This document shows, one piece after another, positions 1 to 64,000 of a stretch of 64,000 nt of DNA. Source of the stretch: Thermothielavioides terrestris NRRL 8126 (Eukaryota; Ascomycota; Sordariomycetes; Sordariales; Chaetomiaceae); assembly GCF_000226115.1 (NCBI RefSeq), contig NC_016457.1, positions 4,526,001-4,590,000 of the forward strand. The letters run 5' to 3'. Within the stretch, counting starts at the first letter, position 1. The number at the start of each line of letters is the position of its first letter. Under the pieces are notes generated by a model. That model did not search any database. It saw only the letters and a program-made list of their open reading frames with translations, and was not told the DNA's origin. Both the position numbers and the translations under genes were made by a program.

Positions 1-3000
1 ACTTGCTATATCTTAGTATTATAGAAACTCCTTTCTAAGTACGCTAATTAGCTAGGAACTAAGCAACTTACTTATAGTCTAGTAGCTAGCTAGCTACTAA
101 TCCTCTAACTTCTAGCTATTAATAATTACGAAGTTCCTTAAAGTTGGAGGTAGTAATAAAGATATAAGGTAGTATAGTCCAGTGGCTAGCTAGTACTCAA
201 CTAGAGAACTGTATATTGCTGCTTATTGCTAAGATATAAACAAAGGAATATCTAACCCCTAAACCTATTGCAGATCCTCCTATACCCTGCTCAATAGTTT
301 CCTTAAAATATGGTTAAGATCCTTTTAAGAGCTATATTTTACCTATATATTATCCTGGATCCTATATATCGTTGTTTATAGCAACTGTATAAGCTCCTAG
401 ACCTATAGGAATAGGTACTGTATAATAGAGACCTCGTCTAAGCTAGTAAGATCTACTAGTAGTAGAACAGCGCTATAGTATATCCTAAACCCCTTCGCTT
501 CTAAGATATTGACTAGCTATTAGAAGTGCTTTAGCTACAACGAGTTTGTTAACAAGTGATAATACTAGATATACGAGCAGAGGAGTAACTAGCTCCTAAA
601 CCATTTACACCTATAGCGAAGGATACTAACTAGCTCTAGAATTGGCATATTCTACAAGAGCTAAGCCACTTGATCTACCTAGTTGACTACATTATAATAG
701 TCTAGGTTATAGCGTTTGTCTAGAGTAGCCTACCTAAGTGTAGAGACCTTAGCAGCAATGTCGGCAGTACCCTAGGTACTTAGTTGTAGTAGCTAGACAG
801 CTACTATACTACTCCGCCACTGCCTATTATTGTACTATAGACTAGGGAACTAGTCTAGTATAAAAACGCTATTGAAATTGAAAGGTACATTGGTATTAAA
901 CCGCTTATATACTATCGACAGCTTATATACGATCAGTGCTTGAGCCCGCTTAGGCAGCCTATTGAAGCCCTAGCCGTTAAACCGCTCTATATATATAGCT
1001 AGAAGTATATAATTAAGACTCTTGAACTTAGCTTAGATTACTTTGTTTCAGTAGTCTTATATACAATAATCAAGGTAGATAATTAAACTAGTAAAAGGGA
1101 AGGTGCTAAGCATCTGCTACTTTAGTATAGGCTTAGAGTTCTTAACCTTCGAATACTATCTTTTGACCACATTTGTTGTAGTAACCTAGTAGAGCAAGGG
1201 GATCAGGTCTTACACCTAATACGCCTATAGCCAAGTGTTGTTTAGCCAGTTGTTCTTCAAATACTGCTTAAGTCTATCAATGTTAGTATAAGCAATAGCA
1301 GCTTCAACAGACTCTATATAGCCTTTTTCTAAACGATAGCTTAGAAGAGCGGCTCCTATATAGCTAAGGTACTCTTTGTTAGTACCAATCTAACGCTTTA
1401 AAGTCTCCTAGCAATGCTTTATATAAAGGAGATGTTATATATATAGGAGGCTACGCTTATCGTAGCCAAATGCCACCTAGACAGCAAGTTGTTAGGCTAT
1501 AGAGTCGTTGGTAATTATATATTTTAGGGGCTAGCCCCTATCAACTACTCCCCTATACTATTCTAGTAGTACGCCTAGGTATACTACAATGCTATTAGCG
1601 GTCTACCTCTCTATAAAGAAGTAAATAGAAAGGAGCTAGTAGCTATTAAAGTCCTAAACTATAATTATAAACAGGTGCCAACCCCTACGTACAGTCTTAT
1701 AAGTAGTATTCATAATTGCTAGTTGGCTATACTTCTTTAGTATATCCAATAGGTCTCTATATACGAAGACCAATATAAAGGAGTTCTCGCCAAGGATAGT
1801 CAGCGCCTTATACTTATATCGGTCGCTATAGAATAGTAGCTAGGCAACGGCTTCTATAAATTCTAGCTCCCTAAAGACTTTGCGGGACTATGCCTTATAA
1901 TCATTGCGTTTATAGAGCTTAAGAGACCTATATAGGTTACTAATCTCCTAGGTTATAATGTACTAGCCGCCTATATAGTAAAGACGTACCCTAGCCTTAG
2001 GGGTTTCGATATAGCTACGTAGCTAGTGTTCTATTATACTATCGCTATATCTAGAGGAGAGGAGGTAGACAATATACTCTAGAATAATATATAGACGTTT
2101 AACTATCTCAATGTCTTCTATCGAGTGGTTATAGCTATAGCAAATAGCAATATCAACGGTACTATCGTTGTATTTAACCTAGTAGAGAGTACAATAGTAT
2201 AGCTCTATATTCTATAGCGCCCTGTTACATTTACCTTGCCCTTTGGTCTTTTACAACGTCTTCTAGAGGAGGCAACGAAATATAGTCTTCTTTTTCCACT
2301 ACCTTAGGGCGTCTCTCTAGCTATAGAAGTACAAAACCCAGCGCTATTTAGCTCGCTAAGCTATATATAGGAGAGTAAATATACCCTCTTTGAACTAGCG
2401 TTCCCAGATCTCTATAATATTATAAAGAATTGCAAAGCCGCCATTTAACGCCCTAACCTCTAGTTTAGATATATAAATTAGGGAAATATACCTATACCTA
2501 CGTCTAGAAGCTGCTTCCCCTATAGAAGAACTGTCTTCCTTAGAGGATAGTAAAGAGCTGTTTAGCAACTAGGCAGAGGCTAGAGCAGGACTAGGAATAC
2601 TACTCGATTATAACGATTGTAGAGTTAGATGCTTAGGAATAAGGAGAAGCTCGAGTTAAGGCAGTACCTACTAAGTAGCTAGATCGAAGTTAGGCTTAGG
2701 AAGCAGATGTTCTAGGACTAGGGAGCTCGCTATAAGTATAGCATTAGCAATTCAATGCTAATAATTAAATTCGCTATTTAACTAAATAGCACTTATACGT
2801 TAAAGGGGACTAAAGGCGCTAATAGGCTATAAATACTACATTGTCTTATTACTAACTATATAAAGCAAGCTAGTCTATAGTAGGATACTAGTCTATAGCT
2901 AGATCAATACTTAGTAACTGCTAATAGGTAGGCGCTAAAACAACTTATTTAACACATCTTCTAGTTGCTAGCTATATAGTACGTCGTTTTGTTGCTAACT

Positions 3001-3375
3001 GCGTAAAGCGAGCTAGTCTATAGTAAAATACTAGTCTATAGCTAGATCAATGCTTAGCAACTACTAATATACGCTAGTAGCAAATAATCTAAACTTACTA
3101 ATAGGATCTCTTAGATATAGGCTAAATACATAGTTCTATAACAATATAACGTTGTAATATAGGTCTAAGTAGAATAGAGGGTTAGTATAGACGTAGATTA
3201 GTTGGGGAAACGTAGGCAAGATATAAACTAGCGGCTAGGCAGCTGCTAACGCAACGTAGGCACAAGGACCACCGCGTTGAAATTGTTAAGCGGCGGCAAA
3301 AGGAGTGACTTCTAAGCACAGGGGCTATAGTATCTGTGGGGACATCGGAAATTGGTCTTGGCGGGACCTCTTTAA
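1..3375 (-). mobile_element. MULE DNA transposon copy 1, RIP-degraded, cut by left window edge
   Basis: A Mutator-like element read on the minus strand. Its 5' terminal region occupies about 2640-3375 and its transposase relic lies to the left, running out of the window. The outer edge is placed at 3375 because the stretch 2640-3375 recurs in inverted orientation at 4121-4656 and continues at 15597-16060 in MULE copy 2. Both arms begin with the same 19-mer, TTAAAGAGGTCCCGCCAAG. The AT-rich subterminal part repeats motifs such as a GATCTAGCTATAGACTAG block. All reading frames are full of TAG and TAA codons, as expected from RIP. I cannot see the other end, so length and target duplication are unknown. 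Confidence 0.75.
700..2640 (-). pseudogene. MULE transposase relic (copy 1)
   Basis: Read on the minus strand through RIP stops, the stretch around 1480-1740 gives a MULE transposase core. It has a strand resembling MNTTYKTVRRGWHLFIIIV, then a block like FIER-TANSI, then IITNDSIA followed by QLAV. These match the order seen in Mutator-like transposases (a DATYKTN-like first acidic block and an ITD-like second block). The N-terminal region at about 1750-2450 matches MULE copy 2 at 16150-16547 joined to 32477-32949, which confirms that both are one coding family. Stops are TAG or TAA at positions that can come from CAG, CAA or TGG. The domain is assigned by eye; boundaries are approximate. No activity is expected. 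Confidence 0.65.
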
Positions 3376-4120
3376 GATCTAGCCAAACTGGTCAACTGGG
3401 TAAACATATACACACAAAAGCTGTTTACCCAGTATATAACCCTCGCGTAGGCAATTGAAATTGCATTGCTAACCCTAGGCGAGGAGAGCGCACTTGTCCT
3501 AGCACCTGATTGGATGCAGAAGACCACTGTGACGGCATAGCACGCTAACCCCCGTCACATGACCTGCGCACAGACCAGTCACGTGATTGTGCACTCAGGT
3601 GCCTTCCCAAGTTGATACATTTGCAAGACTCGAGTTGACTTCTAGATTGGGAAGGAGGGGTTGACTTGCCGATAAGGAAAAACGCGCTGATAAGGCGAAC
3701 CGCGTCTTACCCCGCAATACACAGACAATTGCAGCCCCAATGCAAATTGTCTATGCGCATAGCCCAAGGTATTCAGGCACGGATTTTCCACCCACATGTT
3801 GATAGTTTTCCTCTCTCTCCTCAGACTTAAAGTCTTCGTCAATCGAGGATCAATTCAGCTGCAGGTTCTCCAGCACTCGTTTTGCCTTGCTGTGACAACC
3901 ACGTCGTGATTAGATCAAAAAGTTGCTGCCTAAGCTCTAAAAAATGAAACCTAATGTACAAGGCATATAGGGAACGCGGGAAAACATAGCACGGAGTCCG
4001 CCTTGGGAGATGTATACGACCTAAAAAGTCTATAGAGGCACAACGGTTTAAACAATTCGGCTCTTGACGTTGCTTTACACTATAGGGGCTACACCCCTAT
4101 ACCTCCTTTAAGGGTAGACG
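3376..4120. other. RIP-poor spacer between two head-to-head MULE ends
   Basis: About 745 bp with balanced composition and few TAG steps, in contrast to both sides. It holds a 12-bp perfect inverted repeat (3395-3406 and 3422-3433, 15-nt loop) and a CACGTGA site near 3580. No convincing gene was found; a 66-codon minus frame at 3642-3842 has no recognisable feature. Its right two thirds are made of two segments that recur elsewhere in the window: 3805-3896 near 35.57 kb and 3899-4091 near 42.25 kb. It is therefore at least partly repetitive. Confidence 0.5.
3805..4091. repeat. Dispersed unclassified repeat (copy 1)
   Basis: The first part (3805-3896) is nearly the same as 35567-35660, starting GTTTTCCTCTCTCTCC. 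The second part (3899-4091) resembles 42248-42435, sharing landmarks such as the TGATT...AAAAAG.TGCTGC stretch, ACAAGGCAT.TAGGGAACG and CTATAGGGGC. The two other copies each hold only one half, so this copy is the longest. No coding frame, terminal repeat or tail was recognised. It may be a remnant of a DNA element or of a duplicated host 5' region. Confidence 0.5.
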
Positions 4121-4689
4121 TTAAAGAGGTCCCGCCAAGCCTAATTTCCGTAGTTCTTACAGATACCTGTGGGTTCCGCGCTTAGAAGTCACTCCTTTTA
4201 CCACCGCTTAACAATTTCTACGCGGTGGTCCTTACGCCTATGTCGCGTTAGCAGCTGCCTAGCCGCTAGTTTATATCTTGCCTACGTTTCCCTAACCAAT
4301 CCGCATCTATACCTACCCTCCATTGTGCTTTAACCTATATTACGATGTTATATCGCCATAGAACTACGCATTTAGCCTATATCCAATGGATCCCATTGGT
4401 AAGTTAGTCAACTAGTTTGCTACTAGTATATATTAGCAGTTGCTAAACATTGATTTAGCTATAGACTAGCATCCTACTATAGACTAGTTTGCTTTATATA
4501 ACTAGTAACTAGAAGACGTGCTAGGTAAGTTCCATTGTTTTACTATCTACTAATTAGCAGTTACTCAACATTGATCTAGCTATAGACTAGCTCGCTTTAT
4601 ATAGTTAATAGTAAAATGACGCGCTATATAGTTAATAGTAAAACGATACGCTATATTATTATTATCATTATTAATCTTACACCGAAGAG

Positions 4690-6268
4690 GCGCTTAGCGC
4701 CTTGCCACTAAGGGCAAGTGGTCCCTCCACCTATATACACTCCACTTACGCGCATTGCCTACGCTACGTTCCCGCAACGTAGCGCGAGCCTCCCTGATTT
4801 CCCCTATCCAACTCGCCAAAACTCACCTTTCCGGCCTGGTAGCGACGGAGACATAGCCACCTACATAGCCCGTTGTACGCCACTTGCTTACGCGAAGCGC
4901 CCTAGCGCGAATATTGTAGCCGCTAGGCGCGCTATATACGCGAGGGGAGCGCTAGAGGCCGACCTTCCTACGCCTCTTCCTCCTTCCGTGCCCCCCGCCT
5001 ACGTAGCTACTTATAAGGGGCCCCCCCACTACGCTACCCCGGCTTTCGTGCTCCGCCTACACATTTGTAGAGCCTTCCGCTGCTCCCCTATATTCTACCT
5101 CGCCTTCGACGTTTAGCTTAAGTGCTAGTCAGTATTTATATAGACGCCTAGTACGTATTAGCTACCCTATAAGCACCTAGGCGCCTCTCCTACTCTTAAG
5201 TAGTATAAATAGTATATACTAGTCTTAGACGCTAGGCCGTCCTATAGTAACCGCTAGGTCTTTATAGTATATTGCTAGATAGGCAATAGTTTTAAGCGCT
5301 TTACTATAGTAGTATAGTGGTATAGATATATCTAGTATTCCCTTCTAGAATAGGAACTATCTAAGGCCAATAGCTCCTATATACGCCTATATAAAGAGGG
5401 AGCTCTACGTTTTATTAAGGCCTTTGTATACCTACAAAATATAGATAGGGGGCGCTAGGTTATATAGGTTAGCCATTTCCTCATAGTATACCTTCTCTAG
5501 CCTCCTAGCGTCTATATAATATAATTGTAGCTCCCTATACATTTTCTATTCCTCTACTGTAGCTATATCTACATTGGTATAGAGCTAGGGCTTCTAAGGC
5601 CCCTAGCCCCCACTTTTACTACTCCCACTCTATACCTCCGCCTCTACCGCTAGGCGGTACAAGAGGAGCTACTCCTTAGCCTAGGCCTACCTCTGTTCTA
5701 TAGGGGACACCTCTATAGGCGGCCTAGCCCCTAGAGCACAACGTATACAACGTCTCCTCTTTAGCCTCGACGCTACTTTCACATATATATCGTGTAGGAG
5801 CTATATAAGCCTAGTCCTCTAGAGCCTTTGTTTAATATATATAGTCTAGCGGTTGAGGTATAGGTCAATAGGAGATACCTAGGTCTCGCTTTCTAGGTTA
5901 TAGACTAATATAGCCTTATATACGTTAGCGACCACCCGAAGGTAGCCCAACTACGTTATACTAAAGCTATATACAATCCTATAGGGAGTCCCTCCAATCG
6001 ACGTTAAAGTATACTATATAGCTACTCTATATAAGAGGACGCTTCTAATAACCTTGATATAGATCTCCTAAGTTTATATAATATATACCCTATACGTCTT
6101 CGCTATAAGCCTTATAAAAGCAAACTTCTATATAGCTATCTTCGCCTCTACCGCCTTCTTATATACCTTGAACGAGAGCTTATAGTCTAGCTATACGCCT
6201 AGGAACTTCGTCGACTCTACCAATATAAGCCCTAGCTAGCCTTCCTCTAAAATGTTAACGACCTCTAT
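4690..6268 (-). pseudogene. LINE B ORF2 relic, C-terminal part and 3' end
   Basis: This is the rest of LINE B left of the LINE A insertion. It should hold the end of the reverse transcriptase, the RNase H-like part and the 3' untranslated region. The minus-strand reading is broken by many RIP codons and I could not assign individual motifs. The part at 4720-5110 is rich in GCG and GCGC and relatively free of stops on the plus strand, which explains a 132-codon antisense frame there. Confidence 0.5.
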
Positions 6269-6649
6269 ATATAGCCACTATACCCTAAAAAAAAAAACTT
6301 TCTCTTCTTTCTGCTTACTTGCATCCTCGCCACAACGCCGACAAACCCTTCAAAACCACCACCATTCGAAAGCTCTTGCCGAGCCCTATCTAGCCGTACT
6401 GACCACCACTACGCGCAGTCCATTACGCGAGTATAGGAGGTGGTGGAAAATAGGGCAATCTAGCAATGGCCGACCGGCGGTTAGACTTTTCGCCCTTACG
6501 TGACCTACCCGCCCTACTAGGCCGACGCCTAATGGCTAGCAACGCCGTTTATAGCTACCAAGCGATAGGCGCCAACAACCCTACCCCCGCAACGCCTAAA
6601 GGAGGAAGGCTAGCCTAGGCTAGCCCCTTCTAACTACGTTGGCCTAGCC

Positions 6650-7840
6650 AAAGGCCTATTAGGCCTAGAAGGAAATTCAGAGCCTTTAGAGCAGCCTGCT
6701 AGCCCTAGTGCTAGCTAAAGCAAAGGCCTAGGCCTAGAGTGTTATAAGCAAGCTAAAGGAGGCCTACTAGGCTAGTGGTCAAGCCGAAGGCCTAGCTTTA
6801 AAGCCTATGAACCTACCTAAACAAAGCCTATAGAAGCTTATAGCCGAAGAAGTTAAAAAGGCTATTATAGAAACTAGCTAATAGAAGCTGCAAGCTCGAA
6901 CCTAGGCTAATATAGCTATAGAAGCCCCTCTAGAGGACTCTATTGCCCCCTAAAAGGTAGTCCTACCCAAGGCTACTAGAGAGCTTACAATATATAGGGC
7001 TAGTATACTAGCCGAACTAGCTAAGAAGACCCTAGCCTAGGTGATCTAAGCTGTCAACTAAGCCTTAGAAAGGCCTAATAGGGCTATAGTAGCTTAGAAG
7101 CTCCTTAGTAGAGATATAATTCTAACTTTCAAGGACCTAGCTACTAAGGAATAGTACTTAGCCAACTAGGAAAAGTAGGTCCCAAAGGCCTTTAGCCTAT
7201 AGGCCTAAGAGGCTATAAGGACCTTTGTAATCCTAGTCAAAGGGGTATACCGTAAAGACCTAGAAGGGGTCTTAGAGGCCACTTTCTAACAAGAGATTAG
7301 CCTCTAGAGCGTTGACAAGGTTAGATTCAAGCTTCTAGTAGCCAAGGGCTATACCAAGGCTACAATCCTTATTACTTTGGCCGACTAGTCCGAGGCTACA
7401 AAGGCCTATAAAGAAGGCCTACTTTAGAGGGCCTAGCTATTCAACTATGAGCTATACTAGCTAACTTTGAACCCTACCCAGTGCTTTAAGTGTTGGAAGT
7501 GGGGGTATATCCAACACTACTACCGTAAAGAAGCCCTATGCCCTAGCTATAGAACTAAGGCCTATAGCTAAGAAGGTAGATAGGCCAAGACGGACTGCCC
7601 TATTTACAAAGGCCTTTAGCTACCCTACTGCCTAGCCTATAGGGGAAAGCACTTAGCCTAGGATAGGAGCTGCCTAGCCTAGGTCTAGGTCAAGGCTAAA
7701 GCCTAGAAGGCCTACGCCTATCGACCCTAGACCTTTGCCTAGGCCCTAGCTACTAGGCCTAGTCATTAGTCTCAAGATAATAGTTGAATCTTTGCCCTCG
7801 ACCTAGTTGAACCCAATAGCCCTAGCTTAGCCTAGCTATT
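6650..7840 (+). pseudogene. LINE A ORF1 (gag-like, zinc knuckle) relic
   Basis: Read through RIP stops, this gives an Ala/Glu/Lys-rich, probably helical N-terminal region. After it comes a block with GVYRKDLEGVLEATF and then, at about 7472-7620, zinc-knuckle sequence starting CFKCWKWGYIQHYYRKE. The first knuckle fits C-x2-C-x4-H-x4-C if the last Tyr was Cys. Two further CP.C-like pairs follow (LCPSYR and DCPIYK, with Tyr again in place of Cys), an effect of G-to-A changes. In LINEs this protein coats the RNA. The frame ends before the tRNA-like sequence at 7858. Confidence 0.65.
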
Positions 7841-7857
7841 AAAATGGCCCTATAGCA

Positions 7858-7955
7858 GGCCTAGCGGTATAGCAGTTGTAACCTAGGATATAGCTTAGGA
7901 CCCAATATAGCGCCGGCTCGACTACAACTTTGTAAGTTTAATTCCTACCTAGGGC
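7858..7955 (+). ncRNA. tRNA-like sequence inside LINE A
   Basis: Ninety-eight nucleotides between ORF1 and ORF2. The 5' end GGCCTAG can pair 6 of 7 with the 3' end CTAGGGC, like an acceptor stem. Upstream of that 3' end is a T-arm-like stretch. In LINE C it reads GTAAG TTCGATT CCCAC, a canonical loop. The stem becomes perfect (GTGGG/CCCAC) if two G-to-A changes are allowed. A box A-like TAGCGGTATAGC lies near the start. The same 98-nt length is kept in LINEs C, F and H. Confidence 0.45.
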
Positions 7956-7999
7956 TTTGCTTTTTAAACTAGCTAGCCTAGCTAGCCACCTAGCCAACT

Positions 8000-10900
8000 A
8001 CCTAGCTAACTAAAGGCCTAGAGCTTAACCTAGCTAACTACTTTCGACCGTCCAATAGCGCTATAACTATATAGATTCTATCGTAGAACACCTAGAGTAG
8101 CAAAGAGGCAATCGAGTCCCTGCTTAAGGAGTCCGATTTCGATATCCTAGCTATCTAAGAACCGTAGATCAACCTATTTACTAAGTCGACCTACTACCTT
8201 TGAAGCTCCTAATACTACTTAGTCTATAAGCCTAAGGCCTAGGCAGCCCTATATATTACTAAGCGCTATAGGGTTAGCCAATAGGACTATAGTATAGAGG
8301 ATCTCTAGTGCTAGGTCTAGCTAGAGTAGGGCCTTAAGGTCTAGTCGGTTTATAACCCTCTGGACTCTAAGGAGGTACTAAGCAGGCTCCTATAGCTGCC
8401 TGCCCCTATAGTGCCTATAGTCCTAGCGAGGGACTTGAACCTCTACTACCCCTATTAGGACTGGTATAGCTAGCTAGATTAAAGGGCTAACAAGCTATTT
8501 AATCTAGCTATCTAGTAGAATCTTAAGCTCTATACGCCCTATAGGGCTATAACTTAGGCCCCTTAAGGCTATCGGCTAGCCTAGCTATCGACTATCGACT
8601 ACATTTAGGCCTCTATAGGCCTACAAAGCACCTACTACGGCCTAGACACTAGGGGGCGGTCCAACTACTACCCCTAGGCCCTCGAAGCCCTAGTATCTAG
8701 GCTTAGAGGATGCTAGGATAGCTATCTAACGGGGTAGGCCTAGGGTATAATATAGAAGGACAAAGTAGAAGCTAAAGCAAAGACCTTGCCTATTATAATA
8801 GGGCTTGCCTTAAGTAAGCTTGCTAGGTAGGCTATAATAGCCTAAGGCCTATAAGAGGCCTTCGACAAGTTAATAGCCGAGCTATAGGCTATTATAAGCT
8901 ACACTACCCCCTAGAAACGGCCCTACCAAGGCTTCTAAGCCCTATAGTAGTCCCTAGTAATCTAAGACCTTCGAAAATAGGCTAGGCAAGCTAAGAGGGC
9001 CTACAAAGTAGTCCCTACCCCCAAATACTAGACAAGCTACAACAGGGCTACCAAGGTGCTATCGAGGGCTATTAAGGCCTTTAAAACAGCTAACTAGAGG
9101 GCTACCCTCTAGGAGGCTAATAACAACTAGGCTCTACTATAGAGGCTAGAAAAGTAGGCTCGGCTTAAGAGCTATACCCCTGTCGACCCCCCTAAGCTCC
9201 TAGCCCTCTAAGCGGCCTAGAGGGCCCCTAGCCTAACTACCTTTGAGGCTAAGGCCCAAGCCCTTATAGACCAGTTTTTCCTGAACCTACCTATCGACCT
9301 CTCTAATATCTAAGACCCTAGCCTTGCCTAGGACTAGCCTAGCCAATTTACTATCGAATAGAGGGTAATACCTAAAGACATTAGCTAAGCCCTATAGAGC
9401 GCTGTTTCGTAGAAGGCCCTAGGAGAAGACCTCCTACCTACTGGCCTACTCAAGGCCTATAGCCAACCGCTAGCCTAGATCCTAGCTATATTAGCTACTA
9501 GATGCCTATAGGTAGGGTAGTTCCCTCTACACTTCAAAGTGGCTAAAACGGTAGTGCTATAGAAGCCTAGTAAACCTCTAGTAGCCTACTAGACCCCCGT
9601 TAGCTATAGGCCTATCGCTCTATTACCTACTATTAGCAAAGTTATAGAGGTAGTAGTAGCGAAGAGAGTTATAGAGGCTACTAAAGCCAACGGCCTGCTC
9701 CCTAAAGAGCAAATAGGCAATAGAGCCTATATGTCTACAGAGCTAGCGATATAGCTAGTAGTAGCCTAAGTCTAAGAGGCTTAGAGGCAATGGGTAGTAG
9801 CCTTGCTCCTATAGCTTGATATCTCTAGGGCCTTCAATATAGTCAACTATCCTAGGCTCCTAGCTACCTTTCGAGACCTCAGCTACCTAAGGTGGCTAGT
9901 TTTATAGACTAAGGCCTAGCTAGCCGACCAATCGGCTATCCTTTACTTCGATAGGAAGGCTATAGAGCCTATCCTAGTAGTGGCGAGGGTCCCCTAAGGC
10001 TCCCCTCTATCCCTAATGCTGTTCCTACTCTATATTAGCACCCTATATAGGGTACTAAAAGAGAGGTATCCGTATCTGAGCCTAGTAGGGTTTACCGACG
10101 ATACTAACCTACTAGCCTTTAGTAGGACCTTGGAAGTCAACGTTTAGCAGTTAGAAAAAGCCTAGGATATATACCTATAATAGGCTAAAACCTAGGGTAT
10201 AGCCTTCGTAGCTAAAAAAAGCGAACTAGTACACTTCAATAAAGGCTATTAGCAATAGGCTACCCTAGTGCACTTAGCCTTGCTATAGGGGCGAGGAACT
10301 AGGCCTATATAGCCTACCTAGTTGGCTAGGTTCCTAGGAGCTTAGCTAGACTAGAAGCTACAGTGGGGGGCCTATAGGATAGCTATAGAGGGCAAGCTAC
10401 AGACCTAGGAGTATACTCTAACTAGGATTATTACAAAGACTTAGGGCCCTAGCCTAGTCTAGGCTAGGGAAGTCTATACTAAGTATATACACAGTGCTAT
10501 AGCCTATAGCGCCTCTATTGCTTATACTCCCACCCCCCTCTAGAGCCAGTCCCAAGGTATTACTAGGAGCCTAGCCAAGGCCTAGAACCGTAGCCTCCGA
10601 GTAGTTACTAGGGCCTACCAGGCTATACCTACCTATACTCTTAAGACCGAAGCCTAGGTTCCCCCTCTAGACCTATACCTTAATAAAAGGCTAGTAGACT
10701 TTAAGAGGCAAATTCGACAACCGGTCCTCCTAGAGGGCTAAAGGCCTATCGACATTGTAAACAAGGCTTGCCTTAAGCTCTATAAGAGGTTTAGAAAGCC
10801 TAGAGGCTAGAGGGAGCCCTAGAGGGTACAAGGGCCGTAAGAGCCTATAACAGTAGAAAAGCAAACACTGGCGGCACTACAGTGGGCTAGCTATAAGCCT

Positions 10901-11400
10901 ACTAAGCAGGCGCTTAGAGAGGCTTAGGAGGAGCGATAGAAGCAAAGGGTTCAGGTATAGGGTAGGAAGCCTAGGAGGCTAGCCAACTAGGACTCCCCTA
11001 TTTTCCTCTTTACCAACAGGGCCTTAGCTCAGCATCAAGGCCTAACCAAGGCCCAGAGCTCTCTACTAACCTAGGCCAGGGTAGGGGCTATAGGCCTTCG
11101 GGGCTTCCTTTTTAGGGCCTAGGTCCTAGACGTCAATACCCCCCTCTACGCTTACGGTGAAGGCGTAGAAACAGTAGAGCACTTAGTAGTCTAGTGCAGG
11201 CACCCCCCAAGGCCTAGACCCTAGGCACCTTAGGCTATATGGACCCGCCTAGACCTCTACTACGTACTACGTAGTAGAGGAGCCTAGGCCCGTAGGCTTA
11301 CAAAGGGGGTAGTTAACTAGCTTCTACAGTTAGGCCAGCTTCTAAAGTATAGGCTAGCCGCAAGGCTAGACCTTGCCTAGGAGCCTAGCCTAGGCTAGCC
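8000..11400 (+). pseudogene. LINE A ORF2 relic: endonuclease, reverse transcriptase, RNase H, zinc finger
   Basis: Domains in order, read through RIP stops. The AP-like endonuclease lies at about 8060-8700, with ILAIQEP, a RDLNLYYPY block (GDFN type) and STIDYI. The reverse transcriptase lies at about 9400-10150, with a QGSPLS-like block (one RIP-type change) then LMLFLLYISTLYRVLKERYP and the catalytic GFTDDTNLLAF at about 10090; this aspartate pair is intact. A C-terminal region at 10880-11400 carries an RNase H-like stretch (FLFTNRALA, TKAQSSLLT) and a C-x2..H-x3..C finger near VETVEHLVV. In LINEs this protein nicks target DNA and primes reverse transcription there. Dozens of TAG and TAA codons make it inactive. 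Confidence 0.75.
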
Positions 11401-11630
11401 CTAGGCTACTGGGCCTACTTGGCCTAGCTACTCTTTTTCCCTTTTCCTTATAGTATTGGGACTCAGACTCGTTCGTTCGTTTTCTTTTTCCTTGATTCTA
11501 AAGGTCAGATACAGGTTTTTCATCCGGCCTTCGGGGCACGGTTTTCCTATATATAAGCGGTAGGAGGACTGGCGAGCCCTAGCTAAGGGCATATCGGGGT
11601 AGGAAATAATAAATATAGCCACTATACCCT

Positions 11631-13950
11631 TATAAAGTAGATAAGCTTGCTCTTCGCTAGTTTAAACTATATTCTCTACTCTGCTATCTACTTTTTATAT
11701 TCAGTATATCCCCTCTTTAATATATAGTAGTACAATAGCGTATCCTATTTAAACGTAAAAAGGTTAGTATTGTCTATATATCTAACCGTTAGAAGCTCCG
11801 TATACGCCTCGAGGGTATAGTATAGGGGGGTAACGAAAAGGATAACCAGAGCTAGCGATAGTGGTCAACCTTGTAGTGTACCCTGCTATAGGGCTATAGG
11901 CTTGGCTATAACCCTGTTAAACTATAGGCACGCTATACGATCCTCGAAGTAGCTCTTTAGGAGTATAACCAGCTTTCTCTTAAAACCTATCTCCTAAAGT
12001 ATATATAGTAGCTAGACCTAGTCGACCTAGTCGAAAGCGCCTTTTAGATCTAGCTATAGTAGCGAGGCGTAGGCTCTATACGCCTATGCTATCTTTACTA
12101 CGTTGGTCACTACCTAGACCGCTACCTCTGTCGACCTATATTGCTAGAAGCCTATCTATAATTCTAGGAGCAGCTTATACGCCTTAGCTATATACATTAC
12201 CTAGTCTACAACGACCGCCTTAATAACCTTGCCTACTATACTAAATAGCGATATTAGGCGATATACTCTAGCTTCCTTTAGCTATTCTAGAGACTTCCCT
12301 AGCTTCCTAAGGATAACGACTTATATAGTATAGAATTTATATAGGAAGTGCTTAAGCCTAAAGCAGGTATATATAATCGCTATTACTACCTTTGATAGCT
12401 TGTCCTCTTTATCGTAGGCTTTAAAGAACTTATTAGTAAAGAGATCTTCGTTAAGCGCCTTGTTTGATCCTATATAGCTTATAATTTATATAATCTTAGT
12501 ACTACCGACCTCCTAGTCGATAGGCGTAGTATTATAAAAAGACTCCTTAGGCTAGTCTTAGCTAAGGATTTTATTATATTACGCTTGCAATATAGGGAAG
12601 AAGCGCCCCGCTAGCGCCTCCGCCTTTTAGGTATACGTTACAGCACTCTAAGGCTCGTTAGGTCTTGGCTAGAGCGTTAGTAGCGCTAGAGGCTTAGGGC
12701 GTTAGTGGCTTTAGAGCTAGGCCTACCTCTTGATATCCTATATTAATTTCTGCTCCTTCGACGCCCTAGTGAAAGAGTAGCGCTAATATAGCGTCTATAA
12801 CCATTAGGCGTAGCGCTTAAACCGCTATATCGCTTTGCAGTAGTACGTTTAGGAGCTTGTAGTACAACTCGACTACTAGGTGCGTTTAGCTTTCCTCGTC
12901 TCCTATATTGCTTTGTTAACCTCGAAGTTCTACTAAGGCGTGTAGGACCTTTAGTTAAGCTTCTAGTATAGCGCCGCTATATTTACAATATTAGTTAGCT
13001 TACGTATTAGAGTGTCTATTATACCTTTAAGCTCCTCTACTATACCAATTATACTTGGTAGAGTAAGGAACTGTACTTCGGCTTTATACTTCCTATAGTC
13101 TAGTAGCGCCTAATTGTAGCCTAGCAACGTAGTAGCTCTACTACTACTTCCTCTTAGCAGCACTTTAACTACCTAGGGTATATAATCTGAACCTATTAAG
13201 TTAAGTAGCCTTAGCTATTATACGCTATTGCCCTATGTCGCCTAGGTGTAATCGATTGTACTATCTTTATTGCCTTGTCGAATCTAGGTAGATATACTAT
13301 AGGGCGTATAGAGCTCGAGCTCCTATTCTACTACGATCTAGAGTAGTGCGCTCGCTATCTAGGAGATCCTATTATATTTGTTCTATATTAGGTGGTAGGC
13401 GTTAAAGTCGCCTACAAGTATATTATATCCCCTTAGCTTCCTCTCTACTATGGTATAGAGTGGCGACCGCTACCCTAGCTCCTAGTTAAGTAAGTAGATG
13501 GACTAGACTGTAAAGGGGTCTAACCCCTCCTTCTTAAACGTTATCACTACCTAGTCCTCCCTAGCCTTAGCTGACTATATTACGCAGTCGAGGCGTTTAC
13601 TTATATATAGCGCTGCCCTACTAGCGCTATATATTATCTTATATCGTCCGCCCCTTTTATAGGGTAGGGCTAGCAGGGCTACGCCTAGGCGGATCGGCGG
13701 CTTCTAAACTGCTACTAGCTCGAACTCCTCCCTTCCTTCTAGCGCCTAGTCGAGACGATTTTTATTGCTATTAGTATTCTAATAGAGCACCCTTAGCGTT
13801 ATAGCTATAAGCTCGATAAGGGGTAGGAGCTATCGTTTATAACCACGTTAGGCTATATAGCCGACCTTGTGTCTATACTATATAGGGCCGCTATATAGGC
13901 AGCGCTCCCGCCTAGCGCCTTATCCCCTTAGAACGTTCGTAAAAGTACCT
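11631..13950 (-). pseudogene. LINE B ORF2 relic: endonuclease and reverse transcriptase
   Basis: On the minus strand the AP-like endonuclease is recognised around 13300-13900 by the motif GDFNAYH. The reverse transcriptase follows at about 11700-12500, with GTLQG.PLSLALVILF and then the catalytic block YIDNTN, which would be YIDDTN before a G-to-A change. The frame is cut at 11631-6268 by LINE A and continues to the left. In-frame TAG and TAA codons are frequent. The role in an active copy would be target-primed reverse transcription. Confidence 0.65.
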
Positions 13951-15456
13951 TGAACTAGAATAGATCTATGCCATTGGAACGCCCTACTCTCTAGATATTA
14001 GTAGGCTAGCCCACCTTAGCAGGCCGCTTCCTTAGGCGCTACTCCCCTATCTCGCTTTCTAGGCTTCTACACTACGTACCTACCTTTATTACCGTCGTCG
14101 TTCGAGGCTAGGGCATATAGAAGGTAAGTAGACGGTCGTTGAACCGCTCTCTTATACACTAACGCTACTCCTTTACTACCTTGTAGCCTACGTCGAAAGC
14201 TATATAAAGGCCACTATAGTTGATACACTTTAGCCAGTGTATTGCTGGGTCGATCTTAACTAAGCACCTCGCTTTACACTCTCTCACTATACTTCCCTTC
14301 CTATATACCGCATAGACGTAGATTAGGTAGTGTACCTCCTCCTCCTTATAGAACACCGCCTTATATCCCTATTTTCTATATTTAAAGTATAGGATTGTAT
14401 ATACTATACCCTCGAAGCGCTTATAGGGGTAGACTATAAAGTTAAATAGAATACCTCGATCAATAAGCCTTATAGCCTCTTTAACTATATAGAGCTCGAT
14501 CAATATATATATTGTTTATAGCCCTTAGCTATCTTTGGCGCTACTCTATAGTATATATAGCCTTATATATATAATCTAGACTTTGTTCTCCTTCGCTAGG
14601 TCTGCTACTAGGTGGTCAGCGTTGTCCCTATACTTCGTTAGAGCAGCTAGCTAGACGCCCTTCGCTAGTACTACGAAGGTATAGCGTTTTAGCACTACGG
14701 TTGCCTCGAACGTAGCTATGACCTATACCTTATTATCCTTATCGGCGAACTACGCCTAACGGTCCTTCTCGAATATAACCACTATATTCCTACTCTTTAG
14801 TAGCTTCTATACTACGATAGCGCCACTTCTACTACCCTCTATTGTCGCTTTTATCGTCGCTATAGTTATATTGACCACCTAAACTATATCCCCTATACTC
14901 CTATTGACAATGTCCATAGACGCCTACCCAAGGTCTACTACAAGCTTATAAAATAGCTTCTATAGTATATACTATATATAGCCCTTAAGTTGCTAGGGCG
15001 CTATTGCTATAGCTATACCCTGCCCTGCTATCTAGGCTTAGGTCCTTATCTACACTCTCCTAGCGCCTACCTATATCCTAACCTAGTTCTTGATCTATAT
15101 TACCTCCTCTTTAATACGATCGACGCTTTTATATAGCTTATATATATCGTAGAGACAGTTTTACTTATCTTAGAACACTTTATAATAGTATATATATATA
15201 GTAGCCTATATATATAGCTATATCTCTAGCGGCACTAGGGCGCGAAATTCCTATAAAAGCCTTAACCATTTATCGCTAGCGCCTTTAGTGCGTATATCCC
15301 AATCGTTCGCAGCTCCTATAGGAGGGAGCCCAAGCCTTCGGTCGCGTCGGTTAGGGTATTCGTATACGTCAGCTATAGTGCCACGACCTACGGCGCCCGT
15401 CGCTAGGATACCTCTATTACCACTACGACCTGCATAGCCGCTACGCCCCCTCTACG
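13950..15456 (-). pseudogene. LINE B ORF1 relic
   Basis: The minus strand starts at an ATG near 15456, about 140 bp inside the element's 5' end. It reads a Gly/Arg-rich N-terminus (an RGRSGYAGRSGNRG-like stretch), then a region with YEYPNRRDRRLGLPP, then a long part with many RIP stops. By position this is the nucleic-acid-binding ORF1 protein of a LINE. I did not find a clear CCHC zinc knuckle. The boundary with ORF2 is approximate. Confidence 0.5.
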
Positions 15457-16059
15457 ACATCGTAGACAGGGGTAATTAGGCGCGCTAAGAACTTTCGCGT
15501 TGTCGGATCCGATTTTGGTCTAGCGGTTTTCAAGTTTTTTGATCAAATCGTTTCAGTTCTCTCTACTACTAGATAGGTAGTACTTTTAAACACTTTACGA
15601 TACGCTATATAGCTAGTAGTAAAACAATATATTGCATAGCTAGCAGTAAAACGATGTACTATATAGCTAGTAACTAGAAGATGTACTAAGTAAGTTCTAT
15701 TGTTTTACCACCTATCGATTAATAATTGCTTAGCATTGATCTAGCTATAGACTAGCTTACTTCGTATAGTTAGCATTAAAACAATGTGCTATATAGCTAG
15801 CAATAAAACGATATACTATATAGCTAGCAATAAAATGACGTAGCATCTATAGCCCATTGGCGCCCTTAGTCCTCTTTAATATATAAGTGCCATTCAATTA
15901 AATAGCGAATTTAATTACTAACGTTGAATTGCTAATGCTATACCTATAGTGAGCTCCCTAGTCTTAGAATATATATCTACTGAACCCAACCTCGATTTAG
16001 CTACTTAGTAAGTACTGCCTTAGCTCCTCCCTATCTCCAAGCTTTTGATCCTACGATCG

Positions 16060-16547
16060 TTACAATTGAACGATATTCCTAGTCTTGCTCTAACCTCTAC
16101 CTAGCTACTAGACAGCTCTATACTATCCAATGAATTATCTAATAAGAAAGATAATTCCTCTATAAAGGAACTAGCTTCTAGATATAGACATAGGTATATA
16201 TCCCTAATTCGCTTATCTAGGCTAGAGCCTAGGGTGCTAAATAGTAGCTTTATAATTCCTAATAACATTAAAGAGATCTAGGAACGCTAGTTAAAGAAAG
16301 GCGAGTTTACTCTCCTATATATAGCCTAGTAAGCTAAATAACGCTAAGTATCGTATTTCTATAGTAGGAGAGACGCCTTAAAGCAATGGCAAATAAAGAC
16401 TATATTCTACTACTGCCTCTAGAAAACGCTATAAAAGACTAAAGGGCAAGGCAAACGCAATAGAGCGCTATAGAATATAGAGCTATACTACTATATTCTT
16501 TATAAAGTTCAATACGACGATGGCACCGTTAATATCGCAATTCGCTA
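16060..16547 (+). pseudogene. MULE transposase relic (copy 2), N-terminal part
   Basis: This segment runs colinearly with the minus strand of 2100-2700 in MULE copy 1. Through RIP stops it reads an acidic start, then a block like GEFTLLYIA, then a basic block with RKRYKRLKGKAN. It is cut at 16547 by LINE C and resumes at 32477 on the far side of the nest. The MULE N-terminal region often binds DNA, but no intact zinc-finger pattern could be seen here. Several in-frame TAG and TAA codons make it non-functional. Confidence 0.55.
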
Positions 16548-16899
16548 CTCTTCTCTTCTTTCTGCTTGCTTGTATCCTTGCCGCAACGCCGACAAACTCT
16601 TCAAAACCACCACCGTTCAAAAGCTCTCGCCGAGCCCTATCCAGCCATACCGACCACCACTGCACACAGTCCATTGCGCGAGTGTGGGAGGTGGTAGAAA
16701 ACAGGGCAGTCTAGCAACGGCTAACTAGCGGTTAGACTTCTCGCCCTTACGTAACCCGCCCGCCCTACTGGGCTAGCCTAGGCCCCAACACCTGCCGACG
16801 GCTAGCAACGTCGACTGTAGCCGCTAGGCGATAGGCGCCAACAACCCTACCCCCGCAACGCCTAAAGAAGGAAGGCCGGCCTAAACCGGCCCCCCCCCA

Positions 16900-18110
16900 A
16901 CTATATAGGCCTAGCTAAAGGCCCACTAGGCCTATAAGGAAATTCAAGGCCTCTAGGGCAGCCTGCTAGCCTTAGTGCTAGCCAATGCAAAGGCCTAGGC
17001 CTAGGGCATTATAGGTAAGCTAAAAGAGGCCTACTAAGCTAGCGGTTAGGCCGAAGGCCCTACCTTAGGGCCTATAGGCCTGCCTAAACAAGGCTTATAG
17101 AAGCTTATAGCTAAAAAGGTTAAAAAGGCTATTGTAGAAACTAACCAACGGAAGCTATAGGCCTAGACCTAGGCTAATATAGCCGTAGGGGCCCCTTTAG
17201 GGGACCCTGTTGCCCCCTAGAAGATAGTCCTACCTAGGGCTACTAGAGAGCTTACAATATATAGGGCTAGTATACTGGCTAAACTAGCTAGGAGGACCCT
17301 AGCCTAGGTGATCTAAGCCGTCAACCAAGCTTTAGAAAGGCCCAATAGGGCTATAACAGCCTAGAAGCTCCCTAGTAGAGATATTATTCTAACCTTCAAG
17401 GACTCGGCTACTAAGGAATAGTATTTAGCCAACTAGGAAAAGTAGGTCCCAAAGGCCTTTGGCCTATAGGCTTGAGAGGCTATAAGGACCTTCGCAATCC
17501 TAGTCAAAGGGGTATACCGTAAGGACCTAGAAGGGGTTTTAGAAGCTACTTTCTAATAGGAGATTAGCCTCTAAAGCGTTAACAAGGTCAAATTTAGGCT
17601 TCTAGTGGCCAAAGGCTATACTAGGGCTATAATCCTTATTGCCTTAGCCAACTAATCCAAGGCTACAAAGGCCTACGAAGAAGGCCTGCTCTAGATAGCC
17701 CAACTATTCGACTATAAACTATACTAGCCAACCTTGAAACCTACCTAATGCTTCAAGTGTTGGAAGTAGGGGTATATCCAACGCTACTACTATAAAGAAG
17801 CCCTATACTCTAGCTATAGAACTAGGGCCTATAGCCAAGAAGGTAGGCAAGCTAAGACGAACTGCCCTACTTGTAAAGGCCTTTAGCTATCCTACTGCCT
17901 AGCCTATAGAGGAAAGTACTTAGCCTAGGACAAGGGCTGCCTAGCCTAGGTCTAGGTCAAGGCTAAGGCCTAGGAGGCCTATATCTACCGACCCTGGACC
18001 TTTGCCTAGGCCTTAGCCACTAGGCCTAGCCACTAGTCTCGAGACAATAGCCAGATCTTTGCCCTCGACCTAGTTAAACCTAATAGCCCTAGCTTAGCCT
18101 AGCTATTAAA
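16900..18110 (+). pseudogene. LINE C ORF1 (gag-like) relic
   Basis: Colinear with LINE A ORF1. The helical, Ala-rich N-terminal region lies at about 16930-17400. The zinc-knuckle block starts CFKCWK at about 17750 and is followed by CP.C pairs near 17860. In this copy the second pair is kept as NCPTCKG, which supports a real knuckle array in the ancestor. In-frame TAG and TAA codons occur throughout. Confidence 0.6.
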
Positions 18111-18124
18111 ATAGCTCCGCAGTA

Positions 18125-18222
18125 GGCCTAGCGGTATAGCAATTGCAACCTAGGAGGCAGCTTAGGACCTAATATAACGTCGGCTCGACTACAACTTCGT
18201 AAGTTCGATTCCCACCTAGGGC
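18125..18222 (+). ncRNA. tRNA-like sequence inside LINE C
   Basis: Same 98-nt unit as in LINE A at 7858-7955. This copy keeps the best T-arm: loop TTCGATT and 3' stem CCCAC directly before CTAGGGC, with the 5' end GGCCTAG. The box B core GTTCGATTCCC is a perfect match to the tRNA consensus GGTTCRANNCC apart from its first base. Confidence 0.5.
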
Positions 18223-18259
18223 TTCGCTTTTTAGGCTAGCTAACCTAGCTAGACACCTA

Positions 18260-20413
18260 GCTAACCACCTAGCCAACTAGAGGCCTAGAGCCTAACCTAG
18301 CCGACTACCTTCGACTACCTAATAGCGCTATAACTATATAGATCCTATCGTAGAATACCTAGGATAGTAAAGAGGCTATTAAGGCCTTGCTTAAAGAGTC
18401 CAATTCCAATATTCTAGCTATCTAAGAACTATAGATCAACCCATTTACCAAGTCGACCTACTACCTTTGAAGTTCCTAATACTACTTGGTCTACAAGCCT
18501 AAGGCTTAGGCAGCCCTATATATTACTAAGTGCTATAGGATTAGCTAATAGGACTATAGTATAGAAGATCTCTAGTGCTAGGTCTAGCTAGAGTAGGGCC
18601 TTGAGGTCTAGTCGGTTTACAACCCTTTAAACTCTAAGGAGGTACTAAGCAGGCTCCTATAGCTACCTACCCCTACAGTGCCTATAGTCCTAGCGAGGGA
18701 CTTCAACCTCTACTACCTCTATTAGGACTAGTATAGCTAGCTAGATCGAAGGGCCGACAAGCTACTTAATCTAGCTATCTAGTAGGATCTTAAACTTCGT
18801 ACACCCTATAGGGCTATAACTTAGGCCCCCTAAGGCCGTTGGCTAGCTTAGCTATCGACCATTGACTATATTTAGGCCTCTCTAGGCCTACAAGGCACCT
18901 ACTGTGGCCTAGACACTAGGGGGCGGTCCGACCACTACCCCTAGGCCTTCGAAGCCCTAGTATCTAGGCCTAGAGGGTACTAGGATAGCTGTCTAACGGG
19001 GTGAGCCTAAGGTATAATACAGAAGGACGAGGTCGAAGCCGAAGCAAAGACCCTACCTATTACAATAGGGCTTACCTCGGGTAAGCTTACTAAGCAGGCT
19101 ACAACGGCCTAGGGCCTATAAGAGGCCTTCGACAGGTTAATAGCCGAGCTATAGGCTATTGTAAGCTATACTACCCCCTAGAAATAGCCCTACTAGGGCT
19201 TCTAAGCCTTATAGTAGTCCCTAGAGATCTAAAATCTTTAGAAATAGGCTAGGTAGGCTGAGAGGGCCTATAAGGCAGTCCCTACCCCTAAGCACTAGAC
19301 AAGCTACAATAGGGCTACCAAAGTACTATCGAGGGCTATTAAGGCCTCTAAAACAGCCAACTGGAGGGCTACCCTCTAGGAGGCTAGCGACAACTAGGCC
19401 TTGCTATAGAGGCTAGAAAAGTAGGCCTAGCTTAAGAGCTATACCCCTATCGACCCCCCTAAGCTCCTAGCCCTCCAAATGGCCTAGGGGGCCCCTAGCC
19501 TAACCACCTTCGAGGCCAAGGCCTAGGCCCTTATAGACCGGTTTTTCCTAAACCTACTTATCGACCTCTCTAATATCTAAGACCCTAGCCTTACCTAGGA
19601 CTAGCCTAGCTAGTTCGCTATCGAACGGAGGGTAATACCTAAAGATATTAGCTAAGCCCTATAGGGCGCTGCCCTATAGAAGGCCCTAGGGGAAGACCTC
19701 CTACCTACTGGCCTACTCAAAGCCTATAGCTAGCCACTGGCCTAGATCTTAGCTATATTGGCCACTAGGTGCCTATAGGTAGGATGGTTTCCCCTACGTT
19801 TCAAAGTAGCTAAAACAGTGGTACTATAGAAGCCTAGCAAGCCTTTAGCGGTATACTAGACCCCTACTAGCTATAGGCCTATCGCTCTATTGCCTACTAT
19901 TAGCAAGGTTATAGAGGCAGTAGTAGCAAAGAGGGTTGTAGAGGCTGCTAAAGCCAACGGCCTACTTCCCGAAGAACAAATAGGCAATAGGGCCTATAGG
20001 TCTATAGAGCTGGCGATATAGCTAGTGGTAGCCTAGGTCTAGGAGGCCTAGAGGCAACGGGCGGCGGCCTCGCTCCTATAGCTCGATATCTCTAAGGCCT
20101 TTAATATAGTCAACCATCCTAGGCTCCTAGCTACCCTTCGAGACCTCGGCTACCTAAGGTAGCTAGTTTTATAGACTAGGGCCTAGCTAGCCGACTAATC
20201 GGCTATCCTTTGCTTCGATAGGAAGGCTAGAGAGCCTATCCTAGTAGTAGCAGAGGTCCCCTAAGGCTCTCCTCTATCCCTAGTGCTATTCCTACTCTAT
20301 ATTAGTACCCTATATAGGGTGCTAAAAGAGAGGTACCTATACCTAGGCCTAGTAGAGTTTGCCGATAATACTAACCTACTAGCCTTTAGTAGAACCCTAG
20401 AAGCCAACGTTTA
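18260..20413 (+). pseudogene. LINE C ORF2 relic, endonuclease and reverse transcriptase part
   Basis: Colinear with LINE A ORF2. It contains the endonuclease (RDFNLYYLY at about 18680, TIDYI at about 18865) and the reverse transcriptase up to the catalytic block EFADNTNLLAF at about 20355, where the second Asp has become Asn by a G-to-A change. The frame is cut at 20413 by Gypsy1. The 66-codon open frame at 20283-20483 is a chimera of this block and the Gypsy1 LTR. It continues at 31002. Confidence 0.7.
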
Positions 20414-20661
20414 TGTCATACGCAACTGTGGCAAAGGCACCTATGACCGCACCGCGGTTAGGGGTGACGAGCGTTCCCCTTAAAAAGGGAACCTTGCCCA
20501 CAACTCTTTTGTAGAGACTAGACTACATCAATATACTTTTGTGATATATACTAGTGTTTAGGAGTGCCGCCTTATCAGTTGACGAGACTAAGAGGCATTG
20601 ATCTTTCTTACCCTCTTACATTTACCGCTAGATAGTTACTAAGGGCTATCTACGTATAATA
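20414..20661 (+). repeat. Gypsy1 5' LTR
   Basis: 248 bp, TGTCATACG to CGTATAATA, heavily RIP-mutated at the 3' boundary. It is paired with 30754-31001, which has the same length and differs mainly by C/T and G/A changes. Confidence 0.9.
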
Positions 20662-21699
20662 AATAGTGCCTACTAACGATTTAGACCTATTTGCTTTCTA
20701 TTGAAGGGAGCTAAATTCGATTTAGAAGATATTATAAGTTACGCTTAGTAAGTTGTATAGAGTAGCGCCTAAGGTAGATAACGCTCCTTTATAAAGGAGT
20801 AAGCTTTAAGAGACATATTATATAATAAACTAGTTTACTTCGCTAATATCGTCAACTTGGCCCTAGATACCCTAAAGGCGTTAGGAACTAGACGAAGTTA
20901 AGCTTTATAAACGTAAACGTCTATAAAGACGCCTAGTAGATATTTAAGTTTATTAAGGACTTTAGAGTCATCTACAACGTCTAGTAGGTTATTGACATTA
21001 GCCTATAAAACCTTAAATACCTAGAAGCTATAGTATCCCTTAAGACAATATTAGAAGGAGACAACTATATACAATGCTATACTTAAGAACTATATATCTT
21101 AGAGTATCCTCCCTCTTAGATATTTAACAACTATATTCTATATACCTATCTTATATCTATTAAGTATAAAGTTTAGATAGTAGTTAGTAAATACCTTATC
21201 CTAGACCCTAGGATCGAAGACGCTACCTTAGAGACTAAGGACTTAACCTAAGGGACGCTAAAGACCTTAGTACTAAAGAGTTGGGGACTATAGGAGACCC
21301 TAAAACCTTAGAGGACCAACAATTAGCAATCGGGACTAGCTATACTACTAGAAATATTAGCAAGGACTAGATATAATCCGATCGAGAACTAGCTATCAAC
21401 TTTATTAAGCTTAACCTTCTAGAAGTAACTAGAGCCTTAGGATATACCAACTATTCTTTAATAAAGATATAAAATCTATATTACTAATAGCTATAATCTT
21501 AGTAGACACTACTAAGAGCTACTAAGAGGATTATAGGATCTACTACCTTAGAACTAATAGTCTAAAGAGGAAGACTTATTATCTCTGATAGCTTAGCTAA
21601 ATAGCGCCTTCGACTAGGTTCCCTAGCTATTGTTATAGACGCTAAGCTAGCTATCCTAATACTTATCTAAACTTCTTAGACTAGATATAGTTATCTATA

Positions 21700-22680
21700 A
21701 CCCTAGAATAGAACGTATAGACAGTTTAGTCGATTCCAGTGTTTTCTCGCTATTCTAAAAGATACTAAGCCTACTATATAAATAATAGCCGCCCTAAAAG
21801 GGACCCTCTAGACAGATAGCTAGATCTACTAGATAAGCGACAACCGCTATAGATACCTAAGTCGCATTTACTATATAGGACCTCCTTACCTAGATAGCTA
21901 GAATAATAGAGAACTTGAACGTTATAATTAAAAGGGCGAATAGGGCTATAGCTAGAGGAGACTATTAGGCTAAAACCAACGATAGGAGCATTATATCTTT
22001 ATAGGTACCTACACTTATATTAAAATAGAAGATTTAGGACATTAGTCTCTTTTAGCTAGATATAGAGAACGACTCTAAGGAACCTTAGGACCTATAGTAC
22101 AATAAGTAGTAGCTATACTATAGGGATATTAACCTTTAGGTTTAGCGAGTAGACTAGGTTATTAGATATTACCTAGTAAGAGAAGAGACCCTATATATAG
22201 AGATATAGACCTTGCTCTAAGGTTTAGCGCTATAGTGGTATAAGTAGTAGCTCTCCGCTATAGAGAAGGTAGCACTGACTATATCTATAAAAGTATAGAC
22301 TAAACGTTTAAAGAAAGAGTTTAGTATTAAGAAATATAAAGTAGAGAAATAGTTAAATAAAAACTAGTATACTATAAAGGACAACTACGAAGATAAACTA
22401 ATTAGGAAATTCGCTATAGAATACTTTAAATATATATATATCTAGGGAGATACTACTAAGGAGCAACGTCTAATACGTCTATACAATAGCCTTTATCCTA
22501 AACTTCGCTAGCTCTACCCTAAACTAGATACGACGATAGAGATAAGTATATTCCTTAACATCGTTGATACTAAAGTATATATCGTTAGAGACAAACTCCA
22601 ATAGGACGCTACTAAGGGCTATATTATTAGCTATAGCTATATCGCCAATAATATAGATATAGAGTACAACGAAGACGGAC
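21700..22680 (+). pseudogene. Gypsy1 gag relic
   Basis: Read through RIP stops, the region near 22450-22610 gives a retrotransposon gag-like end. It has the order RLYNSLYPKLRQLYPKLDTT and then FLNIVDTKVYIVRDKLQ, reading TAG as Gln. Upstream is a Glu/Lys-rich stretch. An acidic linker with repeated GAG and GAC codons follows at 22680-23480. The start is not determined. Gag would form the particle that packages the element RNA. Confidence 0.5.
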
Positions 22681-23479
22681 AAGGAGATAGCTAGGAGGAC
22701 AATAGAGCCTTTTAGATAGGAAAAGGTAGAAGAGGATATTACGATTATTAGAGGAGAGATAGGGATAGACCTTAGTGGACTAGAAACAACTAGTGTAGAG
22801 ATAGCGACCGAGTATAGCTATTCGATAATCGAAATTTCTATAGTACAACTAGATAAAGAAGAGGATACCGACTATTCAACGATTATAGAGGAGGACTTAG
22901 ACTATTCAATGGCCTAAGAAAAGGCGACAATAGCAACTAGAGTAAACGACTTCGATAGCTCTAACGGATTTATATATATATATATAAGAAGCAGTTCGAA
23001 GATAGTACGTTTATATACTATAGTGAGATTATAGTGATAGGAGACAACGAGGATACTAATCTTTACTATAAAATGCTAGAAAAGGTTAGATATATTCTTG
23101 TCGACGAATATAACACCGAAGCCGAGGATAAGGAATTAGAAGACAAGGAAGCCGATAGTTCTTACTATATATATTATATATCTCGCTAGCCTAGACTAAT
23201 CTAGAACAAGCTACTATAATAGCTTCTATGGATTTAGCAATGTACCGCCTATAGCAGAGTCTTCGCAATATATTACAAGCTTTTCGAGTATATAGTAGAC
23301 GACGGTAATAAAGACAAGTGTAAACCTATATAGCCTCAAATAGACCATTAGCGTAACCTTAGTGACAACGAAGACGATCCTAAAGGTAAAGTAGTAAACT
23401 TCATGTTAACCGAAGGATAGATTATAGAAGTATAGCTATATATACCGCTACTGAAGGCGTTAGATAAGTAAGCTACGTA

Positions 23480-26400
23480 CCTTATAATCAACATTAGTGC
23501 GAATCTAGGTGAACTAGGTACTAAGGTTTACTTCGATATAGGTAGTAATACCAACCTTGTCGATAAAGAGTTTATCTCCAAGTGGGCTAAACACCTATAT
23601 TAGATTGACGTGAAGCCGTACTTCGTCAAGGGCGTTGGAGCCTATATCGAAGTTAAGAAGTAGGTCGAGTTCGACTTCTATATCCAAGGAATTGTCTATA
23701 GTACTAATATAAAAGGTTATTTCACTATAATAGCCAACGTTATCGAAAGTTTAGAAGTAAAACTGCTAATTAGAACTAACTTTATACTTTGCAATAGAGT
23801 AAAGATTGACCTTAATACGTTAACCTATTACTTCTAGTCAGTCTATAATATAAAGGTAAGAGTGTATATAGAGCGAAGGAGGACGATATAAAAGGTAAAA
23901 GATATAAACACTATAATAGTTGTACCTATAATGGAATATCTAATCGAGACTATGTTTAAGCCTATAGACGCCGATAACTATAATATAGACAACTAGAAAT
24001 ATAAGCTCTACTTCGCTTTATACGTCGAAGGCGTACTAGACGCTATTGTAGACACGAAGAGTATATACTAGGCCGTTATATAGAACAATACCGCTCGTCT
24101 AATCACTATTGTTAAAGGACAGTGTATTGGACACCTCCTTTAATATAGCCTAGAGGAGGATATCTAGGCAATGGTATAGAACTTTACGCAATAGACTTAG
24201 GACAACGTTATAGAAGACAAATATATATAGATAACGACGATTAAGTAATAGAAGCCAAGTGGTAAGGAACTAGTGATAGAGATGCTAATAGAGGATAAGT
24301 ATAAGCTACCTACTAAGTAGGAATTCTATATACTATCCTATAGTATCGAGAAGCTAGACAATATTCTATATATTAAGTTAGTAGTAGGGGTAAGCATCTA
24401 TAGTAGAGATAAACGGTATATAGAAGAAATGAAGGCACTGCTAGACAAGTATAATGTCTTCTATAACTATGGCATTGTCCCTATACTAAAGGAGTAGAAG
24501 ATGAGAATCCCGCTTATCGACGGATAGTAGAACTAGCTTAAACCTATTTAGATCTACCTACTAAGCACTAAGGACTAAGCGATTGTCGACAAAGAATATA
24601 ACAAACTGTATATATAAGGGAAGATAGATTTTATAGACTAGCCAACTCCTATTGCTTACCTAGTTTTTATAGTCTACTATATAGTTGCTAGAAAGACGAA
24701 AGGCAAAGCCGTTGTAGACCTCTAGCCCCTAAATACATTAGTAGTACTAGATATATACCTATTGCTTGACTAAGACGACATTATAAATATAATAATAGAC
24801 AATATAGTCTTTATAGTATTCGACGCTTCTAGATTTTTCTTCTAGCTTCTAGTTATAGAAGAACATTGTGACTATATAGTAGTTATTAGTCCTAGAGGTT
24901 TAGAACGCTTAAACGTTATATTAATAGGGTTTAAAAACTTATTAGCGTTTGTATAGCGCTTTATAGACCGCCTATTCTATGAATATAAGTACTTTGTATA
25001 TACCTATATTAATAATATTATTATCGTTAGCAAAGATATAGAGGAGTACCTTAAGTATATTAAGACGGTTCTCGACATCTTAGATAAGATATACGTTTAT
25101 ATTTCTATAGAGAAGTCCTTTGTAGCCTATCTGTCAATGAGACTCCTTAGTTATATAGTCAATAGCGAAGGAGTAGCTAAGATAGATGATAGAATCGCTA
25201 TATTCAAGAAGCTTAAGTTCCCTAACACCCTAGAAGCCTTAGAGCAGTACCTAGGTATAGCTAGATAGCTATATAAAGGCATCCTATAGTATATAGCAAA
25301 GGTATAGCCCTTGTAGAACTATAAAACTAAGCTCCTTACCTAAGGGAGAGTAAGTAGGGACTTTCCTATCGCTAAGTCGAAGAACGCTAGGAAGGCATTC
25401 ACCTTAAACATTAAATTTGAGCCTACGCTAGTGGAACTAGAGTCCTTTAGGCTATTGTAGAAATACCTATATAAGCAGTACTTCCTATACTATCATTGTC
25501 CTAATAAGCTACTGTTTATTAAGCTTAATGTAAGTAGCAAGGGATATAGAGCAATTGTCTTTTAACTTTATAGCGAATAGGACGATATTAGTATCTTTAG
25601 CTAAGATATTTTAAGCAATAAGATCTAGCCTATTATATTCCTATCCTAACTGACCTCTAACGTAGAAAGGAAGTATAGGAGTATAGAAGTAGAAGTCGCT
25701 ACTATTATATAGGTAGTTAGGAAGCTCTAGAAAATAGTATAGTTAAACCAATATCTAGTAAATATCCTAATAGACTATATAGCAACTAGAGGTATTATAA
25801 AATATATGTCTCTTACTACTATAGACCTTATGAAAGCTAACCTAAAGCTCGCTAACGCTATAAACTAGCTATCCTAGTTTGACCTTAATATCTTCTATAT
25901 ACTAGGAAAACTCAACGTTGTACTAGACGCCTTGTTACGTTTACCAACTTTTAAGGAGGACGCTCCTAACGAAACCTAAGACGCTACTAATGAACTGGAG
26001 GACATTTAGTCTACTACTTAGATCGACACTAAGGAATACTACGCTATAGACACTAGCACCTTTGAGCTAGTTATCAGTAATAAGTTTAGAGCTAAGTTGG
26101 CTACCACTTACTTTAACGACTATAGGTACAACAAGATTATTAGGAACCTCTATAATATAGAAGAATAAGCTAAGAAAATCACTAAATAGAAAGAATATAA
26201 GGAGTAAGAAGGGGAGCTACGAAAAAGATAGTACTGAAAGCTATAGATTGGGCTATATAAGCTAAAAGACAGACTCCTCTACTATATTAACTACGAAGGA
26301 GTAAGGAAGCTCTATATCTCTAGTAGCTATATTAAGGACATTCTTATTGTTATATATAACAACATTTACCACTTTAGTATAGACAATATAATAGTGAGCC

Positions 26401-27760
26401 TATTAGCATTCGCCTTTAGCTAAAAACGTTGGATAATATATAAGTATATCTAGTACTGCCCTATATATAGAGAAAACTAGACTTTGAGAGAACTAAAGCC
26501 TAGAGACCTTTAGCCAATTTGGACATTGCTATAGCCTTTCTACACTATTACTATAGATTTTATCATTAGTTTACTAGCTATACCCTCTAAAGGGACTCTA
26601 TAGTCGATAAAGAAGTATCTAATCCTCAACGCTATATATACTATTATCTACAAGTTTAATAAGAAAAAGCTTCTTATAGCTAGAAACAATAAAATATTAA
26701 TAGAGGAATAGATAGTTATAATCCTTAGAGCATTGACGTATATAGATTAGGAACTCCTAGTGCAAATTATTAGTGATAAAGACCCTAAGTTCACCTTAGA
26801 CCTATAGAAGGAAATCTTTTGTATCTTAGACGTTAGCCTCCTTTTCTTAATAGCGTATCACCCTTAGATAGACAGTTAGTTAAAAAGGACGAACTAGACA
26901 ATAGAAATCGCTATTTATATAGAAGCTATAGAGAGACTAGGAACGCTATAGCCTTTGCTTCTCCCTACACTATAGTATAACCTTAATAATATACTTGTAG
27001 TTACTGTTGGAAGATCGTTAAACGAGTTAGTATATAGCTTTAAGCTACGCTCTATTCTAGATATCCTTTACTATAAAAAGGGCATCGTCGCCTTTGTAGA
27101 AGCTATTAGTGTTCTCTAGAAACAGTATTAGGAGGAAGTAGTAGAATAGATCGACTATATAGGCGTTATTACAAAGATATACTACAATAATAAGTATACG
27201 TCTACTAAGTTCGAAGTAGGAGACACCGTTTATTTACAACTATACAACGGATACTATCTCCTAAGCAAACTTAAACGAAAGTAGTTACTATAATAGGTAG
27301 GACCGTTTAAGATTGTCTATAAAATTGATAGGAATGCTTATAAACTTGACTTTCTAGCTAGTTAAAAAGTTTACTCTATAGTTTTAGTTTCCTAGTTATA
27401 GAAACTAGATTAGAGGAAGGACCTATTTAGCTATAACGTAGAACCTCCTAGCCCTATGATCGTTGATAGAGATAAGCATTAGGAAGTTGATAGGATTATA
27501 CAACGGTATATTGTCTAGAGGAATAGGAGACCTAAGGTCGAGTATCTAGTACAATAGAAAGGTTTTACCGCTAAGGACAACCTATAGATCCTATATATCT
27601 AGCTTATTAACGGCATTAGAGAGCTTGTTAAAGAATATAAAAGGGCGTACCCTATCGACTAGGAGAAAGAACATTGTAACAAGGGCATTGCTATCAAGGA
27701 GTAGAAAGCAGTGATAAAGATCCTTCGACCCTAGAACTAAATTGTCGTTAAGCTACTATA
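23480..27760 (+). pseudogene. Gypsy1 pol relic: protease, RT, RNase H, integrase, chromodomain
   Basis: Domains in order. Protease at about 23525, YFDIGSNTNLVDKEF (D-x-G). Reverse transcriptase at 24480-25250, with SPRGLERLN and the catalytic block YTYINNIIIVSKD near 25000, a YIDD-type motif with both Asp turned to Asn. RNase H at about 25380-25950. Integrase at about 26330-27130, with an HHCC-like start, TIDFIISL, IISDKDPKFT and SLLFLIAYHP for the D-D-E core. A chromodomain at about 27460-27640 has EVDRIIQRYIV and then PKVEYLV with K-G-F. A chromodomain after integrase marks the chromovirus branch; it is thought to steer insertion to histone-marked chromatin. The frame carries many TAG and TAA codons. 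Confidence 0.8.
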
Positions 27761-28429
27761 GAGAAAGGGTAGTAACTAGTGATAACTATACTGTTATTAA
27801 CGTTCTCTTTTCTTATTTCCTCTTTCCCTTTCTTTCTTTATTTGTTTATACCTTCTTTGATAAAATATATTCGCTTTAGTATATCTATTACCGTTATACT
27901 ACTACTAGATATATAAGCATTGTTCTCTATCTTATAGATTTCCTTTTCTCTTTTTCCCTTTTCTTGCCTTGTACTTAGACAACACTATCGCTTCTAGTCA
28001 CGAAACTATAGTCATTCAGTTTATTAAGCACTCTACTTAGCCTAGTTTTCCTATATATAGATTTGTTGCTAGCCTTGACTTGCAATAGTTAGGAAGAGCT
28101 ATCCTATTACTACGAAGGTATAGGGCTCTGTACCTTGAAGGTAAAAATTTCTATTTACTAGCCGCTATTAGATAATAGCACTGTTCGTCGGCTATAGTCG
28201 CTATACAATTGTTTTTATTTACTTTCTAAACGGTTTAACGTAAGCCATTGCGATTTTCTTTTCCTTTATATATTATACCCTTTATACCTATCTCCTATAG
28301 TACTTCTATATTGTAATCTGTTATATCTATTATACGATCAATCTTCAAGTGTCTTCTATACTAAACTATATATATTTGTATAAATAGCTGTCTATTGGTA
28401 TATACTTATACTATAGTTGTAACCTAAGA

Positions 28430-30650
28430 CAATTCGCTATATACTCTTATAAGACCTACTACAATAGCGAGACCAACTAAATAGTCAATTCGTCTAACTC
28501 GTTTACATCATTAAGTAGCGAAACGCTCGAAGCCGACTATATCGATATTATAGAAGGAGATATATAACCAGCTTTTATTATATATAAGATACCTCTCTAT
28601 AGAAGAAGAGCGACTACTAGAAACTATACTACTAATACTAAGAAGAAAGAAAGCGCTTACCTCGCTATAAAATAAGTAGGAGGTACAAAGAAGGTCGCTA
28701 TTATACCTAACATTTCCCTATATACTATAGACGAGTATATAGCCTAGCAAGCTACAACCAAGTACGTCGCTACTAGAACTATCTATAACAACGAAATAAT
28801 AGCTACTAAGAAAGCTGATATAGCTAGAGCGATCTAGAACAGTTTAGAAACTATATATAAGGAGATATTATAGAAAGTCTCAAATCCTATTATAATCACT
28901 AATAGCAAGTACAAAGCCGCTAAGGACAATGAAGGAGAACTCAATAGCGATATAGCGTAGGACCGCCTAGATACCCTCCTAACTTATAAATATATAGAGG
29001 GAGAGCAGCCTCTATAGTATACGCCTAGAATCTAATACCTTAAAGCCAATAGCGCTATAGCTACCTATATATAGTGTGAAGGGCCTCGACAGGCTATATA
29101 TATAGTATCCGACAACGAAGTTATTATAAATAATGACGATCAAGACGCCTTAAACGACGATAGTACCGAATATATAAGCGACGAGGAAGACGTAGCCACT
29201 GAGCTATATCGTATCCTAGAGCTATAGGAAACTTATATATCCTACGGATACTCTTGTCGCTCTATGAAAGCTGTAAATAAGTATATCGCTACTATAAGCG
29301 AAGCTCTTGCTTATATATATATAGATTTTAGCTATAATAAAGAGTATATAGTAAAACTTATAATATAGTTTACTAGATTCTATTACGTAGTCCCAAAGAA
29401 AGATTTTAGTAGTAAGCCTACTAGCTTCGCTTATAACCTATATATCTATAGAATCAAAGGGACGATTAAGAAAGCCCTTAAGGAGTTCTAGGAGATCGGT
29501 ATAGTAATAGCAAGCTAGATACTAACTACAATCGAAATTCTCGCTTTACGATATATGTTGCCTAAGGGAGAAGGCAACCTATCTATTAATACGATGTTGG
29601 TAGAACTTAGTCTTATATACTATAATAACGCTAAGGCTATAGACGTAGTAAGCGGTACTAGTTATATAGTTACTATAAACAATACTACTATTAAGTCCCT
29701 CTAAGTAGATATAAAGAGCGTCTAAGCGTTTACTAAAGACCTATTGCAATTTATATAAAATTACTAAGCTTATATTAAGAAGGTTAAGAAGACCGCTATA
29801 GAATTTACAAAGCGTATCGGTATTATAGACACGAATAGGAGAGCTGGTCGTATAGAGCTAGATAGCCTTACTTTCTAAGACGACCTAGATAAAATATACT
29901 ATTACTAGATCGAGAAGGTTAGTAATATATAGCTAGCCTATAATAAAACTATAATAGAACTCCGTTATAAGGATAATATACTTAGAAAGGAGATTAATAC
30001 TACTATCCAAGTTATTATAAATATATACAATGTTGTCTATATAGGACTAATGTAGTGTATATAGGACGCTAAGCGCTGTCTATTAGCTATCGAATCCTAT
30101 ACTATTGCAACTAATATAACTACCACTAAAATGGGAATTGCGAAATAAGCTACTATAACTATCTAAACCATTGGATACTAAGAAGTAGTACCTAAGGTTA
30201 GCTACACTATAACTATAACGACGACACACTCTACTAAGGCTATACAACCGCCTATATAGAAGACACCTATTAAGGTATTTGTTGCTAAAGCTACGTCGCC
30301 AATCGTATCGACGACGCTAGCTAAAACGTTGTAAAGCTAATGTAATAAGAGTATTTGTTCGACGTTGGGAGCTAAAACTACTAAAGCTACTACTACTAAG
30401 CGCTAGCGCAAGGTGACTATAGACGACAAAATGTAGGAGACGCCAACGCGTCTACCAAAGAGAACTAAGAAAGCGCCTATATCTACTAAGTATAAACTAA
30501 TATCGAAGGTATCTAAGATGGACAAGGATAACCTTTATATAAACGATAGTATAGTCGACTTCGACAAATAGAATAAATAAACGGACGTATCGTAATAGAG
30601 AACTTCGCTATAGACTAAGATAATGGAAGTAGGAATCTTATATAGGGTAT
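28430..30650 (+). pseudogene. Extra sense frame after pol in Gypsy1
   Basis: Between the chromodomain and the 3' LTR lie about 3 kb, of which 28430-30650 reads as one long sense frame. It is interrupted only by TAG and TAA codons of the RIP type in the parts I followed. It gives a protein of about 700 residues. There is an acidic stretch (DNDDQDALNDDSTEYISDEED near 29120-29190, reading from IINNDDQDAL), a possible coiled-coil region near 29760-30010 and a Thr/Lys-rich basic tail near 30180-30540. It is preceded by a pyrimidine-rich leader (27790-27850). I do not recognise the protein. A scrap of the same frame lies at 42620-42681, so it belongs to the family. The start codon is not determined. 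Confidence 0.5.
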
Positions 30651-30753
30651 AATGTAGATTAGTTTTCTTTCCTTTCTATACGCTCCCTTATCCTATATTG
30701 AGTTCTATAATAATGGCGAGGACGCTATCTTTTTCTTCTTATCTCTAAGCACT

Positions 30754-31001
30754 TGTTATACGTAATTGTGGCAAGGGTACCTATAACTGTACTACAGTTA
30801 GGGGTAACGAGCGTTCCCTTTAAAAAGGGAACCTTGTTTATAACTCTTTTGTAGAGACTAGACTGCATTAATATACTTTTGTGACATATACTAGTGTTTA
30901 GGAGTACCGCCTTATTAGTTGACGAGACTAAGAGGCATTGATCTTTCTTACCCTCTCACGTTTACCGCTGGATGGTCACCAAGGGCTATCCGCGTGTAAC
31001 A
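30754..31001 (+). repeat. Gypsy1 3' LTR
   Basis: 248 bp from TGTTATACG to CGTGTAACA. It is preceded by a CTATCTTTTTCTTCTT stretch that is also found before the Gypsy1-family LTR at 37495. Confidence 0.9.
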
Positions 31002-32290
31002 GTTCAGCAGTTGGAAAAAGCCTAGGATACGTGCCTATAGTAGGCTAAAACCTGGGGTATAGCCTTCGTAGCTGAAAAAAGCGAACTAATGCACTTTAAT
31101 AAAGGCTAGCGGCAATGGGCTATCCTAGTGCACTTAGCTCTGCCACAGGGGGGGGGAACTAGGCTTATATAGCCTACCTAGTCGGCTAGGTTCTTAGGAG
31201 CTTAGCTAGACTAGAGGCTATAGTAGAGGGCCTATAGGATAGCTATAGAGGGTAAGCTACAGACCTAGGAGTATACTCTAACTAGGATAACTATAAAGAC
31301 TTAGGGCCCTAGCCTAGCCTAGGCTAGGGAAATTTATACCAAGTGTATATACAATGCTATAGCCTACGGTACCTCTACTACCTATACTCCTACCCCCCCC
31401 TAGAGCTAGCCCTAGGGCATTGCCAAAGGCCTAGCTAAGGCCTAGAACTATAGCCTTCGGGTAGTCACTAGGGCCTACTAGGCTACGCCTACCTATACCC
31501 TCGAGACCGAGGCCTAGGTCCCCCCTCTAGACCTATACCTTAATAAAAGGCTAGTAGACTTCGAAAGGCGGATTCGATAGCCAGTCGTCCTAGGGGGCCA
31601 AAGGCCTATCGATATAATAAATAGGGCTTGCCTCAAGCTCTATAAGAGGTTCAGAAAGCCTAGAGGCTAGAGGGGACCCTAGAGGGTATAAGAGCCATAG
31701 GAGCCTACAACTATAGAAAAGTAGGCGCTAGCGGCACTGTAGTGGGCTAGCTATAGGCCTACTAGGTAGGCGCTTAGAGAGGCTTAGGAGGAGCGGTAGA
31801 AGTAAAAGGTTTAGGTACAGGGTAGGAAGCCTAGGAGGCTAGCTAACTAGGACCCCCCTAACTTCCTCTTTACCAACAGGGCCTTAGCCTAGCATTAAGG
31901 CCTAACTAAGGCCTAGAGCTCTCTACTAACCTAGGCCAGGGTAGGGGCTATAGGCCTTCGGGGCTTCCTTTTTAAGGCCCGGGTCCTAGACGTTAATACT
32001 CCCCTCTACGCTTATAGTAAAGGTGTAGAAACGGTAGAGCACTTGGTGGTCTAGTACAAGCACCCCCCGAGGCCTAGACCCTAGGCGCCCTAGGCTATAT
32101 GGACCCGCCTAGACCTCTACTACGTACTGCGTAGTGGAGGGGCCTAGGCTCGCAGGCTTGTAAGGGGGGTAGTTAACTAGCTTCTACAGTCAGGCCGGCT
32201 TCTAGAGTATAGGCTAGCCATAAGGCTAGACCTTGCCTAAGAGCCTAGCCTAGGCTAGCCCTAGGCTACTGGGCCTGCTTGGCCCGGCCA
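31002..32290 (+). pseudogene. LINE C ORF2 relic, C-terminal part
   Basis: Resumes the LINE C frame immediately after the Gypsy1 3' LTR, following the target duplication GTTCA. It reads the RT thumb region, the FLFTNRALA block near 31870 and the C-terminal finger near 32040, followed by the family 3' untranslated region to 32476. Many TAG and TAA codons occur. Confidence 0.65.
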
Positions 32291-32476
32291 CTCTTTTTCC
32301 CTTTTCTTTGTAGCATTGGGACTTAGACTCGCTCGTTTGTTTTGTTTTCCTTGATTCTAAAGGTCGGATATAGGTTTTTCATCTAGCCCTCGGGGCACAG
32401 TTTTCTTGTATATAAGCGGCAGAAGGACTGGCGAGCCCTAGCCAAGGGCATATCGGGGTAGGAAATAATAATAATA

Positions 32477-32949
32477 ATCGCAATTCGCTATAAGTATAAT
32501 CACTTAATAGAAGACATCGAGGTAGTTAAACGCCTATATACTATTGTAGAGCATATTGCCTACCTCTTTACTACTAGATATAGCAACAACGCTATAAAAC
32601 ACTAGCTATATAGCTACGGTAAAACCCCTAAGGCTAGGGCACGTCTTTATTACGTAGGCGGCTAGTATATTACGACCTAGGAGATTCGCAACCTTCGTAG
32701 ATCTCTTAAGCTTTATAAACGTATTGATCGTAAGGTATAGTTCTACAAAGTCCTTAGAGAGCTAGAATTTGTAGAAGCCGTTGCCTAGCTACTGTCCTAC
32801 AATGACTAATATAAGTATAAGGCGCTAACAATCCTCGGCGAGAACTCCTTTGCGTTGGTCTTTATATATAGAAACCTATTAGATACGCTAAAGAAGTATA
32901 GCTAACAAACGATGATAGATACTACTTATAAGACTGTATATAGAGGTTA
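32477..32949 (+). pseudogene. MULE transposase relic (copy 2), middle part
   Basis: Continues the frame interrupted at 16547. It matches the minus strand of about 1700-2170 in copy 1 over its whole length and ends within the first acidic block of the transposase core, at a stretch reading MIDTTYKTVYRG near 32910-32947. There the 3' tail of LINE D begins, so the catalytic core beyond the first block is missing. A 70-codon open frame at 32912-33124 starts here but is a chimera of MULE and LINE D antisense sequence. Confidence 0.6.
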
Positions 32950-33684
32950 TTATTATTTCCTACCCCGATATGCCCTTGGTCAGGGCTCGCCGGTCCTTCT
33001 ACCGCTTATATATAGGAAAACCATGCCCGAGAGCCAGATGAAAAACCTATATCCGACCTTTAGAATCAAGGAAAAACGAACGAGTCTAAGTCCCAACACT
33101 ATAAAGAAAGCGGAAAAAGAGTAGCTAAGCCAAGTAGGCCTAGTAGCCTAGGTTTAGCCTTATGGCTAGCCTATACTCTGGAAGCCGGCCTAACTATAGA
33201 AGCTAGTTAACCACCCCCCTTACAAGCCTACGAGCCCGGGCTCCTCCACTACGTAGTACGTAGTAGAGGTCTAGGCGAGTCCATATAGCCCAGGGTGCCC
33301 AGGGTCTAGGCCTCGGGGGGTGCCTACACTAGACTACTAAGTGCTCCACACTTTCTACGCCTTTACCGCAAGTATAGAGGGGGGTATTAACGTCCAGGAC
33401 CCGGGCCCTAAAAAGGAAGCCCCAAAGGCCTATAGCCCCCGCCCTAGCCTAGGTTAGCAGAGAGCTCTAGGCCTTGGTTAGGCCTTGATGCCTAGCTAAG
33501 GCCTTGTTAGTAAAGAGGTAATCGAGGGGGTCCTAGTCGGCTAGCCTCTTAGGCTTTCTACCCTACACCTAAACCCTTTGCTTCCACCGCTACTCCTAAG
33601 CCTCTCTAAGCGCTTACCCAGTAGGCCTATAGTTAGCCCACTATAGTGCCGCCAGTGCTTGCCTCTCTACTGCTGTAGGCTCTT
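32949..33684 (-). mobile_element. LINE D, 5'-truncated LINE A-family copy
   Basis: On the minus strand, starting with the family tail (ATTATTATTTCCTACC on the plus strand) and running through the 3' untranslated region and the end of ORF2. Homology to LINE H stops at about 33684, within the RNase H-like region. About 736 bp are present, which fits ordinary 5' truncation during target-primed insertion. No clear target duplication was found, so the far junction may have been rearranged later. Confidence 0.7.
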
Positions 33685-34464
33685 ATTGTTAATATATAAC
33701 AATATAAATAACTAATACTAAGCATTTCCCTATAATAAAACCCCTTTTTCTAAAGGTTCTTTAACAATATAACTACTGCAGTACTATAACTTATACTTTG
33801 GCAGTCGTAGATAGCTAACAACAACTGTTGATAACTGATAACAACTGTCAAAGGCTTTCGACCTTAACGTTTGACAGCGGCTAAGAGCAAATCTAGATAA
33901 ATGGGTCTAAGCTGTCGGAGATCCGAGTTTAAGCCGTTAGATCCGAGTTAAGCCGTTAGATCCAAACGTCGTTAGATCTAAACGTTTATATCCAAATGTT
34001 ATACTCTAGATCTAAATGTCATACTCTTATAACTTAACTAAATACGGCTAATTCAATCCCAATAGGATACTTAGATCTAGCTCTAAGCGTTTATAACTAC
34101 GTCGGAGCATTCGGAGCATTCGGGTAAGCCGAACAAAGCCGAAGATATATACTACAGTTCTTCGTCTATATAGTAATGCAATGCCTCCCGGCTTTGCGAG
34201 ATAGAACCTATAGAGAACAGATCCTTTTGCGAGTTGAACTCGTAGCCTCTGCTTCTTTGATCTATTTTGCATGTGCTATAGTCACCACCTGCGCTACGCT
34301 ATCTCTGTGACGAAGCACACCAGTACTAGGGTCCGAAGACCTTATATCCTTGCGATTAGCCTCCCTGTTCTAAACCATCCTTCAAACTATCCTCCTAAAC
34401 CTTCGAACCTGCCCTCTAGTGCCGGCCCTCTCCTCTAGCACAATAACAATCTGTCTCTCTAACA
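33685..34464. other. Unassigned intergenic stretch with GATC-type short repeats
   Basis: About 780 bp between LINE D and a Gypsy1 fragment. At 33920-34020 short units of the form GTTAGATCYAAACGT and GCCGTTAGATCCGAGTT are repeated with variation. At 34190-34310 there is a tRNA-like minus-strand sequence, listed separately. A 74-codon minus frame at 34048-34272 shows no recognisable feature and is not called a gene. Confidence 0.4.
34195..34312 (-). ncRNA. Possible tRNA-derived SINE head
   Basis: On the minus strand a box A-like sequence (TAGCGCAGGTGG) is followed about 45 nt later by a box B-like sequence (GAGTTCAACTC) in the stem context CTACGAGTTCAACTCGC. The spacing and order fit an internal Pol III promoter, and downstream sequence continues without a gene. 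RIP has altered it, so a true tRNA fold cannot be shown by eye. It could also be a decayed tRNA gene. Confidence 0.35.
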
Positions 34465-35566
34465 TTAGTAGCGTCTACTAAAATTGTAGCTACTAGCGAT
34501 ATAGGTTTTATATCTTCGTTGAGGAATAGTTAGTATATCCTAAGGCTCTAGTTGCTCTTAGAAGGTTAAGCTTAGTAGAGTTGATAGCTAGTTCTTAATT
34601 AGATTATATCTAGTCTTTGCCAATGTTTCTAGCGGTATAGCTAGTCCCGATTGCTAATCGTTGGTCTTTTGAGGTTTTAGGTCTCTTATAGTCCTCGACT
34701 CTTTAGTACTAAGGTCTCTAGCGTCTCTTAGGTTGAGTCCTTAGTCTCTAAGGCGACGTCTTCGATCCTAGGGTCTAGGATAAGGTGTTTACTAACTACT
34801 ATCTAAACTTTACGTTTAATAGATATAAGATAGGCGTATAGAATATAGCTGTCGAGTATCTAAGAAGGAGGATACTCTAAGATATACGGTTCTTAGGTGT
34901 ACTATTGCATATAGTCGTCTCCTTCTAGTACCTCTTCGAGTAATGCTATAGCTTCTAGGTATTTTAAAGTCTCGGGGATTGATAGCGGTTACCCATTAGA
35001 CGTTGTAGGTGACCTCGAAGTCCTTAATGAACTTAAGAGTTTGCTATACGTCTTTATAAACATTGGCGTTTATAAGGCTTGAATCCGTCTAGTCTCTAAC
35101 TCTTTATAAGTACTCGGTGCTAGAATGATAGTGTCTAGGTCGTAAACTAGTTTGTTATAAATCGTATACTCCGAAGCTTGCTCCTTTATAAAGGAGTATT
35201 ATCTGCTTTAGGGCTACTTTATACAACTTACTAGGTATAACTTATAATATCTCCTAAGTCGAACTTAGCTCCCCTTAGTAGGAAGCGAATAGGTTTAAAT
35301 CGTTAGTAGGCACTACTTGTTATACGCCGATAGTCCTAGGTGACTATCTAGCGGTAAACGTATAAAGGTGAGAAAGATCAATGCCTCTTAGCCTCGTTAG
35401 CTGATGAGGCGGTACTCCTGAACACTAGTATATGTTATAAAAGTATATTGATGTAGTCTACTGTTCTACGAAGGGGTTACGGGCGAGGTTTCCTTTTAGA
35501 GGGGAACGCTTGTCACCCTTGACCGTGGTACGGTCATAGGTGCCCTTGCCACAGTTCCGTGTAATA
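34465..35566 (-). mobile_element. Gypsy1-family fragment with 5' LTR, minus strand
   Basis: The LTR occupies 35318-35566 (249 bp, minus strand TATTACACGG to CGTATAACA). To its left, 34465-35317 matches the first 0.85 kb inside Gypsy1 (about 20662-21530), including the primer-site-like sequence at 35295-35317. The rest of the element is missing. The left junction has no target duplication that I can see. No coding function remains. Confidence 0.75.
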
Positions 35567-35660
35567 GTTTTCCTCTCTCTCCTCAGACTTGAAGTCTTCG
35601 TCAATCGAGGATCAATTTAGCTACGAGTCATCTAGCACTTGTTTTGCCTTGCTACGACAG
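35567..35660. repeat. Dispersed unclassified repeat (copy 2, first half)
   Basis: Nearly the same as 3805-3896, from GTTTTCCTCTCTCTCC to CTTGCTACGACA. The Gypsy1-family LTR abuts it on the left. The next 60 bp (35661-35725) are unassigned. Confidence 0.6.
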
Positions 35661-35725
35661 GAGCTATCTCGCACGCCTAGTCCTAGGTGTAGTAGGGTAG
35701 GTTGGTATAGAGGTTTTGCACCACT

Positions 35726-37438
35726 TCACTAGTTAGCTAACCTAGTGGCTAGCTAGGTTGGCTAGCCTAGAAAGCGAAGCCTTAGGTAGGAATTGAACTC
35801 GCGAAGTTGTAATCGACCTAGCGCTATACTAGGTCCTAAGCTATGTCCTAAGCTACAACTACTATACCGCTAGGCCTACTACAAAGTCATTTTAACAGCT
35901 AGGCTAAGCTAGGGCTATTAGGTTCAACTAGGTTGAAGGTAAAGATTTAGCTATTGTTCTAGGACTAATGACTAGGCTTAGTGGCTAGGGCCTAGGCGAA
36001 GGTCTAGGGTTGGAAGGCGTAGACCTCTTAGGCCTTGGCCTTGACTTAGGTCTAGGCTAGGCAGCCCTTATCTTAGGCCGAATGCTTTCCTCTATAGGCT
36101 AGGAAGTGGGGTAGCCGAAAGCCTTTGCGAGTAGGGCAGTCTATCTCGGTGTACCTACCTTCTTAGCTATAGGCTTTAGTTCTATAGTTAGGGTATAAGG
36201 CTTCTTTATAGTAGTAGCGTTGGATATACCTCTATTTTTAACACTTAAAGCACTAGGTAGGGTCCAAGGTTGACTAGTAGGGCTCGTAGTCGAATAGCTA
36301 GGCCCTCTAAAGTAGGCCTTCTTTGTAAGCCTTTATAGCTTTAGATTAGTTAGCTAAGGCAATGAGAATTATAGCCCTAGTATAGCCCTTAGCTACTAGA
36401 AGCCTAAACTTAACCTTGTTAATACTTTAGAGGCCGATTTCCTATTGGAAAGTAGCCTCTAAGACCCTATCTAAGTCCTTTCGATATATTCGTTTAACTA
36501 GGATTACAAAGGTCCTTATAGCCTCTCGAGCCTATAGGCCAAAGGCCTTTGGGACCTACTTTTCCTAGTTAGCTAAATATTACTCCTTAGTAGCTAAGTC
36601 TTTAAAGGTTAGGATAATATCTCTACTAAGGAGCTTCTAAGCTACTATAGCCCCGTTAGGCCTTTCTAAGGCTTGGTTAACAGCTTAGATTACCTTAGCT
36701 AGGGCCCTTATAGCTAGTTCAGCTAGTATACTAGCCCTATATATTGTAAGCTCCCTAGCAGCTCTAGGTAGGACTACTTTCTAGAGGGCAATAAGGTCTC
36801 TTAGGGGGGCTCCTATAGCTATATCGACCTAGGCTCGAGCTTATAGCTTCTATTAGTTAGTTTCTACGATAGCCTTTTTAACTTCTTTGGCTATAACCTT
36901 CTATAAGCTTTGTTCAAGTATATTTATAGGCTCTAAAGTAGGGCCTTTGGCTTAGCCGCTAGCTTAGTAGACTTCTTTGAGTCTGCTTATAATACCTTAG
37001 GCCTAGGCCTTTGCTTTAGCTAGCATCAGGACTAGTAGGCTACTCCAGAGGCTCTAGACCTCCTTCTAGGTCTAGTGAGTCTTCGGCTAGGCTTACGTAG
37101 TCGAGGGGGGGCCGGTCTAGGCCGACCCTCCTTCTTTAGGCGTTGTGGGAGTAGGGTCGTTAGCACCTATTACTTAGCAGCCGTAGACGACGTTGCTAGC
37201 CGTTGGCAGGTGTTGGGGGTCTAGGCTAGCCCAGTGGGGCAGGTAGATCGCGTAAGGGCGAAAAGTCTAACCGCTAGTCGGCTACTACTAAATTGCCCTG
37301 CTTTCCACCACCTCCCACACTCGCGTAATGGGCTGCGTGCAGTGGTGGTCAGTACAGCTAAATAGGGCTCGGCGAGAGCTTTCGAACGGTGATGGTTTTG
37401 AAGGGTTTGTCAGCGTTGCGGCTAGGATGTAGGCAAGC
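35726..37438 (-). mobile_element. LINE F, 5' part of a LINE A-family copy
   Basis: Matches the first 1.7 kb of LINEs A and C on the minus strand: the 5' start near 37438, ORF1 with zinc knuckles near 36120-36240, and the tRNA-like unit at 35779-35876. Homology fades near 35726. ORF2 and the 3' tail are absent. LINE insertions normally lose the 5' end, so this copy must have been cut by a later deletion or rearrangement. Confidence 0.7.
35779..35876 (-). ncRNA. tRNA-like sequence inside LINE F
   Basis: The same 98-nt unit as in LINEs A, C and H. The T-arm reads GCGAG TTCAATT CCTAC on the minus strand. It is more altered than in LINE C but of the same length. Confidence 0.4.
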
Positions 37439-37459
37439 GCTCTAAGACTCGCTTTATGT

Positions 37460-37742
37460 CAGACACTATCTTTTTCTTCTTATTCCTAGGCATTTGTTAT
37501 ATATAATTATAGTAAAGATATCTATAACTATACTATAATTAGAGGTAAGGAGTGTTTTCTTTAAAAAGGGAACTTCGCTTATAACCCCTTTGTAAAAACT
37601 AGACTATATCAATATACTTTTGTAATATATACTAGTGTTTAGGAGTATCGCCTTATCAGCTGACGAGGCTAAGAGGCATTGATCTTTCTCACCCTTATAT
37701 ATTTATCGCTAGATAGTCACCAAGGACTATCTATGTATAACA
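37460..37742 (+). repeat. Gypsy1-family 3' LTR with a scrap of upstream sequence
   Basis: The LTR is 37495-37742 (248 bp, TGTTATATA to TGTATAACA). The preceding 35 bp contain CTATCTTTTTCTTCTTAT, as before the Gypsy1 3' LTR, so this is the end of an element and not a simple solo LTR. The rest is replaced by LINE F sequence. Confidence 0.75.
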
Positions 37743-37818
37743 CCTAGGCTAGGTATATAAGGCTACGCCTAGGATCTACAATAGTCCTATACTAGACCCA
37801 CCGTGGGCCTATAGCAGG

Positions 37819-38104
37819 TGTTACACGAACAAAGTGGGTGAGTTGCTACCTAACCTCGTTAGCCAAGGTAGCGGGGCACTTAAACCAAGCAGGAGCTTCG
37901 GAGGAGTGCAAGATAGATGTATTGCAAGAGTGTAGAATGCAGGCAAGTGCCTACCTAAATATAGGAGTGTAGTAGCCTGTGCGTAAGGTGGCCTGTGCAC
38001 TGTTGCGAAGCCTAGTGCTATTGTAGGGCCCAGTGGGCCCAGTGGACCCACACTTACGTAGTTGGCTACAGGTGGACACAGGTGACTTACAACTACGTAT
38101 AATA
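37819..38104 (-). repeat. TRIM-like element LTR, copy 1
   Basis: 286 bp. It starts TGTTACACGAAC, the least changed terminus of the three, and ends CGTATAATA. Confidence 0.75.
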
Positions 38105-38310
38105 ATTGCCCCCCCTATAAACAAACAGAAAAGCTGTCCTTAGCTTACAAGTCCATTGCATCTTGCACCTCAACTATCCAACCATTCAATCCATTTAATC
38201 CACCTATCGGGTTCCTTAATCGAGGCGACTAGCTAGTTGGGTTCTTTGATTGGGGCAACTAGTTAGGGCGATTGATTAGAGCGATCGGTCGGTCGGAAGT
38301 TAGAGCGGTC

Positions 38311-38430
38311 GGAAGGATAGGAGCTAGGCCGGGGCGACGAGGTCTTGGAAAGTGGTCGCGATTGACGGTTGGAAGGATAGGAGCTAGGCTAGGGCGACGA
38401 GGTCTTGGAAAGTGGTCGCGATTGACGGTT
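38311..38430. repeat. Two 60-bp tandem repeats in the TRIM-like internal region
   Basis: Units 38311-38370 and 38371-38430 begin GGAAGGATAGGAGCTAGG and end ATTGACGGTT, with two differences. The repeat is also present in the second internal copy, at about 40793-40912, so it predates the tandem. It explains opposing 66- and 71-codon frames here, which are not genes. Confidence 0.85.
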
Positions 38431-38745
38431 GGTCTTTGGGAGCTAAGCCGTTGCAACAAGGTGTTGAAGGTCGCAATTGTATCCTAGATACCGACCTCTA
38501 GGTTAGGTTATACTCTTTAGGCAGCTACCTTTAGGAGCTTGAGGGCTTCGTAATACTTAGAGACCACCTAAGTAAGTAAAACTACAAGTGCTTCCTAGTA
38601 AGGTACTCGGGGTATCTACGCCTATATATAGTTGCCTAAGCTATATAACGTGGTACTGCTTAGGTACATTGTTGATAAACACTAGCTCCCTTATAAAGGA
38701 AACTTATAGTTTACTATAGGTTCGAGTCTAGTAGTGGGCACCACT

Positions 38746-39031
38746 TGTTATATAAACAAAGTAATACTACCTAACCTCGTTAGCTAAGGTAGCGGGGTAC
38801 TCAAACTAAGCAAGAGCTTTAGAGGAGTATAAGATAGATTTTACAAGAGTGTAGAATATAGGCAAGTGCTTATCTAAATATAGGAGTGTAGTAGCCTGTG
38901 TGTAAGGTGGCCTATGCACTATTGCGAGGCCTAGTGCTATTGTAGAGCCTAGTGCTGTTGTGGAGCCTAGTGGGCCCACATTGCGCAGTTGGCTACAGGT
39001 GGCTACAGGTGACCTACAACTATATATAATA
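38746..39031 (-). repeat. TRIM-like element LTR, copy 2
   Basis: 286 bp, the shared middle LTR of the tandem, more RIP-altered than copy 1 (start TGTTATATAAAC). Confidence 0.75.
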
Positions 39032-39195
39032 ATTGCCCCCCCTATAAACAAATAGAAAAGCTGTCCTTAGCTTATAAGTCTATTGTATCTTACATCTCAA
39101 CTATCTAACTATTTAATCTATTTAATCTACTTATTAGGTTCCTTAATTAGGGCGACTAGCTAGTCGGGTTCTTTAATTAGGGCGACTAGTCATAG

Positions 39196-39394
39196 TGAGG
39201 AGAGTAGGCGAGGGCCATTAGGCTGAGCGAGAGCCACAGAGAAGAGAAGGATAGATGATCGAAGGTGCTCCTCCCAGTAGGTGGGAGGAGAGCTGAGATC
39301 TATATACACATATAGGAGCTCAGCTCCCACCGAGGAGCCCCACAGGTGCCAGAGCCACAGAGCTATAGATAGGGGGCCAGTGTAGTATACGACA
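39196..39394 (-). repeat. LTR of the deleted Copia relative (left)
   Basis: 199 bp, TGAGGAGAGT to TACGACA on the plus strand. It contains a near-palindrome around ATATACACATATAGGAGCTC. Confidence 0.8.
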
Positions 39395-40545
39395 CACCCC
39401 CTAAACACGCTTCGAGAGGAGCAGGTCTATAGAAAAACGCAAGGCACACTAGGCTACAGATCCAACCTAAGAACTATCCCTCGAACAAAAGAAAAAACAG
39501 GTGCCTAACAAGGCTGTTAAGGCTCGTAGTTGCCTTAGGTTGGCTATATTAGCTAAAGCGAAAAGTGGTCGAACAGACCTCCACTGTTAAAAGTGTCGAC
39601 CACAGTGGTAGTAGCAATACTTGCCGTTATACTACCCTAGCTAGTACTCCTAGGTATACTGCTATCTTAGCAACAACTGTGCTAACGCCTATATTAGGGG
39701 CCTCCACTAATATAGTAGGTCTCCGGTCTACTATCACTACTAGCCTAGTGATTAGCAAGGGGGCCGCTCCCTCTAAACACGTCTAGGCGTTCCTAGCGTA
39801 GCTCTGGAGTCGGTTCTAGAGTATAAGGACTACCAGTAGGATCCTCGCTCGAGCCCTAGCCTCGGGTGCTCGAGTACTTCCGTACCCCCTAGATAGGATA
39901 GAGAGTAGGGAGGATCCTACCCTTCTAGTTCCCTCGGCATCCCCTAGTTGTATTAGAGGGCTAGGAACTGTCACTAGGTCCTCCTAGGCTACAACTCCAA
40001 TAGGGTATAGAGCACGTGCTATACCTAGAAGCTGAAAAACCAAGTGTAGAACTGTAGGCGCCTAGACCTATAGTCACCATTGTACACCTAGTACCTAATT
40101 CTATAGTGCTAGCTAATCAGGAAGGCTACTAGGAATTCAGGTCTCTATAGCGAAGTCGAAAGAAGTCGAAAAAGGCCGTAGGAAGTGCCCTACCTTATAG
40201 AGGTGGACGGTTGGAAAAAGATCTTCCAAGACTGTGGCACCTAGTAGGGCCGCCTATCGATCGCTCCTAAGAATAGCCGTAGTATACACGCTAGTGGCTT
40301 GGCGAGCAGTAGCTGAGATTGCCGTCGGGAGTCAGGAGATCTAAACGCTCTAAGAAAAAAAGAGGCTTAAAAAAGAGGTTGTCGGAGGTCGACGATCGAA
40401 GGCGCTCTCAATCGCAAGAGGCAGGCGCAAGTTGGATAGATGCTACAGTGGTTGCAAAAGGCTAGAAGAAAGAAGAAAGGGAATGAAGGATGGCCCTGCA
40501 AAGCAACCTCCAAGGGTGATTTGAAGCGCGAACTGGGCTTATAAC

Positions 40546-40744
40546 TGAGGAGAGTAGGCGAGGGCCATCAGGCTAAGCGAGAGCCGCAGAGAAGAGAAGG
40601 ATAGATGATCGAGGGTGCTCTTCCCAGTAGGTAGGAGGAGAGCTGAGATCTATATACACATATAGGAGCTCAGCCCCCACCGAGGAGCCCCACAGGTGCC
40701 AGAGCCACAGAGCCACAGACAGGGGGCCAGTGTGGTACGCGACA
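40546..40744 (-). repeat. LTR of the deleted Copia relative (right)
   Basis: 199 bp, the same boundaries as the left LTR. The few differences include RIP-type C/T and G/A changes. Confidence 0.8.
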
Positions 40745-41226
40745 TAGGGCGATTAATTAGAGCGATCGGTTAGTCGGAGGTTAGAGCAGTCGAAAGAATA
40801 GGAGCTAGGCCAGGGCAACGAGGTCTTAGAAAGTGGTTACAATTGACGGTTGGAAAGATAGGAGCTAGGCTAGGGCGACAAGGTCTTGGAAAGTGGTTAC
40901 GATTGACGGTTGGTCTTTAGGAGCCGAGCTATTACAATAAGGTATTGAAGGTCGCAATTGTATCCTAGATACCGACCTCTAGGTTAGGTTATACTCTTTA
41001 GGCAGCTACCCTTAGGAGCTTGAGGGCTTTGTAATATTTAGAGACTACCTAAGTAAGCAAAACCACAAGTGCTTCCTAGTAGGGTACTCGGGGCACCTAC
41101 GCTTGTATATAGTTGCCTAAGCTATATAACGTGGTACTGCTTAGGTATGCTGTTGATGAATACTGGCTCTCTTACAAAGGAACCTTATAGTTCACTATAA
41201 GTTCGAGTTCAGTAGTAGGCACCACT

Positions 41227-41507
41227 TGTTATATAAACAAAGTGGGTACTACCTGACCTCGTTAGCCAAGGTAGTAGGGCACTTAAACTAAGTCGGAGCT
41301 TTGGAGGAGTGCAAGATAGATGTATTGCAAGAGTGTAGAATATAGGCAAGTGCCTACCTAAATATAGGAGTGTAGTAGCCTGTGCATAAGGTGGCCTATG
41401 CACTGTTGTAGGGCCTAGTGCTGTTGTAGGGCCCAGTGGGCCCAGTGGACCCACACTTACGCAGTTGGCTACAGGTGGACATAGGTGACCTACAACTGCG
41501 TGTAATA
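41227..41507 (-). repeat. TRIM-like element LTR, copy 3
   Basis: 281 bp, ending CGTGTAATA. It is followed by GCAGC, which pairs with GCAGG before copy 1 as the target duplication. Confidence 0.75.
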
Positions 41508-41677
41508 GCAGCCCTACCTCGCGCTTAGAATAATATTGGTCTAAGCCCCCTATACGCAAGCCTTTGGAAACTCTGTGCGCGAAGGCCGCAACTTATACTT
41601 CTCCTTTTCTCTCTTTAAGGTAGTTGAATAGAATATTGTGCGCTTATCTGCAGATGCTATAAGACTAGCACGTTACA

Positions 41678-42247
41678 AAGAAGGGCGCTATTCTACTAAG
41701 CGAAGGAAGATATCTAATCATCTCCTTAATTATATTGCTTAAGAATCAGTACCCCCTTGTCTATAACTTATAGAGACTACGTCTGTGACCTTATATCTTG
41801 CTAGTAGCATTCAAAGACTTCTATTATCATTTTTTTAGTAATAGGATATAGTAGTAACAGCGCTAGCTAATGGTCTACAATGCTAGAATTTGTAGAAGTC
41901 TCTATCGCTAGCGAGAGAGAGACAGCGTATATAGGCAGCAGAAAGAGACGAAAATAGGAAATGATACGGGAAATGAAAACCAAAATCGGAAAGAGCAGTG
42001 AAAAACAGGTCTAACTCTCTTTCAGCTAGAAACACTCCACATTCATTGGCCCAAACTCCAGCTAGCATGCAACTGTAGCGGATCTGACACCCACTGCAGA
42101 GCATTCGATCCACATCAGCAACCTGCAAGATACAAATTATAAAGGATGTTTCCCAATAGTCAACCCTGGTGGGATTGACCAAAATGTCTGCAATAACCCT
42201 AGATACAAAACGTACACTTGTCCCAACCGGTGATTAGCTACGGGAGA
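41678..42247 (-). other. RIP-poor stretch with a possible host gene fragment
   Basis: The part right of about 41880 has balanced composition. The minus strand holds a 99-codon open frame (42182-41883) with a cluster LCSGCQIRYSC, then NEC, then a Phe-rich end. A TTGCAG site precedes GTTGCTGATGTGGATCG inside this frame and could be an intron acceptor. I do not recognise the protein. It may be the remains of a host exon stranded between repeats, or part of an unclassified repeat. The part 41678-41880 shows nothing I can name. Confidence 0.3.
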
Positions 42248-42435
42248 CTACGACGTGATTGGAGTAAAAAGCTGCTGCTTGAGCTCTGGCCTAATATACA
42301 AGGCATCTAGGGAACGAGGGAAGAGAGGGAAACAGAGCGCAGAGTCTCAAAAGATGCACCCGACTATATCAGTAGAACGTAGACACTAAGTGTTTTGAAC
42401 GATTTGTATCGCTTCGCTCTACTTACGCTATAGGG
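42248..42435. repeat. Dispersed unclassified repeat (copy 3, second half)
   Basis: Resembles 3899-4091. It is less RIP-altered here (ACGACGTGATTGGAGTAAAA). It ends at CTATAGGGGC, where LINE G sequence begins. Confidence 0.5.
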
Positions 42436-42618
42436 GCCTAGCTACTCTTTTTTTTTTCTTTGTAGTATTTAGACTTAGACTCACTTGTTTCTTTCTTTGA
42501 TTCTAAAGGTCGGATATAGATTTTTCACCTAGCCCTTAGGCACAGTTTTCCTATATATAAGGGGTAAAAGGATTGGCGAGCCTTAGCTAAGGGCATATTG
42601 GGATAGAAAATAATAAAA
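42435..42618 (+). mobile_element. LINE G, 3' end fragment of a LINE A-family copy
   Basis: Only about 180 bp of the family 3' end are present: GGCCTAGCTACTCTTTTT, the conserved 3' untranslated region, and a GGATAGAAAATAATAAAA tail. This is a severely 5'-truncated insertion. Confidence 0.75.
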
Positions 42619-42619
42619 A

Positions 42620-42681
42620 CAATTATATACTTTACTAAAACTATATAGCCGCCTACTTAGAAGACGCTTGTCAAAGCCCCT
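42620..42681 (+). repeat. Scrap of the Gypsy1 extra frame
   Basis: About 60 bp resembling 30224-30290 of Gypsy1 (CCGCCTA..TAGAAGACGC). It is trapped between the tails of LINE G and LINE H and shows that another copy of the Gypsy1 post-pol region existed here. Confidence 0.45.
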
Positions 42682-42889
42682 ATTTATTATTTCCTACCCT
42701 GATATGCCCTTAGCTAGGGCTCGCTAGTCCTTCTACCGCTTATATACAGGAAAACCGTGCCCCAAGGGCCGGATAAAAAACCTGTAACCGACCTTTAGAA
42801 TCAAGGAAAAACAAAACGAACGAGTCTGAGTCCCAATACTATAAGGAAAAGGGAAAAAGAGTAGCTAGGCCAAGTAGGCCCAGTAGCCT

Positions 42890-45800
42890 AGGGCTAGCCT
42901 AGGCTAGGCTCCTAGGCAAGGTCTAGCTTTGCAGCTAGCCTATACTTTGGAAGTCGGCCTAACTATAGAAGCCAGTTAACCACCCCCCTTGCAAGCCTGC
43001 GAGCCTAGGCTCCTCCACTACGTAGTACGTAGTAGAGGTCTAAGCAGGTCTATATAGCCTAGGGTGCCCAGGGTCTAGGCCTCGGGGGGTGCCTGCACCA
43101 GACCACCAAGTGCTCTACCGTTTCCATACCTTCACCGTAAGTGTAAAGGGGGGTATTGACGTCTGGGACCTAGGCCTTAAAAAGGAAGCCCCGAAGGCCT
43201 ATAGCCCCTACCCTAGCCTAGGTTAGTAGAGAGCTCTAGGCCTTAGTTAGGCCTTGATGCCGAGCTAGGGCCCTATTAGTAAAGAGGAAGTTAGGGGGGT
43301 CCCAGTTAGCCGGCCTCCTAGGCTTTCTACCTTGCACCTAAACCTTCTACTTCTACCGCTCCTCCAAAGCCTCTCTAAGCGCCTGCTTAGTAGGCCTATG
43401 GCCAGCCTACTACAGTGCCGCTAGCGCTTGCTTTTCTACAATTGTAGGCTCTTGTAGTCCCTACACCCTCTAGGGCCCTCTTTGGCCTCTAGGCTTTCTA
43501 AACCTCTTATAGAGCTTAAAGCAAGCCCTATTTATTATGTCGATAGGCCTTTAGCCCCCTAGGAGGACCGGTCGTCGAATTCGCCTCTCGAAGTCTGCTA
43601 GCCTTTTATTAAGGTATAGGTCTAGAGGGGGGACCTAGGCCTCGGTCTCGAGGGTATAGGTAGGTGTAGCCTAGTAGGCCCTAGTGACTACCTGGAGGCT
43701 ATGGTTCTAGGCCTTGGCTAGGCCCCTAGCAATGCCCTAGGGCTAGCCCTAGGGGGGGGTAGGAGTATAGGCAGTAGAGGCACCGTAGGCTATAGCACTA
43801 CGTATACACTTAGTATAGATTTCCCTAGCCTAGGCTAGGCTAGGGCCCTAAGTCTTTGCAGTTATCCTAGTTAGAGTGTACTCCTAGGTCCGTAGCTTGC
43901 CCTCTATAGCTATCCTATAGGCCCCCCACTGTAGCCTCTAGTCTAGCTAAGCTCCTAAGAACCTAGCCGACTAGGTAGGCTATATAGGCCTAGTTCCCCC
44001 CCCCTGTGGCAGAGCTAAGTGCACTAGGATAGCCTACTGCTACTAGCCTTTGTTGAAGTGCACTAGTTCGCTTTTTTTAGCTACGAAGGCTATGCCCTAG
44101 GTTTTAGCCTATTGTAGGCATGTATCCTAGGCTTTTTCCAACTGTTAAACGTTAGCTTCTAGGGTTCTATTAAAGGCTAGTAGGTTAGTATTATTGGTAA
44201 ACCCTACTAGGCCTAGGTGCGGGTGCCTCTCTTTTAGCACCCTATATAGGGTGCTAATATAGAGCAGGAATAGCACTAGGGATAGAGGAGAGCCTTAGGG
44301 GACCCTTGCCACTATTAGGATAAGCTCTATAGCCCTCCTATTAAAATAGAGGATAGCTAATCAGTTGGCTAGCCAAGCCTTAATCTATAAAACTAGCTAC
44401 CTTAGGTAGCTAAGGTCTCGAAAGGTAGCTAGGAGCCTAGGATAGTTGACTATATCGAAGGCTCTAGAGATATTAAGCTGTAGAAGCGAGGCTATTGCCT
44501 ATTGCCTCTAGGCCTCTTAGAGCTAGGTCACTACTAGCTATATCGCTAGCTCTGTAGACCTATAGGCTCTATTGCCCATTTGTTCTTTAGAGAGTAGGCC
44601 ATTGGCTTTAGTAGCCTCTATAATCCTCTTCGTTACTACTGCCTTTATAACCTTGTCAATAGTAGGCAATAGAGCGATAGGCCTATAGCTAGCAAGGGTC
44701 TAGTTAACTGCTAGAGGCTTGCTAAGCTTCTATAGCACTACTGTTTTAGCTACTTTGAAACGTAGAGGGAACTACCCTACCTGTAGGCACCTAGTGGCCA
44801 ATATAGCTAAGATCTAAGCCAGTGGCTAGCCGTAGGCCTTGAGTAGGCCGTTAGGTAGAAGGTCTTCTCCTAGAGCCTTCTATAGGGCAACGCCCTACAA
44901 AGCTCGGCTAATGTCTTTAGGTATTACCCTCTGTTCGATAGCGAGCTAGCTAGGCTAGTCCTAGGCAAGGCTAGGGTCTTAGATATTAAAGAGGTCGATA
45001 GGTAGGTTTAGGAAAAACTAGTCTATAAGAGCCTAGGCCTTAGCCTCGAAGGTAGTTAGGCTAGGGGCCCCCTAGGCCACTTAGAGGGCTAGGAGCTTAG
45101 GGGGGTCGATAGGGGCATAGCTCTTAAGCTAAGCCCACTTTTCTAGCCTCTATAGTAGAGCCTAGTTGTCGCTAGCCTCCTAGAGGGTAGCCTTCTAGTT
45201 GGCTATTTTAAAGGCCTTAATAGCCCTCGACAATGCCTTAGTAGCCCTATTGTAGTTTGTCTAGTACTTGGGGGTAGAGACTACCTTATAGGCCTTCTTA
45301 GCCTATCTAACCTACTTTCGAAGATCTTAGATCTCTAGGGACTACTATAGGGCTTGGAAGCCTTGGTAGAGCCGTTTCCAAGGGGTAGTATAGTTTACAA
45401 TAGCCTATAGCTCGGCTATTAGCCTATTAACAGCCTCTTATAGGCCCTAGGCCGTTATAGCCTGCCTAGCAAGCTCACTTGAGGTAAGCCCTATTGTAAT
45501 AGGCAAGGTCTTCGCCTTAGCTTCGACCTTGTCCTTCTGTATTATACCCTAGGCCTACCCCGTTGGACAGCTATCCTAGTCCCCTCTAGGCCTAGATATA
45601 AGGGCTTCGAGGGCCTAGGGGTAGTAGTCGAACCGCCCCCTAGTATCTAGGCCACAGTAGGTACCTTATAGGTCTATAGAGGCCTAAATATAGTTAATAG
45701 TCGATAGCTAAGCTAGCCAATAGCCTTAGAGGGCCTAAGTTATAGCCCTATAGGGCGTATAAAGTTCAAGATCCTACTAGATAGCTAGATCGAATAGCTT

Positions 45801-46003
45801 ATTGGCCTTTCGATCTAGCCAACTATATTAGTCCCAACAGGGGTAGTAGAGGTTGAAGTCCCCCGCTAGGACTATAGGCCCTATAGGGGCAAGTAGCTAT
45901 AGGAGCCTACTTAGCACCTCTTTAGAGTCTAGAGGGTTGTAAACCGACTAGACCTTAAAGCTCTACTCTAGCTAGACCTAGTACTAAAGATCCTCTATAC
46001 TAT
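42890..46003 (-). pseudogene. LINE H ORF2 relic, RT and C-terminal part
   Basis: Minus-strand ORF2 of the LINE A family: the C-terminal finger and RNase H-like region near 43030-43330, the reverse transcriptase near 44160-44900, and part of the endonuclease near 45580-45990. The catalytic block (GFTNNTNLLAF-like, near 44185-44215) has lost Asp codons by G-to-A change. It is cut by Gypsy2 and continues at 61274. Confidence 0.65.
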
Positions 46004-46274
46004 TGTAACGTACTGGCCTTATAGCGTCTACAGATAAGCGTACAATGTTCTATTCAACTACCTTAAGGAAGGAAAAAGGAGAAGTATAGGCTACGGTCCC
46101 TATGTATAGAGTTTTTTAGGGGCTCGCGAAGTGGGTTCGGACCGATGTTATTCTAGGCGCGAAGCAGGCCCGCCATAGGTCCGTCCTAGGGCCGCCGTGG
46201 ATCTGTCCTAGGGCCGCCACGGATCCTAGGCGTAGCCCTATATACCTAGCCTAGGTATAGCCTAGTCTATAACA
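46004..46274 (-). repeat. Gypsy2 3' LTR
   Basis: 271 bp, plus strand TGTAACGTAC to CTATAACA. It is more RIP-altered than its partner at 60998. Confidence 0.9.
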
Positions 46275-47215
46275 TACCTCCCCTGCCCCGTTGGGTAGCT
46301 AAATTGGAGTATACGTAACGTTGTATCGAGCGTGGTTCAGGTCTAGCGTAGCGCCGGTCGTAATAGACGCTAGCACCTACTATCCAGTTGTATAGCGCCT
46401 ACCTCGCTATTGGGGTAGTCTAGCGTAGTTGCCTATTGAGGCCTTGCCGCTCGTAGCCGTCCTATTGCCTAGGCTCGAGTTGTTTATTTATATCGCTTAG
46501 CAAGCCGCTAGTTGGCCCTTCCTCGCTTCGTATATTTGTATATCGCAACTACATTGTACCGAGCGTACCTACTAATTATATACAATCCAACCCCGCCTAC
46601 TATCATTTAAACCCCTCCTCCTACGCAACTTAACTTTCTCGTATTTTCTTCCTACATCTAATATACACCTCCCCTTCTTCCTCTACGATCCGTTCTTCCC
46701 CCTTCTTATATAATAACATCGTTCTCCCTATTCCGTCTCATATACGTTTCTTTTCTTTCGCGCTCCTACCTTACATCTGCCTATACCTTCGAATATACTA
46801 CTTGTTATCGCCTTAGCTCCTATAAAAGTCTCTTCGTCCCCCCCTTCGATAGCAATATAGTTTCGAAACTCGTTTGCTATATTTATATATAAGAACGTTA
46901 AAATGTTAGTCGTCGCCGCTACTCTTAGAGGTAGTAGCGTAGATCGCTATCCTAGTAGCGATAATAACGAAGACTGTAATATAAGTACTTCTAAAACGAC
47001 TCTGCTATAGACCTAAGTCGCTTACTAACTACGACGTTAAAACCAAAACAATCGCTAGAAGAACGATAAACTATTGATCGGCGAGTTCGTTGTCGAAGGA
47101 GACTTCGACGATAAAGAAAACGAACTACTCTTCGACAAAGGAGAGTTCTATATACAATATATTGCTCGCCTTCTTAGTGGCACTAAGGTCGAATATACCC
47201 CTAGTTATAGCAAAT

Positions 47216-47397
47216 TGTCGCGTGCTAGTGCACACGTGACTCTATCTGCCAGGCTCCCTGCGCTCAGGGGGCACATGTCAGCTCTGCCCACACATGTATA
47301 TAGACCTCGGCGCTCCTCCCACCCAGCTTGAGAGGAGCACCTCTCTCAATACACATGCCTCTGCATCCTGCATGGCCCCACTTCGCTGCTCTTCTCA
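47216..47397 (+). repeat. Copia 5' LTR
   Basis: 182 bp, TGTCGCGTGCTAG to CTGCTCTTCTCA. A TATATAG sequence at about 47297 could serve as the promoter box, followed by a pyrimidine-rich stretch. Confidence 0.95.
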
Positions 47398-47420
47398 GTT
47401 ATGAGCCCGGTTCGCGCACA
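47398..47420 (+). promoter_or_regulatory. Copia primer-binding site (tRNA-Met anticodon-arm type)
   Basis: Directly after the 5' LTR comes GTTATGAGCCCGGTTCGCGC. The part GTTATGAGCCC is complementary to the anticodon arm GGGCTCATAAC of initiator tRNA-Met, not to a tRNA 3' end. Priming by an internally cut tRNA-Met fragment is known for Drosophila copia. The deleted relative at 39196-40744 has the same site with RIP-type changes. Confidence 0.6.
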
Positions 47421-47574
47421 ACACTCATAACAGCGGTGTAGCCCAGTTGGGGCCATCCTTCTTCTTTTCTCCAACAACCACTTCCAGTTTTCTCGATCGT
47501 CAACAACTCCCACAAGTTCACATCACCCCCATCGTTCAGTCTGAACAACGCAGCACACCTCAGTTTGCTTCAAG

Positions 47575-50500
47575 ATGACACTCGAAACTGAGAAAACCGT
47601 CACCGTTGCTGTTGCAGCGCTTCCAACCCTCGACAGCCCCAAGGACTGGCCAAGATGGATCTCTGCTGTTCGCCAAGAGGCCAACAACCTGCGTGTCTGG
47701 CACATCATCGACCCAGACACCGAGCTCGCCACCGAGGCTGAGATGCTCGGCCTTCCTGTGCAGCCCACCCAGGGTGCGGCACGTCAGGCGGTCCAGGACC
47801 GCCATCTTCAGGCGTGGCACACTGCACTGCAAGCCTGGAAGGCAGCCGATCCCACCACCCGTGGCGAGGAACCTCAGTCAACCAATCCTACTGAGGAGGA
47901 GATCCGCCGTGAATTCCTCAAGCTGTGCGAGGCGTTCTCGAAGTCCGCCATCGACACTGCGGCGTTCCGTGCCGTCAACAAGCTCCGCGAGATGATCAAC
48001 GTGTCTGTCAGCGACCGCTACGCACACACCGCACACGACATCATGGAGGCCGAGAACGTCACCGGCACACGCGGGTTTATACAGACGCTGCGCAAGATTA
48101 TCGCACCCTCCAACAGCGCTACTTTCACTGCGCTTGCCGAGGAGTACGCAACTGTCCTTGCCAGAGGCAGCCAGAGCGGCGTCGAACCCAGGACCTGGAT
48201 TCTCGAGTACATGTCGGTCCTCCACCGCGCAAGGGCGGCCAACATCGCCGCAGTCACCGACGCAACAGCCGTCACCACATTCCTCAAGACTGTGCAGAGA
48301 CGCTTGGATCCAGAGTGGGCGACTCGCATGCTGAAGGATATCAGTGTGACTGAGAAGCTCGGCGGCAAAGGACCAACCCTTCTCGACTTGGCTCTCTCAC
48401 TCGAGGCGATCCTCCAGGCTGAAGCGGTGGTCCACCCGAAGCCTGGAGCCTACCCCGTGCTTCCAGGAGCGCAGAACGGTCAGAAGGGCAGTCAGAAGCG
48501 CAAGAAGAACCGCGACTGCCCGTGCAAGCCGAAGACTTTTCGCCACTGGTGGTTTCCCTCGGAATGTCGGCAACTTCGGTACGCTCTGACAGGGGAATCC
48601 CTGAACGGCGTGACGCTCCCAAACGACGCGGTGAATGCAGTGCGCCAACGATTCGCCAAGGAGCGCTGGAACGACCTTCGAGTGGAGCTCCAGAAGCTCG
48701 GTTGGAAGATCCAGAACGCATCGTCAAACGCCAAGACCACTAGTTCCAATAGTGGCGCGGGTCCTTCATTTCCGGGAGCGCTCCAGGTGCACGCTGTCAT
48801 CGACCCAGCGATCGCAAGCGAGCTCGAAGGAGCGCGTGGCGTGTTCGCATCTCTCGAGTTTGGCCCACACCCGCTCAGCAAGTGCATTCTGTTTGACAAC
48901 TGTGGAGCGGTCAATCTCGTCAATGACAGGGCTCTCCTTGTCCCTGGCACGTTCGTCAAGACGAGCGGTGAGACTGTTGAGGCAGGCACCACATCCTTCC
49001 CAATCTCTGGCCGCGGCAAATGGATCATCAAGAACGTTTTGAACGGCGCGCGCGGCCCGAACACTGAGGACCTTGTCATAGACAACGTTGCTGTCGTCGA
49101 GGGCTTTCACGTCAACATTGTCTCTGAGAGACGCCTTCGAGCGCAGGGCGCTTGGTACTGCGGTCTGGATTGCACGCTGCGTTGGGGAACTTTGGAGAAG
49201 AGTATTGTACTCAGGCAGCTGGTCGAGAAGTTCAACCTGACCTTCTTGCAATACAATGCTCTTTCCTCCTACTCTGATGCCCTTCGGGTGCTCCCCAGAA
49301 GCTTTGCCGGACTTGTGACTTTGAGCGCTGCAGTTGTGAAGAACTTTGGGAGGAGCAGGCCCTCCAAGGACCCGCTCCCAGAGAGAGAAGACCCAGCTGC
49401 TCTCTGGCACATCAGATCTGGTCATCTGAGTTCAGAGGCGCTGGAACATCTCGTCTTGAACGCCAGAGGTGTGCGGATTCGCGGGCCTCGCAGACTGGAA
49501 TGCGAGGTATGCGCGCAGGCATACGCGGAACAGGTTATTTCGCGCCGCCCACCATCGAAGCCGTCACCACGCCCATTTTGGAGGGTCTCTTGGGACCTGT
49601 TCGACTTTCCGAGGGCACTTGACGGCTCGAACTGGCTGCTGGTCATCAAGGACGAGTACAGTGGGAAGCTTTTCGCGACTCCACTCATACGCAAGACGCA
49701 CGACAGTGTGTACGATGAGCTCGTCCGCTTCGAACGCTGGGTGAAACGCCAATTCGGGCTGCCCATCTGCAAGATCAGGCAGGATGGCGACACCAGTGTC
49801 ATTGGCATCAAGGGATACACAGCGTACGAGCTCTGGGCGCAGGAGCAGGGCATCGACTTGGAGGTTACGCCTTCGGATACCAAGGAGCCCAACGGCGGTT
49901 CAGAACGCGCAGGCAAAGAACTTATCACAAAGAGCCTTGCAATGCTCACGGGCGCCGGACTTCCTCAGAACCTGTGGCCAGAGTCGACGGTTGCAGCTGC
50001 GTACTTGCACGGCATAAGCCCAAGTCGCGCTCGCAACTACCGCTCACCGAACGAGGTGCTCGACTCTTGGTTCAGACACTGGTTTCGCTGGTATCAGCCC
50101 GGTCTCGTGCATTCCCTGACTGCCGACCTGCGCCCTAACTGGGGCGGCGTTTATGCGTACGGCTGCCGAGCGTACCCGCTGACGAAGGAACGCGAAAAGG
50201 GGATTGAGAGGCGTGCTGGGAAGGTCAAGCCCAGAGCGCACATCGGGTATCTTGTTGGATACAGGGCGTCCAACATTTACCGCATCTGGGTACCGAAACT
50301 CAGGAAGGTCATCACAACGCGCAACGTGACCTTTGACGAACGCACGTTCTACCGGGAGGGAGAGGAGCAGCTTGATGCTCAATCGGTGGCAGTCGCCAGA
50401 AAGGTTGTTGAGCTCATCGAACTCCCCATAGAGCCTCGGGACGCCGAGGCAGTGCCGTTCGGAGTTACAGATGCCCATGAAGACCCAGTGACGGTTCCCG

Positions 50501-52104
50501 GCTCTCCAGGACATCTGGGGGGTGTGACTGAACGGGAACCGGAAGGGCAGGCTCCTCCCCACTCTCCATCCTGTCTGGGGGGTGCGGAAGTACTCGAGCA
50601 TCGCGGCCAGAGTTCGGGTGAGGAGCCCACTGGTGGTCTTTACACTCCAGAACCAACACCGGAGCCGCGCCAGGAACGCCCGGACGGTTTTGGAGGGAGC
50701 GGCCCCCCTGCTGATCACGGTGCTAGCAGTGACAGCAGACCGGTGGGAACTGCATCATCGGAGGCCCCTGATGCAGTTATCGGAGACGCCAGTAGCAGCG
50801 TCGCTGGCGGCACAACTAGGAGTGCCAGCCAGGGCAGCACGACGGCAAGTGCTGCCGCAGTCGATACTCCTAGCAGTGAAGAGGAGGTCGACCGCCCTGG
50901 CGATCAGCCAGAGGCTCCAGACGACTGGGAAGACGCCTCAAACCATGGTTCTCAGCCTGATTCTGGAACACCCGCAGCCACGCCAGCGAGGGAGAAGCGC
51001 AAGTACGTGCGCAAGGTATACGGACCACCAACTCGTTACTCAAGACGGATCCGTAGACAGTCTCCCGGCGGCGGTGCAGGCGGAAGCGGCGGTCTGGTGT
51101 GCTTCGCAGCCCCCATGTACCATGAGGAGAGCATCGACGTACCAGATCAGCACGCGTGGCATTCGTTCAGCCACACATTTTTGGATGACCCTGTAATCGC
51201 TCTGCAGGAGGGCGACAGCATCCAGCACCGCACATTGCATGCGGTTTTCGCGGCGGCAGTCCGCCAACATCGTGACGCGCGTCCTGGGGCAACGCCAAGC
51301 AGGCCCCGGGTGCATTTTGACGACCTCGCCAAGCTTCCTAAGCGCTGGAGGGATCTCGCCAACCACCCTCAAGGGCCCGAGTTCATCAAAGCGGCTGAGG
51401 AAGAGATTCGCAATCTCGTCAACAGGAAGACATGGCGCAAGATTCGGCGCGAGACCTTCAAAGGAAGACCACTCCCTCTGAAGTGGGTTTTCGTCTACAA
51501 GTTCGATCAGAATGGCAACCTCGAGAAGTGCAAGTCTCGCATCTGCGTTCGAGGCGACCTTCAGGAGCTCACTACTCTGCAAAGCACTTATGCAGCCACA
51601 CTCGCAGCGCGCTCGTTCCGCACAATGATGGCTATCGCCGCGCAGTTTGATCTTGAGGTCAAGCAGTTCGACGTAGCGCAGGCGTTCTTGAATGCGGACC
51701 TGCCTGAGGGTGTTGTTTGCGAGATGCCTGAGGGGTTCGAAGAGCCTGGATTTCTTGTGGAACTGCAGAGAGCTCTGTACGGCTTGCGAGAGTCTCCGTT
51801 GCTCTGGTACCGAGAGTTCTCCGGCACACTTCGGAAGCTCGGCCTCACAGCTTCGCCTGAGGAGCCATGCTTGTTCTTCGATCGCCAACGGCGCGTGCTC
51901 GTGCTGTTCTACGTGGACGACTACCTAGTCTTCTACCACAGAGACCACGCGGAGACAGCTCAGAGGATCATCGACGCTCTGAAAGCGAAGTACGAAGTGC
52001 ACGAAAAGGGGGACGTGGCTTGGTTCCTGGGCATCAGGGTGATCCGCGACGGGCATCAGGGTGATCCGCGACCGCGCGCAACGCAAGATCTGGCTCTGCC
52101 TTGA
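47575..52104 (+). CDS. Copia gag-pol, N-terminal 1509 codons (gag, protease, integrase, most of RT)
   Basis: The ATG at 47575 follows a 177-bp leader. Domains: gag (residues 1-310) with a short Cys/His cluster near residue 313-330 (CPCKPKTFRHWWFPSEC); aspartic protease near 438 (ILFDNCGAVNLV, an Asn-Cys-Gly form of the usual D-S/T-G); integrase zinc domain near 610 (WHIRSGH and then CEVC); integrase core with Asp in SWDLFDF (about 672), Asp in IRQDGD (about 733) and Glu in GGSERAGKE (about 773); a long disordered Ser/Pro/Glu-rich linker (about 940-1170); reverse transcriptase from KWVFVYKF (about 1304) to catalytic FYVDDYLVF (about 1447). The last 16 or so residues are out of frame because of a 22-bp duplication at 52029-52072. 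Without it the frame continues into 52061-52966. Confidence 0.95.
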   Translation: MTLETEKTVTVAVAALPTLDSPKDWPRWISAVRQEANNLRVWHIIDPDTELATEAEMLGLPVQPTQGAARQAVQDRHLQAWHTALQAWKAADPTTRGEEPQSTNPTEEEIRREFLKLCEAFSKSAIDTAAFRAVNKLREMINVSVSDRYAHTAHDIMEAENVTGTRGFIQTLRKIIAPSNSATFTALAEEYATVLARGSQSGVEPRTWILEYMSVLHRARAANIAAVTDATAVTTFLKTVQRRLDPEWATRMLKDISVTEKLGGKGPTLLDLALSLEAILQAEAVVHPKPGAYPVLPGAQNGQKGSQKRKKNRDCPCKPKTFRHWWFPSECRQLRYALTGESLNGVTLPNDAVNAVRQRFAKERWNDLRVELQKLGWKIQNASSNAKTTSSNSGAGPSFPGALQVHAVIDPAIASELEGARGVFASLEFGPHPLSKCILFDNCGAVNLVNDRALLVPGTFVKTSGETVEAGTTSFPISGRGKWIIKNVLNGARGPNTEDLVIDNVAVVEGFHVNIVSERRLRAQGAWYCGLDCTLRWGTLEKSIVLRQLVEKFNLTFLQYNALSSYSDALRVLPRSFAGLVTLSAAVVKNFGRSRPSKDPLPEREDPAALWHIRSGHLSSEALEHLVLNARGVRIRGPRRLECEVCAQAYAEQVISRRPPSKPSPRPFWRVSWDLFDFPRALDGSNWLLVIKDEYSGKLFATPLIRKTHDSVYDELVRFERWVKRQFGLPICKIRQDGDTSVIGIKGYTAYELWAQEQGIDLEVTPSDTKEPNGGSERAGKELITKSLAMLTGAGLPQNLWPESTVAAAYLHGISPSRARNYRSPNEVLDSWFRHWFRWYQPGLVHSLTADLRPNWGGVYAYGCRAYPLTKEREKGIERRAGKVKPRAHIGYLVGYRASNIYRIWVPKLRKVITTRNVTFDERTFYREGEEQLDAQSVAVARKVVELIELPIEPRDAEAVPFGVTDAHEDPVTVPGSPGHLGGVTEREPEGQAPPHSPSCLGGAEVLEHRGQSSGEEPTGGLYTPEPTPEPRQERPDGFGGSGPPADHGASSDSRPVGTASSEAPDAVIGDASSSVAGGTTRSASQGSTTASAAAVDTPSSEEEVDRPGDQPEAPDDWEDASNHGSQPDSGTPAATPAREKRKYVRKVYGPPTRYSRRIRRQSPGGGAGGSGGLVCFAAPMYHEESIDVPDQHAWHSFSHTFLDDPVIALQEGDSIQHRTLHAVFAAAVRQHRDARPGATPSRPRVHFDDLAKLPKRWRDLANHPQGPEFIKAAEEEIRNLVNRKTWRKIRRETFKGRPLPLKWVFVYKFDQNGNLEKCKSRICVRGDLQELTTLQSTYAATLAARSFRTMMAIAAQFDLEVKQFDVAQAFLNADLPEGVVCEMPEGFEEPGFLVELQRALYGLRESPLLWYREFSGTLRKLGLTASPEEPCLFFDRQRRVLVLFYVDDYLVFYHRDHAETAQRIIDALKAKYEVHEKGDVAWFLGIRVIRDGHQGDPRPRATQDLALP
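52029..52072 (+). repeat. Perfect 22-bp tandem duplication breaking Copia pol
   Basis: The unit starting GGGCATCAGGGTGATCCGCG occurs at 52029-52050 and again at 52051-52072 without a difference. Because 22 is not a multiple of three it shifts the frame. It is the only visible lesion in the polyprotein. Confidence 0.95.
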
Positions 52105-52966
52105 CCAGTACATCGAGAAGATTGCGAAGCGCTTCGGTCTCGCGGATCAAATCACCTTTCCAAGCATCCCTCTCCCTGTAATGGAACTCCGCAAGTTCAC
52201 TGGCACTGCCACTCGAGCGCAGATCAGGCTGTTCCAGGAGCTTGTTGGATCGCTACTCTACGCCGCGGTCGTACTGCGCGCGGAGGTCGCGTTCCCGGCA
52301 TCGTTGCTCTCGCACTTCCTGACGAACCCCTCGGGGACACACATTGATGCTGCAAAGCATGCAATCTCCTACCTGTTTGGCACGCGCTTCCTCGCTATTC
52401 AGTTCGGGGGTGTGCCGCAGGATGCTGCTCCCACGCAAATCTTGCTCATCGCAGGGGACGCGTCGCATGCGGATGATCCTGATACGCGCAGGTCGTCACA
52501 AGGCTATCTCATCTCTCTGTTCGGTGGGCTCGTTCATTGGAAGGCTGCGCGCCAAGATACAGTCACCACCTCGTCTACGGAGGCGGAGCTCCTCGCTCTG
52601 TCCACCGCAGCGCGGGAGACAATGGCGTTCAAGCGTTTCCTCAGCGACCTGCAACTTGAGCTGGGTGTGCCTTGGACTGTGTTCTGTGACAACACGCAGA
52701 CCATCCGGCTCGTGGTGGGAGAGAACGAACGCATCAGCACTCGCCTGCGTCATGTTGACATCCACAACATGTGGCTGCGTCAGGAACACGCGAAGGGATC
52801 TTTCGAGGTCGCGTACTTGCCAACTGCTGAGATGCCTGCAGATGGGCTTACGAAGGTGTTGACTCGCCAGAAGTTCGAGCACTTCAGGGAGCTCCTCAAC
52901 CTGCAGGATGTGCGTCATATGGTGCAGGGAGACGATCAGGGGGACAGGAACGCAAGGCTTGAGTAA
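52061..52966 (+). CDS. Copia pol, C-terminal part (end of RT and RNase H), frame-shifted
   Basis: The natural continuation of the preceding frame. The sequence WFLGIRVIRD at the end of the first part should join RAQRKIWLCLDQYIEK here. RNase H features: Asp in LIAGDASHADD; the block RRSSQGYLISLFGG; Glu in TSSTEAELLALS; Asp in VFCDNTQTI; and RLRHVDIHNMWLRQ. These match the KTGY-like, STEAE, DN and HIDV-type order of Copia RNase H. The first ATG at 52061 lies in the duplicated segment and is probably not a real start. As it stands the element would not make a complete polyprotein unless ribosomes shift frame. Confidence 0.9.
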   Translation: MIRDRAQRKIWLCLDQYIEKIAKRFGLADQITFPSIPLPVMELRKFTGTATRAQIRLFQELVGSLLYAAVVLRAEVAFPASLLSHFLTNPSGTHIDAAKHAISYLFGTRFLAIQFGGVPQDAAPTQILLIAGDASHADDPDTRRSSQGYLISLFGGLVHWKAARQDTVTTSSTEAELLALSTAARETMAFKRFLSDLQLELGVPWTVFCDNTQTIRLVVGENERISTRLRHVDIHNMWLRQEHAKGSFEVAYLPTAEMPADGLTKVLTRQKFEHFRELLNLQDVRHMVQGDDQGDRNARLE

Positions 52967-53053
52967 AAAACAAACTAAACACAGGAGCGCACGCCGGCGC
53001 AAAACAGACTGGGGGGTGCCCGCACCCGCGAAACAACAAACAACAACGCGGAA

Positions 53054-53967
53054 CTACTTGCCACCCTTCTTCTTCTTGGGAGTCATGGCGGCCAGCACCG
53101 CCGCCGCCACACCACGCGCCAGCGCCTCCGGGTCAAAGCCCGGAGCAGCCTCCTCCTCGCTCTCGTCCTCATCCTCGTCCTCCTCCTCGCTCTCCTCCTT
53201 CTTGGCCTTCTTGGCCTTCTTGGACTTCTTGGTGGGCGCGGCCGCCTTTGCCTTGCCCTTGCCCTTGCCCTTGGCGGGCGCGGGCGCGCGCTCGTCGTCA
53301 TCGTCGTCGTCATCCTCGGCGTCGGCGTCCTCGCCCTCCATGGCGAGGAGGGCGCGCAGGGTGGCGCGCAGCGTCTTCTGGTCCTACCACACACAGTCAG
53401 ACTAGCTCTTTTCCTTTGTCTTTTCATTTGTACTCACGAGATTGGCCTTGGGCTCCTGGCGCCCCTGCATCAGGGCCAGGAAGTGCTTGGCGGCGGGGAG
53501 CACACTCGCGGGGCTGATTCATCAGTACCGTGCGCCTTGCAACTGTGCTGACAGACTTACATGGAGCGACACTTCTTGCCGCGCGCACAGCGCGCGCACC
53601 GGGCCGCTTTGCCGGGGGCCTCCCGGCACTCCCCAGAGCTCTTGCCGCGCATGGCGGACTTCAGGCAACCCAGGCAGGGCTGCTCTCTCAGGGCGCCCTC
53701 CTCCTCCTCATCCTCCGAAGAGGAGGAGGAGGAGGAGGGGGGCGCCGCACGCTTGGAGGGGGTCTTCGGCGTGGCGGGGGTCCTGCTGCAAGTGTCAGAG
53801 ACGCGGATGTACGCGCCGCGCCAGTCGGGCAGATTGTGGTGTGCTCACTTCTTGCTGGCGCCAGCGCCAGCCTTGGTGGGGGTGGCCGGGAGCGGGGGAG
53901 GCTTGTTCTTGGCCGCCTTGGCGGCGCGGGCCTTCTCGAGAGCGGCGAGGCGAGCAGAGGACGGCAT
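53054..53967 (-). CDS. Antisense four-exon cargo gene in Copia, Cys-cluster nuclear-type protein
   Basis: Opposite strand to pol, between pol and the 3' LTR. Exons, in transcript order: 53967-53849, 53785-53561, 53513-53438, 53383-53054; together 750 bp, 249 residues plus stop TAG. Introns of 63, 47 and 54 bp have GTGAGC, GTAAGT and GTGAGT donors, AG acceptors, and CTGAC, CTGAT and CTGAC branch-like sites close to the acceptors. The frame stays open across all joins. The product starts MPSSARLAALEKARAAKAAK. It has a Ser-rich/acidic block, then six Cys (residues 77-112) spaced C-x2-C-x12-C-x9-C-x2-C-x5-C, followed by a short conserved-looking IPASVLPAAKHF region, acidic runs and a Lys-rich nuclear-signal-like tail ending TPKKKKGGK. 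The Cys order recalls fungal Zn2Cys6 clusters but the spacing is wider. Acceptor 1 is a tandem CAGCAG. The function is not known. Confidence 0.7.
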
Positions 53968-54110
53968 GGTTGTTGTTGTTGATGTTGTTGTTGTTGCTGA
54001 TGCTGCTGCTGTTGCTCGCGGTCTGCAGAGGAAGAGTTCGGGAGATGGTTTGAGGCGCACTCACCATGATTAAATACTTCCAGGAGTGCAGCCATCGACC
54101 GGCCTGCGGC
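53968..54110 (-). promoter_or_regulatory. Leader of the antisense cargo gene, with a possible intron
   Basis: The minus strand just before the ATG is an unstructured run of CAA and CAG units (53968-54020). Before that lies a possible 42-bp intron (54064-54023; GTGAGT to CTGCAG). An upstream ATG near 54095 would start a frame that is not in register with the main product, so a spliced untranslated leader is the simplest reading. Confidence 0.4.
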
Positions 54111-54604
54111 ACTGCGGTATTGTCTGCATGGCGCGAATGCAACAATGGGTAGCAATGGTGGGCGTGCATTCAAGACGTTGGGCAACAAAGGCCACAATGG
54201 CACACATGCGAATGATCGCAATGCTCAATTGCGCAACCTGCACCCACAATCGAGGCGGCACGATTCAAGATACGCGCCTGAATGGAGGATGGGGATGGAA
54301 CGCGCTGCGCAATTGGGAACTGCGCACAATGCGATCAATGGCGCTCGCAACAATGCCAACGACAGCGCCCCTGAATGTCAACTTTGGCGCCCCTGGGTCT
54401 GACCGCATTCAGCGCAGCACGCAATTCGCCAACGCACGCGCCACAACGCGTACACAATGGCGCGCGGACAACTTGCACAATGGCGGCGGCTGCGCGCAAT
54501 GGTGGGATCAATACCGGAGGCCACAGTTCAATGCGCCTGGCAGTGCGAGCTCCAGAGTCAGTGCCCAGCATGCGTGTTCCACAGACAGCCTCCTGAGAGT
54601 CTGT
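54111..54604. other. Region rich in CAATG/CAATT units between cargo gene and purine tract
   Basis: About 500 bp with many GCGCAAC, ACAATGG and GCAATG units on the plus strand and no convincing frame. Open frames on both strands reflect the repeated composition. It lies upstream of the antisense gene and could hold its promoter. Confidence 0.4.
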
Positions 54605-54614
54605 CTGGGGGGTG
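54605..54614 (+). promoter_or_regulatory. Copia polypurine tract
   Basis: CTGGGGGGTG directly before the 3' LTR, the expected place for second-strand priming. The same 10-mer also occurs at 50515-50524, 50575-50584 and 53009-53018. Confidence 0.7.
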
Positions 54615-54796
54615 TGTCGCGTGCTAGTGCACACGTGACTCTATCTGCCAGGCTCCCTGCGCTCAGGGGGCACATGTCAGCTCTGCCCACACATGTATAT
54701 AGACCTCGGCGCTCCTCCCACCCAGCTTGAGAGGAGCACCTCTCTCAATACACATGCCTCTGCATCCTGCATGGCCCCACTTCGCTGCTCTTCTCA
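54615..54796 (+). repeat. Copia 3' LTR
   Basis: 182 bp with the same sequence as 47216-47397 by eye. It is preceded directly by CTGGGGGGTG, the likely polypurine tract. Confidence 0.95.
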
Positions 54797-56099
54797 CAAA
54801 TCCTATAAGGAATGTCGAAGGGCCTATACTATATACAAATAGGACTCTATATTATAGGCAATAAACCCTTGTCTTTAGTCTAATCTAAAGAAAATCCTTA
54901 AAGTGTACAATATAGGCTAGGCTATTAAGACCCTAGCCTAGAAGAAGACGAGCTTGTAGCCTGCTCGCTATATAGTCCTTAAACATAAATTTCGAAAGCT
55001 AATATAGTCTTTCCGAATTGCTTTTAACAACGTATAAATATATTGTATCTCTATTTAGCCGACACTACTCCCTCTATCTACTACTAAGCGGACCCCGACT
55101 TATACTATCCCCTAGACCCTAGTCGCCTCCTCTACTACGCTAAGCTACTATAGAGCTTTAGTGCCCTATAATCCGCCTACCTCCTCCCTAGACCGCTCTA
55201 CCTAGCTAGCTACCTACCTAACTTATCGCTTAATAAGTAATAAAGAAGCCTACTAACGTAATATACACTATCTAGTCGACGCTATTACAATAGTCGTTAA
55301 CATTAACAACCGTCTTATCGATTATATTTTAAGCTCGCTATAGTCTAGCCCTTCTCTATAAGGTGGCTATAGTACAACTTCTACTAAGCGCGATATTGCC
55401 CTAGTTCCCTTCGTCCTACGTCCTTAGCGCCGTCTATCCTCTCCCTTCGAGAACCTTGCCTACGTCCCTTGGGAATACGCTAATCCCCTACCCTAGACCC
55501 CTAGCAGGTCCAATAGACAACCGATTATAGAGGTACTTTCGTTGTCTAACGAAGGTATCGAGCACCTACCCACTAGCGATATAGCGCTATCCAAAGACGA
55601 AGAGGCTATAGAGTAGGGCTAGAGACGGCTCTGTCCCCTACTATAGCCCCGCTCCCACTTTATCCTATGCCTCGACCTATTATCAAACCAACCTACTAAC
55701 TAGAGCAATTACAGTAACTTTGATATCCGCCCCCGCCCTACCTCGGAGATCCTAGAGTAGATGATACGTTGGCCGCCGACCCTACCTCCCTTTAGCTTAC
55801 GCCTAGATATCCTATAATACTATAGAATTAACGCTAAGGTAAGGCCGAAGGACTACCTATATCTAAGGAAGGAGACCTAGTTAGTACGTCGAAGCCTCTC
55901 TACACTTGTATTTTTCTTATCGTTCTTTTATAATAAAGCTGTAGCTAGATATGTCGAGGTGACTATATACCTAATGGTACTACTAAGCTATATTCGTTTT
56001 ATCGTTGTCGTTTCTTATAGGGTAGTCTATATACAAACATTGTGTTTTCCCTTCCTTCTTTAGTTCGACGCTGGCCCATTGTTATATTGTACGTCTCCC

Positions 56100-59000
56100 T
56101 ATTCCTATTCGAACTCGTTAAGTATAGCAGTATCTAAGAAGTTCTCTAAAAGCTCCTACATTGGTTTGTTATAACCTACCTACTTAACGTATATATCGCG
56201 GTTATTTCCCCTCCCTCTAGCGTTCCAAGCTTTAAAGATCGCCTCTACCCTATACTCCTACTAAGGAATACCCTCCTCCGATGTAACCTATATAGGGTCT
56301 AGCCGCTTATTTGTAACTTTCTATAAAAAGAGCAGATTAGAAGCTACTTATTCAACTAAATCGATATAGAAGGTTAAGTATAGACCACTTGGTATATCGA
56401 GCGTCACCGTCAAAGGGGTAGGTACTATAACCACCTTGTACTTAGCATTTAGCTAATCGAGTTTCTTACTAGGGCAGTTCGTCTTTATATTATATAAAGA
56501 GAGCTATACCTCGTCCCCTACCTTAAACCTCTTAGCTAAACGGTAGGAGCAGTTCATATTTGCCTACTACCACTACTATATATATACAATAGCTACTTAG
56601 GTCTACTCTATTCCCTCCTTTAGATAGCGGAGGAACCTAGTAGTATAGCCCTCCGGAGTCGCTATAGACGCTATCGAGATTGTAATAAGTTGTATAGGGC
56701 TTATGTCGAACCTATAGAGGAAGTAGTTTAGGCTTACCCTAGTTATAGACAAGTCCCTATTATTGAGTGTAAACTAGTAGGCCAAAAGGTATTTAGGCTA
56801 GTCGTACTATATAAAGGAGACAAAGATCTAGAGGATAGCCTATACCTCTTAGTTGACCTACTCTATTCCCCTATCTATCTAGGGATAATAAGAAATCGAC
56901 AAGAGCTGTTCTACCCCTACCGCCTTATATAGCGTAGTTTAGAACCTACTTAACTAGTCCGACCTATAGTCGGTTATAATTTAAGTCGAGAACCTATAGA
57001 AGCGCCACTATACGTTATAGAACTAGAGGGTATACTCTTCTACTCCTATCGAATATATTGCTTTGAACTATATATACTTAGAGAAGCGGTTGGTAATCAC
57101 TATAAGGTAGCTAGGCGCCCCCTCGTCTCTTATAGGGAGGTCGGTTATAAAGTCAATGGAGATCTACTTCTAAAAGCGATTAAGGATAGGCAAGGGTTAC
57201 AAAAGCCTTTAATGTAGCTACTAGGAGATCTTGCTCCAACGGCACTAGTTGCAATTCCTAATAAACCGCTTTATATTGGACGATATAAGGTCCTAGTAGT
57301 AATCTCTCTAAAGCATTTTAAATAGCCTATTACGCTTTAGGTATCCTAATATAGCTAAGTTATAGATCTACTAGATGATTATAGTAGTTAGAGGCTCCTA
57401 TATAGGGAGCTAGAGACGGCTATAGAACTAGAGTACGCCTTATACGTTAAAGGAGTAGTCTACAATCTAGGTTTATACTACGTTTACCTCCTTTAGAAAC
57501 TTCTAAACTCCATTATAAACGGCTTAGAGCCAGTAAATATAATGCTTATCTTCGACAACACCCTCGTCCTATAGGGCCGTAAGCTACTTATCCTTAAAGA
57601 GCGTCTCTCCTATAGACAACCTAGCCTCCTCCTATACGCTAGTCTAGTATACCTTAATCAAAGAGAGTAGCTAGACGATACGCTAGCTATCTTCAAGCTC
57701 GTCTTATTCGTACTAAGAGAGCGTATCGGGGCGTAAAGCCTAAGATCTTAGCTAGTACTTTAGCTCAAAGTTGAATAGGGAGAGCATCTCCGTCTATCAA
57801 GCCTACCATTCATTGATCGGACACAACTAGGTAAAGTATTCAAGGTTCTTATAGTCGATTAGGATAGTGAAGGGGGCCACTATACTCCGAAGCTCCGTCG
57901 ACTAGGCCTTGAGATATAAGATAATAGCCAATAGCTCTTTATTATAGATAGTATAATTACGTTCAATAGGGCTTAGTTTTATAGAGTAGTAGACTATAGG
58001 GTAAAGAACCCCGTCCTCTCCCCACTAAGACAAGTATCTACCAAATGCTATGCTAGAACAGTCCGCTTCTACGATCGTCTCTCTCTTAGGATCCCATTAG
58101 GCGAGGATTGGCTTCGATATAAACATAGCCTTAAACGTATCGAAGGCGTCCTACTCCTCTTTGCCCTAGCGAAAAAGGACGTTTTTATAGGTAAAGCATA
58201 TTAATAGGGCCACCTTCTTAGAGAAGTTAAAGATAAAGTCGCAATAGAAATTAGCGAATCCTAGGAAGCTCTATACTCCTTAGACCTTATAAGGTACCTC
58301 CTACTCACGGATAGCCTTAATCTTCTTAGGGTCGGGGCGGATATAGACCCTAGCCTCTACAATATACCCTAGGTACTTAACTTCCTTTACTACAAATATA
58401 TATTTCTTAAAGTCTAGGTTAAGGCCTATATCTCTTAGTCTTCGGAGGACCTTGTATACCTTCCTTATATAGTCCTTTCGGCTCTCGCTCGAATACACTA
58501 AGACGTCGTCAAGGTATATCGTTATATAGTCTCCTAGCGTTAGACCAAAAGCGTTATTAATATATCTCTAGAACGTTGTAGGAGTACCTACGAGCCTAAA
58601 GAGGCAAACTAGCTACTCGAATAGTCTAAACCTTATATAAAATACTATAAGGTACTCGTCCCCCTTAGCTATTTGGATATAGTAGAATATAGCCCTAACG
58701 TCTAGCTTCGTAAGCCATTTAGCCCTAGCTAAGGACCAAAAAGTCTCCTTAATTAGGGGGAGCAGGTACTAGTCCTACTTAGTAATCTTGTTCAAGGCTC
58801 GGTAGTCTATATAGAACCTCTATCCTCCTCCTAGCTTCTTTACAAAGAGGACTAGGGCAGCTACCAATAAAGAACTTACCTAGATCTATCCCTTATCTAA
58901 TAGGTCTACAACCTACTTCCAAATCTCTAGGAGATAGTCCCTTAGTATATTATATAAAGGTCCCTATAGAAGCTCGGGAGGTTTTCCGTCTAGGCCTATC

Positions 59001-59660
59001 TTAAGACAGATATAATAGTCGGCCTCCCCCTAATAGGGGGGAAGGTCGTTCGCCTTCTCTTTATCAAAGAGGTTAGCGAAGTTATATAGCTCCTTTAACA
59101 AAGCGACCTTCGAGTCTAGGTCGATATTGGGCTAGGAGATGGCCACTCCTAGTATAGTAGTCATCTTATAGATACTAGTAACGAGGAATATATCTTATAC
59201 CCCTTTAGACTTCTTCCTTTATACCCTATAGGCTAAGCCTACAAACATCGCGCCTATAATTAGGGTAGCATTAGCTTCCTTCTACTATAAGGAGCACTCG
59301 TATACCTATAGGCCACTTTACAAATTAACGATAAAGACCCTGTTAGCTAGGTCTAATACAATTCTACAGTAGTTTATCTAAGGGAGCCCCAATATAACGT
59401 TGTAGACTAGCCCTAGTACTATATAAAATATAGTAGTACTGATCTATCTATTAATGTCTATTATAACGTAGGCAATATATATAATTTTCTTTATAATTTA
59501 TACCCCCTTAACTACAATATCTAGGGTATAGGGAGTCAATAAACTTATTTACTTAATCTTTAACCTCTAATATACTCTTTCGCTAATAGCTCTATAGCTC
59601 TAGCACCTACTATCCATTTATATATTTATAAAACCAAAGGAGTTTAGAAAAATAGAGATA
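56100..59660 (-). pseudogene. Gypsy2 pol relic: protease, RT, RNase H, integrase, chromodomain
   Basis: On the minus strand. Protease near 59400-59650 (poorly kept). Reverse transcriptase at about 58300-59170 with intact catalytic block YLDDVLVYS at 58493-58519. The 65-codon open frame at 58301-58498 directly follows it. RNase H near 57600-58250, with IEADCSS-like and YSIKLSPIERNY. Integrase near 56600-57250, with ISIDFITDLP and IITDYRSD. After an FKVGDEV linker, a chromodomain at about 56170-56290 (EYRVEAIFKAW, then YVK.VGY). Many TAG and TAA codons occur. In an active element it would be a polyprotein; the chromodomain places it in the chromovirus branch. Confidence 0.8.
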
Positions 59661-59749
59661 AGAAAGAGGGGCTTATCTATTCTCTCTCTAATTTCTATAA
59701 ACTCGTTCTATAAATAGCTAGGTCCTTTCAGCCCCTATACAAGACTTAT

Positions 59750-60975
59750 ATAGGGGCTACTCTTTTCCCTCCTCCTCCTTAGAGGGGGAGTCCTCCTCTA
59801 CCTATTCCTTAGCCTCCAACTTGTTAATGTCGACCTAAAGAGCTAGTCTCTTAGCTAGGGCGAAAGGATAGGTGGCTACAAAGTGGCCCTAGCGCCTACA
59901 ATGGATATAGGCTCTAGCCTATTAGCACACTATATATACCTTGTTGCTTATCTACTTCGCCTATAATACGTTTATACCTCGTTTTCCTCCGTTCTACTAC
60001 TACTTTCCTCTATAACCCCTATTAGCTCCCCCCTAAACTAAAGCAATGTAGGTTGTATTAATCCTAGTTATCGATATATCTCTATCCACATCCTTCTCCG
60101 CGTCTACGTTGGGCCTAGGTCGCTTACCCTAGGACTACTGATATCGTTCCTCTAGGCGAAGGGCCTCTAGGTCGATAGCGATCTCGTAGTACTTTGTAAT
60201 AGCTATAGTATAGTCGTTCTATAGGACCCCCTATCCTATTGCGATATACTTCAACTTTAGGAAAAGGCATTGTTATAGTCTAATAAGTTATACTTTGTCG
60301 CTCCAATTGAATCCTCTAGCCTTCGATAGCTTCGCCTTGAAATAAACAATAAAAGAGGAGAACGGCTCGTTATCTCCTTAGCGAAGTATATCTAGCTCCA
60401 TTAAAGCTATAACTTACTCGTAGGGGTCTATATAGACTATTACGAAATACTTAAGAAACGCTCCTAGGTCGTAGTTGCAGCTAAGTCCTCCTAACTTATA
60501 GAAGGCTACGACCTTGGCCTAGACCCTCCAACTAAAGTTCCCTTAAATAAATACCCACTGGTCATAGGGACCTCTAATAAAGTCCTAGTCCGCTACTAGG
60601 ATGTACGCTATTATAGCCCTTTAAACGGTAAAGAGCTCCTTTTTACCGTCGAAGGGTTGTCCTATAAAGAGGCGCTTCCACTATGTCTAAGGAGCTACTA
60701 GAGCTACGATGTCAGTCGTTAGAGCCTAGGCATTTACTACTGTAAAGGTATTCATAGTCTAAGCTATAGCAATCTAGGCTATACGAAGTTCCTTAATAGT
60801 TACGTTCTAACGTACGATCGTCTCCTACAAAAGTTGGAAATGTTCATAGACCCAATCTAGGTCTAGGACCTATAGGACGCCTAGGTTGTTTATAGTAGCG
60901 TCTAGCCTACTCAGTACCGGCGTCGAAACGCCTAGCGTACTGCTCTCGTCTACACCTAAAAGTAATAGCTGCTCC
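59750..60975 (-). pseudogene. Gypsy2 gag relic with zinc knuckle
   Basis: The minus strand starts at an ATG near 60975, about 20 bp from the 5' LTR, reading MEQLLLLGVDESSTLGVSTP. It continues through a typical retrotransposon gag (GQPFDGKKELF, DPYEQVTALMEL, FSSFIVYFKAKLSKA, each with some RIP stops). Near 59900-59940 a zinc knuckle can be read as a C-x2-C-x4-H-x4-C pattern (AYIHCRR.GHFVAT), with some Cys lost. Gag forms the particle. Confidence 0.65.
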
Positions 60976-60977
60976 AT

Positions 60978-60997
60978 CTATGTGAAGGTAGTTGAAC
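60978..60997 (-). promoter_or_regulatory. Gypsy2 primer-binding site, probably self-priming
   Basis: The minus strand directly after the 5' LTR reads GTTCAACTACCTTCAC. Twelve bases (TTCAACTACCTT) are complementary to AAGGTAGTTGAA within the sense strand of the element's own LTR (plus strand 46053-46064 in the 3' LTR). It has no TGG start. Tf1/sushi-type chromoviruses prime reverse transcription by folding their own transcript in this way. Confidence 0.5.
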
Positions 60998-61268
60998 TGT
61001 AACGTACTAGCTTTATAGTGTCTACAGATAAGCGTACGATGTTCTATTCAACTACTTTAAAGAAGGAAAAAGGAGAAGTATAGGCTACGGTCCCTACGCG
61101 CAGAGTTTTTCAGGGGCTCGCGAAGTGGGTTCGGACCAACGTTATTCCGGGCACGAGGCGAGCCCGCCATGGGTCCGTCCCGGGGCCGCCGCGGATCCGT
61201 CCTGGGGCCGCCGCGGATCCTAGGCGCAGCCCCATATACCTAGCCCAGGTACAGCCCGGTCCGTAACA
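60998..61268 (-). repeat. Gypsy2 5' LTR
   Basis: 271 bp, plus strand TGTAACGTAC to CCGTAACA. It contains a GC-rich part with repeated GGGGCCGCCGCGGATCC units, the least RIP-altered sequence of the element. Confidence 0.9.
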
Positions 61269-61273
61269 ACTAT

Positions 61274-61580
61274 AGTCCTATTGGCTAACCCTATAGCGCT
61301 TAGTAATATATAGGGCTACCTAGCCCTTAGGCTTATAGACCAAGTAGTATTAGGAGCTTCAAGGGCAATAGGTCGACTTAGTAAATAGGTTGATCTACAG
61401 TTCTTAGATAGTTAGGATATCGAAATTAGACTCCTCGAGCAAAGCCTCAATCGCCTCTTTGCTACCCTAGGTATTCTACAACAAGATCTATATAGTTATA
61501 GCGCCATTAGGTAGTTGAGGGTAGTCGGCTAGGTTAGGCTCTAGGCCTTTAGTTAGCTAGGTAGTTAGCTAGGTGGTTGG
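61274..61580 (-). pseudogene. LINE H ORF2 relic, endonuclease N-terminus
   Basis: Start of ORF2 on the minus strand, right of Gypsy2. It contains the AIQEP-like endonuclease motif region around 61390-61430 as in LINE A, and ends before the tRNA-like unit at 61607. Confidence 0.55.
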
Positions 61581-61606
61581 CTAGGCTAGCTAGCCTAAAA
61601 AGCGAA

Positions 61607-61704
61607 GCCCTAGGTAGAAATTAAACTTACAAAGTTGTAGTCGAGCTAGCGCTATATTAGGTCCTAAGCTACCTCCTAGATTGCAACTACTATACCGCTA
61701 GGCC
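61607..61704 (-). ncRNA. tRNA-like sequence inside LINE H
   Basis: Fourth copy of the 98-nt unit between ORF2 and ORF1. The ends GGCCTAG and CTAGGGC are kept. The T-loop is RIP-altered (TTTAATT). Confidence 0.4.
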
Positions 61705-61719
61705 TACTGTAGGGCCGTT

Positions 61720-62930
61720 TTAACGGCTAGGCTAAGCTAGGGCTATTAGGTTCAACTAGGTCGAGGGCAAAGATCTAGCTATTGTCTCGAGACTAGTAGC
61801 TAGGCCTAGCGACTAGGGCCTAGGCAAAGGTCCAAGGTCAATAGGCGTAAGCCTTCTAAGCCTTAGCCTTGACCTAGACCTAGGCTAGGCAGCTCCTATC
61901 CTAGACTAAGTGCTTTCCCCTATAGGCTAGGCAATAGGGTAGCTAAAGGCCTTTATAAGCAAAGTAGTCTATCTTAGCCTATCTACCTTCCTAGCTATAG
62001 GCCTTAGTTCTATAGCTAGGGCACAAGGCCTCTTTATAGCAATAGCGTTAAATATACCCCTACTTCTAATATTTAAAGTACTAGGTAGGGTTCAAAGTTA
62101 GCTAATATAGCTTATAGTCGAATAGTTGGGCCCTCTAAAGTAGGCCTTCCTTATAAGCCTTTATAGCCTTAGATTAGTTGGCTAAAGCAATAAGGATTAT
62201 AGCCTTAGTATAGCCCTTAGCCACTAGGAGCCTAAATTTAACCTTGTTAACGCTCTAGAGGCTAATCTCCTATTGAAAAGTAGCCTCTAAGACCCTTTCT
62301 AGGTCTTTGCGGTATACCCCTTTAACCAAGATTACAAAGGTCCTTATAGCCTCCTAAGCCTATAGGCCAAAGGCCTTTAGGACCTACTTTTCTTAGTTAG
62401 CTAAATACTATTCCTTAGTAGCTAGGTCTTTAAAGGTCAAAATAATATCTCTACTAAGGAGCTTCCAAGCTACTATAGCCCTATTAGGCCTTTCTAAGGC
62501 TTAGTTAACAGCTTAGATCACCTAGGCTAGAGTCTTCTTAGCTAGTTTAGCTAGTATACTAGCCTTATATATTGTAAGCTCCCTAGTAGCCCTAGGTAGG
62601 ACTACCTTCTAAGGGGCAATAGGGTCCCCTAGAGGAGCCCCTACGGCTATATCTGCCTAGGTTCAGGCCTATAGCTTCCGTTAGTTAGCTTCTACAATGG
62701 CCTTTTTAACCTCTTTAGCTATAAGCCTCTATAGGCCTTGTTTAAGTAGGCTCGTAGGCCCTAAGGTAGAGCTTTTGGCCTAACTACTAGCCTAGTAGGC
62801 CTCCTTTAGCTTACTAATAATACCCTAGGCCTAGGCCTTTGTATTAGCTAGCACTAGGGCTAGCAAGCTACTCTAGAGGCTTTAAATTTCCTTATAGGCC
62901 TAGTGGGCCTTTAGCTAGGCCTATATAGCT
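61720..62930 (-). pseudogene. LINE H ORF1 (gag-like) relic
   Basis: Minus-strand ORF1 of the LINE A family, with the zinc-knuckle block near 61940-62100 and the Ala/Lys-rich helical part to the right. It is heavily RIP-altered. The remaining sequence to 63281 is the 5' untranslated region, which is less altered and gives short meaningless open frames. Confidence 0.6.
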
Positions 62931-63282
62931 AGGGAAGGGCCAGTTTGGGCCGGCCTCCCTTTTTTAAGCGCTATAGGGGCGGGGTTGTTAGCGCCTATCG
63001 CCTAGCGGCTATGGTCAACGTTGCTAGCCGTCGGCAAGTATTGGGGCCTGGGCTAGCTCGGTAGGGCGGGTAGGTCATATGAGGGCGAAAAGTCTGACCG
63101 CTAGTCGGCCGTTGCTAGATTGCCCTGTTTTCTACCACCTCCTACACTCGCGCAATGGACTGCGTGCAGTGGTGGCCGGTATAGCTGGATAGGGCTCGGC
63201 GAGAGCTTTCGAACGGTGGTAGTTTTGAAGGGTTTGTCGGCGTTGCGGCAAGGATGCAAGCAAGTAGAAAGAAGAGAAAAGT

Positions 63283-63330
63283 TCCCTCAGCATATTGGAG
63301 TAAGAATAATAATAATAATATATATAGCTA
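63283..63330 (+). repeat. LINE A-family tail scrap
   Basis: GCATATTGGAGTAAGAATAATAATAATAAT resembles the family 3' end GGCATATCGGGGTAGGAAAT plus an AAT-type tail. Only about 30 bp are present, next to the LINE H 5' end. It may be an extreme 5' truncation. Confidence 0.5.
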
Positions 63331-63482
63331 TCGAATGTACTTATTAACGAAGGAACGTAAAAAGGGAATTAAAAGGTGTACTAGGAAGGTCAAACCTAGA
63401 GCGTATATTAGGTAACTTGTTGGATATAGAGCGTCTAACATTTATTGTATCTAGGTACTAAAACTTAAGAAAATTATTACAG
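63331..63482 (+). pseudogene. RIP-mutated relic of the Copia pol (integrase region)
   Basis: About 150 bp aligned with 50172-50323 of the intact Copia. The differences I see are almost all C-to-T and G-to-A, for example GAACGCGAAAAGG against GAACGTAAAAAGG and CGTCCAACATTTACCGCATC against CGTCTAACATTTATTGTATC. It shows that an earlier copy of this family was subject to RIP. Both ends are cut off. Confidence 0.85.
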
Positions 63483-63529
63483 GAGTAGTCGACTAAGCAG
63501 ACAGAGAGACAGAGAGACAGACACATCGA

Positions 63530-63697
63530 ATGGCTGAACTTGAAACACTCATGCACCAAGCCGTGACACAGCTCATCAGACAATCGTCGTTCCAGAGAGC
63601 TCGTGTTGAGCTCGAATCGAGATCGGACATCCCGTGGACATTTGGCCCATCAACCCGAGTTCCGCCACAAAGCCTCAGCCGACTCCAGAATCGATGA
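63530..63697 (+). CDS. Possible host gene start, 55-codon frame
   Basis: The first open frame in the balanced sequence right of the repeat block. It starts ATGGCTGAACTTGAAACACT after a GACAGAGAGACAGAGAGAC purine-rich leader. The product is MAELETLMHQAVTQLIRQSS and so on, ending in LQNR. I do not recognise it. It could be the first exon of a gene that continues right. No clear donor site was chosen. Confidence 0.3.
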   Translation: MAELETLMHQAVTQLIRQSSFQRARVELESRSDIPWTFGPSTRVPPQSLSRLQNR

Positions 63698-64000
63698 CGT
63701 CGACAATACGAGGGCATCCATAACGGAGCCCTGCAGATGCAAATGCAAATGCAACAATGGCCGATTTTCTGGTGCGACTCAAAGAACGAGGATTCGGCCG
63801 GAAGGAATCATAGTGTAGATGCTCCGTACACTGCCCAGTCTGACGAGTACGCTCCTGTGTCTTGGAAACCAGTGGCATCGGGGTGAGCCACAGCACCGTT
63901 GCGGTGGCAGGAGCACACGGGATACGCCAAGAACGCCGCCGACAGCTCGATGCGTGTCGATCCGGTGGGTCCCAGTGCAGAAATCTGCCCCCCACACGCA
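63698..64000. other. Balanced, non-RIP sequence at the right edge
   Basis: Composition is normal and there is no match to other parts of the window. Short overlapping frames exist on both strands but none can be preferred. It marks the border of the RIP-affected repeat block. Confidence 0.4.

Follow-up and report, generated by a model that had tools for sequence, protein, structure and literature searches.

How can a gene interrupted by introns persist in an element that transposes by way of RNA, and what might such a gene do for its carrier? The question is raised by a 64,000-nucleotide stretch of the genome of Thermothielavioides terrestris NRRL 8126 (contig NC_016457.1, positions 4,526,001 to 4,590,000; here called the window), in which a Copia-type LTR retrotransposon of 7.6 kb (47216-54796, plus strand) carries a four-exon, three-intron gene on the minus strand between pol and the 3′ LTR, from 53967 to 53054 (Table 1). 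Introns inside an RNA-borne element persist only if the genomic RNA leaves them unspliced, and antisense orientation ensures that. We conclude that this is probably a spliced accessory gene of the Copia element, retained as a protein for as long as the family has existed. More tentatively, on the strength of composition and of analogy with known systems, we suggest that its product may be a nuclear regulator associated with DNA or chromatin.

Table 1. The Copia element and its antisense gene, in positions of the window (Pfam rows, residues of pol)
Feature	Position	Strand	Remarks
Copia-type LTR retrotransposon carrying antisense gene	47216..54796	+	Identical LTRs, target duplication, Pfam domains in Copia order
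Target duplication CAAAT, 5 bp	47211-47215 and 54797-54801		Flanks of the Copia element
5′ LTR, 182 bp	47216..47397	+	TG...CA
3′ LTR, 182 bp	54615..54796	+	Identical to 5′ LTR
gag-pol open frame	47545..52104	+	1519 codons, stop to stop, in the window copy
Remainder of pol	52043-52966	+	Separate frame in the window copy
22-bp unit, tandem duplicate	52029..52072	+	Units 52029-52050 and 52051-52072; breaks the pol frame in the window copy
Pfam, above cut-off	SH3_retrovirus 864-936; RVT_2 1306-1502		Pol residues
Pfam, below cut-off	gag_pre-integrs 614-659; rve 675-771		Pol residues
Purine tract CTGGGGGGTG	54605..54614	+	Adjoins 3′ LTR
TATA-like box TATTTAAT	54069..54076	-	Candidate antisense promoter, ~100 bp ahead of the ATG; alignment covers 18 older copies
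Exon 1	53849..53967	-	ATG at 53967
Intron 1, 63 nt	53786..53848	-	GTGAGC...CTGAC...CAG; tandem acceptor CAGCAG
Exon 2	53561..53785	-	Alternative start 53782; carries six-Cys cluster
Intron 2, 47 nt	53514..53560	-	Donor GTAAGT, CTGAT near 3′ end, AG acceptor
Exon 3	53438..53513	-	
Intron 3, 54 nt	53384..53437	-	Donor GTGAGT, CTGAC near 3′ end, AG acceptor
Exon 4	53054..53383	-	Acidic and lysine-rich tracts; ends at stop codon

The carrier has LTRs with TG...CA termini and a 5-bp target duplication, and Pfam places its integrase-type domains before RVT_2 within one polyprotein, both as in Ty1/Copia elements. A comparison of pol with PDB sequences returned no match. The description of the element as young and RIP-free in the original prediction held up: the LTRs are identical, and 18 young copies in the genome differ only at 47391, 51551, and 53335 and by a 22-bp duplication, in a comparison that covers 47216-52034 and 52081 to about 53580-53600 and includes part, not the whole, of the gene. 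The change at 53335 affects the first codon position of residue 156 in exon 4; of the six one-base variants, five were read, and all five have it. The window copy is young yet not whole, as its pol is disrupted by the tandem duplication; the 22-bp unit is double in copies L001 to L004 and single in L005 to L019, and the 1799-aa pol frame is intact in 14 other genomic copies. Because the duplication-bearing copies occupy four different places, a pol-broken copy presumably moved in trans.

The purine-tract 10-mer next to the 3′ LTR recurs at 53009-53018, in the gap that separates the pol stop from the 3′ end of the gene, and at 50515 and 50575 in pol, giving four matches in the element against 0.03 expected in the window. 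The pair in pol sits between the integrase-type and RT domains and may represent internal purine tracts. We considered whether the gene segment is a nested DNA transposon, since it is bounded by a 10-bp direct repeat (53009 and 54605), but pol itself contains two copies of this 10-mer, and the inverted repeats, among the 25 of 33 pairs shown, do not lie at the ends of the segment. The flanking repeat is more likely the purine-tract motif than a transposon end. At the other end of the element, the 16-mer that follows the 5′ LTR, a candidate primer site, has three genomic matches away from the listed pol copies. Neither ARAGORN (bacterial code) nor Rfam found a tRNA at these three places; on visual inspection, one of them is an additional copy and the other two are another element. 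At L059 and L060, another repeated element with a different LTR-like sequence has the same 16-base primer-site sequence, GTTATGAGCCCGGTTC.

The proposed structure of the antisense gene, with canonical donors and acceptors and CTGAC/CTGAT branch-like sites, was reproduced by reading and by a search of 52967-54614 for the longest spliced ORF, which gave precisely the four-exon model of 249 codons and none longer on either strand. In the same region, the best frame on the plus strand reached 170, and without splicing the minus strand offered no more than 135. The spliced frame is open across every exon join, as predicted, and the tandem acceptor of intron 1 leads to a product of either 249 or 248 residues. 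When the gene span was dinucleotide-shuffled 300 times, no shuffle attained 248 codons (maximum, 242), under a splice rule fixed after the gene had been seen and with shuffles averaging 0.03 introns; taken alone this test is modest, and the comparison of copies below is stronger. The candidate TATA-like box reads TATATAAT in five of seven old-lineage copies and also in L044 and L047. The predicted six-Cys cluster and basic and acidic composition are present as well, with six Cys, 35 Lys, and 41 Asp/Glu residues and a pI of 9.2; the Cys residues lie at 76, 79, 92, 102, 105, and 111 (C-x2-C-x12-C-x9-C-x2-C-x5-C). Searches with the product against Pfam gave nothing above the cut-off, the best hit being Pox_Ag35 on a charged tract (E = 0.006), and its 90-residue middle part had no match in the PDB. 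The single-sequence fold of exon 2 was unusable, being too poor to search (pLDDT 56.8), and a search of a viral contig collection gave no homologue for pol or for the antisense gene.

Is the gene a regular part of the family? Copies were sought in the organism's own genome (36,912,256 bases in six contigs), where the pol query gave 31 scored places among 276 candidates: 18 near-full-length and stop-free (the 1799-aa frame in 14, the duplication in 4), a partial one (L019), and 12 riddled with RIP-kind stops. The DNA matches listed for the gene include at least 19 near-identical places (13 identical in score and 6 one mismatch lower), at least 20 older places, and one identical fragment. Once match pieces were merged, 40 gene places could be paired with 43 pol places among the matches listed; family pol lies on the opposite strand within 12 kb of 39 of the 40 and within 2.5 kb of 36, and the one place without it is the identical fragment. 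Conversely, all 30 near-full-length pol places among those scored have the gene, 29 within 2.5 kb and one at 8.3 kb. Four pol pieces were nobody's nearest partner: one is from the interrupted copy L019, one has the gene within 5 kb, and the remaining two have none within 12 kb among the matches listed.

Some places depart from this arrangement. At L051 (C1:9629500-9630900), the first part of an LTR runs straight into the antisense gene's intron 1, a joint that resembles the outcome of a template switch or deletion. At L050 (C5:546300-547280), exon 4 matches (63% amino acid identity) and what precedes it gives a poor alignment with exons 1 to 3, as if the 5′ part of the gene had been replaced or rearranged. 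We considered C5:546800 as a second family and rejected it, as its pol is 82 to 86% identical in DNA to RIP-mutated members over the longer matches and only the 5′ part of the gene differs.

We asked whether the gene has changed over the life of the family in the way expected of a protein. Twenty older places were aligned pairwise to the window copy. In eleven of them (L034 to L042, L044, and L047), differences in the gene are almost only C-to-T and G-to-A, so their genes are RIP-mutated members of largely the same lineage as the window copy. Another eight (L031, L032, L033, L043, L045, L046, L048, and L049) differ in the gene by many changes of a non-RIP type, and L050 aligned poorly with the window gene. 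L039, L044, and L047 combine a gene like that of the young lineage with spacer changes and indels like those of the older lineage, including an 11-bp insertion, and look mosaic, as from template switching. Counting sites at which at least four of the eight old-lineage copies share a non-RIP change, we found 16 synonymous and 21 nonsynonymous differences in the gene, where 322 and 1384, respectively, were possible (p = 0.0006, with a crude omega of 0.31). The comparison of synonymous and nonsynonymous changes among copies, suggested along with the original prediction, is therefore one that gives a sign of purifying selection. For pol in four old copies, with at least three sharing a change, the counts were 69 and 36, compared to 2238 and 8568 possible (crude omega 0.14), and the gene is under weaker constraint than pol (Fisher p = 0.02). 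The eleven copies of the RIP lineage offered too few sites to use (1 synonymous and 2 nonsynonymous).

The signal follows the spliced reading. In seven old-lineage copies (without L031), changes at codon positions 1, 2, and 3 number 10, 5, and 22, an excess at the third position (p = 0.001), while unspliced frames of the same copies give 20, 18, and 13 in any order; the codon-phase signal thus requires intron removal. Exon 1 by itself has no third-position excess (3, 0, and 2). Transversion rates were 3.3% at position 1, 2.0% at position 2, 6.9% at position 3, and 6.0% in introns, positions 1 and 2 together differing from position 3 at p = 0.009 and from introns at p = 0.05. Elsewhere the rates were low like those of positions 1 and 2 (5′ spacer, 3.4%; 3′ spacer, 2.3%; LTR, 1.1%); these regions may be constrained too, but they do not serve as a clean neutral yardstick. 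Exonic indels net to a multiple of three in all 18 aligned older copies, leaving no net frameshift, and the check on family members proposed with the original prediction did not refute it. Among 15 distinct exonic indel events, 11 are multiples of three and the other four form two compensating pairs, which are probably alignment noise, whereas 7 of 22 distinct events outside exons are multiples of three (one of the seven being an exon-2 event assigned to the border); trinucleotide slippage in exons rich in Glu, Asp, and Ser also favors such indels. Intron 3 has 4-bp and 1-bp insertions in older copies. None of the six Cys codons has a non-RIP replacement in the seven old-lineage copies. The TATA-like box is retained, and, RIP-type changes aside, so are most branch sites and acceptors; the non-RIP changes in splice signals are one at the intron 1 acceptor in L047 and one at the intron 3 donor in L045. 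Altogether, the comparison of copies makes it very probable that the gene is spliced, encodes a protein, and has been maintained by selection.

This bears directly on two other accounts of the locus. The working product could be an antisense RNA that pairs with the genomic RNA and restrains or adjusts the number of copies, an option recognized for such ORFs in the accessible part of PMC7264820 and one that the TATA-like box on the antisense strand would suit. However, RNA pairing is indifferent to codon phase and to the length of indels, and here the codon-phase signal is found in the spliced frame only and exonic indels keep the frame, so that we consider an RNA function unlikely. A host gene captured once and carried unused as a passive passenger would fit a product without a Pfam family above the cut-off, and retained introns are expected from capture at the DNA level or in antisense. 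Such a passenger should not have left a sign of purifying selection between two lineages, and no donor was found in the fungus's own genome: a six-frame search returned family copies and a few weak outside matches at E values of 0.045 and above, the best of them (E = 0.045) in a 660-aa frame. We regard this account as very improbable. Reading one weak match, L052 (C1:1151200-1153200), revealed no relative; L053 (on C6) is another of these weak outside matches.

Could the protein instead shield the element from RIP or from heterochromatin silencing? Among 96 scored genomic RVT_2 matches, 19 are stop-free, and all 19 are from this Copia family. Recency alone accounts for these clean copies, though, as they are too alike to be other than recent, and all 18 aligned older copies bearing the gene are heavily RIP mutated, with the ATG read as ATA in every one. 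Lasting counter-defense against RIP, one of the functions raised in the original prediction, is not supported by this finding. Protection from RIP by the antisense gene appears unlikely, because older copies that carry it have been mutated, and we hold counter-defense in general to be improbable. The places where young copies sit raise the question of a different role, in integration. Of the 1170-base left flanks of the 19 young places, 18 have less than 45% GC, and the TpA/ApT ratio is RIP-like in most; when left flanks of 400 bases are taken, 17 of the 18 independent young insertions fall below 45% GC, compared to 1 of 12 random sites (p = 3e-6; the threshold was set before the control, which comprised 12 of 20 drawn places, and L015 and L018 were counted once for their shared flank). 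These two copies, on contigs C1 and C2, match exactly over 1170 bases of AT-rich flank and in the 5 bases that precede the LTR, reflecting either a recent segmental duplication or an assembly artifact. The AT-rich bias may reflect targeting or the loss of harmful insertions. A chromatin-binding protein that directs insertions into RIP-degraded heterochromatin, or one that aids nuclear entry of the integration complex, would fit the bias, and the Pfam hits of pol include no chromodomain. But the integrase itself could produce the bias, purging of harmful insertions elsewhere would look alike, and nothing connects the antisense gene to it; we find an integration factor doubtful at best. It is highly unlikely, in our estimate, that the gene encodes specifically a heterochromatin-binding targeting factor, separate from the integrase, that steers insertions into RIP-degraded DNA. 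If true, the host's own genome defense would itself be making the safe harbor of the Copia element.

We therefore return to the reading of a spliced accessory gene with a protein product and ask how it compares with known systems. Maize Grande, rice RIRE2, and PvRetro13 are Gypsy elements. These three and Silene Retand, likewise a Gypsy element (PMC11963269), carry antisense aORFs between pol and the 3′ LTR, termed aORF-3R, which are an established class in the accessible parts of PMC7264820 and PMC11963269; the surprise that the original prediction attached to an antisense gene at this place was overstated in that light. Antisense potential coding regions were found in all recently active Retand elements, for which regulation was proposed (PMC11963269, in part), and PMC7264820, as far as accessible, describes a nuclear Grande product, a promoter of gene23's own, and functions of LTR-retrotransposon antisense accessory genes as unknown. 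The gene described here shares with the plant aORF-3R its place between pol and the 3′ LTR, its opposed orientation, and its presence in most copies and conservation. The plant genes are, in the same accessible text, without clear relatives outside the element; here none was found in the own genome, where the best outside match has E = 0.045. Unlike them, it belongs to a Copia element in a fungal genome and contains three introns, and the word "intron" does not occur in the accessible text of PMC11963269 or PMC7264820.

Among fungi, the nearest likeness is an additional antisense gene, brtn, which Zhao et al. reportedly described in 2011 in Boty-like retrotransposons of Botrytis cinerea. It differs from the present gene in belonging to a Gypsy element, as the accessible part of PMC8365987 assigns brtn to BcGypsy1, a Gypsy subfamily. 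In the accessible text of a survey of fungal Copia elements (PMC5445492), Table 1 lists no Thielavia and the main text does not contain the word "antisense." Our literature search, which most subscription journals lay outside, found no description of this Copia element. What is new here is thus a spliced antisense accessory gene in a fungal Copia element, with a test of selection, the class itself being already known.

The HBZ gene of HTLV-1 has spliced forms and encodes a basic leucine zipper. HBZ is an antisense retroviral regulator (PMC11963269, in part), and the likeness lies in antisense orientation and in a nuclear, regulatory role, which for the present product would be by inference; unlike HBZ, that product hits no bZIP family in Pfam at E values up to 1, and the likeness does not imply common descent. 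The cysteine cluster invites another comparison. Zn2Cys6 zinc clusters have the spacing C-x2-C-x6-C-x5~12-C-x2-C-x6~8-C. The product has the same order, CxxC...C...CxxC...C, with basic residues, but its spacing is 2-12-9-2-5 (loops of 12, 9, and 5), and no Zn-cluster family is among its Pfam hits, so we rejected identity with this family.

Under the accessory-gene reading, transcription would start from a promoter within the spacer at 53968-54614, and the introns, being reversed in the genomic RNA and hence unspliced, would survive transposition. The product, with its six-Cys cluster, lysine tracts, and acidic tracts, would then act in the nucleus on DNA or chromatin. There it might regulate transcription or integration of the element, like GENE23 of maize Grande or, by analogy only, retroviral antisense regulators. 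The suggestion of DNA binding rests on composition, because of the Pfam, PDB, and fold results given above.

Antisense accessory genes have been described mainly from plant elements, and the present case adds a fungal Copia element whose gene has three introns and shows how a gene can retain introns inside an RNA-mobile element. Its 19 near-identical and some 20 older copies allow selection, splicing, and age to be separated. Since the host fungus can be grown in culture, the question of what antisense accessory genes do could be put to the test.
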